This document shows, piece by piece, positions 1 through 64,000 of a stretch of 64,000 nucleotides of DNA. How positions within the stretch are numbered: the first letter of the stretch is position 1; the number at the start of each line of letters is the position of its first letter. The position numbers and the translations under genes are program-made. Below the pieces are notes generated by a model. It worked only from the letters and a program-made list of their open reading frames with translations. It was not told the DNA's origin and ran no database searches. This DNA comes from Paragorgia papillata (lineage: Eukaryota; Cnidaria; Anthozoa; Scleralcyonacea; Coralliidae), in contig JAWNZC010000351.1 in the NCBI GenBank assembly GCA_035771165.1, forward strand, positions 9,259,501-9,323,500, read 5' to 3'.

Positions 1-160
1 GGTGCGACGTTTAGCGCAGGCCTCACACTATGTGCACACGGAAACGTTTTTCTGCGTTTTGTATTGTTTACTGTTCTCAAGGGAATCAAGAACAATCAGC
101 TCATTGCTTGAAACAATACAAAAACGCTCGGAAACGTTACCGTGTGCACATAGTATCATA
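1..160. repeat. Fold-back (inverted repeat) element at window start
   Basis: Arms at about 29-72 and 110-155 are near-perfect reverse complements (both contain the motif ctatgtgcacacgg and its complement), separated by about 37 bp. The first 23 bases, with the core gtgcgacgtttagcgcaggc, resemble the right end of the MITE at 49861-50245 (gtgcgacgttcagcgtaggc), so the window probably opens at the edge of a related element. The open reading frame across it is a by-product of the repeat and matches no protein I know. Confidence 0.6.
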
Positions 161-861
161 TCCAATCAGAAAAGCCGTTCATGCATAACAGTTCACTTCG
201 CATGTTGCCGCCGCCAAAATTCGTTACCAGTCTCCTACACAAATAACAGCGTAGAGAGCCAGTCCATGCACGCATGAATGTATATGAGCGTCATTAGTCA
301 ATCTTTCAGAGTTGTAAGCTCCACCCACCTTGACCACTGACAGACATTAACTTCACAACAGTAAGTGCGAAGACAACAATAATGGATGTTCTAAGCTTCA
401 GACCCATGATACAATCCCTTCCTTGAATGTCAAATAAAAATAAGAACCAAAAGAAATTATAAAACTAAAAACCACAACAATTTACTAAAAAGAATACAAA
501 AGGTTGTTATGTTATAACCAGAGGACTCAGAAACTGCATATACCTCCGCCAGCGGGTTATTATAGATGTTTAAAAAGAAAACGAGCCATCCCGCTAACCA
601 GGCACATGCATGTATGAATAAAATGCTTGATTACACTCGTATAACAAAATTATGCAAAAATATTTGCACAAAATAAGAATAATGAGCGCAATCAAGCATT
701 TCTTCTACACGGAGAATTTTGCGGTCAGATTTTTATATTAATTTCTCATCCAAATTGTGACTGAATTCAACCAAAATGTAATGGATTGGTCGTTGGTCTA
801 TGGCCAACCCTTCTGCAAACTTTCATAAAAATCGGTGCAATACTTTTTGAGATATCCTGGC

Positions 862-941
<80 letters not shown>

Positions 942-942
942 G
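862..942. repeat. (GACA)n microsatellite
   Basis: About 20 uninterrupted copies of the tetranucleotide GACA. It has no coding potential. Confidence 0.97.
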
Positions 943-1394
943 GGGTAAAAACATAACCTCCTCGCAGAGGTAGAGGTTATTATATAACTTATTTTTCTCG
1001 GGCTACTATGGTAGGCTGAGTCTAGGTCTCGGCTTGGTTTCAGTGGGTGTCACGATTTTTCATTTTTTACTTCCGCTGTAACTGAGCGAGGCCGTGAGAC
1101 ATGTTGTAAGTTCTTTGCTCCTTTCGCTTTTAGAGTAAGTTGGACAGAAAGTTGAATAGAGTTTGCCTTTTGATTAAGGTGTTCTTGCACGCTGTTGGTA
1201 GATTTCGAAACTGACTGGCTGACTTTATAGTTTAATAGCGATCAGATGTTGCTGACAACTGCCTTGATCGTAAATATGCTCACCACTTTGAAGTATGCGG
1301 TCACATTCAGTCTTCGATCTGACCTTCCTCGGCCCACTCTCACTCTGGGGAGGAGACCTCCGCACTTTGCCAGTCGCCATAGTGAACGCCTGAC

Positions 1395-1995
1395 CCACGC
1401 GTCTTGTTACAATAACATGTCCAGACATGTATGTATCTACTGCATTCAATCATGCCTATAGCTACCAACTTGTAGTGACCTTGTATTCAGAGCTGAACAA
1501 GATTTTTGTCGATGCTAGCCATGCTGTGTTTTTACCTTAATTGACCTTAATTTGTTACTCGGGCTACCTGTGGTAGACGAGACTACGTCGCATGACGTGC
1601 TTGACGTACCCTAAATCCGCCCCTGACCTACAGTGCAATCTACAGTGCTAGATTCGGTAGATTCAAGCGATCATTAGACATCCCGCTGCCAGTTCGCCTG
1701 CCATTTATAGTGAAAGAGCTGGATTGAACGAGCTACATTGCAGCGGCGAACTGGCAGCTACTACGTCTGTGAACACACTGAACATGTCCAAGAAAGAACA
1801 CTTCACTTCAAACAACTTGATCGGACATCAGGAAAGCGAAGATTTATAAAAAGAACGTATGAAATTTTAGCGCGCATCAGTTTCGCAAAGCCTGACGGGA
1901 TGACGTAATGATTGCCATTTCGAAACATAGACAAAAAAATAATAAAAATAACGGAGCCGAAACCTAGACAAAAATCCCAGACTAATTTATTCATG
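1395..1995. repeat. Rearranged partial copy of the 4.4-9.1 kb array unit
   Basis: Bases about 1412-1580 match the direct orientation of the unit segment at 5498-5664. Bases 1615-1995 match the segment 5660-6005 in reverse complement. The two halves meet at the motif gggctacctgtggtagacg. This is a fold-back-like derivative of the repeat that makes up the tandem array downstream. The short reading frame on the minus strand (1803-1994) lies in this repeat and is not a gene. Confidence 0.75.
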
Positions 1996-2330
1996 AATTA
2001 ATTAGTTGGAAAACATTTAAAAAAATTATTTAAAATTTGAAAATTTCAAATTTTAAAAATATTCAAATTTTAAAAAAAATTATATTAATTTTTAAATTTT
2101 TTTTGAAAGTATTTAGCGCTATATCGAGGAAAATTGAATAATTCTCTGACTCAGCCCCCCTCCTCGGCTGGAGGACACTTAGTGTCTTTGTCTACTTCAT
2201 GTAGCCTGAACGAAACTGTTCATACGGTAGGGATAGAGAGGGATTTTATTTACAAATGTGGATAATTAGACTACGTCAAAATGGCCGTCTACGTCGAAAT
2301 AACGAGCACTGATTGGACAAAGACAATACA
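1996..2330. other. AT-rich low-complexity and non-coding stretch
   Basis: Bases 2010-2110 are almost pure A/T and partly self-complementary. The rest holds scattered short repeats of tacgtcg-type words. I see no gene. Confidence 0.6.
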
Positions 2331-2343
2331 GGTACGTCGGAAG

Positions 2344-2552
2344 TAGCCTGGTACCCTGGCCCAATCAAAGAATATGGGCCAGGTAACCACTAAAGACTTC
2401 TGCTTTCCTATTGGTTGAAATTTCGCGCGTTTTTAGTGGCTATGAGTAAAACTGCAATCGTCATAAGTGGATTTAGCCCTGATGACGCGAGAATGAGATT
2501 AGTGGTTACCTGGCCCTTATTTCTTTTGAAATTGGGCCAGGGAACCAGGCTA
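2344..2552. mobile_element. MULE-type MITE, copy 1 (209 bp)
   Basis: The terminal inverted repeats begin TAGCCTGGTACCCTGGCC and close with the complement. The element is flanked by a perfect 9-bp direct repeat, cgtcggaag, at 2335-2343 and 2553-2561. Three more copies lie at 9198, 19254 and 34091, each with its own 9-bp duplication. Nine-base target duplications are typical of Mutator-like transposons, so this is best read as a non-autonomous member of that superfamily. It has no coding capacity. Confidence 0.88.
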
Positions 2553-2561
2553 CGTCGGAAG

Positions 2562-3820
2562 TAGATAGTCTACGTCGGAAGTAAAATATTTTGACGTTCT
2601 TGGCTTTTGATTGGCTAGCAAAGGATATTTCGACGTACACGGACTACGGCAAGAGTGCAAGACTACGGCATAACTAAGCTATCTGAGCCGGCAGTCAAAC
2701 TTCTGCTTGAGACTGTCACGGAACTTGTAGAGAATGCTCTACACTACAGAGTGGAAACGATGAATATTTGTTGAAGACGATCTGTTGCGATTTGACAAAG
2801 AAGCTCTAATCGTATGGTTTCCTCGTGGGTCAAGAGTTTTCGGCGCAGATATTTGGCAAGACATTACATCGGGATATCGACGCGGAGGCATATATTCCTC
2901 AGTAATGCTAAAGCTGTTTGTTGAAAGAAAGTTAAGAAACGTTGTATTGCTTTAATAAGGTGAGTTTTAAGTTTAAGTCTTTAGTTCCTCAGACTTGTGC
3001 AACCGTGAAAAGCGTAAATTATTTAAATTAGATGGGATATGTAGAGCTCTCGAGTATATTATGAATAATTCATAATTATTGAGATAATGAGATCATTGAG
3101 ATGTGTTACAAATATAAGTAATCCATCACTGAATATTATAATTAAATCTTACTGTAGCCGAAAGTTTGTAGCAATTTTAGATCAATAGCAACAGAATGTA
3201 AATCATTTTTCCAATTTAAAAAAAAATGTAAACAAAATTCATTTATTAAAAAAAGGCAGCAATTAGGTTTATATATTATTTCATCATATATTATATATAT
3301 AGTATATGTGAAACAGTAAAATGTACTTTAAACAAAACAATTTTCTAGGCTATATCCGAGCTAGCATATTCATCTCTTCTCTATACCAACAATGTTATAT
3401 TATGTTAATATGACAGTAAATACCTTCTTGGGCTTATTATGCAACATCGATAATTTAGATGTTGTGTAGTGTGCTCGAGGGGGTATATATTGTCCATAGT
3501 TTGTTAATTATTAATGTATACACCAAACAAGCAAATTTTGAATTTTGCTTTCTTGTAGATTCCCCATCATTGTAAATTATTATTTTCTTCTTTCATATCT
3601 ATTTGTACTATCTATATTATCTTGCAATGAAATAAAGTATTTATATATACAGTATATATATATATATTTCTGGGGGGAAAAAGAGAAAAAAAAGTACTTG
3701 GTAGTTACTAATTAGTATGTATGAGTATGACTTGGAATGATGTAGAGAGGCATGAGCTCCTCTATGTCCACAAAATGTCCTATATGGTCTATTCATAATT
3801 CTTCTTCTAATCAGACAGTA
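2562..3820. other. Non-coding stretch; possible untranslated exon near 2700-2957
   Basis: No open frame of note is present. The segment 2690-2957 is less AT-rich than its surroundings and ends in ataag|gtgagtttt, a good splice-donor match on the + strand. It could be a 5' untranslated exon of a host or mobile gene whose coding part is not visible. Downstream, 3030-3670 is AT-rich with TA-repeat runs near 3280-3305 and 3645-3668. Confidence 0.3.
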
Positions 3821-4035
3821 TCTGGTGCCATCAAAACCAGACAGCTCAGGGTAGATAAGGGGTAAAGTATTAAGTAGTTAAGAATTAATATGACTAGGAC
3901 GATGTAGAGAGATAAGCTCCTCTATGCCCATGAAATGTCCTATAATTATGGTCTATTCATAATGCTTCTTTCTAATCAGACAGTGTCTGGCTAGTATGTG
4001 TTAAGGCTAGTATCTGGTGCCCCAAAACCAGACAG
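3755..4035. repeat. Diverged tandem duplication (~150-180 bp)
   Basis: Two copies share motifs such as ctcctctatg, aaatgtccta, tggtctattcataat and tctaatcagacagt, followed by an accagacagct block. They lie at about 3757-3850 and 3915-4035. No gene is supported. Confidence 0.6.
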
Positions 4036-5099
4036 CTTGGCAGCTCTGGGATTGCAGCAAGTGGCTGCAATTGACCTTACAAAATATGTTGGAGCCTTGG
4101 CTGTCCATGTTGGATTCACTGTACAACAGTGATTCATAGGCATGCTGATGAGCTCTGACATGGAGCAAAACAGTCCTAAAAAGTTCTCTCCAATAATGAT
4201 AAAACAATACAAAAGCACAAGTCCTTAAAAAATCATAAAATGTTGTATAAAAAACACAAGTTAAAACTGTAAGATTTTGCTAAATAGTCTTGCCAGAATG
4301 CAAGAAATGCCATTTCAGGGAACCAAATTTTAAATTTTTTCCAGGGGGGCATGCCCCCGCACCCCCCTAGAAATAATATTTCCGGATTTTGACGTACTCT
4401 GAAAAATTCCTGGATCCGCCCCTGCTGTAGGTTATTTTGTACTTTTTAACAAACGCTTAATATGTGCACGCTGTTTCGTGCATAGGCTATGCCGAGCTGC
4501 ATTGCTATGAGTAGCCCGAGTGAACGCCTAAACACGCGTCTGGTCTTTATTTTAATTGGCTTTACTTGTCTCCCCCCCCTCCCCCCCCAATACACACACA
4601 CACTCCCCATTCCTCTGAGAAGGCTTACTTAATATCATCTCTCAAATGGCTTTCTGCCATTCACTTCTTCATAAACTGACTTTACTCATAAGGACCATTA
4701 ATTTGTGATAACCACATTTGTGATAAAATTTTACTTTAAAATAAGTAATGCAGTAAACAAGGTATTGCATTGCTTATTTTAAAGTAAAGTTTCTCTGGGT
4801 TTGAAGGTTTTTCAATAAATGAATCCAATAATTTTAACAACTGGCTGGATGTTCCAACATATTTATTAAAATACACTTTGAGCTATTAAGAAAAATAGAC
4901 ATGTCCAGACATGCATGTATCTACTGCATTCAATCTTACTGTATGTACTTGTAGTGACCTTGTATTCAGAGCTGAACAAGATTTTTGTCGATGCTAGCCA
5001 TGCTGTCTTTTGACCTTAAGAAAGGAACTCAGAGTAAAGCCAGCAAAGCACAGGAGACTGAGCACTAACAACTCTACTCGTATCCGGCACAGAAGCACG

Positions 5100-5215
5100 A
5101 GTCCCAAGCCCATGCAGATATGTGCATGGTCACCCATTCAAATATTAACTCAGTCAAATTGGGCTTCACTTAGGTCCTCGTGGTGAGAGGCAGTGTGATA
5201 ATAACTCGACTATTA
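5100..5215 (-). repeat. 5S-rRNA-like (SINE3-type) module, copy 1
   Basis: On the minus strand the sequence reads through words that resemble the internal control region of 5S rRNA: a ctaagtgaagcccaa block (box A-like) followed after about 15 bp by gttaatatttgaatgggtga (box C-like, compare the TTAGTACTTGGATGGGAGA region of animal 5S). Further copies lie at about 6705-6820 and 8390-8505. This suggests a Pol III-type promoter in a 5S-derived SINE incorporated into the array. The resemblance was judged by eye and is not an alignment score. Confidence 0.45.
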
Positions 5216-6704
5216 AAGCTATGGTAAAAACAATGTTGTAATTACTGTATGTACTTGTAGTGACCTTGTTTTCAGAGCTTTACTCATAAGGACCATTAAT
5301 TTGTGTTAACCACATTTGTGATAAAACTTTACTTTAAAATGAGTAACGCAGTAAACAAGGTATTGCATTGCTTATTTTAAAGTAAAGTTTCTCTGGGTTT
5401 GAAGGTTTTTCAATAAATGAATCCAATAATTTTAACAACTGGCTGGATGATCCAACATATTTATTAAAATACACTTTGAGCTATTAAGAAAAATAGGCAT
5501 GTCCAGACATGCATGTATCTACTGCATTCAATCATGCCTATAGCTACTAACTTGTAGTGACCTTGTATTCAGAGCTGAACAAGATTTTTGTCGATGCTAG
5601 CCATGCTGTGTTTTTACCTTAATTGACCTTAACTTGTTACTCGGGCTACCTGTGGTAGACGAGTCTAGGTTTCGGCTCCGTTATTTTTATTATTTTTTTG
5701 GCTATGTTTCGAAATGGCAACCATTACGTCATCCCGTCAGGCTTTGCGAAACTGATGCGCGCTAAAATTTCATACGTTCTTTTTATAAATCTTCGCTTTC
5801 CTGATGTCCGATCAAGTTGTTTGAAGTGAAGTGTTCTTTCTTGGACATGTTCAGTGTGTTCACAGACGTAGTAGCTGCCAGTTCGCCGCTGCAATGTAGC
5901 TCGTTCAATCCAGCTCTTTCACTATAAATGGCAGGCGAACTGGCAGCGGGATGTCTAATGATCGCTTGAATCTACCGAATCTAGCACTGTAGATTGCACT
6001 GTAGGTTATTTAGTACTTTTTAACAAACGCTTAATATGTGCACGCTGTTTCGTGCATAGGCTATGCCGAGCTGCATTGCTATGAGTAGCCCGAGTGAACG
6101 CCTAAACACGCGTCTTGTCTTTATTTTAATTGGCTTTACTTGTCTCCCCCCCCCCCCCCCCCCCATACACACACACACTCCCCATTCCTCTGAGAAGGCT
6201 TACTTAATATCATCTCTCAAATGGCTTTCTGCCTTCACTTCTTCATAAACTGACTTTACTCATAAGGACCATTAATTTGTGATAACCACATTTGTGATAA
6301 AACTTTACTTTAAAATAAGTGATGAAGTAAACAAGCATTACTTATTTTAAAGTAAAGTTTCTCTGGGTTTGAAGGTTTTTCAATAAATGAATCCAATAAT
6401 TTTAACAACTGGCTGGATGTTCCAACATATTTATTAAAATACACTGAGCTATTAAGAAAAATAGACATGTCCAGACATGCATGTATCTACTGCATTCAAT
6501 CATGCCTATAGCTACTATGGTAAAAACAATGTTGTAATTACTGTATGTACTTGTAGTGACCTTGTATTCAGAGCTGAACAAGATTTTTGTCGATGCTAGC
6601 CATGCTGTCTTTTGACCTTAAGAAAGGAACTCAGAATAAAGCCAGCAAAGCACAGGAGACTGAGCACTAACAACTCTACTCGTATCCGGCACAGAAGTAC
6701 GAGT

Positions 6705-6820
6705 CCCAAGCCCATGCAGATATGTGCATGGTCACCCATTCAAATATTAACTCAGTCAAATTGGGCTTGACTTAGGTCCTCGTGCTGAGAGGCAGTGTGA
6801 TAATAACTTGACTATTAAAG
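6705..6820 (-). repeat. 5S-rRNA-like (SINE3-type) module, copy 2
   Basis: Second copy of the module described at 5100, within the second array unit. It is nearly identical to copy 1. Confidence 0.42.
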
Positions 6821-7750
6821 CTATGGTAAAAACAATGTTGTAATTACTGTATGTACTTGTAGTGACCTTGTATTCAGAGCTTTACTCATAAGGACCATTA
6901 ATTTGTGTTAACCACATTTGTGATAAAATTTTACTTTAAAATAAGTAATGCAGTAAACAAGGTATTGCATTGCTTATTTTAAAGTAAAGTTTCTCTGGGT
7001 TTGAAGGTTTTTCAATAAATGAATCCAATAATTTTAACAACTGGCTGGATGTTCCAACATATTTATTAAAATACACTTTGAGCTATTAAGAAAAATAGGC
7101 ATGTCCAGACATGTATGTATCTACTGCATTCAATCATGCCTATAGCTACCAACTTGTAGTGACCTTGTATTCAGAGCTGAACAAGATTTTTGTCGATGCT
7201 AGCCATGCTGTGTTTTTACCTTAATTGACCTTAATTTGTTACTCGGGCTACCTGTGGTAGACGAGTCTAGGTTTCGGCTCCGTTATTTTTATTATTTTTT
7301 TGTCTATGTTTCGAAATGGCAATCATTACGTCATCCCGTCAGGCTTTGCGAAACTGATGCGCGCTAAAATTTCACACGTTCTTTCTATAAATCTTCGCTT
7401 TCCTGATGTCCGATCAAGTTGTTTGAAGTGAAGTGTTCTTTCTTGGACATGTTCAGTGTGTTCACAGACGTAGTAGCTGCCAGTTCGCCGCTGCAATGTA
7501 GCTCGTTCAATCCAGCTCTTTCACTATAAATGGCAGGCGAACTGGCAGCGGGATGTCTAATGATCGCTTGAATCTACCGAATCTAGCACTGTAGATTGCA
7601 CTGTAGGTTATTTAGTACTTTTTAACAAACGCTTAATATGTGCACGCTGTTTCGTGCATAGGCTATGCCGAGCTGGATTGCTATGAGTAGCCCGAGTGAA
7701 CGCCTAAACACGCATCTTGTCTTTATTTTAATTGGCTTTACTTGTCTCTT

Positions 7751-7782
<32 letters not shown>

Positions 7783-7920
7783 ACACACACACTCCCCATT
7801 CCTCTGAGAAGGCTTACTTAATATCATCTCTCAAATGGCTTTCTGCCTTTCACTTCTTAATAAACTGACTTTACTCATAAGGACCATTAATTTGTGATAA
7901 CCACATTTGTGATAAAACTT

Positions 7921-8076
7921 TATTTTAAAATAAGTAATGCAGTAAACAAGCATTGCTTATTTTAAAGTAAAGATTCTCTGGGTTTGAAGGTTTTTCAATA
8001 GAAAAACCTTCAAACCCAGAGAAACTTTACTTTAAAATAAGCAATGCTTGTTTACTGCATTACTTATTTTAAAGTA
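7921..8076. repeat. 156-bp near-perfect palindrome inside the third array unit
   Basis: The centre is at about 7998/7999 (ttttcaatagaaaa). The arms extend outward about 78 bp each through the ttactttaaaataag hairpin block. Other units carry the block once, so this unit has acquired an inverted duplication of it. Confidence 0.85.
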
Positions 8077-8389
8077 ATGAATCCAATAATTTTAACAACT
8101 GGCTGGATGTTCCAACATATTTATTAAAATACACTTTGAGCTATTAAGAAAAATAGGCATGTCCAGACATGCATGTATCTACTGCATTCAATCATGCCTA
8201 TAGCTACTATGGTAAAAACAATGTTGTAACTACTGTATGTACTTGTAGTGACCTTGTATTCAAAGCTGAGCAAGCTTTTTGTCGATGCTAGCCATGCTGT
8301 GTTTTTACCTTAAGAAATGAACTCAGAGTAAAGCCAGCAAAGCACAGGAGGTTGAGCACTAACAACTCTACTCATATCCAGCACAGAAG

Positions 8390-8505
8390 CATGAGTCCCA
8401 AGCCCATGCAGATATGTGCATGGTCACCCATTCAAATATTAACTCAGTCAAATTGGGCTTCACTTAGGTCCTCGTGGCGAGAGGCAGTGTGATAATAACT
8501 TGACT
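8390..8505 (-). repeat. 5S-rRNA-like (SINE3-type) module, copy 3
   Basis: Third copy of the module described at 5100, with a few substitutions. Confidence 0.42.
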
Positions 8506-9197
8506 ATTAAAGCTATGGTAAAAACAATGTTGTAATTACTGTATGTACTTGTAGTGAGCTTGTATTCAGAGCTTTACTCATAAGGACCATTAATTTGTGT
8601 TAACCACATTTGTGATAAAACTTTACTTTAAAATAAGTAATGCAGTAAACAAGGTATTGCATTGCTTATTTTAAAGTAAAGTTTCTCTGGGTTTGAAGGT
8701 TTTTCAATAAATGAATCCAATAATTTTAACAACTGGCTGGATGTTCCAACATATTTATTAAAATACACTTTGAGCTATTAAGAAAAATAGGCATGTCCAG
8801 ACATGCATATATCTACTGCGTTCAATCATGCCTATAGCTGCTATCATGGTAAAAACAATGTTGTAATTACTCTATGTAGTGACCTTGTATTCAGAGCTGA
8901 ACAAGATTTTTGTCGATGCTAGCCATGCTGTGCTTTTTACCTTAAGAAAGGACTCAGAGTAAAGCCATCAAAGCACTGCAGGAGGTTGAGCACTAATAAC
9001 TCTACTCTCTACAGTGTGATAATAGCTTGACTATTAAAGCTATGGTACTATTTAAAACCTATGGTAATAAAGTATGGATATTGTTTAGTAGGGCAATCAA
9101 ATTTTATTACAGTACACCCATAACTCACAAAATTTGACTAAAGTATTTAAATAACTTTGTTGCAACAATTTGTCAAATAATAATGCAATCCAGTTGG

Positions 9198-9376
9198 TAG
9201 CCTGGTACCCTGGCCCAATCAAAGAATATGGGCCAGGTAACCACTAAAGACTTCTACTTTCCTATTGGTTGAAATTTCGCGCGTTTTTAGTGGCTATGAG
9301 TGAAATTGCAATCGTCATAAGTGGATTTAGCCCTGACGACGCGAGAATGAGATTAGTGGTCCAGGGTACCAGGCTA
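9198..9376. mobile_element. MULE-type MITE, copy 2 (179 bp, internally deleted)
   Basis: Same terminal sequence as the element at 2344, flanked by the perfect 9-bp repeat tccagttgg at 9189-9197 and 9377-9385. About 30 bp of the right inner arm are missing compared with the full-length copies. Confidence 0.87.
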
Positions 9377-9385
9377 TCCAGTTGG

Positions 9386-10023
9386 TAGGTAAAGGAATCG
9401 TTTGAGATAACAAGCATCTGAAGTACAACTGCTGTAAAGTTTAGAAATAATGAAGTTGTGAACGAAGATCTCCAGCAATTGTCATCAAAGTTATGAAAGC
9501 AACTTAGCAACTATATACATTAATTGTTCTTCAAGAGTATAGACGTATACTGTATATGCATGCTTGCAGTAAAAGGTAGAATAAATATTTGGCATTCGTG
9601 TCATAAATTTTCGCATGACATTGACAACTGCAGCATACAATTTAATTACCCCATTATAAATATAAAGACTTGCCGTTTTGGTTTCACACTCTCTACATAT
9701 GTAGCCTGTCACTGACATTTGAATTGACTATTGTACAATATCTTATTTAATAGCATATAAATAATTTCGCTCGTGGACTACCACAAGTTTGAAGTTTTGC
9801 ACATTGTTGCTTGATCATGAAGCTACAATCCTGGAATAATTACATTGGGACACAGCGTATGTCAAGTGACTTCTGTGCGCCCCCTCCGATCAAGGTTGCG
9901 ACCGAATTTTTGTTTGCTAGGCCTCAGAAGTGTCCCCTGGAAATCAACATTGATTGGTGGGGGGTGGGGAGGGGTAAAGCAACGTTATTTACCCACGATA
10001 GTGAAATAAGCAAGAAGGAAGCT
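9386..10023. other. Non-coding flank of the ISL2EU-like element
   Basis: No supported gene. Bases about 9818-9855 contain ggaataattacattgggaca. An imperfect inverted copy (tgtcccaatgaattattctc) sits at about 14067-14090, just beyond the other end of the element. Confidence 0.4.
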
Positions 10024-11034
10024 AATGGGCAATTCCCCCTATAGCAATGCATCATGGGAGTTGTGGTAGGCTTTCACTTTCGAGCGAAATGGCCGCCGCG
10101 AGGCGAGCATTTTGTCTGAAAGAGTAACTAGTTGTTTTACAATATTTCCTTTCCGCAATGAGGATTTTAGACTTCTCAATGGGACTGGGAGGGTGTAAAC
10201 CACATTTGGTACAAAAGACAGCGAAATCGCAGCTAAAATAAGCGAGGAAATTACTTCAGAGTGACTCGACAAGCGAATATTGATCAAATAAATACGATTC
10301 GAAGACGGCCCTTCCCGGACGTGAACAGGTGAGTAAGCAGATCGATTATAGCTCAGTATATAATTCAGCTTTTGTGAAATGTATAAGTTGTTTGTCAGTC
10401 ACAATCGCTTAGTTGTTGTGCTCGGAAGTCGTTCTTCCTGGCGTATTTGCTTGTTGAAATCAACAAGGTTGGGTGATGCACTCGACCTGTTGTTCGTAAT
10501 TGCCTCTGTATTTACACAATGTTTTTTAAACTTTTTGGCGCGAAAAAAACCCTGTTCTTGAGCAAGCGTTGAGATATTTTACAAAGACGTCAAGCGTAAA
10601 ATAGTCTTGTCAGGGTTTTCGTTCGTTGTTTTCCTCTTCTGTTCCCATTGTTGTCGTCGGTTCCTATCTTAGAATAACAAGTAGCTTCTAGAATTAGTGT
10701 AGGCTGTAAATATAAATTTAGGACTATAAATTTACTAAATATTTTGAAAAACCGTCGAGTTTCTTGCCGTGTTGTGTGCAATAAACTTTTTAGTAAATAT
10801 GCGAAATAATCAATATCTAATTCTAATTTTATCAGTTAACTATATGTAAATAGAGAATAAACCATAGATAGATAGCATATTTAAACCATATTAAATACAT
10901 AGTTCATTTTAAATAGTAGATAGTTTGTTAAAATGTACATATTTTTTTAAACATATTTGAATAAGTTATAAATTTTACAATGGAGGATGAACCTTGTACT
11001 TCAATGGAGAGTCAGAGAGAAAAACAATTGCCAG
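10024..11034 (+). repeat. Left ~1-kb TIR of the ISL2EU-like element
   Basis: It matches 13031-14049 in inverse orientation with only a few small indels (for example near 10670 and 10800). It contains a GC-richer outer part, a donor-like gaacag|gtgagtaag at 10329, an AT-rich stretch, and the first 18 codons of the THAP transposase gene (from 10980). Confidence 0.9.
10329..10336 (+). promoter_or_regulatory. Splice-donor-like site inside TIR (mirrored at ~13744 on the minus strand)
   Basis: The sequence aacag|gtgagta is a near-consensus 5' splice site, present identically in both arms. If used, 10100-10328 would be an untranslated first exon and the AT-rich stretch up to ~10970 an intron, giving both convergent genes the same leader. 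No strong acceptor is obvious next to the ATG, so this is tentative. Confidence 0.35.
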
Positions 11035-12333
11035 AAACCTTAAAAATTAGTATGAGCTTGAAAAAAAGAAAAAAAGGTGGTGGTGGAACATCTTGCTGTG
11101 TCCCTAACTGTGGTAGCAACTCCAGAAAAAATCGTGAGCTCTCATTTTACAAATTTCCAAAAGACCCCAAACTAAGAAAGACTTGGTTACACTGGGTGAG
11201 TAGAGCTGACTTTACACCAAATGACCACCACAGAGTTTGTTCAAAACAAAGTGAAGCCATTAAAAAACACAAAAGATAAGATCCACAAACTTGAGGAAGA
11301 AGTCAAGAGATTAAAACAACAAAATCAACAACAGGAACTTGATATTTCAACTCTAAGAGAAAAGCTTGAACAACATACATTTTCTGTGCAACGTTTTAAA
11401 AGTAGTGACCAGTGTTGATTTTGAATTGTATACTGGATTTCCAAATTACAGAACATTCAAAGCTGTATATGACTATCTTTGCCCTGCATGTGAAAGATTA
11501 AGATACATTGGTGCAAATAATAGTACCCAAGACGAAACACAACAGAAATGTGGACGGAAGCAAGGATTATCTCCAGAAGAACTACTTTTGTGTCTTTCGA
11601 GGTTTAGATGTGGTCTGTTAGAAAGGGACTTGGCAAATAGGTTCAATATATCAGTATCCCAGGTTTCAAGAATTTGGATTACATGGCTTGACTTTTTGTA
11701 TAAAAGGTTGAGGTCCATTCCTATTTGGCCCTCCCAAGATTATGTAAGAGAAAGCATGCCCGCAAGTTTCAAGGAAAATTACCCCAACACCAGGGTAATT
11801 ATTGTGATTGCACAGAGCTTCTTTTAGTCTTAGAGATGCCCTCACAACCAAGAAGTCAGAGTGCTACATTCTCTACTTACAAACACCATAACACTGCCAA
11901 GGGCCTTGTTGGTATTTCCCCAAAAGGTGACTTGACATTTGTCTCAGAACTGCATGCTGGCAACACCTCTGACAAACAACTGACAAATGACTGTGGGATT
12001 TTAAATTTGCTTGAGTCAGGTGATGAGGTGATGGCTGACAGGGGTTTTAGTATCGAAGACGACTTACCAGCTGGTGTGTCTTTAAATTTACCACCTTTTT
12101 TAAATGACCAACCACAATTTTCTGAGGATGAAATTAAAACAAGGTGAATTGCTAAGCACCAAATCCATGTAGAGCGAGCTATTCAAAGAATTAAGAGCTT
12201 CCGTATTTTACAGCACACATTGCCTATAAGCATGGCTGCGGACATAAATAAGATCTGGATTGTGTGCTCTTACCTTACTTTGTTTTTTAAGCCACTACTT
12301 CGAGAACACAACAAGAATGGGCAAGAACTGCAA
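10980..12333 (+). pseudogene. THAP-domain DDE (ISL2EU/IS4EU-type) transposase, disrupted
   Basis: Starting at ATG 10980, the protein has an N-terminal THAP-like zinc finger (ligands C-x4-C in SCCVPNCG, then FPKD and LRKTWLHW, ending at HHRVCSKQ), a coiled coil rich in K/E/Q (11284-11360), a helix-turn-helix (LSPEELLL to SRIWITW), and a DDE_Tnp_4-type catalytic core. The acidic residues appear in DCTE, VMADRGF and HVERAI. Four lesions break it. The end of the THAP domain, including its histidine ligand, is lost at ~11250 with a frame change. There is a 1-bp insertion near 11412 and a 2-bp insertion near 11803. A TGA at 12145-12147 stands where related proteins have arginine, consistent with CGA to TGA. 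The downstream frame stays open to a TAA at 12331. Confidence 0.88.
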
Positions 12334-12600
12334 TAAATTTAATGGACAAAAATAGTACTGCATGGCATTTACATGCACTGTACTGTGATGTGTAATTACA
12401 GTTGCATTTAACAAGTTATATAATACATGACATAAGGGAAGCATATTTATTTCTGTTATGATATTTTCAATAATAGGCAATACTTTGTTAAAGTTTGGAA
12501 GTTCTTGACATGTATAACAATTTATTCAAAGAGATAATTGTATTATAATTCCTCAAAACTATTTTTAAGATTGTTACCATTTTTCTTTGAACCTTCTTTT
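12334..12600. other. Non-coding spacer between convergent transposon genes
   Basis: AT-rich spacer between the end of the transposase frame and the end of the minus-strand nuclease frame. No gene is supported. Confidence 0.5.
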
Positions 12601-12624
12601 AAAACAACCTGTATTTTTTTTTAT

Positions 12625-13085
12625 TTAAACAAGATTCATCAAATAATCAAAATAAAAAGAAGTTAATTCTGCTAAAGTATTCTCTTTCCACTCAAGTTCA
12701 TTGAAATAAATCCTCTCAACATGAAGATCATTTCTAGTGTAAACCACAAAATCTAGCCACATCAACTGGCAAATTGTCATAACATCTTGTGACTGGAAAA
12801 AGTAAACATGCCCTTTTTTCAGAGATGGCTTGCCATTAACAAGCTCCAAGCCTCCAAGCAAAATAATTTATCATTGCATGCTTCCATAATAGTCATGTCT
12901 GCTTTGGGTGCCTCTTTGGATGCCTCTGCTGGCTTATGGTCTGATGTTTTCTCACATGTAAAGATTAGGTGGTATGAAAATGCTGGGATAGCTGTTAAAT
13001 TCTTTGTCCACATTTCAGTTACACTAGGAACTGGCAATTGTTTTTCTCTCTGACTCTCCATTGAAGTACAAGGTTCATCCTCCAT
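12625..13085 (-). pseudogene. YqaJ-type nuclease (ISL2EU second gene), disrupted
   Basis: On the minus strand, ATG 13083-13085 opens a frame whose first 18 residues (MEDEPCTSMESQREKQLP) are identical to those of the transposase because both lie in the TIR. The later part, MTIMEAC..FCLE..NGKPSLKKGH, then WLDFVVYT and HVERIYFNE, matches the C-terminal portion of YqaJ-type viral-recombinase nucleases found in ISL2EU elements. The central PDG..EIK catalytic region is not visible, so an internal deletion is likely. An exact 8-bp tandem duplication (ctccaagc at 12844-12851 and 12852-12859) shifts the frame. Skipping one copy keeps FCLE in frame with LVNGKP. Nonfunctional. Confidence 0.72.
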
Positions 13086-14049
13086 TGTAAAATTTATAAC
13101 TTATTCAAATATGTTTAAAAAAATATGTACATTTTAACAAACTATCTACTATTTAAAATGAACTATGTATTTAATATGGTTTAAATATGCTATCTATCTA
13201 TGGTTTATTCTCTATTTACATATAGTTAACTGATGAAATTAGAATTAGATATTTGATTATTTCTTATATTTACTAAAAAGTTTATTGCACACAACACGGC
13301 AAGAAACTCGACGGTTTTTCAAAATATTTAGTAAATTTATAGTCCTAAATTTATATTTACAGCCTACACTAATTCTAGAACCTACTTGTTATTCTATTAA
13401 GAGGATAGGAACCGACGACAACAATGGGAACAGAAGAGGAAAACAACGAACGAAAACCCTGACAAGACTATTTTACGCTTGACGTCTTTGTAAAATATCT
13501 CAACGCTTGCTCAAGAAACAGGGTTTTTTTCGCGCCAAAAAGTTTAAAAAACATTGTGTAAATACAGAGGCAATTACGAACAACAGGTCGAGTGCATCAC
13601 CCAACCTTGTTGATTTCAACAAGCAAATACGCCAGGAAGAACGACTTCCGAGCACAACAACTAAGCGATCGTGACTGACAAACAACTTATACATTTCACA
13701 AAAGCTGAATTATATACTGAGCTATAATCGATCTGCTTACTCACCTGTTCACGTCCGGGAAGGGCCGTCTTCGAATCGTATTTATTTGATCAATATTCGC
13801 TTGTCGAGTCACTCTGAAGTAATTTCCTCGCTTATTTTAGCTGCGATTTCGCTGTCTTTTGTACCAAATGTGGTTTACACCCTCCCAGTCCCATTGAGAA
13901 GTCTAAAATCCTCATTGCGGAAAGGAAATATTGTAAAACAACTAGTTACTCTTTCAGACAAAATACTCGCCTCGCGGCGGCCATTTCGCTCGAAAGTGAA
14001 AGCCTACCACAACTCCCATGATGCATTGCTATAGGGGGAATTGCCCATT
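13031..14049 (-). repeat. Right ~1-kb TIR of the ISL2EU-like element
   Basis: Inverse copy of 10024-11034. It carries the same donor-like site (minus strand, ~13744) and the start of the nuclease gene. The 82-codon frame at 13786-14034 and its mirror at 10039-10287 are shadows within the repeat. Confidence 0.9.
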
Positions 14050-14619
14050 GATGCTTTAGTGTCCCAATGAATTATTCTCGGATTATAGTTTTGTTTTCTT
14101 AGAAGAAAATTTCATTTCTGTCCAGCAATGCACAGCCTTGTCAGTTCACAAAGCTCGATCAGACTGCTAAATACATGTAAACATGTTGGCCATATAAATT
14201 GCCTCGTCTGAATAATTATGAAATTGTCCAAAGACTATTAAGAGGCTTTGAAAAACTTACCATCATTCCAACAACGTCTATAGTACATCACATTTAAAAA
14301 TTGACTACGATTCACACTTGTAAAAACTTCTATTCTTGAAATAAATATTCTCGCTCCTTGAACTGATTTCGCTCAGGCTGCTAAGCTGCCATAGCATTGA
14401 CTGATTGACTTACATGAAGTACTTGGTTTACAATTTTAGCTTCGGCGGTTTGTCATCAGTCAATCGTTTAATTTGATTGGCTCAGAAGGCATTCTTTTGT
14501 TAACAGCAATTTATCTACTCGCGCATGCGCAGTAGATACAATAAAAAGGACAGATAATCTCCGATCTGCGCGCAGTTTATGGAAATTATTTTGAAATAGA
14601 GACTTACCATGAAGATTTT
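14050..14619. other. Spacer between two long-TIR transposons
   Basis: No gene found. It contains a short GC palindrome, ctactcgcgcatgcgcagtag, near 14516. Confidence 0.5.
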
Positions 14620-15589
14620 TAAACTGTGTTCGTGGAGCGACTAATAATTTAAAGGCAAGTACATTCGATTATTTCTGTATTTTCATTAAATAGTGAGTTA
14701 AATTGCAGACTTTTGATGTTGTTATCAAATGGCGCATGTAACAATCATTTTCCGAAACATGCAGTCAAAACTAACCCTGTAACTCAAAAAAAAACATGTT
14801 TTGTGCTTTTTGGTCGCAATATTTGGAGTCCCAAGTGGAATAGTCTACAAAACTGTCGGTAATTTTACATCAGTTTACTCGCCTACATGTACTTGACAAA
14901 AATGCTCATTGGTCTTGACCTGGTCTTGACTGTCGAAAATGACGAGTACGACATCATCGCCATTTAATATTGTCGAAGCTCGCAGCATAGAAAATCCAGA
15001 ATATATTGTCTTCTGGATTGTCTATGCTTGCAGTCAAGACTAACCCTTGCCTCAGAATCCTGTGTGCACAGTTTGCAAAACTGACTCTATTTGTAAACTA
15101 GCATGTTACATATGTAATCTACTATATCTAACTAATACCATATCAATTTTATTAAAGATGCCTTACAAAAGGGGCTACTCAGTGAAAAAAAAATTCTTTC
15201 TAAAGAAGAAAGAAGCCATTCGGAAGCCAAATTATTGTACCACTATGGAAAATAAGGAGACCAATATGCAGGTAAATTAGCCGAAATACTTTAGCATGTA
15301 CAGTATTGTATATAATAAAAAAAGAAAGCTTATACCTGTAATTATATTTTAAGCTTTATCATATAGATATTGACAAAACACGTGGTTAAATATCTTCATA
15401 CATAAAAGATAGCTAACTTTTTCTTCATATTTTAAATCACAGGATTGGAGATACAAACTTTAATTTCTTGCATTATATATTGTTAATATCCTTGTCCATT
15501 CTCTTCATTCAGTAATCATAATGTGAGAGATATAACCAACACTTGAACATTATATATAATATATATATAATATATTTAACAATCCTGCA

Positions 15590-17780
15590 ATGTCTGGCAT
15601 AGGGCTTGATACCATGCCATTAACTAATGTACCCGCACTAGTGTGCCTAACAAGGATACAGTAATGTAAACTACGACCTTTGGAGGGTGTAGCTCCATTG
15701 GAGAGGGTTTGCCCTAATAGCTGAGGAACAGTTTACAGGAACAGGCGATCCACCAAGATGGGAGCGGTCTTATAGGTACAGCAGCTCCAGGCAAGCCTAA
15801 ACTCCCAACTAACTTGTAGCAATGTTGCCAAGAATTACCCTCTCCAACAACACCCTCCAGTTATGCTGGAGAAGGGATTTGAGGCATGAACCCTGCCCAA
15901 TGGCGTTTCTACAACCCAATAACCTCATGGTGAAACGGTCTGGAACCACCGGACCAACAACTCAACTCACAGCCCAAGAGTGAGGGAAGGCCTACAACAC
16001 ATGTGGACTCATAATGCGGATTGGCCCAGAACAGGAGGGGAGAATTAGCAACTTCCCAGCATGACACCCAGACCCAGGACACTTAGCCCACAAAAGCTGA
16101 TAATAGACGACAAAGCGCATACCTGTAATAGACACAATAACACAATCCTAGCACACAAGGCCGAAGCCACAAGCAAGCATTCCCCAAGGCCAATAGACGC
16201 ATGAATGGCCCAAAAACTGAACCACTAAAGTAGGCTGGCAATCTGGCACCCTACAACATCAAGTCGAGCAGCAAAACGAGCCAGAAACAGAGCTGCCCAA
16301 ACAATACAGAGTTTAATATAAAATGTAACACAAAATTAAAAAGACCGCGGTGTTGAGGAGATTAACATTGAAATACGCAACCATTGAAATAAGCAACGTC
16401 GAAGAAAAAACAAATGCACTTTGGTATTACGTGGTTATGATCTCTGTCACACCCATAAGGTGGCCACTTGGCAGCATTGTTTAGGAACAAAGGACAGATA
16501 TTCCAGTGGGATTTGCAGTCGGACGATGCCAAGCCCATAAAACAAAACAAAACAGATAATTAGCAAATCAAATTTTGCACATACATCACCGACCCATAAT
16601 TTCTTTGTTGCTGTGAGCTAAAGCAGTAAACCGCACAAAAGGCAGCACAGAAATAGGGCCCTCTGTAAGCCAACTGCATTAACTAACAAGAACATATACT
16701 TGACAAGTTAGACACGGTATCGAAAAGACAACTTAATTGAGCATGCAGAGTAAAATAGAACGCTAAGAAAACCATATAAAGGATTTACCAAATATATAGT
16801 ACAACAATTAAATTGCCAGCGAAGAATAACTACAGCCCTAGTGCGGACGGCAGAATAGACCAGGCCAGGCAATATTTAGATAAAATCGAACAACTCACCT
16901 GGTAATTTATCCTATATTAGGGCGTCCAACGACTTGACAAAACTTTTGGCCTTTCGAACTTGTACGCCAGAGCGGAACAGTACCGTGATCTGAACAGCTA
17001 GCATATATGCTACAAGCCGGTCAAACATACAAACGCTTAGTTCAGATTGAACTGCGCCGAGAGCCAGAATAAACAGTCTCCTTCGATAAGGCTATAGCTC
17101 AAAAACGCAACGAACAAGCTGTTGGGGAACTGAAAAAAACCCCACCAAGGACCAAGTAGCGGTCTGTGTACAACAAAAATCTCCGGTAATAACTGGAGAG
17201 AACGAACAACTGAACAAGCCACGGAAATGAAGACAAGCAAGTTAGCGGCAAAACAGCAGCGTATAAAAATTGCAGCAAATCGATGAGACGCGACAAAACT
17301 GATAATTGAAGCACAAACGTGGCAATGAGCCACAGCTAAAAAACGTCTGAAAGCTAAGCTACAGTGTACAAACCGTACAACCGGCATAAACCGGTCGGAG
17401 TGAAGAGCCAGTTGAGCCAAATTCTAAGGCAGCATATCAAGCGACGAAGCACGACCAACAAAGGGCAAGGAAACCCTAGTTTCATGGCAGCTTTTCCCAT
17501 TTATACGCCAACAACGCTGTGGACGGGTAAACAGCTGATGGTAGTCTTAGACAGAACCCAAAAAATTCGAGAAACAGCATATAGACAAGCAGCCTCTTGG
17601 TAGCGAAGTGTCACATACGGCAGTCAGTACACGAATGAGCTCTGAGCATCTACGCCACTGATCTCAAATATATACTCATGAGTATATATTTGAGATCAGT
17701 GATCTACGCCCATTAAACTTAGCCAAGGGGCTAGTGGATTTGATACCCCCAAGTAGAACCCCAAGGGACCTGCGGAACAA
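15590..17780. other. ~2.2-kb non-coding block within the intron, of different composition
   Basis: The block is clearly richer in G/C than its AT-rich flanks and has no repeat partner in the window. Read on the minus strand it contains a donor-like accag|gtgagttg near 16900 and long stop-free but unrecognised stretches (for example 17037-17420). It is probably a nested insertion within the intron. I could not find terminal repeats and do not name it. Confidence 0.4.
17656..17701. repeat. 46-bp perfect palindrome
   Basis: The two 23-base arms (cactgatctcaaatatat and onward) meet at actc|gagt-type symmetry, centred between 17678 and 17679. There are no mismatches. Confidence 0.93.
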
Positions 17781-17820
17781 CAACACATACACATCGCATG
17801 ATGTTAATTATTTTTATTTC

Positions 17821-17827
<7 letters not shown>

Positions 17828-17852
<25 letters not shown>
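17828..17852. repeat. (TA)n microsatellite
   Basis: Simple TA run of about 24 bp within the intron of the element gene. Confidence 0.9.
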
Positions 17853-17855
<3 letters not shown>

Positions 17856-19253
17856 GGGATTATTAACAGAGAACGAGGTATGTGCGGGAAAATATCAGAC
17901 CGACGTCTTGACAGTAAAATTTTGGTACATTAAATGAAATTGCTTTTAATGTTTATCCTTTTTCAGACAGAGACAGCCCCCTGTCTTGGTACCAGTTTCA
18001 ATGGGTGAAATACTTAATGACAGAACAAGCTATTTGAATAATACCAACAGCAATTGTACTGGAGACAACAACAGATGTCAACCACTTGCTGCACCTATAA
18101 ACAGTTATCCAACCACAAATCTTAAAGACTTAGTTAACACCATTAATAGCGTCAGTGGTCTTCCTTTTGGTTGGACATTGGTGAAAGGCGGTGAAGAATC
18201 TTTAAGAGTTGTTTACTTGGAACAAAGAAAGAAAGACTGTGCCAAGGAATCAAGGATCCCATGATAACAAAGTCAGTGACTGTTTACAAAGATCATTCCT
18301 GGACACTTAGAGTTCTTGATAAAGTTATTCAACAGTTTGATAGTCAAGGATTAGAAGGCTTAAAGCAGCAAATAATAAAATTGATAAAATTAATAAAATT
18401 GATATGGTATTAGTTTAGATATACTGTACATGCACATATATGTGTTGTAGACATTAGGTTATAGTAGATTACATATGTAACATTTGCTGGTTTACAAACA
18501 GTCAGTTTTGCAAACTGTGCACACAAGATTCTGAGGCAACGGTTAGTCTTGACTGCAAGCATAGACAAATCCAGAAGACAATATATTCTGGATTTTCTAT
18601 GCTGCGAGCTTCGACAATAACAATGGCGATGATGTCGTACTCGTCATTAGCATTTTTGTCAAATAGGCGAGTAAACTGATGTAAAATTACCAACAGTTTT
18701 GTAGATATTCCACTTGGGATTCCAAATATTGCGACCAAAAAGCACAAAACATGTTTATTTTTGAGTTACAGGGTTAGTTTTGACTGCGAGCTTCGACAAT
18801 AACAATGGCGATGACGTCTTACTCGTCAGACCAATGAGCATTTTTGTCAAATAGGCGAGTAATCTGATGTAAAATTACCAACAGTTTTGTAGATATTCCA
18901 CTTGGGATTCCAAATATTGTGACCAAAAAGCACAAAACATGTTTATTTGCGAGTTACAGGGTTAGTTTTGACTGCATGTTTCGGAAATGATTGTTACATG
19001 CGCCATTTTAACAATAACAACATCAAAAGTTTACAATTTAACTCACTATTTAATGAAAATACAGAAATAATCGAATGTACTTACCTTTAAATTTTTAGTC
19101 GCTCCACGAATACAGTTTAGCGGAGGCGGGAACAAATAAAGGCCTGACATTCAGGTTACTGTGACTCAGACTCGGCGGAAGAAATTTTGGTGTTCCGCCT
19201 GTGACGTAATCGAGGACCGCAAAGAACGCATGCGAAGGAGGCTAACTGTGACT

Positions 19254-19414
19254 TAGCCTGGTAACCACTAAAGACTTCTGCCTTCCTATTGGTTGAAATT
19301 TCGCGCGTTTTTAGTGGCTATGAGTAAGTGGATTTAGCCCTGATGACGCGAGAATGAGATTAGTGGTTACCTGGGCCATATTTTTTTTTGAAATTGGGCC
19401 AGGGTACCAGGCTA
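19254..19414. mobile_element. MULE-type MITE, copy 3 (161 bp, left arm truncated internally)
   Basis: Flanked by the perfect 9-bp repeat actgtgact at 19245-19253 and 19415-19423. The left end keeps TAGCCTGG and then jumps to the inner taaccactaaag block, so about 30 bp of the left arm are deleted. The right end is intact. Confidence 0.86.
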
Positions 19415-19423
19415 ACTGTGACT

Positions 19424-21180
19424 GTGATCAGCTCTATCAATTAGAGCCCAGGCCCAAGGAAAATGGTCTAACTTTCAAAATGGTGCGATTTGGGCTTATT
19501 TGGCCAACTTTGGAGCGCTAATACTGGGCGGGGATTTAATATTTTTGAGAAAAAATTTCGGGAAACATTTTCATTTAACCTAAGTTATTTAAATATGTAA
19601 AAATCCCACAGGCCATAGAGGCACTTTAAGCTTCCACCTAGACTTTCCCAAAGTCCGGGTTTTTTTTGTCGGAGCCCGCTCGCAACTTCGTCACTCATTA
19701 TGGTCTCGCCTTCTCGCTACAAAGCAGTCGACTTGTGGCAAGTCTAGCCTCCACCACTGACATGTTCAAGAAAACTTTGAGTTGGGCACCTTCTAATATT
19801 TATAGGACTGACTACTTGGTGCTTTTGTCAGGTCTGTAACGATCATCTCACTATCAACAACGCTTCATGGAGCGAAGTACTTCATATAAGACCATATATA
19901 GAAAACTTCGTCCAATGCTGATCTTGCTAAAGTGCGTAATGTACAGCTGGGAGTCGTAACTTTAATACTCGTAAATCGACAATTAAAGTTACCTCAAACA
20001 GTCTCAGTGCGGTTTTACATGGCTTAAGTGATAATTATTATGTTGAGTATAAGTAGGATAACCTGTCCTCGCGCATCTTCTTACGAACGCTCTGGAACAG
20101 AAAGAATAAAGAACGACCAGAAATCCAACCGATAGTCACTCGAAATTACGGACCAACTCGCATCATGAAAACTTGTCCCCTTTGTCTCAATGAGCGTACG
20201 TCATCCTAGGATGGCGTAAGATGACGAGTGATGGCGACACGATGACGACGATATATATAGGATAGCGTAGAATGGCGACGTTCGACGTGCGCGAGGCAAC
20301 ATGCGCTAGGACCATGCTAGGACACTTACATCAGAAGTGCCGACAAGGAGTGGACTTCTGGTTGATTTTTATTCTGTAGCCTTGGGGACGACGGTAACTT
20401 GCTTTTTGCGCCTTTGGCCGTCAAACCTCCGTTTACAAAATGCTGCGGGAAACGGGCCTGTATCATCTCTGCTTTCATACGTCGAGAAATGACGTTATCA
20501 GATTCTCTTATCTGTGCCGCCATTTTGAGATGGAATAACGACTCAACTTTGATCGAACAGCGGAGTTCTCTTTTCAATGTTGACGTCAAGTACAAGAGTA
20601 GATATCGCGGTAAAACTGTTAACCATTACTAATACATTAAAGAGACTTTTATGCCAACGCCTTGGCGCCTGAGAGTACTTTCCCCTTGACGAGTAAAATC
20701 GTCTGGCGTTAGCCAGAGTAAAAGAGTAGCTCTCAGCATGTTTATGTCGTCGTCCTGAAGACGTGAAAACGCTCAAAGTGGCGTTGTTTACAGAAAGAGG
20801 ACGGTGTTGAAAATAATCTTAGGACTACTGCACTTTACAAGTTTTATTCATTTCTACAAGTTGTTATTCATTTCTAGGTCCCTATAGACCACTTGCACTT
20901 ATTTAGACAACATGAGAGATGAAGTGCCAAGAGTATGTTTATTTTATTGATTTACGAAGCTATAAAAGCATCTAGCGTAAGGTTGTACAACCGTGTGCTC
21001 ACTCTTTGACATTGGAATTCATAATATTATCCATTCATTAATAATTTATAAAGGAAATTTTTAAAAAATGAATGTTTAATGAGGTGTAGGTTGTAAATCG
21101 AATACAAAGTCGTCCTGATTTACTTTTACATGAACTTTCCGATTGATTTTCTCAGTTTGGTAAGTAAATCTAAACCAATT
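19424..21180. other. Non-coding region; one TTAA-MITE core at ~20685-20732
   Basis: No gene is supported. At 20685 the sequence ttgacgagtaaaatcgtctg, followed by gcgttagccagagtaaaa, matches the core of the TTAA-targeting MITE family seen at 32197 and 50369. A TTAA lies at 20637, but the right end is not clear. Confidence 0.5.
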
Positions 21181-21395
21181 TTATAACATAGATGTAATAT
21201 AACGGCGTTTCTGATTGGCTACCGTGCGTGCTCCATAAATCGATGGAGCATGCAATTTCAAACGTAATGAGAAATTCATTTTTAATCAGCGAAATAAATA
21301 TTGTTTTCCGTTGTTTTGTCTGATTCCGACTCACTGTTATAAAAGAAATGGTTCATGGTTTGGCGTGTTCCATCGAGTTAGGGATGCACTGTGGA
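21180..21395. repeat. Dispersed repeat shared with 58605-59310
   Basis: Blocks such as aacggcgtttctgattggct, aatttcaaacgtaatgaga and ggttcatggtttggcgtg recur in the same order near 58635, 59170 and 59265. A reverse piece (cacgccaaaccatgaacaca) lies at 21788. This looks like an old mobile element. No coding is recognised. Confidence 0.7.
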
Positions 21396-21857
21396 AGTTG
21401 GGAGAACACTCAATCGTCTCGAGCATCCCAACGCTTTTTTCACACTATATCGTGCCAGCACGAAAATCTATCCGGTATAGTGTGAACAGATTCGGCACGA
21501 CAGTACGGTCTGTTGTTATCGTTATTTTATAATTATGCCGTACGATACAACCAATCACCACGCTCTAATCTATTAATTTACTTCCGAAACAATTTCGCAC
21601 TCCGTTCACACTGGAGCTGGAATGGCACAAAAAGCTATCCGGTAAAAGATGTAAGACCGGCGCAGCGACGCTCCGGAACAGGAGTTTTGTGTGTCGGCAC
21701 AAAAGCTATCTGACATAGTGTGAACGGGGGCGGCATTATTATACTTCCCAAGTCAAGTGCATGCATCCGTAACTCGATAGACGATGCAGCACGCCAAACC
21801 ATGAACACAGAAAATCACGCGCGCTGATTGGTCGAGCTACTTCGGATTAAGTAATAG

Positions 21858-21962
21858 ATAAATCCCGAGAACGAGGGATGTATGCTATATAAAGACCCGA
21901 GGACGCGCAGCGTCCGAGGGCTTTATATCGCATACATCCCGACGTTCGAGGGATTTATCTGA
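21858..21962. repeat. Fold-back element (~105 bp)
   Basis: Arms ataaatcccgagaacgaggg and cgttcgagggatttat, plus inner tatataaagaccc and gggctttatat pairs, form a long hairpin around gaggacgcgcagcgtccg. Confidence 0.8.
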
Positions 21963-22255
21963 CTTAATTTATTATCGAGGAGGTTTTCCAACAAAGTTTT
22001 GTCTTTTTTTCCCACCTTGGACAAAGATTTTCCTTGTTTTTTTCTTCATTTCGTATCTAATTAGTATTCAAGGTCTTTATGCGATATAAAGACCTCGGAA
22101 GAACAAAGAAAACCGACTCGATCATAAATTAATTCTCGGTAATCACCTACAGCGTTCATTGAAAATGGCCGCCAGCCAAGTTGTCATGCGACAGACGAGG
22201 AAATTAACAATTTTAAAGAAAATGTTGTTCCTAAAAGTACGAAAATGTGTATTTA

Positions 22256-22366
22256 TACTAAAACAATTATTCGCCTCAGGCTCAGTGAATATCGATGAAT
22301 AATAACCTCGACTTCGTCTTGGTTATTATACACCGATATTCACCTCGCCTTCGGCGAATAATTGTT
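22256..22366. repeat. Fold-back element (~110 bp)
   Basis: The arms caattattcgcctcaggctc and gccttcggcgaataattg, with inner gaatatcg and cgatattc pairs, form a hairpin around the loop acctcgacttcgtcttggtt. Confidence 0.8.
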
Positions 22367-22369
22367 AAT

Positions 22370-23550
22370 TATAAATATGTCAGTGTGGTAAGTTGTATTC
22401 GGCTCGCCGGCGTAAATGCCTATATATTAACACAACTGCTTGCTGATTGCGGCAGGTGATATGCCATTAAAAAGCGCGAAGGGGAGAAAACATAGTCAAC
22501 AAGGCCACTGAGATATACGATGGAGATTGGAGACATATGGGCTAGCCTAGCCATTGAGTTACCGAGGTAAATGGTATTTATCAAATGAGTAGAAAAGCTT
22601 TTCTAAAGTGGCAATGTGAATGAGTCAGCAGATGTATGTCTCATGATATTATCAGACTTCAAAGGCTAAAACATTCATTCGTGGCATTGTTCGCATATCT
22701 GATTTTTCAAACGCTTAAATATAAATGAGATGGATCAGGAATGACACATTATTCACATGATATATATGCTGGGTCGCTGAAGGTAATATAACTATAAGTG
22801 AATAAACTCACCGTCGGCGTCGTATTAAATCTTATTCTTCCTCTTCCTCTTCCATACAAGAATACAACTCCAATTAATACTGGCACTTGCGCAGATGTCA
22901 TTTATACTGAGTCGTTTGGGTCAATATTTATTCTGTGCATGTCTAGCTCTAATTAATTCTATTATACTTGGCAGTGCCAGTACCTGAGAAGATACACATG
23001 AGAAGGACCCAAATACACGAGAGGGCCCATGCCATATATGGCATATATCGCCTTATATGTTCTTCATAGCAAGTGTAATACGACCTTTCGATTATATTGA
23101 CACTTCTCAATCGCATCGGCTATAATATAAGATCGGTAAAGAGCACAAAATCTTTGGATTTGCTTTTGGAATTTATATAAAAGTTGATGTCTTGATCAAG
23201 ACTTGATGAGTTGAAGTATATGAGTTCAGTAAGGGTGATACAAATTGAAACAACTTGCCACTCAATAATCGATTTCTTTAAGTTACTGCGTGTTTAATAT
23301 AACAAGAGAGGATAAATGCATAATAAGTCAAGATATCTAAGTCTGAGCATAGCTTGATAGCTAGTGCATGTAGTCTGAGCGTGAACTCTCATACTCTGAA
23401 AATATAATATATTAGGCAAGCTTATAAATCAAGCGCTTTACTTCACTACGGAATACGCGCGCAATGATAATCAACATTCTCTGAACTCTGAAGGTCTGAA
23501 ACCGTCGGGTTTGACGCGTATTAAAAGTCTTTTAAGAAGCAGTCATGCTG
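22370..23550. other. Non-coding stretch
   Basis: AT-rich, no convincing reading frame, no repeat partner seen inside the window. Confidence 0.5.
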
Positions 23551-23764
23551 TCTCAGACCTGCACCGAATATTTATTCAGGATGACTGTCTGGGTGTCATG
23601 CTTTACTGAGAATTCTAAAAATATATACCATTTATAATTTATATATAGCGACAACCGTATAAAGTTAAATAACCAAGCACTTAAATACAATTTTCTGAGA
23701 ACGATCAGTGGCAAATATATTTTTAAGTAACCTTCATTAAAAGAATATATTATTATATAGTCAT

Positions 23765-23945
23765 ATAATATAATATTATATAGTCTATATAATATAGTCT
23801 TTCTTGCTAATATAATCTTGTGTATACAATATACTATTACTATATATAATATAATAATTACTATTACTATATATAATATAATATTATATAGTCTATATAA
23901 TATAGTCTTTCTTGCTAATATAATCTTGTGTATATAATATACTTG
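23765..23945. repeat. AT-rich tandem duplication (~115 bp unit)
   Basis: The block tagtctttcttgctaatata, followed by atcttgtgtata, occurs twice, near 23795 and 23903, separated by TA/TTA-rich sequence. The minus-strand frame through it is low-complexity and not a gene. Confidence 0.85.
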
Positions 23946-24012
23946 CATACAGATTTTTATAGCGCATTATCTAAATATATTAAATGTATATATCTATCAA
24001 CAACAACAATCA

Positions 24013-24017
24013 TAATC

Positions 24018-24059
<42 letters not shown>

Positions 24060-24220
24060 TAATAATAATGATAATAATATGATAATGATAATGAAGAATA
24101 GCTAGGATGATATTATCATAAGTAAGATGATAATGACGACGATGACAATGACGGTTACATTCAGGATGGGATGATGACGATATGATGATGATGATGATAA
24201 TGGCGACGATAATAATGATC
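24013..24220. repeat. (AAT)n microsatellite and degenerate GAT/GAC tract
   Basis: A perfect AAT run covers about 24014-24068, grading into ATG/GAC-rich sequence to ~24220. The poly-isoleucine frame across it is an artefact. Confidence 0.92.
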
Positions 24221-24349
24221 ATGTGGTCATGCCAACACTGTTGTATCATTTTCAACAAGAAAACGCCTTCGATTTCGAATAGGTACATATTGACCTAAAT
24301 GTCTTGTATAGCGAGTATAAACTACATATAACTGTGGTGCATGGTCAAC

Positions 24350-26270
24350 ATTGTCTGACTTCATAATTTTTCTTGATATTTTAACTAAAGTTCTAACTTG
24401 GTAAAAGTCAGTAACTTGGTAAAAGTGGACTCTTTTCAAAATTTCGGGAAATTTGACTAATTTATTCAATATTTCCTAAAAGTGTTTTTTAGGCCTAAAG
24501 GTTTTATATATGTGTTGGTTCACATTCTTCGACTTCATGGTTTCTCTTGATATGTTAACCATAGTTCTAACTGGTAAAAGTAAATTCATTTCAAAATTTC
24601 AGACCATTTGACAGTTTTCTTCCATCATTTCAAAAAATGGGGTATTTTCGGCTAATAAACGTGTTATATATAGAGTATAAACTGCATATCACGGAGTGCG
24701 CATAAGTTGGTTGACATTGTCTGACTTTATCAGTTTATAATCAGTTTTTATGATACTTTAGCCATACTTTTAACTTGGCACTTGGTAATTGTGTTCAAAT
24801 TTGTACCATGTAAACGACATGAAGTCTAAAATCTGAAAAGAGACTAATTAGTCTCCCTTTCCACGCAGGGGAGACTAAATATAGTCTCCCTTGAATAATG
24901 TCTCTCAGTTCACATTGTTTGATTTTACAATTTTTCTTGATATTTTAACTAAAGTTTTATCTTGGTAAAAGTAGGCTAATCTGAAAATTTCAGACAATTT
25001 GACTCATTCCTTCCATCTTTTCCAAAAATGGGGTATTTTCGGCTAAAGGTGTTATATATAGAGAGAGTAAAAAGCGCATATATGGGGTGATGTGTTGGTT
25101 CACATTGTTTGACTTCATGGTTTCTCTTTATATTTTAACCATAGTTCTAACTTAGTAAAAGTAGATTAATTTCAAAATTTCAGGCCATTTGACAGATTTC
25201 TTCCATCTTTTCCCAAAAAGGGGTATTTTCGGCTAAAGGTGTTATATATAGAGAGAGTATAAGCCGTATATTTCGAGCGATGTGTTGGTTCACATTGTTT
25301 GACTTAATGGTTTCTCTTGATATTTTAACTAACGTTTTATCTTGGTAAAAGTAGACTAATCTGAAAATTTCAGACAATTTGACTCATTCCTTCCATCTTT
25401 TCCAAAAATGGGGTATTTTCGGCTAAAGGTGTTATATATAGAGAGAGTAAAAAGCGCATATATGGGGTGATGTGTTGGTTCACATTGTTTGACTTCATGG
25501 TTTCTCTTTATATTTTAACCATAGTTCTAACTTAGTAAAAGTAGATTAACTTCAAAATTTCAGGCCATTTGACAGATTTCTTCCATCTTTTCCCAAAAAG
25601 GGGTATTTTCGGCTAAAGGTGTTATATATAGAGAGAGTATAAGCCGTATATTTCGAGCGATGTGTTGGTTCACATTGTTTGACTTAATGGTTTCTCTTGA
25701 TATTTTAACTAACGTTTTATCTTGGTAAAAGTAGACTAATCTGAAAATTTCAGACAATTTGACTAATTCCTTCCATCTTTTCCAAAAATGGGGTATTTTC
25801 GGCTAAAGGTGTTATATATAGAGCATGAACTGCATATCACGGAGTGCGTATATGTTGGTTGACATTGTCTGACTTTATCAGTTTATAATTTTTTATGATA
25901 CTTTAACTATACTTTTAACTTGGCACTTGTTAATTGTGTTCCAAATTTGTACCATGTAAACGGCAAGTCTAAAATCTGAAGGGAGACTAATTAGTCTCCC
26001 TTTCCATGCAGGGGAGACTAAATAGTCTCCCTTGAACAATGTCTCTCAGTTCACATTGTTTGATTTTATAATTTTTCTTGATATTTTAACTAAAGTTTTA
26101 TCTTGGTAAAGGTAGACTTATCTGAAAATTTCAGACAATTTGACTCATTCCTTCCATCTTTTCCAAAAATGGGGTATTTTCGGCTAAAGGTGTTATATAT
26201 AGAGAGTGTAAACCGCATATATATGGGGTGATGTGTTGGTTCACATTGTTAGACTTAACGGACATACGTA
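24350..26270. repeat. Satellite-like array, ~190-bp monomers in ~380-bp higher-order units
   Basis: Monomers share ggttcacattgtttgactt, gatattttaac, cttggtaaaagtag, aaaatttcag, and ggggtattttcggctaaagg. Two neighbouring 380-bp segments (from ~25017 and ~25397) are almost identical, while single ~190-bp monomers within them differ more. This is a higher-order pattern. A tttagtctccc hairpin occurs twice (24839-24893 and 25982-26033), suggesting a larger duplicated block. The two identical 65-codon minus-strand frames (25180 and 25560) are satellite artefacts. Confidence 0.88.
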
Positions 26271-26276
26271 TACTCT

Positions 26277-26296
26277 ACCCCCCCCCCCCCCCCAGG
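26277..26296. repeat. Poly-C tract
   Basis: A run of about 17 C at the right edge of the satellite array. Confidence 0.9.
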
Positions 26297-26299
26297 GTA

Positions 26300-27240
26300 A
26301 TACCGAAATAAATGAGCAAAGAATGAAGCAATTAAAATATAAAAGGAAGATTTCACGGACTCAGGCTATTAGCATAGATATAGATAAACAGGTATACTAA
26401 TAGATAAATCTTTATATTAGTTAAATAGTTTTTATTTTGATAAGATTATGTCGTGACGAAAAATCTTTTTGTAGTTCCTGACAAAATTTTCCATATTAAT
26501 TGTATTTGAAAATGTCAGAAATGTGTTGTATTTTAACTAGTTTTTATGACATTTTATGACCTTCAGTGATCTTAAAATTCACCCCTCAGGATGCAGGAAA
26601 ATGGCATTTTGGAGACTCTAAATTTCAAAATTTTCCAGGGGGGGCATGCCCCCTGACCCCCCTAGAAGAGTTCCTCTTCGGGAACTCTAAGTTCGTAATT
26701 TGATACAAAGTAGCTGTCATGCATCCGTTAATTAATAATAGTATTTTGAATTAAAATGTTTCAGGCTGATTGGTAACCTTTATACTATATATCAAAACAT
26801 TCTGTAATATTATTAATATAATTCTGTATACTCTTGAATAAACGATCGACGTCACGAGCATCGCTGTAACTGTATTTTTAGGGTTACTGTAGACCTCCAA
26901 ACCATAGTGTTTTTATTTTTTTTATTCGCTGAAAGTGAAGCACTTTATGAGGGCTTTCAGATTCCGGAAATGTTTTTTTTTATTTCTAAGCAATGAAAAA
27001 AGTGACAAGAGGTTTCTTTCACACGGCTTTTCCTGAAAGAAATATTTTGAACTAAAGTAAGAAATTTAAAAGGCTATAAGTGAACACAAATTTATCAGAA
27101 TCGTCTAAAAATTGTATTCGAGTAACTTAACATTCTGGTGACAAGTGTGTCTGGGAATTGTAAAATTTTCAATAGTTATCTTTTTACGGCCTTTTATGCA
27201 AGCCCATTCAACCTCCTGTGTTAGCTGTGATAGTGAAAAT
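26300..27240. other. Non-coding; contains gggggcatgccccc-type repeat debris
   Basis: At ~26635 ccaggggggg followed by catgccccctgacccccctag matches the block at ~4343, a common transposon-derived motif. No gene is supported. Confidence 0.5.
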
Positions 27241-27257
27241 TCGATAACTCTAAAAGT

Positions 27258-27451
27258 TAGTTTCAGAAATTGCAGCTTGATGTTAGTAATAATTGTCAGT
27301 TGTTTGCTGTACAAGCTATGTTAGTTGGTAATAATCAGAAGAGCTCTGAGCTCTAGAAAAACTCTGAGCTGGGTTCGAGTCCCGCTTAGAGCTCAGAGTT
27401 TTTCTGAGTATTACCAACTAACACAGCTTGTACAGCAAACAACTGACAATT
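27258..27451 (+). mobile_element. Fold-back SINE-like element with Pol III B box
   Basis: The element is flanked by a 14-bp direct repeat, ataactctaaaagt, at 27244-27257 and 27452-27465. Inside are long inverted arms (about 27289-27333 and 27409-27454). A tRNA-type B box, GGTTCGAGTCC, lies at 27372, and an A-box-like tagttggtaata about 40 bp upstream. The long direct repeat suggests LINE-assisted retrotransposition of a tRNA-related SINE. The hairpin form is unusual. Confidence 0.55.
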
Positions 27452-28292
27452 ATAACTCTAAAAGTATTTGGAATTTTTACAAACCCGGACACCCTTTTTT
27501 GCTATGATATTTATCTACCTAGTTGTTCACTTATAGTATATAGTATATTTCAAATTGGAATGAAAACCTTTATAAACAGAAGCGCTATTTTTTGTTTGCG
27601 TTCACAACTAAATTACCAAATGTGTTTTGATGCAGTCTTGTAGCCCAGTATATCAGCTTTCGAATGTGTAGCTAGGTTTTGGTATATATGCAATAAATGG
27701 ACGGAGCGCTATGTTTTCCCTAAAACGTAACCCGAAGGTCTACAGTAACATTAAATGTCTGAACAACGTTTTTGATTCAAAGTTGATCTACTATACCAAA
27801 TAGCAATTTCCACCGATACCATACTAGAAACAACACCAAATTCCACTTACCTAAAGGTAAGACTAACTGGGGAAAACATAAATTAATTTATCACGAAGAA
27901 GACGGCCCCCGGGCTGATTGAGCTTGACGAACGTCCACCAAACGTTTGTTACATTACACCAAGTTCGCAAACGTACCACATGCACATGTATACGTACAAC
28001 TTATCATATCACTTTAACTACATCTTATTCTCATGCAAACGCTAAAATCTTTTCTGAGTAATTGAGCTTGACGAACGACCACCAGACGTCTATTATATAT
28101 AACGTATATATATATATATAACCATATCTTGTTATCTTGTATTTACTTCATATTTCATTTATGTTACCCCGTATTATTGTTATTATAGGTACCTATTGAA
28201 AAACACTTTGGTGACATGGGCTCCCTGTTAAAATATTGCGGTGCCTTGAAAGTTAGCTTGCGGGCGCAGCTAACTTTCACACCGCTTGTGAC

Positions 28293-28372
28293 TTCGTTCG
28301 TTCGTTCGTTCGTTCGTTCGTTCGTTCGTTCGTTCGTTCGTTCGTTCGTTCGTTCGTTCGTTCGTTCGTTCG
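28293..28372. repeat. (TTCG)n microsatellite
   Basis: Twenty copies of TTCG. The frames encoding repeated NERT or FVRS are translations of the microsatellite. Confidence 0.96.
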
Positions 28373-28482
28373 TAATCAATAGCAAGCGACATTTTTGACG
28401 GGACATTCTTAACGCGATGTTTTGAACGCCACAGGGTGAGGGCACCGCTTTGTAGCACTGTGTATGTGTCTGGTTATATTTA

Positions 28483-28690
28483 AGAAATAGAAAATGGCCG
28501 CCCGTGTTTATATAGCCTGATGCAAACACGAGAGTGAGTTGGGAGAATTCGAAAGTTTATGTGAACCCGAGCCGTATGTGAACCCGAGCCGTAGGCGAGG
28601 GTTTACATAAGTACTTTCGAATTCTCCCAACTCACTCTCGTGTTTGCATCAGGTTATATAAACACAGGGCATCCATTTTCTATTTCTTTT
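28483..28690. repeat. Fold-back element (~205 bp)
   Basis: Arms with agaaaatggccgcccgtgtt, gcctgatgcaaacacgagag and tgggagaattcgaaag are mirrored at 28605-28685 around a central gaacccgagccgta tandem. A diverged relative lies at 52700-52950. Confidence 0.88.
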
Positions 28691-28791
28691 ATGAAATAAG
28701 GCTAAAAAATGTGCCGTGACATCACAACCGTGTTTACATAGCCTGATATAAACACGGTAACTGACCAATCACAGCGTGCGTAAGACGCAAC

Positions 28792-28796
<5 letters not shown>

Positions 28797-28858
<62 letters not shown>
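28797..28858. repeat. (TA)n microsatellite
   Basis: About 31 TA units. Confidence 0.96.
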
Positions 28859-28861
<3 letters not shown>

Positions 28862-28881
28862 TATAGTACATAGTACATATA

Positions 28882-29021
28882 GTAAGGTTGGGTATACTGC
28901 CGAAACAGAGAACGTAGGAGTCTAACGTTTCGAGCGAAGACCCTTCTCTCTGCAGAGGAAGGGCCTTCGCTCGAAACGTTAGACTCCTACGTTCTCTGTT
29001 TCGGCAGTATATCTAACCTTA
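28882..29021. repeat. Palindromic element with degenerate hammerhead-like core
   Basis: The arms 28884-28945 and 28957-29020 are almost perfect reverse complements. They contain gtctaacgtttcgagcgaag and, on the other arm, cttcgctcgaaacgttagac. The order ctgcagaggaagggccttcg followed by ctcGAAACgttagac resembles the CUGANGA...GAAAC layout of hammerhead ribozymes in Penelope-like terminal repeats, but the CUGANGA core is not intact. Confidence 0.5.
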
Positions 29022-30780
29022 CTTTATTATATAAAATAGAGCGGTGTTTTATTGATGTTTCCGCCACTAATAAAAACGATAATCTCACATGTGATTATTC
29101 ATGATAATCTCACATGTGTCGATTATCGTGAAACGTATTAGAGTTTACTGCTCTATTTTTGTGGGGGAAAAGGACTGTTTTTTATATAATAAACAGAACA
29201 ATACATGAATGCTTGGAAATATGAAATTTATTTCTCGTTTTGACCCGCGCATTCATGTATTATTCTCTATATATTTCGATTACTATAAATCTGTTAGGGG
29301 GCTAAATCTGTTAGGCAAGTGTTTTTATTGGTTGGGCTTCACTAGCACTCCGTCGTGATGACGTCAGGATTGATGTTTGTCCGCTTTTACCCACAATTCT
29401 TGCACTTCGAACAATGGATAATGGCTCATTTTCAATGATTTGAAAGTCAATTTTGCTTTGTTTGTCCGCTTTTTGTGCTATTAATAGCAGCTGGACGGTA
29501 CGCTATTAGATTACTCCAAGATGAAAGCAAGATTGGTGCAGTGATGGATCTAGCTTGATCTGGTAGGGGGGGGGGGGGTGCTGCAGGGGGAGTGCTGCAG
29601 CGGCGGATCTAGAATTTTTTTCCACCTTAGTCAAACCATTCCTAGGGTGCCCCGGAAAATTTTTTAAATTTGGACCTCTGAAAGTACGGTACCTCCGACG
29701 GTACTTGAAGAAAGATTTAAAAGTTTTAAATCGTGTTTTCAATAGCGCATTTTATCAAACCTGGAAGGTGTCATATAAATTTAGGGATGAAGTGGACGTT
29801 TTATTATACAAATACATTTAAAATTATAGAAAATAACGGGGGGAAATCCAATAAATCCAAGGAAGCTAGACATTAGAAATATGATTGACATTTTCAATGA
29901 AAAGTCGCGTCGCATCCCACTGCAGCGAGGCACTAATCGAGTAATTGGCACCCCTTTGAAATTGAGCATTTCGGGGGTGGGGGGGGGGGGGGGGGGGGTG
30001 TAGAACATAATGGTCTTTAATGGACCAGGGTAAATGTATACCTGATAGGGGGAAAATTAAATAATATCTCAAAGAATATAATATTAAGAATATAATATTA
30101 CTGTCCATTACTCAATATTTTTAGTATAAACGTAGGAATACTATAAGGCCCACTTGCTCTTCTATCATTGAAAGAGAATGTGATGTTATGTATTTCCCCT
30201 ACTGTAGTTGGATATACATGTAATAAGTAAAAGCAACAGTTTTTGGTTGTACTGTAGGCAAATAATCTATTTATGAGCAGTCAACATCGAAATTTTGGAG
30301 TTGTGTTTTACCATTGCGGGCCATCGTATATATACAATTAATACACACAATTCGCAAGAATAAACCATGCATGTTCACTCTGATCAACCGTTTACTCCGA
30401 CGATGGTTTTTGCTTAAAAACGTCAGTATCAAGCTCTCGAATTTGGCAATATAACATGCACTGAAGCACTCTTCCTTATATTTTGGTCTTTCAAAAGTAA
30501 ATTCACCGACGTCTTCAAAATAAGTCAATAGGAAAACTATGACAGTAGTAAAGCAGATTGAGTATCATTTAATCCAAATGATGGAAAGTACTAAGGAACT
30601 GAAAAAAACAAAACAAAGAAAGAAATAGAACTTAGTATAGTTACAATTGGCCAGAATTTATCTAGAATACACAAATACATCATTTTCACTTGACGTGATA
30701 ACCCCCGCGTTGGTGGTGTACAAGGACAAATGTCATTCCCTGAAAAAGGCTCTTTACTGTATATTACACATGATCAAATT
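29022..30780. other. Non-coding with hAT-type repeat debris and poly-G tracts
   Basis: Poly-G runs lie at ~29564-29578 and ~29974-29999, next to ggcggatctagaatttttt-type sequence typical of degraded hAT MITEs. The frames on the minus strand are poly-proline artefacts. No gene is supported. Confidence 0.5.
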
Positions 30781-30785
30781 ATATA

Positions 30786-31861
30786 TATAATTATTACATG
30801 CCCATAATACAATTTAAGCTATACTTATAGAGAATATATAATATAAATCCTTATTAAAAATCTAAAAATTTGTTCAATATAAATTTCAAAACAGTTTTTG
30901 CTGGCAACCATGTCAAGGATAAGACATGGCGTATATTTTTACTTTGGTTTAAATAAAAAAACTGTCATTATAAACTCTGGTTACGTACCATACCACTGAC
31001 AAAACTTGTGGATATCTCCTCAAAATTAAAATTATGAAAAGATGGAGTCACCACTTAATGTAGATTAGATACATACTAATTAAAATGGATATTACAGTTT
31101 ATTATACGGAGAAGAGTATTTTACTAGCAACTAAAACGAGCTATGTCCAACATAGGCATCGGATGTCGGACCGTAACGATCGGTAAAAGGGCGTTGCAGA
31201 TCGTACGTACCGTAGCATCTGTGTTCCGATGGTCACGGACCGACATCAGGTGATACAGATGGTAGACACTTAGTAAATATACGCTGCTCTCAGATGTTGT
31301 ATGTATGATAGTGTGATGTCGGTCCGTGACTATCGGAATACAGATGGTATACGGTACGTGTGATCTGCAACGCCCTTTTACCGATCGTTACGATCCGTCA
31401 TCCGATGCTTATGTTGGACATGTATGACTAAAACATTCGTAGAATCGATATTTCACTACACCCGGGAAGCGAGTGGTGTATTTACATAATTATTACATGC
31501 CCATAATACAATTTAAGCTTAATACTTATAGAGAATATATATAAATCCTTATTAAAAATCTAAAAATTTGTTCAATATAAAATTGTTTCAAAACAGTTTT
31601 TGCAGGCAACCATGTCAAGGATAAGACACATGTGGCATATATTTTTACTTTGGATTAAATAAAAAAACTGTCATTATAAACCCTGGTTACCACTGACAAA
31701 ACTTGTGGATATCTCCTCAAAATTAAAATTATAAAAAAATGGAGTCACCACTTAATGTAGATTAGATACATACCAATTAAAGTGGATATTACAGTTTAAT
31801 TATTATATGGAGAAGAGTTTTTTCTAGCAACTAAAACACTCGTAGAATCCATATTTCACTA
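30786..31861. repeat. Tandem duplication (~400-bp unit), first copy split by an insertion
   Basis: Copy 1 (30786-31485) and copy 2 (31486-31861) both run from ttattacatgcccataatac through aaaacagtttttgc and gtggatatctcctcaa to agcaactaaaac and cgtagaat. Copy 1 is longer by the 289-bp fold-back element at 31138 plus its target duplication. Confidence 0.88.
31138..31426. mobile_element. Fold-back MITE (289 bp) with 8-bp TSD and a paralogous empty site
   Basis: The element is flanked by actaaaac at 31130-31137 and 31427-31434. The arms start near tatgtccaacat and pair over about 100 bp, including aagggcgttgcagatc and its complement. The sister duplicate at 31830-31837 has actaaaac once, uninterrupted, so the insertion postdates the duplication. 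An 8-bp duplication fits hAT-type transposition. Confidence 0.88.
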
Positions 31862-32196
31862 TGTGTAATATCCCCTTTACATACTGTAGCAACAGAAATT
31901 GTGTTGTGGTAATTAGACACACACACAAATATAAATACTGTACAGGCCCAACTATCAACCATTCTAACTGGATAAAAACCTTGTGTCAAAACGTTGAGTC
32001 TCTCATATATTTCATTTCCAGAAGATACTGTACCCACATTAAATGACACCATTTTCCCATAATCTTAATTTCAGGGAGATATGGTGACCCCATTTCTTCA
32101 TAATTCTAATTTCAGGGAGATACCCAATCTATGTGGTGACTCAATATTTTGATATCATTCTGCACTTATTTAATGTTGTGGAGACACCCACATTAA

Positions 32197-32300
32197 CCCT
32201 TTCCCTCCTAGGGGTTCTCATTTGATGAGTAAAATCTTCTGGTGTTAGACAGAGTTAAATAACAAAGTGGCTGGTTTAGGGTGACCTAGTAGAAAAAGGG
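32197..32300 (+). mobile_element. TTAA-targeting MITE, copy A (104 bp)
   Basis: Bounded by TTAA at 32193-32196 and 32301-32304. The ends ccctttccctcc and gaaaaaggg are short inverted repeats. The core is gatgagtaaaatcttctggt followed by gttagacagagtta. The TTAA duplication suggests piggyBac- or Kolobok-type mobilisation. Confidence 0.75.
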
Positions 32301-32500
32301 TTAAGTGGTGACCTCATTTTCCTATAATTTTAATTTCAGGGTGATACCCACATTACATGTACATGTAAGGGGTGACCCCATTTGTCAATAATTTTAATCT
32401 CAGGGAGATACCCACATTAAGTGTTGACCCTATTTTTCTATACAAATTACATGTACTGTACATGAAATCTTATTAATTTTGGGAAGATATCCACATTTAA

Positions 32501-32617
32501 CCATTTCATTCCCATTGGTGCCATTTGGCACTTTCTATTTTTTACATGTACTCTGTCTAATGCCAGATGATTTTACTCATCAGGGAAAGACCGCCTGACA
32601 TGGTGGGAGTTAAAGGA
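32501..32617 (-). mobile_element. TTAA-targeting MITE, copy B (117 bp, inverted)
   Basis: Bounded by TTAA at 32497-32500 and 32618-32621. The core appears in reverse complement as ctctgtctaatgccagatga then ttttactcatc. It occupies the same phase of the minisatellite unit as copy A but in opposite orientation. Confidence 0.7.
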
Positions 32618-32631
32618 TTAAGTGGTGACCC

Positions 32632-32635
32632 CATT

Positions 32636-32667
<32 letters not shown>

Positions 32668-32734
32668 ATATATATATAGATAATATATATATATAAAAAT
32701 TTTACTCTTGCCTCTAGTGTATACTAGTGTACAG

Positions 32735-32768
<34 letters not shown>
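32632..32768. repeat. TA-rich microsatellite tracts
   Basis: Imperfect TA runs at 32637-32690 and 32735-32768 flank the palindrome that follows. Confidence 0.88.
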
Positions 32769-32772
<4 letters not shown>

Positions 32773-32908
32773 ATGAAGTATAGTTTTACCTTAAAGTCTT
32801 CGCTACCAGAGGTTTCACCCTAAACAGGATCATCAGGTGTTTAGGATCCCGTTTAGGGTGAAACCTCTGGTAGCTAAGACTTTAAGGTAAAACTATACTT
32901 CATACTTT
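32768..32908. repeat. Palindrome with 58-bp arms and hammerhead-like core
   Basis: Arms 32768-32825 and 32851-32908 differ at one position. On the minus strand the loop side reads CTGATGA (complement of tcatcag at 32830-32836), a short UCCU/AGGG stem with a GUUU loop, then GAAAC, followed by ctctggtagc. That strand pairs with the opposite arm. This order matches the conserved hammerhead core CUGANGA-stem II-GAAA-stem III. Whether stem I forms properly is uncertain. Confidence 0.5.
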
Positions 32909-32909
32909 G

Positions 32910-34080
32910 TATTTTGTTCTATCTATATATGGTATTGAGCACTCTCTAACATTTCGTGAACCAAAACTCACTTATATATATATATACTGTATAATGTATA
33001 TGTACTATTTACAGAATGAGTGGCCATTCTGTATTGGGGGTATATAAACATGAGGTGAAGCCAAGAACCTGTATGTATCCCGGTACAGAACGGACACAAA
33101 TTCTATAAATTACTTCTAAAACACGTTTTAAGTTACATCATGTTAAGAGCTGATAAACCTTCGAGGTAAGGTTTAATAGGCTACGATTAATAAATTAGTG
33201 ATGCGCTTTGATTTAGCATTAGTCCTACATTTTATATTCTAAGTGATGTACCATAAATAACCATTCTGATCATCACTTGTTTTTCAACAAATATGTTGTT
33301 GTTCACCAAATGTTTGCATCTTCATTTTGTATGAGGATGCTACCAGCGTACCTCACTCAAGATAGTTGAAAGCAAAGTGTCTGTACACTATAAATTGCTA
33401 CAGAACTGATATCAGTGTCTGTATAAAATGTGCTACAGAACTGATCTTTTGTTAAACAGTTCTGTATCACATTTAGAGGCACTGATATCAGTTCTGTATC
33501 GGGGTGAACAGACATTGATTAAACCTCTGAATTTTCCTCATGAATTATTAATGAGTTTCAGAAATATATTTATATATACATGTAAATAGTGTATACAGAC
33601 TGTCAGTAGAGGCAAGAGTAACATTTTAATAACACTGTAAATTTCAGTCAAATCTTCTCAGTTCTGTCTCCGAAACATCCACAAGAAGAATAAAATAGTC
33701 TGGCTAAAATAAACGTACATTTCCTACACAGACGCTTCAGTACTATAAAAATGCTTTATAAGCTTAATACCTGTATAAAACATTTGTTCCGAGGCGATAC
33801 TCAATATTTCCGACGCCAAGTCATCCGAGGAGGTCAACGTTTGTCGTTTGGAGGAAAGCGCTATTCTAAATTGATCAATTTTTACTCTCTGTTATGCACA
33901 AACCACTGTCCCCTAGATAGCAGACAAACTCGAAATTTTTCTTCACCAGAAATCCCTCGAGAGTGGACAAGAGTGAAGAAAACTGACGAAGGCGCCATAT
34001 TGATAACCTTCGAACCATATATGGTAGGGGTGCTCTCGTGTATAGGGGTCTTCTCGTGCGGTCCTCTCGTGCAAGTGGCA
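32910..34080. other. Non-coding stretch
   Basis: AT-rich with a partial inverted repeat near 33400-33500 (cagaactgat and relatives). The 129-codon frame at 33751-34140 runs into the MITE and matches nothing I recognise. Confidence 0.45.
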
Positions 34081-34090
34081 CTGCCAACCC

Positions 34091-34299
34091 TAGCCTGGTA
34101 CCCTGGCCCAATCAAAGAATATGGGCCAGGTAACCACTAAAGACTTCTGCTTTCCTATTGGTTAAATTTCCGCGCGTTTTTAGTGGCTATGAGTAAAACT
34201 GCAATCGTCATAAGTGGATTTAGCCCTGATGACGTGAGAATGAGATTAGTGGTTACCTGGCCCTTATTTCTTTTGAAATTGGGCCAGGGTACCAGGCTA
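34091..34299. mobile_element. MULE-type MITE, copy 4 (209 bp)
   Basis: Full-length copy with terminal TAGCCTGGTACCCTGGCC and its complement, flanked by tgccaaccc at 34082-34090 and 34300-34308. Confidence 0.88.
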
Positions 34300-34925
34300 T
34301 GCCAACCCCTGCTCAATTAATTGCAATTCCATACCCAAGATTAAAGATCGCGGGCTCTGAGTGCTTAGCGAGGAACGTGAAAATGACACCTCATTTCGAC
34401 ATTTTAGCTCATCTTGTCAATGTGGTATAATAATATAGATATAAACTAGAAGTTACTATCGCAAGGAAAGTGCTGCCTGAAGGACCAAATGGAGTCCTAA
34501 TATGCTACTGAAAAATTCTGGATATACTCTGATTTTATACTTATAGTATAGTACAGTAGGTCAACACCAGGGCCTGGCAGCCACGAACAGGAGTGGTGCA
34601 GTGCAGAGTCATGTTGCTTCAAGGTTGCTAGTAGCAGTAACTTTCACTTGCTAGGGTCAGAAGACCCACTTACTACATTTTTCTCAAATGACCTTCAGGC
34701 AGGAAAGATTAAACATTGAGAATTAAGATTTTCTGGTGCCGGCTATAGTAATAATTATACATATTTTTGATATATCAAATCAACAAACAGCCATGTACAT
34801 ATGCAGATAGATCAATGGGACAAAACAAATAGAAAATATATTTTTCTTTAAAAATAACAGGAACAATAACATGATTAATAGTTTGCAAGATGATAGTGTT
34901 CTGAATGTTAGACTACACAGTCAGC

Positions 34926-35275
34926 TATGAAGGCCCGTTCTGGTCAAAATTACTTTAATTATTTTTGTTGAACAAACAATTATTTTTTAGGCTGCGAGAT
35001 TTAATATTTAATAAATTAGCAATTATTTTTATCAGCTCGAAAATATTTTGTGATGTATTATAATTATTTTTATCAACTCTAATTAATATTATGTATTTTA
35101 ATTAATATTACGTGTCAGAATTAATATTATCTGTCAGAATTAATATTATGTGTCAGAATTAATATTATCTGTCAGAATTAGTATTATCTGTCAGAATTAA
35201 TATTACGTGTCAGAATTAATATTATGGTGTTTCGGAATTATCTGCCATATCCCAGAATACGTCGCGGTACTAGAG
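34926..35275 (+). repeat. Left TIR with subterminal 19-bp tandem repeats
   Basis: Matches the right arm (~41023-41473) in reverse complement through cccagaatac and gcggtactag. It contains about seven copies of the 19-bp unit, alternating tctgtcag and cgtgtcag variants. The tandem units are plausible transposase-binding sites. Confidence 0.88.
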
Positions 35276-35327
35276 TCATGTTAGACCAATGACATGAAGT
35301 ATTCGCTATTGAAACACTAAATGGCCG

Positions 35328-36889
35328 ATGGCAAGTCGACGTGGAAGAGTTTTTCGTGAGAGAAATGAGCGTGGGTTTTCTCTTTTTATTCAAAATTTAA
35401 AGGGCGTCATCAGCTTATTCTTGTTTAACAATGATACTCAGCTAAGAACGGAGTCTTTAATCGAGGCAAGACAACGATTACTAGATGCATCAGGGACTTT
35501 GTCGTTCTTGGTTAATGACTTGGCTTCTGGTGCACCCAATCCTACTGGAATACCAACGCATGCTATCCAGGAACCGCTGCAAGTTCTGAGGAATTCTTTG
35601 ACGCAACTGATTAACATAGTTTCTTCTTTGGTCGAAAATAGCCCTGATTCTGACTATTTTGACAACCTTGATGTCGCTTACGCTGCGCCGACCGTGATAC
35701 AGCAAGGTCAAGGACCAGGCCGTAAACGATTTGACATATCGAAAGATCAGCTGGAACACTTAAGGTCTCTGTTTTTCTCGTGGCAAAAAATTGCTAGTCT
35801 CCTTCATGTGAGCATTTCCACCCTGCAACGTCGAAGAAAAGAGTTTAATCTCACTGATGAATTTGAGAACTATTCAGATATATCGGACAATGAATTAGAC
35901 CAAATTTATGCAAGCATTGTCGGACGTCCAAACGAAGGGCCATCCACACCGAATATAGGAAGAAGAAGACTCATTGGGGCCTTGAGAAGTAGGGGCTTGC
36001 GTGTGCAAAGGTGGAGAATTAGTGACTGTCTGCATCGTGTGGACCCAGTTGGAACTGCTTTGCGCTGGCGAATGGCTATACACCGCAGGAAATATTTTGT
36101 TCCAATGCCAAATAGCCTGTGGCATATAGACTCTGGGCATAAATTGGTCAGATATAAACTAGTTACTCATGTGTGCGTTGATGGAAAGACCAGGGCAATG
36201 TTGTATGTCTCCTGCTGTAACAACAACAAGGCTGATACTGTACTTGGCTTATTTAAACATGCTGTTCAGAAATGGGGACTACCATCACGTGTTCGATGTG
36301 ACCATGGTATGGAGAACTATTATGTTGGGGCATATATGATAGAGCAACGGGGTGCAGAAAGGGGAAGTATTATCACTGGATCATCAGTCCATAATTCAAG
36401 AGTCGAGAGGTCTCATCGTGATATATATTCAGGAGTGCTAGTTTTTTATGCACGCATATTTGAAGAACTAGAAGATGATGGTGTCCTGGATGTTTTGGAT
36501 GATGTCCACATGTACAGCTTACATCATGTTTACATTCCTCGCATAATAACTCGTTAGAGGAATTTGTGAATCAAATTAATAATCGTCCAGTTTCCACTGA
36601 ACGAAACCAATCCCCATTGCAAATGTGGGAAAAGGGAATGTTAGAGAACATTCACTCTGGACATACTGCCCTCTCACCAGCAGAAATCGAGGACTTGGGA
36701 GTGGATCCAAATGGTGTATTAACAATTGAGGAGGAGGATTATCAAGTCAATGTGTCACCTCCATCAGTTGAATTGTCTGGTGAAGAAATCCAGCAGCTCC
36801 CTGACCCTGTCTTAAATGATGAAAATCGTGGTAAAACTATCTTTTGTCAAACAGTTGATATGATTGATGGATTTTTGAACTCTGTATAA
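35328..36889 (+). pseudogene. Integrase-type (rve/DDE) transposase, single frameshift
   Basis: The first 409 codons hold an N-terminal helical region, a helix-turn-helix at about residues 145-172 (SWQKIASLLHVSISTLQRRR), and an rve-type catalytic core. Catalytic acidic residues are D268 (WHIDSGHK), D325 (RCDHGMEN) and E360 (NSRVERSHRD), with 34 residues between the second D and the E, the spacing of the retroviral integrase/IS3 class. At ~36545 one A seems missing from an ataaataac-type word. The frame then stops at TAG 36555-36557, while the next frame continues without a break (EFVNQINNRPVSTERNQSPL) to a TAA at 36887. The intact product would be about 515 residues. The single lesion indicates recent decay. 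Confidence 0.9.
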
Positions 36890-38959
36890 CAGACAGCAAA
36901 AAATTAAACTGATACTAATAACTGTAAGTTATACTGTACCATAAACAAAATTGTGCAGCAAGTATTACATTATAGATGAGTATAATAATAAACTTTAATG
37001 AGTAACATGTCATGAATATTAATGATGAGACTAGCTTTCTGTAGTCTAATACTGGTACCAGTGTTTTGAATACAGTACTTGCCAACAAAGTCATATGATT
37101 GCAACAGATATGAAAATACCACAATGAGCTGCTTATAATATTTGGTGTACACAATCTATAATACTACATGCAGCTGTCAACCTCTGGTTTTGGTGTTCCT
37201 ATGGGGGAGGGAATTAAATGTAAAGAGAACAAAAAGTAAATCTCTCAAGGGTCATGCACAGAGCCACAGAGGGGGGGGGGGGGGGGGGGGGGCTAGGGGG
37301 CAAGTTGCCCAGGCCCCCAACTGGAGAAAGGCCCCCTAAGATTTTTGATATTGATTTTTTGACATAAGAAATAAGCCCAGAAAGCGTAAAGATCAGTAAC
37401 ACTAATTTCATTTTTAGCCAACCCAGGGGACCAATTGAGACCTTATGATGTGTGCATCGACCCATGCATGTAATGTCATCAGGTGCTTAAATCAATAATT
37501 TGCCCTGGACCCCACAATTTCTCTCAGTGGCCCTGGTCATACATGGAGAGAAGAACATTCCCAGCATTGAAAACTAGCACAGAACTAGAGTGGTTGTTAT
37601 GGCAAAAAGTGGCTGATTAATGAAAATTCTATAACTTAAAAAAAAAAAAGCAAAAAGATGTTTTCAAAAAAACATATTCAAAGTAGTCTATTTATTACCC
37701 ACTCATCCATTAAAGTTTTAATGAAAAAAGGAAATTGGGGCTACCTTTTTCAAAATAAATTAGATTGAAGGGTAATTATCAAACAATTGATAATTGTTGC
37801 TATAGCAACCACTTTAATTTGGTTGCATAACATTCAGTTTTATTCCAAAATATTTATGCACATTGTATCAGGTCTTCCTAGATGGTCAAAAGATATCCCT
37901 CTGTTATTTTACTGTCTAACACCAGATGATTTTACTCATCAAGTGAAAGCCACTGACCAGGAGGAAAGGGTTATGTTAGAATATGTGCTCTGATATTCCA
38001 ACAAGGTGATTAACACCTGATGAAACATGTGTAGCAGATTTAGCTAAAATAAATTGTATTAGTTATGAGATAAGAACACTCGGAAATGCATGACACGCAT
38101 TCCGATATACATGTAAGTAGCATAACTTTATATCCTGTAGTAATTATACCGGTAGTCCTTTTATGGAAGTCTTAATATAAAATCCTTGTACATATATATG
38201 ATTGAAATATACAAAATAAAGTCAGTTGTGACTCCTGAATAGAAGTTGTGTATTGCGCTTCGTATCAAGAAAGAGCGATGGCAACAGCACAAAACCCAAC
38301 AGGTTAAACTTGTATTTTCCACTTTTCAAGAAACTGTATGGTGCCACCTTAATAGAACATAAGAAAAACAAAGCACAGTAGCAATTCTGTAATGAAAATG
38401 ATTGCCTCAGGAAAGATTGGACTTCACCTCAGGGCTCAGCCTCACAAGCACAGTATAATTATAAACATCACCATTAATTTTACAAACTTTCCAAAAATAG
38501 AACAATGTTTAACCATTAAATGATTAATATAAAGGAATTTAAGGAATAGGCAGGCTGCCACCCATTCTGCAGAATAAAACCATCTGGCCAAGAAATTTTT
38601 CTCACTTTAATATTTTTAATTCAACATTTTATACAATGAATATACTCAACATGCACCAACTTGTTATCATGTTTATATAATTAGAATTACTTTATATAAG
38701 TACACAAGTTATGAATTCTTACTAACATCTTAGAATCATTGTCAAAATGGCAGAGTTCACCTGTAACACTTATCACAACTCATGTGTTTAAAGATGTTTT
38801 CAAAGCAATTAAATTACAATTTTAACAGGAACTATATATAAAAATACCATGAATGTAAACGTAATATCCATAACAAAAATGTATCTACCAAGATCATAAA
38901 TATGATACACTGTAGTAATAAAGTGTCAACAGACAACAGTAATAACAGTAATTGTAACA
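36890..38959. other. Non-coding spacer between convergent transposon genes
   Basis: About 2 kb without a supported gene. It holds a 27-bp poly-G tract (37266-37292) with hAT-like debris, and a TTAA-MITE core in reverse orientation at ~37901-37945 (ctaacaccagatgattttac). Confidence 0.55.
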
Positions 38960-40951
38960 TTAATCCTTACCAAAGTATGACTGTGAGAATGCTAGGTCAT
39001 ATAAAGCAAACAACCTTTCTTGTGTGGGCAATGGAAACTGATTGGTGGCTCTCGGTAGCTCTAACAGATTCCCACAAGTGTGAGCTAAAGGCACAAACCC
39101 TGGGACAACAGATTCTTCTTTTTCACTTGAATTTGCTACTTTAGTTTCAGAGGGCAGGATGAAATGAATGGAAGGAGCCATGCAAAACCCAAGCACTGGT
39201 TCTTCTGAGGCACCTGTTACAAATTCAAGAATGTTGTCTAACACTATGCACTTCTGTCCACATGATCTTCTGCCTCCTCCAACTTCCCTTACATAGGTAA
39301 CAAACTTGTGATAGGTTTCTTTCTCTTGCTTTTGGGCATTGCTTCCTTCCTCGGAAAACTTTGGCTTCAGGATTTGTAAAAGCTTCTGCACATTGACCTT
39401 TTTTTGGGCATTTGGTCTCAAGACATGGACCAGCATAGGTAGTTGCTGGAGGGCAGAGAGTATACCCAGTACTTGCAGACCTCGGCATAATTCAGTAATA
39501 CAGGGATTACATGTAGGACTCTTGGTTGTAGAAATTACCTCTTCTAAAATATCTTCTCCAAGAAAAGCTGGCATCTGGCCATTCTGTAGCATGGCTATGG
39601 CAATCATTATGCCAACATGGAAATAATCATTGGCAAGAAATGACCGCAATCCATTGTCAAAATACTTTTCCTTGATTGCTTGATTCATAAGCCGGATCCA
39701 TTCTTTGCGAGGGCCACCCAAATCTACTGATTCTTCTCCCATGAAGTCTACCTGGAATGTCTTCGTAAAGTCATCAATAAATTGAAACTCACTGAATGTT
39801 GTTTCCATAATGTTATCCCTGTCCACAGTAATGCAATTTGTGTCTCCATCAATGGTTTCCTCATGACTAGCGACATCAAGCATTCTTCCAGAGACAATTT
39901 CCTGTTGCAGAAACCTTATGACTTCAATTGGATGGATTAGATTCAAACGTTTTGCAGTATTGATTATTGACTGAATGTCAATAAGGCACTTTAACTGGGT
40001 GGGGTTTGAGGAAGGTACATCAGACACAGGCAACTCATGAGTAGATTCTGCAGGGATACCATCATCAACATTAGGGATAGTTCCTGAGCTAGTTCCTGAA
40101 CTGAGTAGAGTGAGAGATGATGGTTCAGCAGGGACTGTGAAGTCACAGTTTATATCATTGGTACTGTTGGTAAGATCTACAACTTCACTGGTATTTACAT
40201 TGGTAACTAGAACCACTGGAGGCATAGTAGATGTTGGTAAAATAAAAATATCAGTATGTTCTGACACCTGGCTGAGGTCATCTTCTGGAAACATGTCATC
40301 AGCAGGTTCACGTTTGGGTTCATACAACGGCCGCAAATATATGCAGCCAGAAGGTGCAATAGACTTAAGCAAAAGTTTGGCATCTATCTTCTTACCGGTT
40401 GGGATGTTCGGTCGTAATAATGTACCAGAGGAGTTTTTCATAATTTCAAAGCCGACTCCTTCTAAAGAACCACGAAGCAAGGTTGCTAATTCTTTTTCCA
40501 ACAGTTGGGCATCCCAATACCGATTTATATCAAATCCGGTAATGACTCTTCCATTTTTCTCCAGTTCGACTTTTTCAGTTTTCGTAGGTATTCGGTCACT
40601 CGCCATTTTAACCACGACAACATCTCGTGTTACGGTGTCAGGTGCCAATGGTCGACCAGCCGATCGTGAACGTCTGGTATTGTTCTGCGGAGCTGGATAG
40701 GGCCGCACTCGTGTACTTGTTGAAGTTGGTTGGTATCGCCCAGTAGTTGATCTTGATCTTTGTGCAGCAGCAGCAGCAGTAGGAAATCTTCTCTGCAATT
40801 CATTTAAACTAGAATTACCACTAGCAGGTACCGGAGAAACGTTAGCCCGTGGATTGTCGATCACCTTGGTAATTTCGTTGATACTATTGATTGCATTTTG
40901 TGCAATCTTTCTTAGCTCTTCTTTCATCGACGAGTCAATTTGGTCAGCCAT
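38960..40951 (-). CDS. Transposon-encoded HECT-type E3 ubiquitin ligase-like protein (intact, 663 aa)
   Basis: The ORF is uninterrupted, starting MADQIDSSMKEELRK at 40951. It has an N-terminal coil and a basic Ser/Arg-rich linker (residues ~60-105), a conserved middle region (residues ~115-215) and an acidic linker. The HECT-like C-terminus covers about 394-663. It begins FQVDFMGEESVDLGGPRKEW (the VxFxGExGxDxGGxxREF signature of HECT N-lobes) and ends with EFVTGASEEPVLGF and PLAHTCGNLLELPR. Cys626 sits where HECT ligases have the catalytic cysteine. At ~270 residues the domain is shorter than the usual ~350. The nearest known relatives by motif are G2E3-like proteins that are numerous in cnidarian and fish genomes. 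In HECT enzymes ubiquitin is passed from an E2 to this cysteine. Activity here is inferred. Confidence 0.88.
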   Translation of the reverse strand: MADQIDSSMKEELRKIAQNAINSINEITKVIDNPRANVSPVPASGNSSLNELQRRFPTAAAAAQRSRSTTGRYQPTSTSTRVRPYPAPQNNTRRSRSAGRPLAPDTVTRDVVVVKMASDRIPTKTEKVELEKNGRVITGFDINRYWDAQLLEKELATLLRGSLEGVGFEIMKNSSGTLLRPNIPTGKKIDAKLLLKSIAPSGCIYLRPLYEPKREPADDMFPEDDLSQVSEHTDIFILPTSTMPPVVLVTNVNTSEVVDLTNSTNDINCDFTVPAEPSSLTLLSSGTSSGTIPNVDDGIPAESTHELPVSDVPSSNPTQLKCLIDIQSIINTAKRLNLIHPIEVIRFLQQEIVSGRMLDVASHEETIDGDTNCITVDRDNIMETTFSEFQFIDDFTKTFQVDFMGEESVDLGGPRKEWIRLMNQAIKEKYFDNGLRSFLANDYFHVGIMIAIAMLQNGQMPAFLGEDILEEVISTTKSPTCNPCITELCRGLQVLGILSALQQLPMLVHVLRPNAQKKVNVQKLLQILKPKFSEEGSNAQKQEKETYHKFVTYVREVGGGRRSCGQKCIVLDNILEFVTGASEEPVLGFCMAPSIHFILPSETKVANSSEKEESVVPGFVPLAHTCGNLLELPRATNQFPLPTQERLFALYDLAFSQSYFGKD

Positions 40952-41022
40952 GTTTTTTTCGGGCGCCCAAAAACGCGGTAAGTAGTAAGTACTTCATGTT
41001 ATGGGATATAATGGATCAAACC

Positions 41023-41473
41023 TAATCCTAGTACCGCAAAGTATTCTGGGATATGGCAGATAATTCCGAAACACCATAATATTAATTCTGACAGATAATA
41101 TTAATTCTGACAGATAATATTAATTCTGACACGTAATATTAATTCTGACAGATAATATTAATTCTGACAGATAATATTAATTCTGACACGTAATATTAAT
41201 TCTGACAGATAATATTAATTCTGACAGATAATATTAATTCTGACAGATAATATTAATTCTGACACGTAATATTAATTAAAATACATAATATTAATTAGAG
41301 TTGATAAAAATAATTATAATACATCACAAAATATTTTCGAGCTGATAAAAATAATTGTGATATATCACAAAAATAATTGCTAATTTATTAAATATTAAAT
41401 GTCACAACCTAAAAAATAATTGTTTGTTCAACAAAAATAATTAAAGTAATTTTGACCAGAACGGGCCTTCATA
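41023..41473 (-). repeat. Right TIR with subterminal 19-bp tandem repeats
   Basis: Inverse partner of 34926-35275. It has more copies of the 19-bp unit than the left arm (about ten), so the arrays expand or contract independently. Confidence 0.88.
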
Positions 41474-41474
41474 G

Positions 41475-41768
41475 TCAGCAGTTCCAGGGCGAAATATTTG
41501 TCTCAATGGATAAAGAAACAACAGTTGGTAAGTTGTTCAACGACAACAATTCTTCACGTGGGATGAGACCATTGTTGTAGGCATTCAGGTACATCGTGTC
41601 TCCTTCAACTAAGACATGGTCGATGATTGTCGAGTCCCATTCATCGAGTGAAATAGCTTGTGCTGTCAACAGCGCTGATAAACTCATGAAAGAGCACTGC
41701 TTTCCTCGAGAATCGCCACTGAAACGTTCATGGCCTTGATGAATACTTCCCCGTGAAAGTAAAGACAT
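41475..41768 (-). CDS. Fragment resembling a C76/herpes-tegument-type cysteine protease
   Basis: The minus-strand frame begins MSLLSRGSIHQGHERF and continues GKQCSFMSLSALL, then IIDHVLVEGDTMYLN. The pattern HQG.xRF...GxQC...L.AL...D.vL.xGD.lY recalls the N-terminal DUB/peptidase region related to C76 (herpesvirus tegument protease) found in some cnidarian mobile elements. The cysteine in GKQC would be catalytic. The frame stops at the boundary of the HECT/integrase transposon, and the other side (left of 34920) shows no continuing frame. It is probably a remnant or a gene cut by the insertion. Confidence 0.4.
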   Translation of the reverse strand: MSLLSRGSIHQGHERFSGDSRGKQCSFMSLSALLTAQAISLDEWDSTIIDHVLVEGDTMYLNAYNNGLIPREELLSLNNLPTVVSLSIETNISPWNC

Positions 41769-42654
41769 AGTTTATGAATTGTTCTTACCGTGAATTTCCT
41801 GACAAAGAACTGCATGTCGGCAGTTGTTTACTCTCGAACGATAAACTTTGGACTTTTGAATATCACGTGAACGTCATCTCGATTTATGTAACAAAAAAAT
41901 AAATGAGTTATTTACCGTTTTGGTCGGTCCGTACAGAAAAATATTTGCCCTCGATCTCAAAAATGTCCCTCGGCCTCCGGCCTCGGGCCTTTTTTAAGAC
42001 CTTGGGCAAATATTTTTCTATACGGACCTCCCAGCCGGTAAATAACATATATATTTCTTATTGGTTGTTTAAAAACCAGAAACCAATCAAATTCCAAATA
42101 GGAAGTTAGCAATAATTTTTATCAAATGAATTGGTCAAACATAGCAAATGAATTGCAAAAGTATTTTAGGAACGCTTCTATTGCCACGACAGTAAAGCTA
42201 TTTTGAAAGTAATTTTTTGCTATCCTTCGTCAAAGAAGAGGGATAATTGCTGTTTTCGTTAAAAATAGGGTAATTCGATCAACTCGTGTTCGCAAGAAAA
42301 GCTTTGAAATGAATATGTAAAGCACATTTTGGGAACATAAAAGTATGAATTAAATATCTGAACTTGCTTTGAGGTAAAAGAAAACGTTTAATCGAACAGA
42401 AAGGACTCGAGGAGTTGAAATAAATTTTCTTTTAATAATATCATCTTGTAAAATGCCGTACTTCCGCTGCCGCTCCGATTACGAACATTTTCAGTTCAAC
42501 GAAAAACACCAACTGCAAGTCGAACGTTAACAGCAAATCGCTGGATCGACAAGCTCGGAAGGCATATTAAAAAAGAAGAAAAGCACAGAGAACTCGCTAT
42601 TAAAATCGTATTTTGACTTTCGCGTAAATAAAATGCCTGTGAAGAAAAAATACG

Positions 42655-42890
42655 CCCGCCGTACCGAAAAAGATGGCGACTTGTACATTTAACCACAATC
42701 CTTTGCGTGCAGTAAATATTGTTTCTTGCTGAATTATTGGAAGATATGGTTTTAAAACGATCAACTTTGGTAGGAATGAAGTTAATCCATCTTAGCATGA
42801 GAAACAATGTTTAGTTGTTATTTGAGCTGATTTGAGGGCGCAAAGCATTGTGGTTAAATGTACCCACCATCTTTTTCGGTACCGTCAAAT
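42655..42890. repeat. Fold-back element with ~50-bp arms
   Basis: The arms cgtaccgaaaaagatggcga and tcgccatctttttcggtacg (each continuing through acatttaaccacaat and tttgcg, with a few mismatches) sit at 42658-42710 and 42840-42888. Confidence 0.85.
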
Positions 42891-42912
42891 AACGCACACA
42901 AATTGCCGAAAC

Positions 42913-43079
42913 CTAGGGGGCTTTCCATTTACACGGTTAGACCGGTCAGTCCAGTTAAATGGAACACGATTCGTTTGAGACCTGGGATGGTCAGACTGGA
43001 AAATTTGGTCCTAATCAAAAGCAAGTCCATTCTGGCCGGACTGATCGGTCTAACCTTGTCAATTGGAAAGCGCCCCTAG
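42913..43079. mobile_element. MITE with ~45-bp TIRs (167 bp)
   Basis: The left end ctaggggggctttccattta and the right end, reverse complement ctaggggcgctttccaattg, extend to ggttagaccggtcagtccag. No duplication flanking it is obvious beyond 2-3 bp. Confidence 0.85.
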
Positions 43080-43365
43080 ACAGGCTAGACTCGGTCCACT
43101 ACAGAATAAGATAGCCCGATCGAGTAATAAACAGAATAACAATAATCTCTTTACATCCTGCATGCTAACAGTGAAATTTTCTAACTTTCACTTTCGAGAT
43201 AACGATGTAAACAAACTTATTAAAAAATACAAAAACAAAAACCGCCGCCCGCACGAGTTTTTTTTGCTTACCGGGGAATTTTTTTTAAATGACCTACTGA
43301 TCCCAAATTCTAAATACGATTAACTTTATTAACTTCTAATTCCAACCTACTTGCTCCCCAACCTC

Positions 43366-43800
43366 GTACCCAGGGCCATTTGTAGGGAACTGGGCCAAGA
43401 TCACCAAGATGTAGCGGCTGGCTTTCAGTCTAGCCAAGATGGCGAATAAAACGAAATGGTGGGAACAAATGGCCCTGGTGGAGGCTTAGCTAGCTCAAAA
43501 TGCGCAGTATATTGCGCATTTTATAAACTAGAACTCAGTTCTTTACACAGTAATTATACCTAATAATTACACCTAATTATTGCATGGTTTAAAATATAAT
43601 TTCCCGTGCCATGTGCAGGAACAACCGACAAGATCAAAATACAATTTAAAAAAAAAATACAAACTCAAACCGTCTGATTTACGCCATAAGCTCTTGACCA
43701 ATCAGAGGCTGAGATAGATAGCCTGGCCTCCACAGGCCCATTAATTTGTTCCCGCCATCTTGGCCCAGTTCCCTACAAATGGCCCTGGGTACGAGGTTGC
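43366..43800. repeat. Large fold-back element (~430 bp)
   Basis: Outer arms aacctcgtacccagggccat (43368 on) and atggccctgggtacgaggtt (ends 43799) pair over about 42 bp without mismatch. An inner pair (ccaagatggcgaat and cccgccatcttgg) indicates nested structure. Confidence 0.85.
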
Positions 43801-44063
43801 TACGCGAGGAGGCCGAGAGAGGTATTCGGATATTCCGTGGATATTCTAACCTATATATAATATATTTTAATAACAGTTGATTTCAATTTCGTAGTTTACT
43901 ACTTGTAGTGGCGTATAGCCGTATACGTATACTACAACCACTGATCTAGTCGACTGCGACGTCAACAGTCTGATTTCAAACAACAAATAAGATGGAAATA
44001 TTAGCGTTGGCATTTGGATAGGAACCTATAAATAGGTAAATATTTCCTGTATGGTTGTGGAAT

Positions 44064-44150
44064 ACCCCCGTGGCGCAATGGATCAGCGCGTTGGACTTCT
44101 ACATCGGAGTAGCAATTCAAAGGTTGTGGGTTCGAGTCCCATCGGGGGTG
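44064..44150 (+). tRNA. trnR-UCU: tRNA-Arg (anticodon UCU), intron-containing
   Basis: The cloverleaf is complete: acceptor stem acccccg/cgggggt with discriminator g, D-arm gcgc-aatggatca-gcgc, anticodon arm ttgga-ctTCTa-a-ttcaa with anticodon TCT at 44098-44100, and T-arm gtggg-ttcgagt-cccat. An intron of about 13 nt (44102-44114, catcggagtagca) follows position 37, as in animal tRNA-Arg-TCT genes. A box tggcgcaatggat and B box ggttcgagtcc are intact. Expected Pol III terminator at the T run 44155-44158. Confidence 0.95.
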
Positions 44151-44154
44151 TTAC

Positions 44155-44159
44155 TTTTT
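44155..44159 (+). terminator. Pol III terminator (T run) of tRNA-Arg
   Basis: A short T run four bases after the mature 3' end of the tRNA-Arg gene, the usual Pol III stop signal. Confidence 0.6.
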
Positions 44160-44407
44160 AACTTTTGCATGAAACTTTTTTCTTTTACGTTATTTCCTAT
44201 TTATTCTTTTTTCTTTTGAAATTTACCAATACAAATATACAATTTCTTATAAAATTAATGTATTTTGTGTTTCAGACACGTTTTTATTTTACTTTTAAGA
44301 CGACAGCTTAACTTCGTTCCCAGGACTCGCCATTGCATGACGATTACACCACCCAAATCCCCATAGCAACAACTTGGCGAAGCTCACTGAAGCTGGAAAT
44401 TAACAAG

Positions 44408-44475
44408 ATGGCCCACAAATACGATCTTTTACTTGTAAATACTGAACGGGAAGGAAGTAAAAAACATAGACCATG
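44408..44475 (+). CDS. FAM47E-like exon 1 (coding start)
   Basis: Starts MAHKYDLLLVNTEREGSKKH and ends in phase 2 at ccatg|gtacg. Upstream sequence is open back to 44312 without an ATG. Confidence 0.78.
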
Positions 44476-45390
44476 GTACGTTTGTTATTCTTTATTTTTA
44501 GTCTGTTTTTTTATTGCAAGGATATATATAGCAAATACAATGTTGAATGATTGAAGGCAAGGTACAGTGTATATCATTGTGAAGGCCAAACGTCTACCGC
44601 TGAATGACTGCAGCAGAAGTTGTTCTGTAGAAGTGAGCCATAAATATACTGTATTTTGAAGAAGAATATCCAGTCTGGTTGTAAATACACATCTATCTAT
44701 ATATATACTTAAGTTTGTATTGTATTTCCGTTTGAAGTTTGAACACAATTTATTATAAAGGTACAGGGAAAGGTTAAAAACAAAATACATCAATCCTCAG
44801 AAGTCCAAGCAGTGCTCGGGAACACTTGTTGGTTCTCACTGGACGTTTATCAAAAACGGTTTAGATGATTTTCGTGATGGCATGCCACCTGACGTTGCTG
44901 GTGAAGAAATGATCTTGAGAGTGAGTACAACCATTTATTCTACAGTCCGTTCTGCGCATGTACGAAACTAATGTTTACATCTTTATTTACAAAAAATATA
45001 CTGATACCTTATTCAAGATTGTAAGCTTTTCTTACTTTCTCTTCATTACTTCTACCCAAAACAAAACATTTTCAGAAGAAATAGAAAAAATCCGAAGAGA
45101 TATTCCTCACCAAATCACTTGGTTTTCTGCCATGTTGCTCCGTTGGTTTACTTTGAGCTGAGTACTTCATGTAATTATCTACGAATGTCATGTTTTGGGT
45201 ATATATATATATATATATGAGCACTCTGGGCCCATGCACACTTCACGCTATCTGAATGTACTTCACCGATGCTGTCCCACATGCAGACAACCGCATGTGT
45301 ATAACTAGTAATTGATGAAATTCATTCAGATTGTTCCAAGCTACACTGATGAGCTGTAGTACAGTGAAACAACACCGTGTCTGTAGATTG

Positions 45391-45428
<38 letters not shown>

Positions 45429-48400
45429 GATATAAGATGATATAGGTTTTTAATATATCACTTGTGGGATGATATCATAATTGTCATGAGTGAGCACAGT
45501 GAATGTTGGACATTTATGATATCCAGGGATGCATACTAATGTCACATTAGGGTGTGTGTGGGGTTACTGTGACACCCCCCAACACTTGAAGGTTGGTCAA
45601 AAAAGGTGGTCCTGAATTGTCTATTACACTACCTTTTTTAGTCCTTTACTACTTTTTGGGATGATATTGTCTTGCTTGCAAGTGATAAAACTGATATCAC
45701 CGAGTTACAAATGTGATAATCTGTTTATCATATACTGGTACATGTACATGTCACGGGGTGGGATGATCGATAAAAATGATATATGGCCCCATGCACTGTC
45801 CCAGGATATTTTTTATTGTCTACTATTATTTGATTCTGATAAAGTATAATTATAATAATATAATTATACAGTATATTCATGTAACTATGCTTAATTATCC
45901 ACTAGGCATGTTCTGGCTAACATTCAATTAGTCTGTCATTTTTACTTTAATAAATATTAAAAAAATTTGGAAATTATATTTATTAAATCATTTTTAGTGC
46001 TCTTGCTGTACTCTAAAGTTCTCCTTTGTCAACTTCAGTATCTTGAAAAAAATTAAGTTTTATGGACCTAAAGCCTGCAAAAGGCTTTTGCAAGCCACTG
46101 AACATGAGGTGACATATATTACCTGATGGACCTTAAAATTCAATATTTTTTCTGACACATAAGCTAATTAAGGTTCCCAATAGGGGGGGGGGGCTAAAAT
46201 AGGGAGGTCTGGGTTGAGAATGTTCCCTCAAAAACATTTTGCAATTTAAAGGTCAGAAATGGTAGCCATTGCTATCATTGGAGATAACCACATTTAAATT
46301 GCTAAAAGCAACTTACAAACCAAAGCACTTAGTCTAAGGTGTTTTAACAGCTAATATAAAAAGTGCTTTATTAAATTCGCGAAGATTCTTTTAATATTTT
46401 TTAAATTGTTAAAACGTTATTATTCCCTGACAAATGACGAATTTTTCTCCAACATGGGGGGCTAAGTGTCCCCAATAAAGGGGGTGTAGTCCCCCACCCC
46501 CCTTTGGTGCCACCCCTGTGTCTTTGTTATATTCTTGGTTTGCACTTCATGTCATGATGGCCATTTAAACTACCAGGGGTTTCCCTATAGACAAGTAAGA
46601 TGATCTGGTGCTCGCCAGAGTAAAATACTAGTGTACGTCCTTGTTTAGTTAAGAAAAAGAGTTAACAAAAGAATATAATTAGCAGCTATTGTATTTTGAG
46701 TATGTTTTCCCAACATGACTGCTTCATCTTTGTCTTTTGAATTTCAAAAGATTGATTGTTAAAATTGTGTCAATATCATGTGTCAAAGTCTGTTTTTCTA
46801 GCTTCTGATTGAGTGAGCAGTCCGCATTTGGAGGTTGTTGTGTTGTTTTCTGCGTAACCCATGACAGCAGGCAACATTACTAATGTCTTTTAGTCATGTC
46901 ATATCCAGTTTGTATTTTTTCCCCAGGTTTCCTTTATTCAAAATGATGTCTGAAGGGAAGCATTTAAATTTTCCGACAAAATGGGCATGACCAATGGGCG
47001 TGGCAGACGACGTATGAAGGCGTCGTGGAGGCTATACAGTTGTGATTGGTGACTTAGTTTTCCGTGGCAACGCAAACGGTTTTCTAGCGCCCCCAGCCAG
47101 GGGCGGACTGGCTACGTCAGAGGGGCCCGGTTTCCAAATCAAGTTGTTGTGGGTCCGCATGTGTAGGGGGGGGGGGGGGTCCGGGGGGACCATCCCCCAG
47201 AAAAGTTTTGAAATTTGGGTCTCTGAAATGGCATTTCCCGCATTTTAAAACATGTTTGTTGTGGCACATTTCCTCATTTTTAACAAAGATTTTGTCCAAA
47301 TTAGGCTTTGAATAGTATATTAAATGTTAAAATATGCATGGACTGTAAGGTCAAAGCCTGTTAAGGCCTGAGGGTTACCAATAAAAACAAAGGACGACGC
47401 ATTTCCGTACGCATTCTTTCCCATGCGCTGACCACTTATCAACATATATTTTAATTATATGCTTGTAGATCAGATGTTTGAAGCGTTTCAAACTTTTTAG
47501 ATCCACCTTTTCTTTTTGAGTAATCTCAACAAATTATAAAGAACGACTCTATATTAGGAGGGAAAAAAGGGGAAGATTGGTACATGCACTTTCCTCCAAC
47601 TCTGCGGACCCTAAACATAGTTCTCTTTTCAGAGGAGCTGCTTCTTGCAAGTCGTCCACCTTTTTTTACGCCTTTTCTGTGCACCACGTTTACAGTGAAC
47701 TGGTTTTCTATTAATGGAGTAATTATATTTTATTAATTGCTTTCTTTATAATTCCGGAACTCGAAATGTCGGAAGAAACTATAGCTTCCACTATAAACGC
47801 TAGATAATTATTTTATCCTAAGCATGTATTGCCTGATTGATACATAGCCTTTTTTCACTTTTGCAAAGTCAAAAAAATTTAAGGACCCAAAGGGGGCCCA
47901 CTGGGCGTTTGCCCGGTAAGTCCGACTGGCCAGTCCGTCCCTGCCCCCAGTTACTTTGTAGTTGTACTATACGGAATATGCCGACGAGCGACTATCATAT
48001 ATTTCATTATGGTATTTCTCATTGTCATTTTCGGTAGTCATCAAAAGCCATATGACATACAAAACATTCTATCTAGGACAGACACATGGATCACGTCAGA
48101 TCACGTCGGCTGACGTGCTTTTTTCTTTCTTTATGCCCCAAAATCCGACAAGAGTTTTGATAAAAACTTTTAAATTTATGTATTGTATAAAACAAATAGA
48201 TTCCATTTTTTTGTTGTCTGTTCAGTTATAGATGCACAGAAGACGTTACAACATGGTAAGAACATCATCTGGACTGCGTCTTACCACACTGATGTTCTTA
48301 CCACGTTGTGACGTCATATGTGCATCTATAACTGAACAGACAACGGCAAAATGGCATCTTCTATTTGTTAAACAAATCAGTGGAAAGGACTCATGTGATG

Positions 48401-51400
48401 ATACGTTTAAGTGATTTGTTCCCCCAAAATTTTATTTTATATGTTAGTAAAAAATGCACAGATGGAAAATCATTAGTCTCCTTTAAAGGCATTTCTACAT
48501 GTTGCAAGCAATGTGACAAATTAGCGGGATGTGGGAATGAAGAGTAGCATGGAGTTCGGGAGGAATTGGGGGAAATAGGAAAAAATATCTTTTTTACAAA
48601 ACTGAAATACAGATATATTTTTTCATATTTTGGCCGTTTTTAAATAAGATATAATTATATTATTTTCGAATTGTTTTTAAAGGGTTACAAAGGAGCTATG
48701 CCAAATTGTGTTCATGACCAAAGAGCTAACCAAGACCAAAATAAGAGTGAACCACAAAAACGATTCACCAAAGAAGAAGTTGTGTTTTCCAAGTACGTTT
48801 ATCTAGTTTGACTGTATACTGTACCTACTCACTGTAAATATCACATACATTAATATAGTTAAAAATGCTTTTAGCACTAAGCCAGGTGTGAGGGAACACC
48901 ACTGATCTCTATAACTGGATTGCTCATCCTTTATGGTCAGCACTATAAACATTTTGAAGCCACTGGCGGCCATATTTGTACTCCAGGTCCAGTGTACTTT
49001 GCGGGCGTAAGAGTAGTAAGAGTTTACCGGGGGAGTCGGATCGGAAAAGCCGTAAAACAAATAAATAATTCTCAGATGTCGATTTTTATTACCGACTGGA
49101 AAACAGAAGGAAAATTCAAGCAAATACAGTCCAAAATTGTCAACTACATACTAGCACTTCAAGGCTTTATAATAACATATGTTTTACTACCAAAGGTATA
49201 TAGATAGTTTCATAATGAATTTATTGGCTGTTTTCGATGGAGTTTTTTACGACTTTTGTGATATAAGCATGCAAGTTTATCGATTACCGGGCAGAGTAAA
49301 AAAACTACGAAATAACACGTTTTACTGCTCAATAATACCGACAAATGCAAAAACTAAGCTTCTAAACCTTTTACAGTGTTCTTTGTTTGATACCCAAAGC
49401 AGAAATTTTCTTAATGTGTCTCTTTCAGTCTCTTTTCGAGCTACGAAAACGTACAATTTTCCGTGGCGGCCATCTTGGTACTCCAAATTCGTCATCTCCG
49501 CTGGCTTCATTTTTGTAGCTGGATGAGCAATCCAGTTATATAGAGGGTGGGCCCTTACTGGACCTCTGAGGATAACAGTTTAGATATAACTAATAGAGTT
49601 ATCCAGTATAAATAAGGATAGTTTAGTTTTTAGTTTAGATCAGTGAAGGAACATGCACTCAGGGGAAAGAGGTTTATGGCCTGTTTTAGATGGTTTATTA
49701 GGGGTGAAAGCCTTGAGCACTTGAGTTATACAATTGTCTCTAACTCTTTCACTCCAAGTTAATAATGTAATTATAATAATTAAAATTATGAGATTTAAAT
49801 TTGTGATTAGTATAATACCGGCTCTGCAGCAAATGCGCATAGGGTCATGATAACACTATGTAAGGCTTGCGCTAAACGTCGCACAATAGATGAATTTAGT
49901 TCAGACGAATTTAATTGTTTGAATTTTATTCGACGAAACTGCAACGTATAACTTGATTAAATTCGACAGACGAATTAAATTCGAGTCAGACGGATAATGC
50001 GTGTTCGAGTTACACGACGAATTATCGTCGCGTCGAATTAAAATGTTTCTCTTCTGTCTGTGACAATTCGACGCCATGTTTTCAAGGAATCCTTTTCAGG
50101 CTCAACGCGTCCAACTGAATAACAATTAAATTCGACTGCATGTAATTCGACGTTTAACTCGACGTCGCATTTAGTATGCCGGATTACTGACGAAGTTAAT
50201 TCGAATTAAATTCGTCTATTGTGCGACGTTCAGCGTAGGCCTAAGCATTCAGTGATTTATGGAGGGTGAAAGCAGAGAATTTTATTCTGGCTGATATTCC
50301 ATGATTTTATTCAACGGAGAGAAGAGGCCTGTTCAATTTTTGTTGGGTATAAAGAATGAAAGGGTTAACCCCTTGACATCCAAGAACTCTCCCCTTGACG
50401 GGTAAAATCGTCTGGCGTTAGCCAAAGTAAAATACTAAAGGCTGCATTGTTCCAAACAATACGATACAGTCGCAAAAGGGTTAATAAACTCCATTTCAAT
50501 TTCTTTCAGAGCATTACCTATGCAACAACAGAGGCGTGACAACGTGGATGATATTGAGATGAGTCTTCTTGAACATCAACTGGCTTTATTTCCTCATCTT
50601 GAAGATTCTGTTCCTCCCGAGGTTAGTTTTCAGTGGTGCAACAAAATTCCACATGAACATGTTCCAAAATCACATGTGATTTTGAAACATGTTTATGTGG
50701 AATTTTTGTAACGGGGGCAGCCGGAAAAACTGTAATGGTAGCTAAGCATGGAACAAACAAACACTCAAGGTTCTCAACTACTGATCGCTATATAATTGGA
50801 TTGCTCATCCGGCTCCAAAAGTGAAGATGATCCGGCTCCACCGGAGATGATGAATTTGGAGTACAATTAGCATTGTAAAAGGTTTAGAAGCTTAGTTTTT
50901 GCATTTGTCGGTATTATTTAGCAGTAAAACGGGTTATTTCGTAGTTTTTTACTCTGCCCAGTAATAAATCGATAAACTCCTTGCCTATATCACAAAACTC
51001 TTAAAAACAACGAAAACAGTCAATAACTTCGTTATGAAACTATTTATATACCTCATTGGCAGTAAAAAATGTCTTTACAAAGCCTTGAAGTATGTAGTTA
51101 ACAATTTTGGACTGTATTTGCATTCCTTGTGTTTTCCTTCTGTTTTCCAGTAGTAACTCCGCGGTATATGCTTACTACTCTTAAGCCCGCAAGGTACACT
51201 GGACCTGGAATACCAATATGGCCGCCAGTACTAGTGGCTTCAAAATGTTTACTGCTGACCATAAAGGATGAGCAATCCAGTTATATAGAGATCAGTGCTC
51301 TCAACCTTTTTTGAGACCCCTTTTATGAAGTCCAAAAGTTCTGCGATTGGGGATCCCACATGAAACAGCAACATAAAAACATTTTTGTTTGACATCAAAA

Positions 51401-54400
51401 TATTAAAAATTTTAATTATTCTTTTTCTTTCTTTAATTTTTAAATATTAAAACACATACAGCACCGTAGCAGGTGCGAAGTTGCGTAGCAAGTTGTGTAA
51501 ACGTTGGTGTATGACTACCATTGTCCCACAGGCTGCTTAGCCAAGGCCCTTAAAATATTTATTACAATATTGAAAATAAATGATTGATGATAAAACTGGA
51601 TGTGCACAGGCTATATTTCCAGCTGTTTCCCGGGCCCCGGTATACTTACCTTCCCCGGAAGAGACGACTCAGGACGCGTGAGCCACAGAACGAGTCTGTG
51701 ACGTTTTGCATAAGTTAACAATCATCAGCACTCTATTGATCGCCATTTTGAACTTACGGGGTAATTCATGCAATAATCCTAATAATATATGCCTGCTGAA
51801 AATGTGCAGGCACGTTTGTGATCGACATGACAAGCTCACGAGTCCAGCTTGATTTCGGGGGAGGTATAAGTACCGAGACCCGAGATATGGCTGGAAATCG
51901 AGCCTAACGTTCGTCTAGCTCAATTTATACTCAAAAAAGATTTCTGAGCTCCAGACATGGTTTGAACTGCATACAATTACATTGCCTTTTTTACAATTGC
52001 ATTGCGATTAAGATGAATCAAACATCAAAATGAGATGTTTTCAAAAGCTTCAGGACAACGCTTTTTGTTGGACAAAAAAATCATGTATTCAGGTTTGGTA
52101 TGATTCGTTCTGGACTAAATCTAAGTGTACTGTAATTTCAAATTCTGATCAGCGATATCATCTTTCGGATGCATATACAGTAATCTCTAATCCAGGTTGC
52201 AAACAATGTTTTTAATCACTAGAGAAAGAAACACATTTTGTACTGTCTAATCAACATGATTGTCATTTTCCATGTTTCTAACAAAGATGACAATTGATTT
52301 GCAACATACGTATCCGTACTAAAATGTTTGGAAGTTCGTTCTGATGTTTGCAAGTTTATTGGGAAGTTTTTGAGTTCGTTTTGATTGGCTAGATTGCTAG
52401 AACCATGTCCTTTTACTATACAGGTTTGGACACTAGTACTCTACATTGTTGTAGATGTTTTTTTCAGACTTGTGTGCTGTCACTGTATACTGAAAGATTC
52501 ACAATCACTCGCTTTAAAAAAAAACATTCCACAAAAACGTAATATATATGATTGATTTTTTGCAGGTTTTTGAAGATGTGGTTGATATCTTAGATCCTGA
52601 TCTGCAGCTTGGCAGTGAAGAAGATACTGAGGTAATGTTAAAATGGCATTATGGCATTAATATATAACTAGTGAAATTTGTTGCGTTTTACGCACGCTGT
52701 GATTGTGTGATTGGTCAGTTCCATGTTTATATCAGACTATGCAAAGACGGCAGTGACTCAAGTCATGGCACATTTCTTAGTCTTTTTTTCATAAAAGAAA
52801 TACAAAATGGACTCCCTGTGTTTAATTTATACCCTGGTGCAAACATTTGTACTTATAAACTTTCACATAAACTTTCAAATTCTTTTTACTTACTCGTGTT
52901 TTCATCATCAGGCTATTTAAACATGGGCGGCCATTTTCTATTTCTTAATTAATATACTGTACACACCTACAGTACACACATCTTTAGACGCGACTTCGTC
53001 TAGACGTGACTTCCTCGTTCGAAAATACAACAACAAAGTAGTCGACTTAGGCAAGTCTATAACACAACGAATTACGTCCACCAAACGTCTGTTACATTAC
53101 ACTGACCAAGCTCGCAAACATACCACATGCACTACATGTATACGTACAACTAGAGAGGTTATAATCTTATTTTTGTCTTTTTAAAAACGATTTACGCATA
53201 AATAAAATGCGTGTCATGAACAGTTTATAAACAGATATAAATTAAAAGTACTCTAAATTTTATTTTAGTTACTTGACCTGCAACCAGCCAAATAAAAAAA
53301 ATCACTGCATGTACACAATTAATTGCGGTTAGTGTTGCAAATCGTTGACGTTGAGTTATTTGGCTGTTATTTTTTAAAGAGCACCGCCCTTAAATAAGCG
53401 CCGCCTCGGAATAAGCACCGCATCTACAACACTAAAAATTTAAAATAGCATTCTCAAACTCATTAAATATAATAATTCATGAAATAAAAACAAAGGAAAT
53501 CAGTACCGAGACGGAGGTTTAGATATCCGAGGAAGAAATTACTTAAATTAAGTCAACTTTCACCTTGATTTTCTCTTTAAAAACTGATTCGTTTGAGAAC
53601 TCGGCCTACGGCCTCGTTTTTCAACCCACTCCTCGGGTTCAAACCCGTAAAATGTTACGTCATTGTATTCTGTATTTTAGGATCACCAAGTATCGTGTGA
53701 CGACCCAAGTGAAACTCAAGCAAAAGACTCCATTCGCCAAGGACAGGTATGAACTACAAAGTAATTTGGCAGTATTTCTACTATCACATCGGCCTATACC
53801 TAAGATTAGATGTCTAACATTGTCAGCCACCTATATTCGTGTTCAAATTTCAGGTAACTCCCAATTGTGTTGTTTTTACATACCAAAATAGAATTATACT
53901 CCTTGGGTATTTCTTAAAAAGATAAAAAATGTGTGTGAAATGATAAATCACTGGCTTGGAAAATTATAAATTGCACATCTTTACATGTACTGTACATGAC
54001 ATTTTTGTGACTGTTGTCAGATGGAATTATTTTTAGGAGTAGCATGCATGATAATCCAATTAAGGGTAGTCAACCCACTCAGCCCATTTCCAATCCATGC
54101 ATGACATTTTTTCGACTGTCGTTAGATGGAATTCGGCTTTTTAGAAGTAGCATGCACGATAATCCAATTAAGATGTATCGGAGAGCGAAGAATAGTCAAC
54201 CCACTCAACCCATTTCCATTCCATGCACAATAGCAAAAAAAGAAAGATGGTGGTATTATTATTATGGTCCTTTGCGAGCCCAAATGAGTTCTGAAATGAG
54301 TTCATGTATTTTTATTTTTAGTCCGTGTCACCTGCAGATACAGATAGAAAAAGGTTCGTAAATTTATATTTTATAATATGTCGAGTCAGTTCACACAAAA

Positions 54401-57400
54401 AATTATAGTGTTCGATGAAAATGAAATATTTTCTTAAAAACGAAATAACCCTACAAAGCAGGCCTAACAGTACTATACGCGCTAACAGTAATTCCTTTGC
54501 ATATAGTATGCCTCAAGCTGATTATTATTCAGGAAAGCTTGGTGATCACCACACGGATTTCGAACTCGCGGAACTCGCGGAATTTTTTGATTGCCCACTT
54601 GACCGACTTGGCAACTTCTGTAAAAAATGCATTGTTTTTTACTGCTTTGTATAGGTAATAGCATGGTTTCAAGTGCAATTTGGAAAAAACATGCACGAGT
54701 GAGTTTTTCAAAGACTATATCAAAATTACACGAGTCCGAGGACGAGTGCTATTTGAGGTCTTTGAAAAACTCACGAGTGCGTGTTTTTTCCCAAATTATT
54801 CAGGTGAAACTTATACTACTATACATAATAACTAATCTAGTTTAGTGAAATGTAAAATTCAAATCATATTTCTTGCAGGAGTGTGACTTGTACATTGTAA
54901 AGCGGTTGTGGTTTATAAAGTGGTAATTTTATTTTCAGTGTGCTTAGTCACAGCAAGAACCGCTACAGATGGCTTCCTAAGGTAGAAGAGGCTCAAAAGG
55001 AAGAAAAAGTGAAATCATGTCGAAAGAAAATCGACACTCCTAGTTTGGTAAGAACTGATATAATGACTTATGACCTTTAGTACTTCACAGGGAAATTGCA
55101 TGATGGGTAATGATATTCTTGCATTCTGGTTGAACGAGGTTGACCAGGTGTACGTGTTTTATATAATATTATTATTATTATTTTTTATTTTTATTTAGGA
55201 TGCAAAAATACAAAGTGTCACAAAGGAATTTTGCACCTGGGTGGAAAACTTGGTTAGTGTTTTGATCACTTTACAGTAATTGAAGTCCTACACAGTAGAA
55301 TTTTGGGCTCGCTTGCTTGCAACGATTTGTGAATATGAACTCGTTTTCATGTGGGAAATTCAAAATAATTTTTACTTTAAAACGAGGTCATAAGGGCTAC
55401 CTTATTATAGGAAATTAACGCTCCATGAAATTAACGCGAATTTCCAAAATTCGCGTGAATTTTTTAAGTCGTGTTAATTTTTGCGAGCGTTAATTTCCGC
55501 GACTTTAATTAAGTGGAGCGTTAATTTCCTCGACCTTAATTTCTATTAATATAACCCTAAATTCTCGATCCTGTTCAGACACTGTAAATAATGCTCAAAG
55601 TGGCCAGATTTCTCCTCTTAACCCCTACATTTAGGTATTAAAGGTTCTCAAGCAATCGCCAGTCTGGTTTTACATGCAGTATAGATTTGTTTTGTTCAGG
55701 TTTTTTATATTCAGTGTTAAAATAAAATATGTTCCTGTTGTCACCACAAACTGCGTTGCGTTAATCGCGTTAATTTCCTTCGTTTTGAAATCTTACCTCC
55801 TTTTCGCGTTAATTTCCTTCATTCGGAAGTTGTTTTAACTTCAATTCGCGTTAATTTAAGTCGCGTTAATTTCAAGTACCTTAATTAACCCGAGCGTTAA
55901 TTTCCTATAATAAGGTAATTTGTATGCACATAAAAGAATTCTCATTCGGCGGCCATTTTTGAATATATAAGGCCTATCGCGAGACATGTTTCAAAACAGA
56001 TTGCAACGTGTAACACCCCCTCGTTTTATGAATTTGTGTTGCTTTCCATTGCAAGACAGGTTTTATAAACCGTTGCGCGAAGTTGACGTGCATCCTACTT
56101 TGTCTCGCAATGCAAAGCGACCCAGATTCATAAAATAAGGGAGTGTTACCATGATCTCTATATAAACTGGATTGCTCATCCGGCTCCAAAAATGAGGCCC
56201 AGCAGTCATATTATATATTACCCATGCAATAGTTGAAACTACATGTATACTCTTTAATTTAAAAGATCTACATTTTGAGTACGTTAAAACAATTACTCTA
56301 TACCCACGTTGTTAGGGAGGCGAAAGCAATAACATCGAGGAGTCAACCATCATGAGCTTGTTTGCCAGTGGATATGAAACGAAGGTATGGTAAAGTCTAG
56401 CATAAACATTTATAAAAGGATAAATAACGAGCGAGCTTTTTTGGTACCAACTGTATAGTTGTTGCTGTACGTGCATGCATAAAGACCACTTTCATAAAGG
56501 GATCATGACCTATCTACATTAAGAAGGCTTCTGATTGGTTTAGATAACCTAACCCAACACCTTCCCCTAACCATAATCAGTAAGGAGCATGGGAACAAAT
56601 TGATAATCGAGAATGTGATTGGTTACTTATAACCAATCAGAAAACTCGTTCATATCAGGTAGGTCTTTACTGTCATAAAGGCCTTCACCTTAAATATTCT
56701 TTTATGTGTATCTAAATGAGCCTTTCTGGCCTCGTTATGAAGCGAAGATTCTTTTGTATTGCAGACACACAAACGAGGCCAGAAAGGCTTATTAAGATGC
56801 ACATGAAAGAATATTCAAATTAATCGCTAAAAGTGGTCTATTAGGTCGCCTACTGCAATACTGCATTAATTTAAGAATGTTATCTATTCATTTGCGCAGC
56901 AAACTTTGAGCGTTTTTTTTCTGATATTTTTTGTCATGTATATGAGATCATTTCCTTGATTTTGTTTTTGGAAAGTAGTATAAAGCAACCAACGCAGCAG
57001 ATACATTTTTCTTGTTTGTTTGTTTGTTTGTTTGTTTGTTTGTTTGTTTGTTTGTTTGTTTGTTTGTTTGTTTGTTTGGTTTGTTTGTTTGTTTGTTTGT
57101 TTGTTTGTTTGTTTGTTTGTTTGTTTGTTTGGTTTGTTTGTTTGTTTGTTTTTTTGTTTGTTTGGTTTGGTTTGTTTGTTTGTTTGTTTTTTTGTTTGTT
57201 TGGTTTGTTTGGTATGGTTTGGTTGGTTTGTTTGTTTGTTTGTTTGTTTGTTTGTTTGTTTGTTTGTTTGTTTGTTTGTTTGTTTGTTTGTTTGTTTGTT
57301 TGTTTGTTTGATTGATTATATTTCCACGTCATATAGGTTGAGAGTAACTCTTAAACCTATTTCAAGTGCATTGTATATTGCTTTGTAAGAGGTATCTAGT

Positions 57401-60400
57401 ATTTTCTCAATCACCATGGTTTGTGTCACTATATAAGCATGCACGCTGCCTTTTTGAAAAACACTTTCTACCATGTTTAATTTTAGCCAACGTTATCTGT
57501 ACCTATCCACGTGGTTGAATTAACCAATGTACCTCCCGAGCTACGGATCAATACCAACATGTCTGCTTTACCTCGTCAACAGAACGTCAACGTTGATTTA
57601 AATGAACCGGAAAAAACGGTAAGCTAGATGGATTATTTATATCTATTCTATTCTAGTCTATAGTCTAGTCTATTCTAGTCTATAGTCCAGTCCAGTCCAG
57701 TCCAGTCCAGTCTAGTCTAGTCCAGTCTAGTCTAGTCTAGTCTAGTCTAGTCTAGTCTAGTCTAGTCTAGTCTAGTCTAGTCTAGTCTAGTCTAGTCTAC
57801 TAGTAGTCTAGTCTAGTCGAAAATTTTAGTGTTATTTACTGACGTCGCAAATGTCTGAATTTTCAAAACATTTCTGGGGAACCCGAACAAACCACTCCTC
57901 CCTACCGTGAAAGATTATCTCTCTCATACTATTGTTTAACCGTTTTGTATGAACATAATCCCAAAACGCCCTATAACCACACTATACCGGTCCCTGAAGT
58001 GACATCTTGGTGACGTCACTTTTGCTGGTGGCTTGCAAGTCGCAACTCAAAACGTTCGTATTTTTGCGTGGATTTACCTAGTCTGCTTCGCAGTCTGCCC
58101 TGGAAGCGCTCCCCCGTGACGCTTCTGCCTCGCAGACTAGGATTTTCCCAGACCGCTAAGAGATATTTTAAGTTAAATAGATCTTTTGTCACGAGTTCTA
58201 ACACGTTATTGTCACACTCTTCAACGCTTGGGACTAAAGGTTTCGCTCCCATGCGCCAGGTTGAGACAATGAGGCTGCGCTAACAGTCCGGCGAATTCAG
58301 TTGTAAATAACGTTCCTAAAAGTGAGATGCAGTTTCTATTATAGGAAAGGGTTGTTGCATTTATGTCTCGCTAAGTAACCCCAATCTCAATCGACCCAAA
58401 CTCCACCCCGTTTACCGAGACATCAGTCTAACAGCCAGAGAAATAACCCTTTGATATACTTCCATCTTGGTTTCGTTGCTTTCCTTCAGTTATTGTTACA
58501 GAGTACCCGAAGTCTAGCTATAGGATAGTGTCCTTTTCCTCAGTATAGTAACGATATTACATGCTATTATGCTAAATGCTGCTTGGAACATTCTAAAGAC
58601 TAACAGGAATCTGTTTTATAACATAGATGTAATACAACGGCGTTTCTGATTGGCTACAGTGCGTGCTCCATTTAACAATTAGACAACGAGGACGAGTTGT
58701 CTAATTGTTTTAGTATCAACCATAAACAACTTTTCTTTAACGTAAAGAAGTCTTATCAAACATTGTTCTAAATGTTCAGATAGTTTTATCTTTTTGTTTG
58801 CAAGAGTCTCCCCATACATAATGCAGAGCAGTTCGATGGCGTATGGTAAACAATCGCTCACAAAACACAAGATTGTAACTACTTTGCTTCAAATTTGGTG
58901 TAGATATACTCCATAGGCATAAGCGAATTCATTTTCTTATTCGAAAATGTCAAACTGAATATATTTCCATTACTTTCGACCCAATGTTTTCTTCACTCGT
59001 ACAAACATTTTAGCAGACGCCATGTTTGATTTTTTAGCCTAGTTTCCAGGTTTTGCTTGCAGCGTGAATATGCCGTGGCTTCTGATTGGTCAGAATAGGA
59101 GTATTCCAGCTATAAGAACGGATTTGTAATAGACCACGAGTTGGTTGATGCTAAAACTCGATGGAGCACGGTAATTTCAAACGTAATGAGAAACTCATTT
59201 TTAATCAGCGAAATAAATATTGTTTTTCGTTGTTTTGTGTCTGATTCTCTGTTATAAAAGAAGTGGTTCATGGTTTGGCGTGCTCCATTGAGTTATGGAT
59301 GCACTTGGGAAGTTGGAAAGCACTCAAAAATCTAGGCTACGCCTCAACTAACTCTTACGCTTTTCTCGTGCTCTCCTAACTTCCGACGTGCACCATTTAA
59401 CAATTAGACAACGAGGACGAGTTGTCTAATTGTTTTAGTATCAACCATAAACAACTTTTCTTTAACGTAAAGAAGTCTTATCAAACATTGTTCTAAATGT
59501 TCAGATAGTTTTACCTTTTTGTTTGCACAAGTCTCCCCATACTTAATGCAGAGTAGTTCGATGGCGTATGGTAAACAATCGCTCACAAAACACAAGATTG
59601 TAACTACTTTGCTTCAAATTTGGTGTAGATATACTCCATAGGCATAAGCGAATTAATTTTCTTATTCGAAAATGTCAAACTGAATATATTTCCATTACTT
59701 TCGACCCAATGTTTTCTTCACTCTAACAAAAATTTTAGCAGACGCCATGTTTGATTTTTTAGCCTAGTTTCCAGGGTTTGCTTGCAGCGTGAATATGCCG
59801 TGGCTTCTGATTGGTCAGAATAGGAGTATTCCAGCTATAAGAAGGTTTATCATTGGATAACGCTACTATGGTCTATCACCAATAGACCATGGTAGCTCAG
59901 CCAATCAGAAAGCCGGATTTGTAATAGACCACGAGTTGGTTGATACTAAAACTCAATGGAGCACGCCAACCATGAACCATTTCTTAATTCTGTTTAAATT
60001 TCTTTTCGCCAGGATCCTACAACGTATACTCCTAGTTGGGTGAAAGTGAAATACGGTGCATGGTATTTAAACCCCCGAACTTGGAAGAAACAACGAGCTG
60101 GAGAATCTCTTGAGGATCCGAAGGAACAACAAGAAAACATTTTGTCCGAATCGAAAGTCAAAAGTCAAAAACTGGTATGTTATACAATTGTTTTAATTCG
60201 TCAGAATGAGTATATCTAATATTATAAAGCTTATTTTAATATCATAATTTAATAATTATAATATTTCATAATTGTAATTTATTATTATAAAGTTTATTTT
60301 TGCGTATTAGATAAAGCCTATAGCCTGTGCACAGCTGCTTACTCGTGAGTAAGCGGCTGTGCACAGGCTAGATAAAACCAGACTAAAACGGTTAAGTATA

Positions 60401-61075
60401 GTGAAAGTCCCCTTACATAATGACATTCATTTGCGTACATGCATGCATACATTTACGTACAGTATATGCATGTGTTCCAGTGGCATAATATATACGGTAA
60501 TGACATTAGAGTTTTCGCGTTCGAGAGCTCCGGCAAACGGCATAGTTGATTTAGTTGCTACTTGTCATCTCGGCATTACATTTTGCCTTTTCTTGTTATG
60601 ATAGATATTGTACGTTATATAGTTCAATGTGCATGGGAAGTCTCTTCTTATGATCGATTCGTTTAAACAAGAGTTTTTCTATTTGGTAAATGGCACACCA
60701 CAGTATATTTTCATCTGATCGGTTACTAGCTCTCGACCTGAAAGTATTGTTTGTGAGAGATGGAGTTTGATTCAGATAATGACTTATTTAAATTTCTTCA
60801 AATATTTCATTGTTTTTTAGGACAGTGAACTGGCAACGTTGCATGGCGCGCGGGCATTCAAATGTTTCATGGACAAAAAGGGAAGTCGCAAACCAGAATT
60901 CCTGTCTGTTGTTGAAAAACTGCAGGAGGAAGACACACTAGTACGAACTGTTGAAAAAGACCCACGATCGACGCCTGGTGCATCAAATAATGTACCATCC
61001 GTTGCAGTCATATCACCATCAACCAGTCCAACGCATCAATACACAAATGATGGGATGGCCAGGACACAACGCTAG
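44408..61075 (+). CDS. FAM47E: FAM47E-like protein, 13 coding exons, about 464 aa
   Basis: Exons reconstructed with GT/AG junctions and continuous phase: 44408-44475, 44761-44920, 48683-48792, 50510-50621, 52566-52631, 53681-53746, 54322-54353, 54939-55047, 55199-55252, 56316-56384, 57487-57618, 60013-60174, 60821-61075. Hallmarks of the FAM47 family are NGLDDFRDGMPP near the N-terminus, VFEDVVDILDPDLQL, SLFASGYETKPTL followed by VPPELR, PSWVKVKYGAWYLNPRTWKKQ, and ELATLHGARAFKCFMDKKG near the C-terminus. All are in the same order as in human FAM47E (about 390 residues). Human FAM47E has been reported to bring the arginine methyltransferase PRMT5 to chromatin. Whether this copy does so is inference. 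ATG 44408 has a good context (aagATGg) and is the first in-frame ATG after a stop at 44309. The reading frame is uninterrupted, so the gene is probably functional. Confidence 0.88.
44761..44920 (+). CDS. FAM47E-like exon 2
   Basis: Begins after ataaag; ends atcttgaga|gtgagt. Encodes the conserved HWTFIKNGLDDFRDGMPP stretch. Confidence 0.88.
46569..46661 (+). mobile_element. TTAA-targeting MITE (93 bp)
   Basis: TTAA at 46565-46568 and 46662-46665. The core acaagtaagatgatctggtg, then gccagagtaaaatac, matches the family at 32197. Confidence 0.6.
47098..47943. mobile_element. hAT-type non-autonomous element (846 bp)
   Basis: The ends CAGGGGCGGACTGGC and gccagtccgtccctg are inverted repeats. An 8-bp flanking repeat is almost perfect: cccccagc at 47090-47097 and cccccagt at 47944-47951. 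CAGGG-type ends with 8-bp duplications are typical of hAT. A poly-G tract (47167-47180) follows the left end. No transposase. Confidence 0.75.
48188..48372. repeat. Fold-back MITE, family F copy 1
   Basis: Arms with tgtctgttcagttatagatg and acatggtaagaacat are mirrored around a gcgtcttaccac loop. Copy 2 is at 62368-62560. Flanking motifs (cacgtcagatcacgtc; ttgataaaaacttt) are also shared, so the full element is longer than the hairpin. Confidence 0.85.
48683..48792 (+). CDS. FAM47E-like exon 3
   Basis: Acceptor tttttaaag, donor ccaa|gtacgt, 110 nt (phase 2 end). Encodes GYKGAMPN through RFTKEEVVFSK. Confidence 0.75.
48905..49545 (+). mobile_element. MITE E copy 1, in intron 3
   Basis: The ends are atctctataactggattgct and the complement of agcaatccagttatatagag. 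The inner sequence ttgaagccactggcggccat recurs inverted at 51215-51250. 641 bp, no coding. The ~95-codon frame at 48920-49207 is repeat-derived. Confidence 0.8.
49861..50245. mobile_element. MITE with ttgcgctaaacgtcgcac ends (~385 bp)
   Basis: The left end ggcttgcgctaaacgtcgca, continuing to aatagatgaattta, mirrors the right end taaattcgtctattgtgcga through gttcagcgtaggcct. It is rich in ttcgacg/cgtcgaa words. The right end resembles the first 23 bases of the window. Confidence 0.75.
50369..50480 (+). mobile_element. TTAA-targeting MITE (112 bp)
   Basis: Flanked by TTAA at 50365-50368 and 50481-50484. Core gacgggtaaaatcgtctggc, then gttagccaaagtaaaa. Located just before the acceptor of exon 4. 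Confidence 0.75.
50510..50621 (+). CDS. FAM47E-like exon 4
   Basis: Acceptor ttctttcag, donor cccgag|gttagt, 112 nt. Encodes ALPMQQQRRDNVDDIEMSLL, comparable to the SPAQQARKAF region of human FAM47E. Flanked by inverted copies of one MITE in introns 3 and 4. Confidence 0.82.
50643..50706. repeat. 64-bp imperfect palindrome next to exon 4 donor
   Basis: Centred at 50674/50675 on cacatgtg, with arms aaattccacatgaacatgtt and aacatgtttatgtggaattt and about three mismatches. Begins 22 bp downstream of the splice donor. Confidence 0.85.
50783..51293 (-). mobile_element. MITE E copy 2, in intron 4, inverted
   Basis: Ends gatcgctatataattggatt and agcaatccagttatatagag. The inner ccgccagtactagtggcttc matches copy 1 in reverse. 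About 510 bp; lies on the other side of exon 4 from copy 1. Confidence 0.8.
51294..52565. other. Rest of intron 4, including a fold-back element (51608-51904)
   Basis: The fold-back has arms ggctatatttccagctgttt and a near-complement (gagatatggctggaaatcga) at its right end, with cccggtatacttacctt and aggtataagtaccgag within. The remainder is AT-rich without a gene. Confidence 0.6.
52566..52631 (+). CDS. FAM47E-like exon 5
   Basis: Acceptor tttgcag, donor actgag|gtaatg, 66 nt, phase 0. Encodes VFEDVVDILDPDLQL, a family hallmark. Confidence 0.85.
52632..53680. other. Intron 5
   Basis: Contains a diverged relative of the fold-back at 28483 (52690-52950) and repeat words caccgcccttaaataagcgc near 53384. 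No gene. Confidence 0.6.
53681..53746 (+). CDS. FAM47E-like exon 6
   Basis: Acceptor gtattttag, donor ggacag|gtatga, 66 nt, phase 0. Confidence 0.72.
54006..54232. repeat. Tandem duplication (~110-bp unit)
   Basis: Copies at about 54006-54110 and 54111-54232 share gtagcatgcatgataatcca and cccatttccatccatgca-type words. The frame through it is an artefact. Lies in intron 6. Confidence 0.8.
54322..54353 (+). CDS. FAM47E-like exon 7 (32-nt microexon)
   Basis: Acceptor tatttttag, donor aaaaag|gttcgt. 32 nt, joins in phase to exon 8. Encodes SVSPADTDRK. The small size makes this the least certain exon. Confidence 0.55.
54677..54798. repeat. Fold-back element in intron 7
   Basis: Arms tttggaaaaaacatgcacga and cacgagtgcgtgttttttcc, with inner gagtttttcaaagac and its complement, around cacgagtccgaggacgag. 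Confidence 0.86.
54939..55047 (+). CDS. FAM47E-like exon 8
   Basis: Acceptor tattttcag, donor agtttg|gtaaga, 109 nt. Encodes VLSHSKNRYRWLPKVEEAQK, a basic and acidic coil. Confidence 0.8.
55199..55252 (+). CDS. FAM47E-like exon 9
   Basis: Acceptor tttatttag, donor aacttg|gttagt, 54 nt, phase 0. Encodes DAKIQSVTKEFCTWVENL. Confidence 0.75.
55400..55915. mobile_element. MITE with perfect 23-bp TIRs and TA target duplication (516 bp)
   Basis: Ends ccttattataggaaattaac and complement, flanked by TA on both sides (55398-55399 and 55916-55917), giving 25 bp of perfect symmetry. The interior has many gcgttaattt words in both orientations. TA duplication suggests the Tc1/mariner group. Confidence 0.82.
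56010..56148. repeat. Fold-back element in intron 9
   Basis: Arms taacaccccctcgttttatg and cataaaataagggagtgtta, about 48 bp with some mismatches. Confidence 0.8.
56316..56384 (+). CDS. FAM47E-like exon 10
   Basis: Acceptor cgttgttag, donor acgaag|gtatgg, 69 nt. Encodes IMSLFASGYETK, matching the ILKQFDIDYETK motif of human FAM47E. Confidence 0.86.
56692..56815. repeat. Fold-back element in intron 10
   Basis: Arms aatattcttttatgtgtatc and tgcacatgaaagaatatt, with inner gcctttctggcctcgtt and its complement. Confidence 0.85.
57014..57310. repeat. (TTTG)n microsatellite
   Basis: About 300 bp of TTTG repeats with a few GGTTTG interruptions. The FVCL and NKQT frames across it are artefacts. Lies in intron 10. 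Confidence 0.97.
57487..57618 (+). CDS. FAM47E-like exon 11
   Basis: Acceptor aattttag, donor aaaacg|gtaagc, 132 nt. Encodes PTLSVPIHVVELTNVPPELR. Confidence 0.86.
57640..57822. repeat. (TCTAG)n microsatellite
   Basis: Pentanucleotide array with ccagt variants at its left side, in intron 11, starting 22 bp after the exon 11 donor. Confidence 0.95.
58672..59830. repeat. Direct duplication (~430-bp homology, 725-bp offset)
   Basis: The segment 58672-59105 recurs at 59397-59830 with few changes (for example aaacaacttttctttaacgt). The spacer carries the dispersed repeat also seen at 21180. The twin 63-codon minus-strand frames (58679 and 59404) are duplicated non-coding sequence. Confidence 0.88.
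60013..60174 (+). CDS. FAM47E-like exon 12
   Basis: Acceptor ttcgccag, donor aaactg|gtatgt, 162 nt. Encodes PSWVKVKYGAWYLNPRTWKK, the strongest family signature. Confidence 0.92.
60321..60370. repeat. 50-bp near-perfect palindrome in intron 12
   Basis: tagcctgtgcacagctgctt and its complement around gagt|actc-type centre, one mismatch. Confidence 0.92.
60821..61075 (+). CDS. FAM47E-like exon 13 (terminal)
   Basis: Acceptor gttttttag; ends with TAG at 61073. Encodes ELATLHGARAFKCFMDKKG followed by a Ser/Thr/Pro-rich tail not found in the human protein. Confidence 0.88.
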   Translation, partial: DSELATLHGARAFKCFMDKKGSRKPEFLSVVEKLQEEDTLVRTVEKDPRSTPGASNNVPSVAVISPSTSPTHQYTNDGMARTQR

Positions 61076-61890
61076 TACTTAGATTCTGTCGTGTAATTCT
61101 TAAATAGGACGAACAATGTGTATCGTCTTATTAAGACGGAGATTGTTGAGCTCTAAAATTCTTCGGGTTGTAAATATTTTAATGTATTTTATACTTTATA
61201 TTGTGTTGGCGGTCAATTGCAAACCCTGCATTTTTATATTGCAGATTCTACACGAAACTGAGAGCACTAGCAGATTTACCCTCCCAGGGTTGGAGGCAAA
61301 AAATATTTTAAGGCCAGTCACAACACCAGAGTTCCTAGTCCATGGGTTGGTTGGAGGTTCGTAATTAGCTCGCTCTAGGCGTAGCCCCTCCAGCTTTCAG
61401 ATAAGAGGGTGCGGTGCCCGCGCTTGGGGTGGGAGTGAAGGCGAGACCGGAAATTGATGTTTGTATTACTCTACGCTGCATGACGGGAACGATCAAACAT
61501 TTACAGGCACTGCAAACCTGATTTTACGCTGCGCCTTAATTGAAAGTTCCCTTATTCTGTTGAACTGGCTCAAGACGCGCCAAGCGTCTTTATGATAGAC
61601 CAAGAAGATTTTGAGACGACTGGTACAAGTCCGATCAGGATCAGGAAGTTTAGGAACGTTTTTCTGCATGAATAGACCTGCAGCTTGACTAGCTTGATTT
61701 GCGTACTGACGTTAATATTACAATCTTGGGGGGCGGGGTGTTACAACATTATTGTCCAAGATTGTAGTGGCGTGCGCAAACTAAATAACTAAAAATGAGC
61801 GTGAATGGTATATTATTGAGAATATTTCGCATTTACATCCATTTAATGCATGAATGACATGTCAACGTTATAAATTATAGTGATGAAAAC
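61076..61890. other. 3' flank of the FAM47E-like gene
   Basis: No gene seen. I do not find a clear AATAAA close to the stop codon. Candidate 3' UTR extends into AT-rich sequence to ~61250. Confidence 0.4.
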
Positions 61891-61891
61891 A

Positions 61892-62245
61892 TCCTCGTTC
61901 CCATGGCCTTTTTGAAATTAGGAGGGTGGAAAAAGGCCCTGGCATCAGCTGGTCACAGCACCCAGAAATACTGGGTGTAATAAATTAGGATTTTAGTTTA
62001 GTATGCAAAATCGTTCGGAGTAATGGCAGTCCCGTGGGAGAAGTTCATTGTAATGGCGGTCCCATTGGTTTCGTTACCAGTCCTGTTGAAGCTATTTGAT
62101 CGTTAACTGGCACAAAACTATGCATAATTATCTTTCTTGAGGAATGTTTAAGAAAAGCAATCGACCAATGCAAACGCTGAGTCCACCAGCCGATGTCAGG
62201 GCCTTTTCCCGCCCGCCCAATTTCAAAAAGGCCCTGGGAACGAGG
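61892..62245. mobile_element. Fold-back MITE (~354 bp)
   Basis: Ends cctcgttcccatggcctttt and aaaaggccctgggaacgagg. Inner ccctggcatcagctggt and ccaccagccgatgtcagg also pair. Confidence 0.82.
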
Positions 62246-62367
62246 TGGTGATGTAAAATTTATACTGTAATTTGACACTGCGTTATTGATATCGCTTTAA
62301 TACGTGTGCTATGCCCAACAAGAATTTTGAGGGAAAACATCGTCCCACTGTGTATAAAATATTTAAC

Positions 62368-62560
62368 AAATAGATTCCATTTTGCCGTTGTCTGTTCAGG
62401 TATTGATGCACAGATGACGTCACAACGTGGTAAGAACAAAAAAGTGGCCCACGAGACGTAGTTGAGTGGGTCACTGATGTTCTTACCACGTTATGACGTC
62501 CTCTGTGCATCTATAACTGAACAGACAACGGCAAAATGGAATCTATTTGTTTTATACAAT
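62368..62560. repeat. Fold-back MITE, family F copy 2
   Basis: Arms caaatagattccattttgcc and ggcaaaatggaatctatttg with a tgatgcacagatgacgtcac inner block and ctgagtgggtc-type loop. Same family as 48188-48372. Confidence 0.86.
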
Positions 62561-62941
62561 AAAAAAGTTTTAAAAAAACAACTTTTGATAAGATTTATTG
62601 AATTTCCCGCCGAACTTCCGGGGCATTGAAAAAGATGAAGCACGCCATCTGACGTGATCCATGATCCATACAAAACAAGCAATATGATTGGTTCGTGATA
62701 TTGGAGTGGCGATTTTCATTGGTTCACAGCAATCAGAACAAGTTGTGACGAAATCCGTGCATCTGTCGAGTAATAGATCTGGCTCTCGACCAATGAAAAC
62801 GTGCAAAACATTTAGCTTATTGTATAAATAAAGACACAACACCCAAAGATTTTCGGTTTTGCTCAGCTAGCTCCCCGTAAAATCTTGCAGTATTAAAACC
62901 ACCGAAGTTAATTCTTTCTCTCCTAACATCACTATGACCAT

Positions 62942-63866
62942 CAACATGGGTTCCTGAAGGGTCGCTCTACTGTAACCCAAATGCTTTGTTTTCTTCATGG
63001 GATTGGTGAAGCATTAGATAATGCGTTCCAAACAGACATAATCTATTTGGATTTATCCAAAGCATTCGATTCTGTTTCACACTCCCGCTTGCTTTACAAA
63101 CTAAATGTTGCTGGTGTAAAAGGCCAATTGTTCTCCTGGATCACGGACTACCTTACTAACAGAAGCCAACGAGTATTAGTGAAAGGTTCTACTTCCAAGC
63201 CTCTTCAGTTACTTCAGGAGTACCCCAAGGCAGCATACTTGGGCCACTTTTGTTTATTTGGTACATCAATGATCTCCCTGAATCAAAATCTAAAGACACT
63301 TTAGTCTGCCTGTTTGCTGATGACACGAAGCTAGCTGGAATCATCCATTCTGAAGTTCTCTAACATCAGATGGAGATTTACATCACTGAAGTAAGCTCTT
63401 GGTCTCATCACTGGACTTTAAAATTCAACCTTGACAAATGTGAAGCTTTATCTGTTACTCGCAAAAAGCAACCAGTCCACAGTGACTATAGTATTGATGG
63501 TAACATGATCTCAAAAGCTGTACATGTATCTCAGAAGGATCTTGGCGTGTTACGGCCAGTTTTCCACTAGGCGGAATTTTGCGCGCGGAGTGGAATTTTT
63601 CTTTGTCTTTTATAATTAGTTCCACCCGAGAAATCACAAGACAAAGAAAATTTCCGCTCCGCGCGCAAAATTCCGTCTCGTGGAAAACAGGCTTTAACCA
63701 CCACACCTCTGAAATGGGGACTTATTTTTATAGTTTTTGGCAGTTTACCTTGAATCTGTTGTAAACCGGCTTGCCTCGTTGTACATGTAATTTTCGTTTA
63801 TATATATTTTTAGTTATTGCACAATGAAAGCTTAATATAATAAAAAATAAAATAAAATAAAATAAA
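62942..63866 (+). pseudogene. Non-LTR retrotransposon reverse transcriptase fragment
   Basis: Begins HGFLKGRSTVTQM and continues [42 protein letters not shown], the usual order of LINE reverse transcriptase motifs (palm with FADD). A frameshift occurs near 63210, a TAA at 63361 interrupts the frame, and a MITE (63551-63697) splits it near 63550. It ends with an A-rich taaaataaaat tail (63838-63866), typical of CR1/Jockey-like LINE 3' ends. 5' truncated and dead. Confidence 0.85.
63551..63697. mobile_element. MITE inserted into the LINE fragment (~147 bp)
   Basis: Inverted ends ggccagttttccactaggcg and cgtggaaaacaggct, with inner gaattttgcgcgcggagtgg and ccgctccgcgcgcaaaattc. Interrupts the LINE reading frame. 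Confidence 0.82.
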
Positions 63867-64000
63867 CATCATCCACGTCACAGAAGCAAAAATAACTTAC
63901 TATTCGTTCACAGTAGATCAGTTTCAAATCAATCACGTGATGTATCCTTATGTACCACGTGATAGCTTACTGATCTGCGGTAAACGGTAAAACGATCTGC

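Follow-up and report, generated by a model that had tools for sequence, protein, structure and literature searches.

Convergent transposase and HECT-domain genes in an IS3EU/GingerRoot-like DNA transposon of Paragorgia papillata

Introduction

Does a gene of the ubiquitin-ligase type that is carried by a DNA transposon travel as cargo, or does it belong to the equipment of the element? The question is raised by a 64,000-nucleotide stretch of the genome of Paragorgia papillata (contig JAWNZC010000351.1, positions 9,259,501 to 9,323,500 of the forward strand), hereafter called the window. Its positions 34926–41473 are occupied by a transposon that is complete by its ends, and in which a transposase gene (+) and a gene for a HECT-domain protein (−) converge. 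An initial annotation left it undecided whether the HECT gene is cargo or a second component. Most of the sampled related transposons of the same genome hold the pair, which suggests that the second gene is part of the transposon machinery; in this genome, the elements seem to have it regularly as their second component, and the cargo half of the proposal loses ground. We think it quite probable that the locus is a copy of a cut-and-paste transposon of the IS3EU/GingerRoot type with a two-gene plan, in which a DDE transposase is accompanied by a convergently encoded HECT-type protein acting as accessory factor.

Structure of the Element and Its Transposase Gene

The ends of the element are marked by terminal inverted repeats (TIRs), TATGAAGGCCCG, and by a 6-bp target-site duplication (TSD), GTCAGC, at 34920–34925 and 41474–41479, both found where they had been annotated. 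Compared from the ends, the TIRs are identical at 12/12, 30/30, 50/50 and 102/105 positions. The arms are about 300 bp long and contain a 19-bp tandem array: the left one (34926–35225, +) joins the TATGAAGGCCCG terminus to its subterminal array, and the right one (41152–41473, −) was delimited by inverted-repeat and end comparison. Their complementarity is 97% over 106 nt (34925–35030 on the left side) and again 97% over 206 nt more (35020–35225). Tandem Repeats Finder reports 7.7 copies of the unit AATTAATATTATGTGTCAG at 35081–35226 (+) and 11.6 copies in the right array at 41076–41296 (−). The spacer between the genes harbors a nested 328-bp insertion (37974–38301) with GGTTA on both sides, which is missing from the copies C88, C187 and C86, all of them aligning contiguously across the site. 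A G-run in the spacer was considered as a conserved feature and dropped: of the seven G/C runs of at least 12 in the window, six do not belong to the element, and no run of that length occurs in 10 of the 15 related loci L031–L045.

ORF1 (35328–36557, +) encodes 409 residues with the N-terminal part and the catalytic core of the transposase. The integrase-fold assignment of the initial annotation, with D268, D325 and E360 and a D34E spacing, agrees with the sequence, in which 34 residues lie between D325 and E360, and the triad is conserved in 115, 106 and 110 of 120 rows, respectively (the 120 homologues listed of 397 found, rows with gaps included). The integrase core was recognized through PF24764, "Integrase core domain" (E 2.3e-58; 197.6 bits, cut-off 26), and not through the rve family PF00665 that had been suggested for checking it, whose score stays below the cut-off (E 4.7e-6; 27.2 bits against 32.6). 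An HTH-like stretch within ORF1 (residues 151–174, +) matches HTH_23 below cut-off (E 0.0076), and the Pfam scans gave no zinc-domain match to the transposase.

The remainder of the transposase lies in another frame at 36566–36889 (+), matching PF24764 positions 161–194 just below cut-off and positions 399–509 of the transposase profile. With this frame break near the 3′ end of the gene, the window copy is complete by its ends but broken in its transposase gene; the annotation as a complete transposon is therefore right for the boundaries and not for the coding content. This copy has probably lost the ability to make a full transposase, and it could still provide the HECT protein in trans. The transposase is a single open frame of 532 residues in the C88 copy, and one open frame in L031. 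With NCBIfam models, the open C88 transposase matches IS481 (E 3.6e-15) and IS3 (E 2.6e-5), both under the equivalog cut-offs.

Related Elements and Superfamily

Eight of 16 loci (the window and L031–L045) could be delimited at both ends, and all eight elements start with TATG and end with CATA, that is, they have TA...TA termini. The TSD is an exact 6-bp repeat in six of them, the window included, while it has 7 bp in L031 and matches at 5/6 positions in L039. Subterminal arrays with a period of 19–20 bp were present in all four elements checked for them (the window, L034, L035 and L042). Judged by sequence, the ends and the TSD agree with those of the IS3EU/GingerRoot superfamily, for which the available text of PMC10045372 gives TA..TA termini and, as a rule, 6-bp TSDs; an IS3/IS481-like DDE core without a zinc domain is a further likeness. 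The same text names neither HECT nor ubiquitin and does not mention subterminal arrays of 19–20 bp. Membership in IS481EU, with TSDs of about 4, 15 or 25 bp according to this source, is ruled out by the TSDs of 6–7 bp found here.

The HECT-Domain Protein

ORF2 (38960–40951, −) is an open frame of 663 residues with 75 homologues. The N-terminal part of the protein is largely disordered; the protein further has a small alpha/beta domain (residues 103–216; 40304–40645, −) and a C-terminal HECT-like domain (residues 374–663; 38963–39832, −). The small domain weakly matches a beta-grasp-like (ubiquitin-like/PB1-like) arrangement, and the fold search with it gave no significant match. Structural comparison of ORF2 found a HECT fold with N- and C-lobe, and the C-lobe and Cys626, whose joint absence would have spoken against the HECT assignment, are both predicted. 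The presumed catalytic cysteine, encoded at 39074–39076 (−), lies in an AHTC motif that aligns with those of AREL1 and HUWE1, and 33 rows have a cysteine at that position out of 34 that show a letter there, in an alignment of 40 (the window protein and 39 of the 75 homologues). The longer-domain HECT types of the same genome retain the cysteine too.

Fold and cysteine are thus as initially annotated, but the domain is short. Solved HECTs exceed it by about 70 residues. The missing stretch appears to belong to the N-lobe, a placement made by alignment only, in which the gap follows the GGP part of this lobe and precedes the C-lobe. Where the distance from GGP to TC is measurable (34 of 75 homologues), its median is 214.5, versus 281–285 in the HUWE1 and AREL1 alignments. 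Because of this shortening between the GGP motif and the cysteine, the domain may be inactive as a ligase. The recommended check with PF00632 had a divided outcome, the window protein scoring below the cut-off (19.9 bits against 23.9) and five of six scanned homologues above it (26.8–46.6 bits; P0049 below, with 16.5). AREL1, HUWE1, SMURF1/2 and UBR5 share with ORF2 the HECT fold, a GG(P)-type N-lobe motif and the AHTC cysteine, although identity in structural alignments is only 14–23%; besides its shorter domain, ORF2 differs from HECT E3 ligases in being transposon-encoded and in its N-terminal half. Viral contigs, scanned with the HECT alignment, yielded no relative.

Pairing of the Two Genes

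Among the matches listed, a convergent transposase lies no more than 8 kb away from 28 of 49 merged HECT loci, where 0.13 would be expected at random, and 31 of the 49 have a listed transposase within that distance in any orientation; many genome matches duplicate one another, so that these locus counts are not independent events. Nine of the 72 transposase loci without HECT among the matches listed were sampled, three by choice and six at random, and seven proved to have a more diverged HECT gene on the opposite strand. At L044 no HECT gene was seen and a hAT element is present, and at L043 there is a resemblance to HECT by eye only, with no Pfam match. Of three HECT loci without a listed transposase that were examined, two, which are probable duplicates, have a decayed convergent one, and L048 has none within 7.3 kb. 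Absence of one gene as a rule among other copies would have counted against the two-gene element as initially proposed; most sampled copies hold both.

The pairing in the sampled loci extends to three HECT types and to transposases 43–50% identical to that of the window, nearly always in convergent orientation. L034 and L035 are complete two-gene elements with both genes open and exact 6-bp TSDs, their transposases being 52–54% and their HECT proteins 31–33% identical to those of the window. A single TIR pair encloses both genes in the window element and in L031, L034, L035, L037, L039, L040 and L042. As far as sequence can tell, the boundaries, both genes, their convergent co-occurrence in many divergent copies, the catalytic residues and the arrays are established. 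Losses occur as well: the HECT gene has a stop in C88, where the transposase is open, and part of the HECT domain is gone in C187, C206 and C87, which are probably one duplicated locus in view of their common 14-base flank.

Between families, the frames are open at nonsynonymous divergences of up to 0.67 and with saturated synonymous sites. Within families, dN/dS is 0.26 and 0.57 for HECT and 0.29–0.98 for the transposase, values with few changes behind them. Close pairs recur in both gene trees, and the distances are correlated (Mantel r 0.50, p 0.0017 for 11 loci; 0.41, p 0.021 without the near-duplicate L036). The deep order differs, the HECT gene of the window group being placed with L040/L041 and its transposase with L037/L038. 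Strict ancient co-descent of the two genes is consequently not supported.

Possible Roles of the HECT-Domain Protein

A chance composite, in which an integrase transposon came to lie beside an unrelated HECT repeat, would account for two convergent genes of different origin and for a spacer with a nested insertion, but it is hardly credible: chance adjacency is ruled out by the 28 convergent pairs against 0.13 neighbors expected, and composite insertion by the single TIR pair around both genes in eight elements. It is also improbable, in our opinion, that the element captured a host HECT gene accidentally and multiplied it along with itself, the gene having no function in transposition. Transposons do acquire enzymes, the TET/JBP genes of fungal transposons, IS3EU included, being called passively transferred in the available text of PMC12730594, and the HECT gene is lost or broken in some copies; yet passive carriage accords poorly with a nearly always convergent pairing across such diverse HECT types and transposases, and with HECT frames that stay open between families despite saturated synonymous sites.

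Two-protein plant transposons offer a comparison for another alternative, which keeps the two-gene plan and changes the mode of action: the product would be a dead or weak HECT-like module, an accessory subunit that binds DNA or protein and no ligase. The apparently short N-lobe, the PF00632 score of the window protein and the subterminal arrays, which suggest a binding protein, speak for it. Retention of Cys626, also in the longer types, is unexpected in a pure scaffold, and we find this alternative rather unlikely, if worth keeping in mind.

For the preferred two-gene reading, the transposase would cut the TATG...CATA ends and insert the element with a 6-bp stagger. The period of the arrays comes close to two turns of DNA; they may serve as a docking platform for a DNA-binding protein encoded by the element, and the HECT protein could be the accessory factor that is drawn to the complex there. 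It might ubiquitinate the transposase or transpososome, leading to disassembly or copy-number control; host silencing or repair proteins are alternative candidate targets. The HECT product is likely an element-encoded accessory protein, and putative ligase, acting on the transpososome or on host factors. We hold a further idea only tentatively, leaning somewhat against it: in an animal DNA-transposon superfamily, a HECT ligase would be the second core component and long conserved as such. It would be recruited to the subterminal arrays, and transposition would need it for remodeling the transpososome or for clearing away silencing factors of the host, while lineages would have swapped HECT domains and conserved the N-terminal module.

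For some bacterial transpososomes, control is exerted through protein unfolding, and the present elements raise the question of whether an E3 controls transposition. If elements that have diverged so far do retain the HECT gene next to their transposase, this would be an unusual eukaryotic transposon with a ubiquitin-pathway enzyme as standard equipment. Our literature search, which did not extend to the original GingerRoot paper or Repbase, found no paper joining IS3EU and HECT. According to the available text of PMC12730594, the transposase of the TET+ IS3EU elements of rust and truffle fungi is likewise joined by a gene of opposite orientation, but that gene encodes an alpha-kinase and a TET/JBP dioxygenase lies between the two, whereas it has a HECT domain in the window element. 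Deubiquitinase Helitrons (VTD/OTU), as described in the available text of PMC9741609, are likewise transposons with a ubiquitin-system enzyme; in contrast to the ligase-type domain found here, they are rolling-circle elements with the deubiquitinase inside the Helitron's own frame.

In the annotations of corals and octocorals, some HECT-domain genes without a name could be transposon genes of this kind. The named ORF2 homologues come from corals, and two observations hint that other genomes have the pairing too: the two members of four HECT/transposase homologue pairs agree in the length of their longest contig, and consecutive gene numbers occur in the names of P0026/P0095 and of P0028/P0111.

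Structure of the window element

The transposon at window positions 34926–41473 (6,548 bp) pairs a transposase gene with a convergent HECT-domain gene, and its limits, which the initial annotation had placed at terminal inverted repeats and a GTCAGC duplication, are borne out. Its 5' terminus is TATGAAGGCCCG and its 3' terminus is the reverse complement of TATGAAGGCCCG; the first 50 positions are identical between termini, as are 102 of the first 105, beyond these the arms remain 97% complementary for another 206 nt, and GTCAGC stands at both flanks. A 19-bp tandem array lies on either side, with 7.7 copies in the left one and 11.6 in the right one. Apart from both genes and an antisense frame within the second, the 64-kb window contains no ORF of at least 170 aa. 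An insertion of 328 bp with GGTTA on its flanks is nested between both genes (37974–38301) and is absent from the copies on contigs C88, C187 and C86.

The proposed integrase-fold (rve) transposase is upheld by PF24764, which matches ORF1 (409 aa) with 197.6 bits against a cut-off of 26; rve itself (PF00665) also matches, under that model's cut-off. The predicted triad D268/D325/E360 is present in ORF1 and conserved among the 120 homologues listed of 397 found (D in 115, D in 106 and E in 110). Both ends of this copy are intact, but the transposase gene is interrupted near its 3' end, since the C-terminal part of the protein lies in another frame (36566–36889), whereas the C88 copy (L031) has one open frame of 532 aa; "complete" therefore holds for the ends only. 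The best NCBIfam model for this open frame is IS481 (E 3.6e-15), followed by IS3 (E 2.6e-5), both under equivalog cut-offs. The damage is complementary, the C88 copy having a stop in its HECT gene and the window copy an open one.

Pairing of both genes in the genome

The convergent transposase–HECT pair is the common plan of the elements sampled in the Paragorgia papillata genome, so that the association described in the initial annotation was right and is wider than claimed. The assembly to which the window belongs comprises 618 Mb in 473 contigs and yielded at least 76 HECT and at least 105 transposase matches; these are lower bounds because scoring covered only 67 of 648 first-look candidates for HECT and 102 of 1,295 for the transposase. 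Merging those listed on the same strand and at most 4 kb apart gave at least 49 HECT and at least 100 transposase loci. A listed transposase is found within 8 kb of 31 of the 49 listed HECT loci (28 convergent, 2 divergent, 1 tandem), against 0.13 neighbours expected under random placement.

Among the listed transposase loci, 28 of 100 have a listed HECT and 72 do not. Nine of these 72 were sampled, three for their long open frames (L037–L039) and six at random (L040–L045), and seven (L037–L042, L045) carry a convergent HECT domain on the opposite strand; absence of one gene is thus not the rule. The PF00632 cut-off (23.9) is exceeded by five of these domains; those of L038 (17.5 bits) and L042 (23.7) are under it and are matched by the profile of a second HECT type, with E 1.8e-122 for L038 and 1.2e-165 for L042, values that come from a small set of frames. 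Opposite the transposase of L043 no Pfam match was obtained (threshold 0.1); a stretch on the minus strand (L043:6952–7506) resembles the HECT N-lobe by its DTGGLSRQYF motif only, and may represent an additional, intron-containing HECT type. L044 has no HECT there, the place being occupied by a hAT element (687-aa ORF with Dimer_Tnp_hAT, minus strand, L044:1419–3479) downstream of the IS3EU-type transposase. Of three HECT loci examined that lack a listed transposase, two, probably duplicates of each other, have a decayed convergent one, and the third has none inside 7.3 kb.

Duplication among loci is frequent: one 14-base flank is common to C187, C206 and C87, and three C327 copies likewise have a flank in common. 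The latter, near 590, 855 and 1,091 kb, are damaged and related, with an identical flank at the end seen, and are probably a segmental duplication, not separate insertions.

In other genomes the pairing can be inferred from gene names and matching contig sizes rather than contig sequence. Two HECT/transposase pairs among EukProt entries have consecutive gene numbers (gene8538/gene8539, gene1054/gene1053), and in four HECT/transposase homologue pairs, one from Stylophora pistillata, the longest contigs are equal in size (a length was given for 71 HECT and 115 transposase entries). Names of further transposase relatives include an acorn worm and a sea squirt; those of the second HECT type include Dendronephthya, Paramuricea, Xenia, Hydractinia and Montipora.

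Diversity and constraint

Among 16 loci, the window element and L031–L045, both ends could be delimited for eight (the window element, L031, L034, L035, L037, L039, L040 and L042). All eight start with TATG and end with CATA, with 29–30 of 30 terminal bases matching. The duplication is an exact 6-mer in six, a 7-mer in L031 and 5/6 in L039. Of such full-length copies, for which the initial annotation suggested a search, L034 and L035 have both genes open at only 31–33% (HECT) and 52–54% (transposase) identity to those of the window element. Subterminal arrays of period 19–20 recur, with differing sequences, in all three other elements checked (L034, L035, L042).

Between families, nonsynonymous divergence reaches 0.67 and synonymous sites are saturated. 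Within families, dN/dS is 0.26 (window/L031, 17 changes) and 0.57 (L034/L036) for HECT and 0.29 to 0.98 for the transposase, all from small numbers. Read in this way, the substitutions show that the genes are constrained between families, whereas inside a single family they show it only weakly.

The N-terminal half of ORF2, the HECT gene, is identifiable in L037, L039 and L042, three loci with a different type of HECT domain. The nearest relatives are the same in the trees of both genes, and pairwise distances are correlated between them (Mantel r 0.50, p 0.0017, 11 loci), but the deeper order is discordant. One old two-gene plan, with a HECT domain strongly diverged or exchanged, fits these data; strict co-descent is not proven.

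Known systems and possible role

IS3EU/GingerRoot elements are described in PMC10045372 as having TA..TA termini and usually 6-bp duplications, which the window element and the other delimited elements fit; the word HECT is absent from the text of that paper. In the TET+ IS3EU elements of fungi, as described in PMC12730594, an alpha-kinase gene is opposite in orientation to the transposase, with a TET/JBP gene in between; the arrangement is similar to that seen here, but the partner gene differs. No paper joining "IS3EU" and "HECT" was found in the literature searched, and novelty is relative to that literature because Repbase entries, which perhaps annotate such an ORF, lay outside it. We favor reading the HECT protein as a putative accessory factor in transposition, derived from a ubiquitin ligase, for which the key question is whether the short HECT type has kept the ability to transfer ubiquitin.

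Deubiquitinases encoded by a transposon are described for Helitrons (PMC9741609). Adjoining the insertion site of the window element, a 97-aa ORF on the minus strand (41475–41768) matches PF04843 Herpes_teg_N (E 3.2e-5; 24.1 bits, slightly under the cut-off of 25), a deubiquitinase domain of the tegument type that has been reported from transposons as well, and the element may have inserted within or next to a deubiquitinase gene of another transposon.
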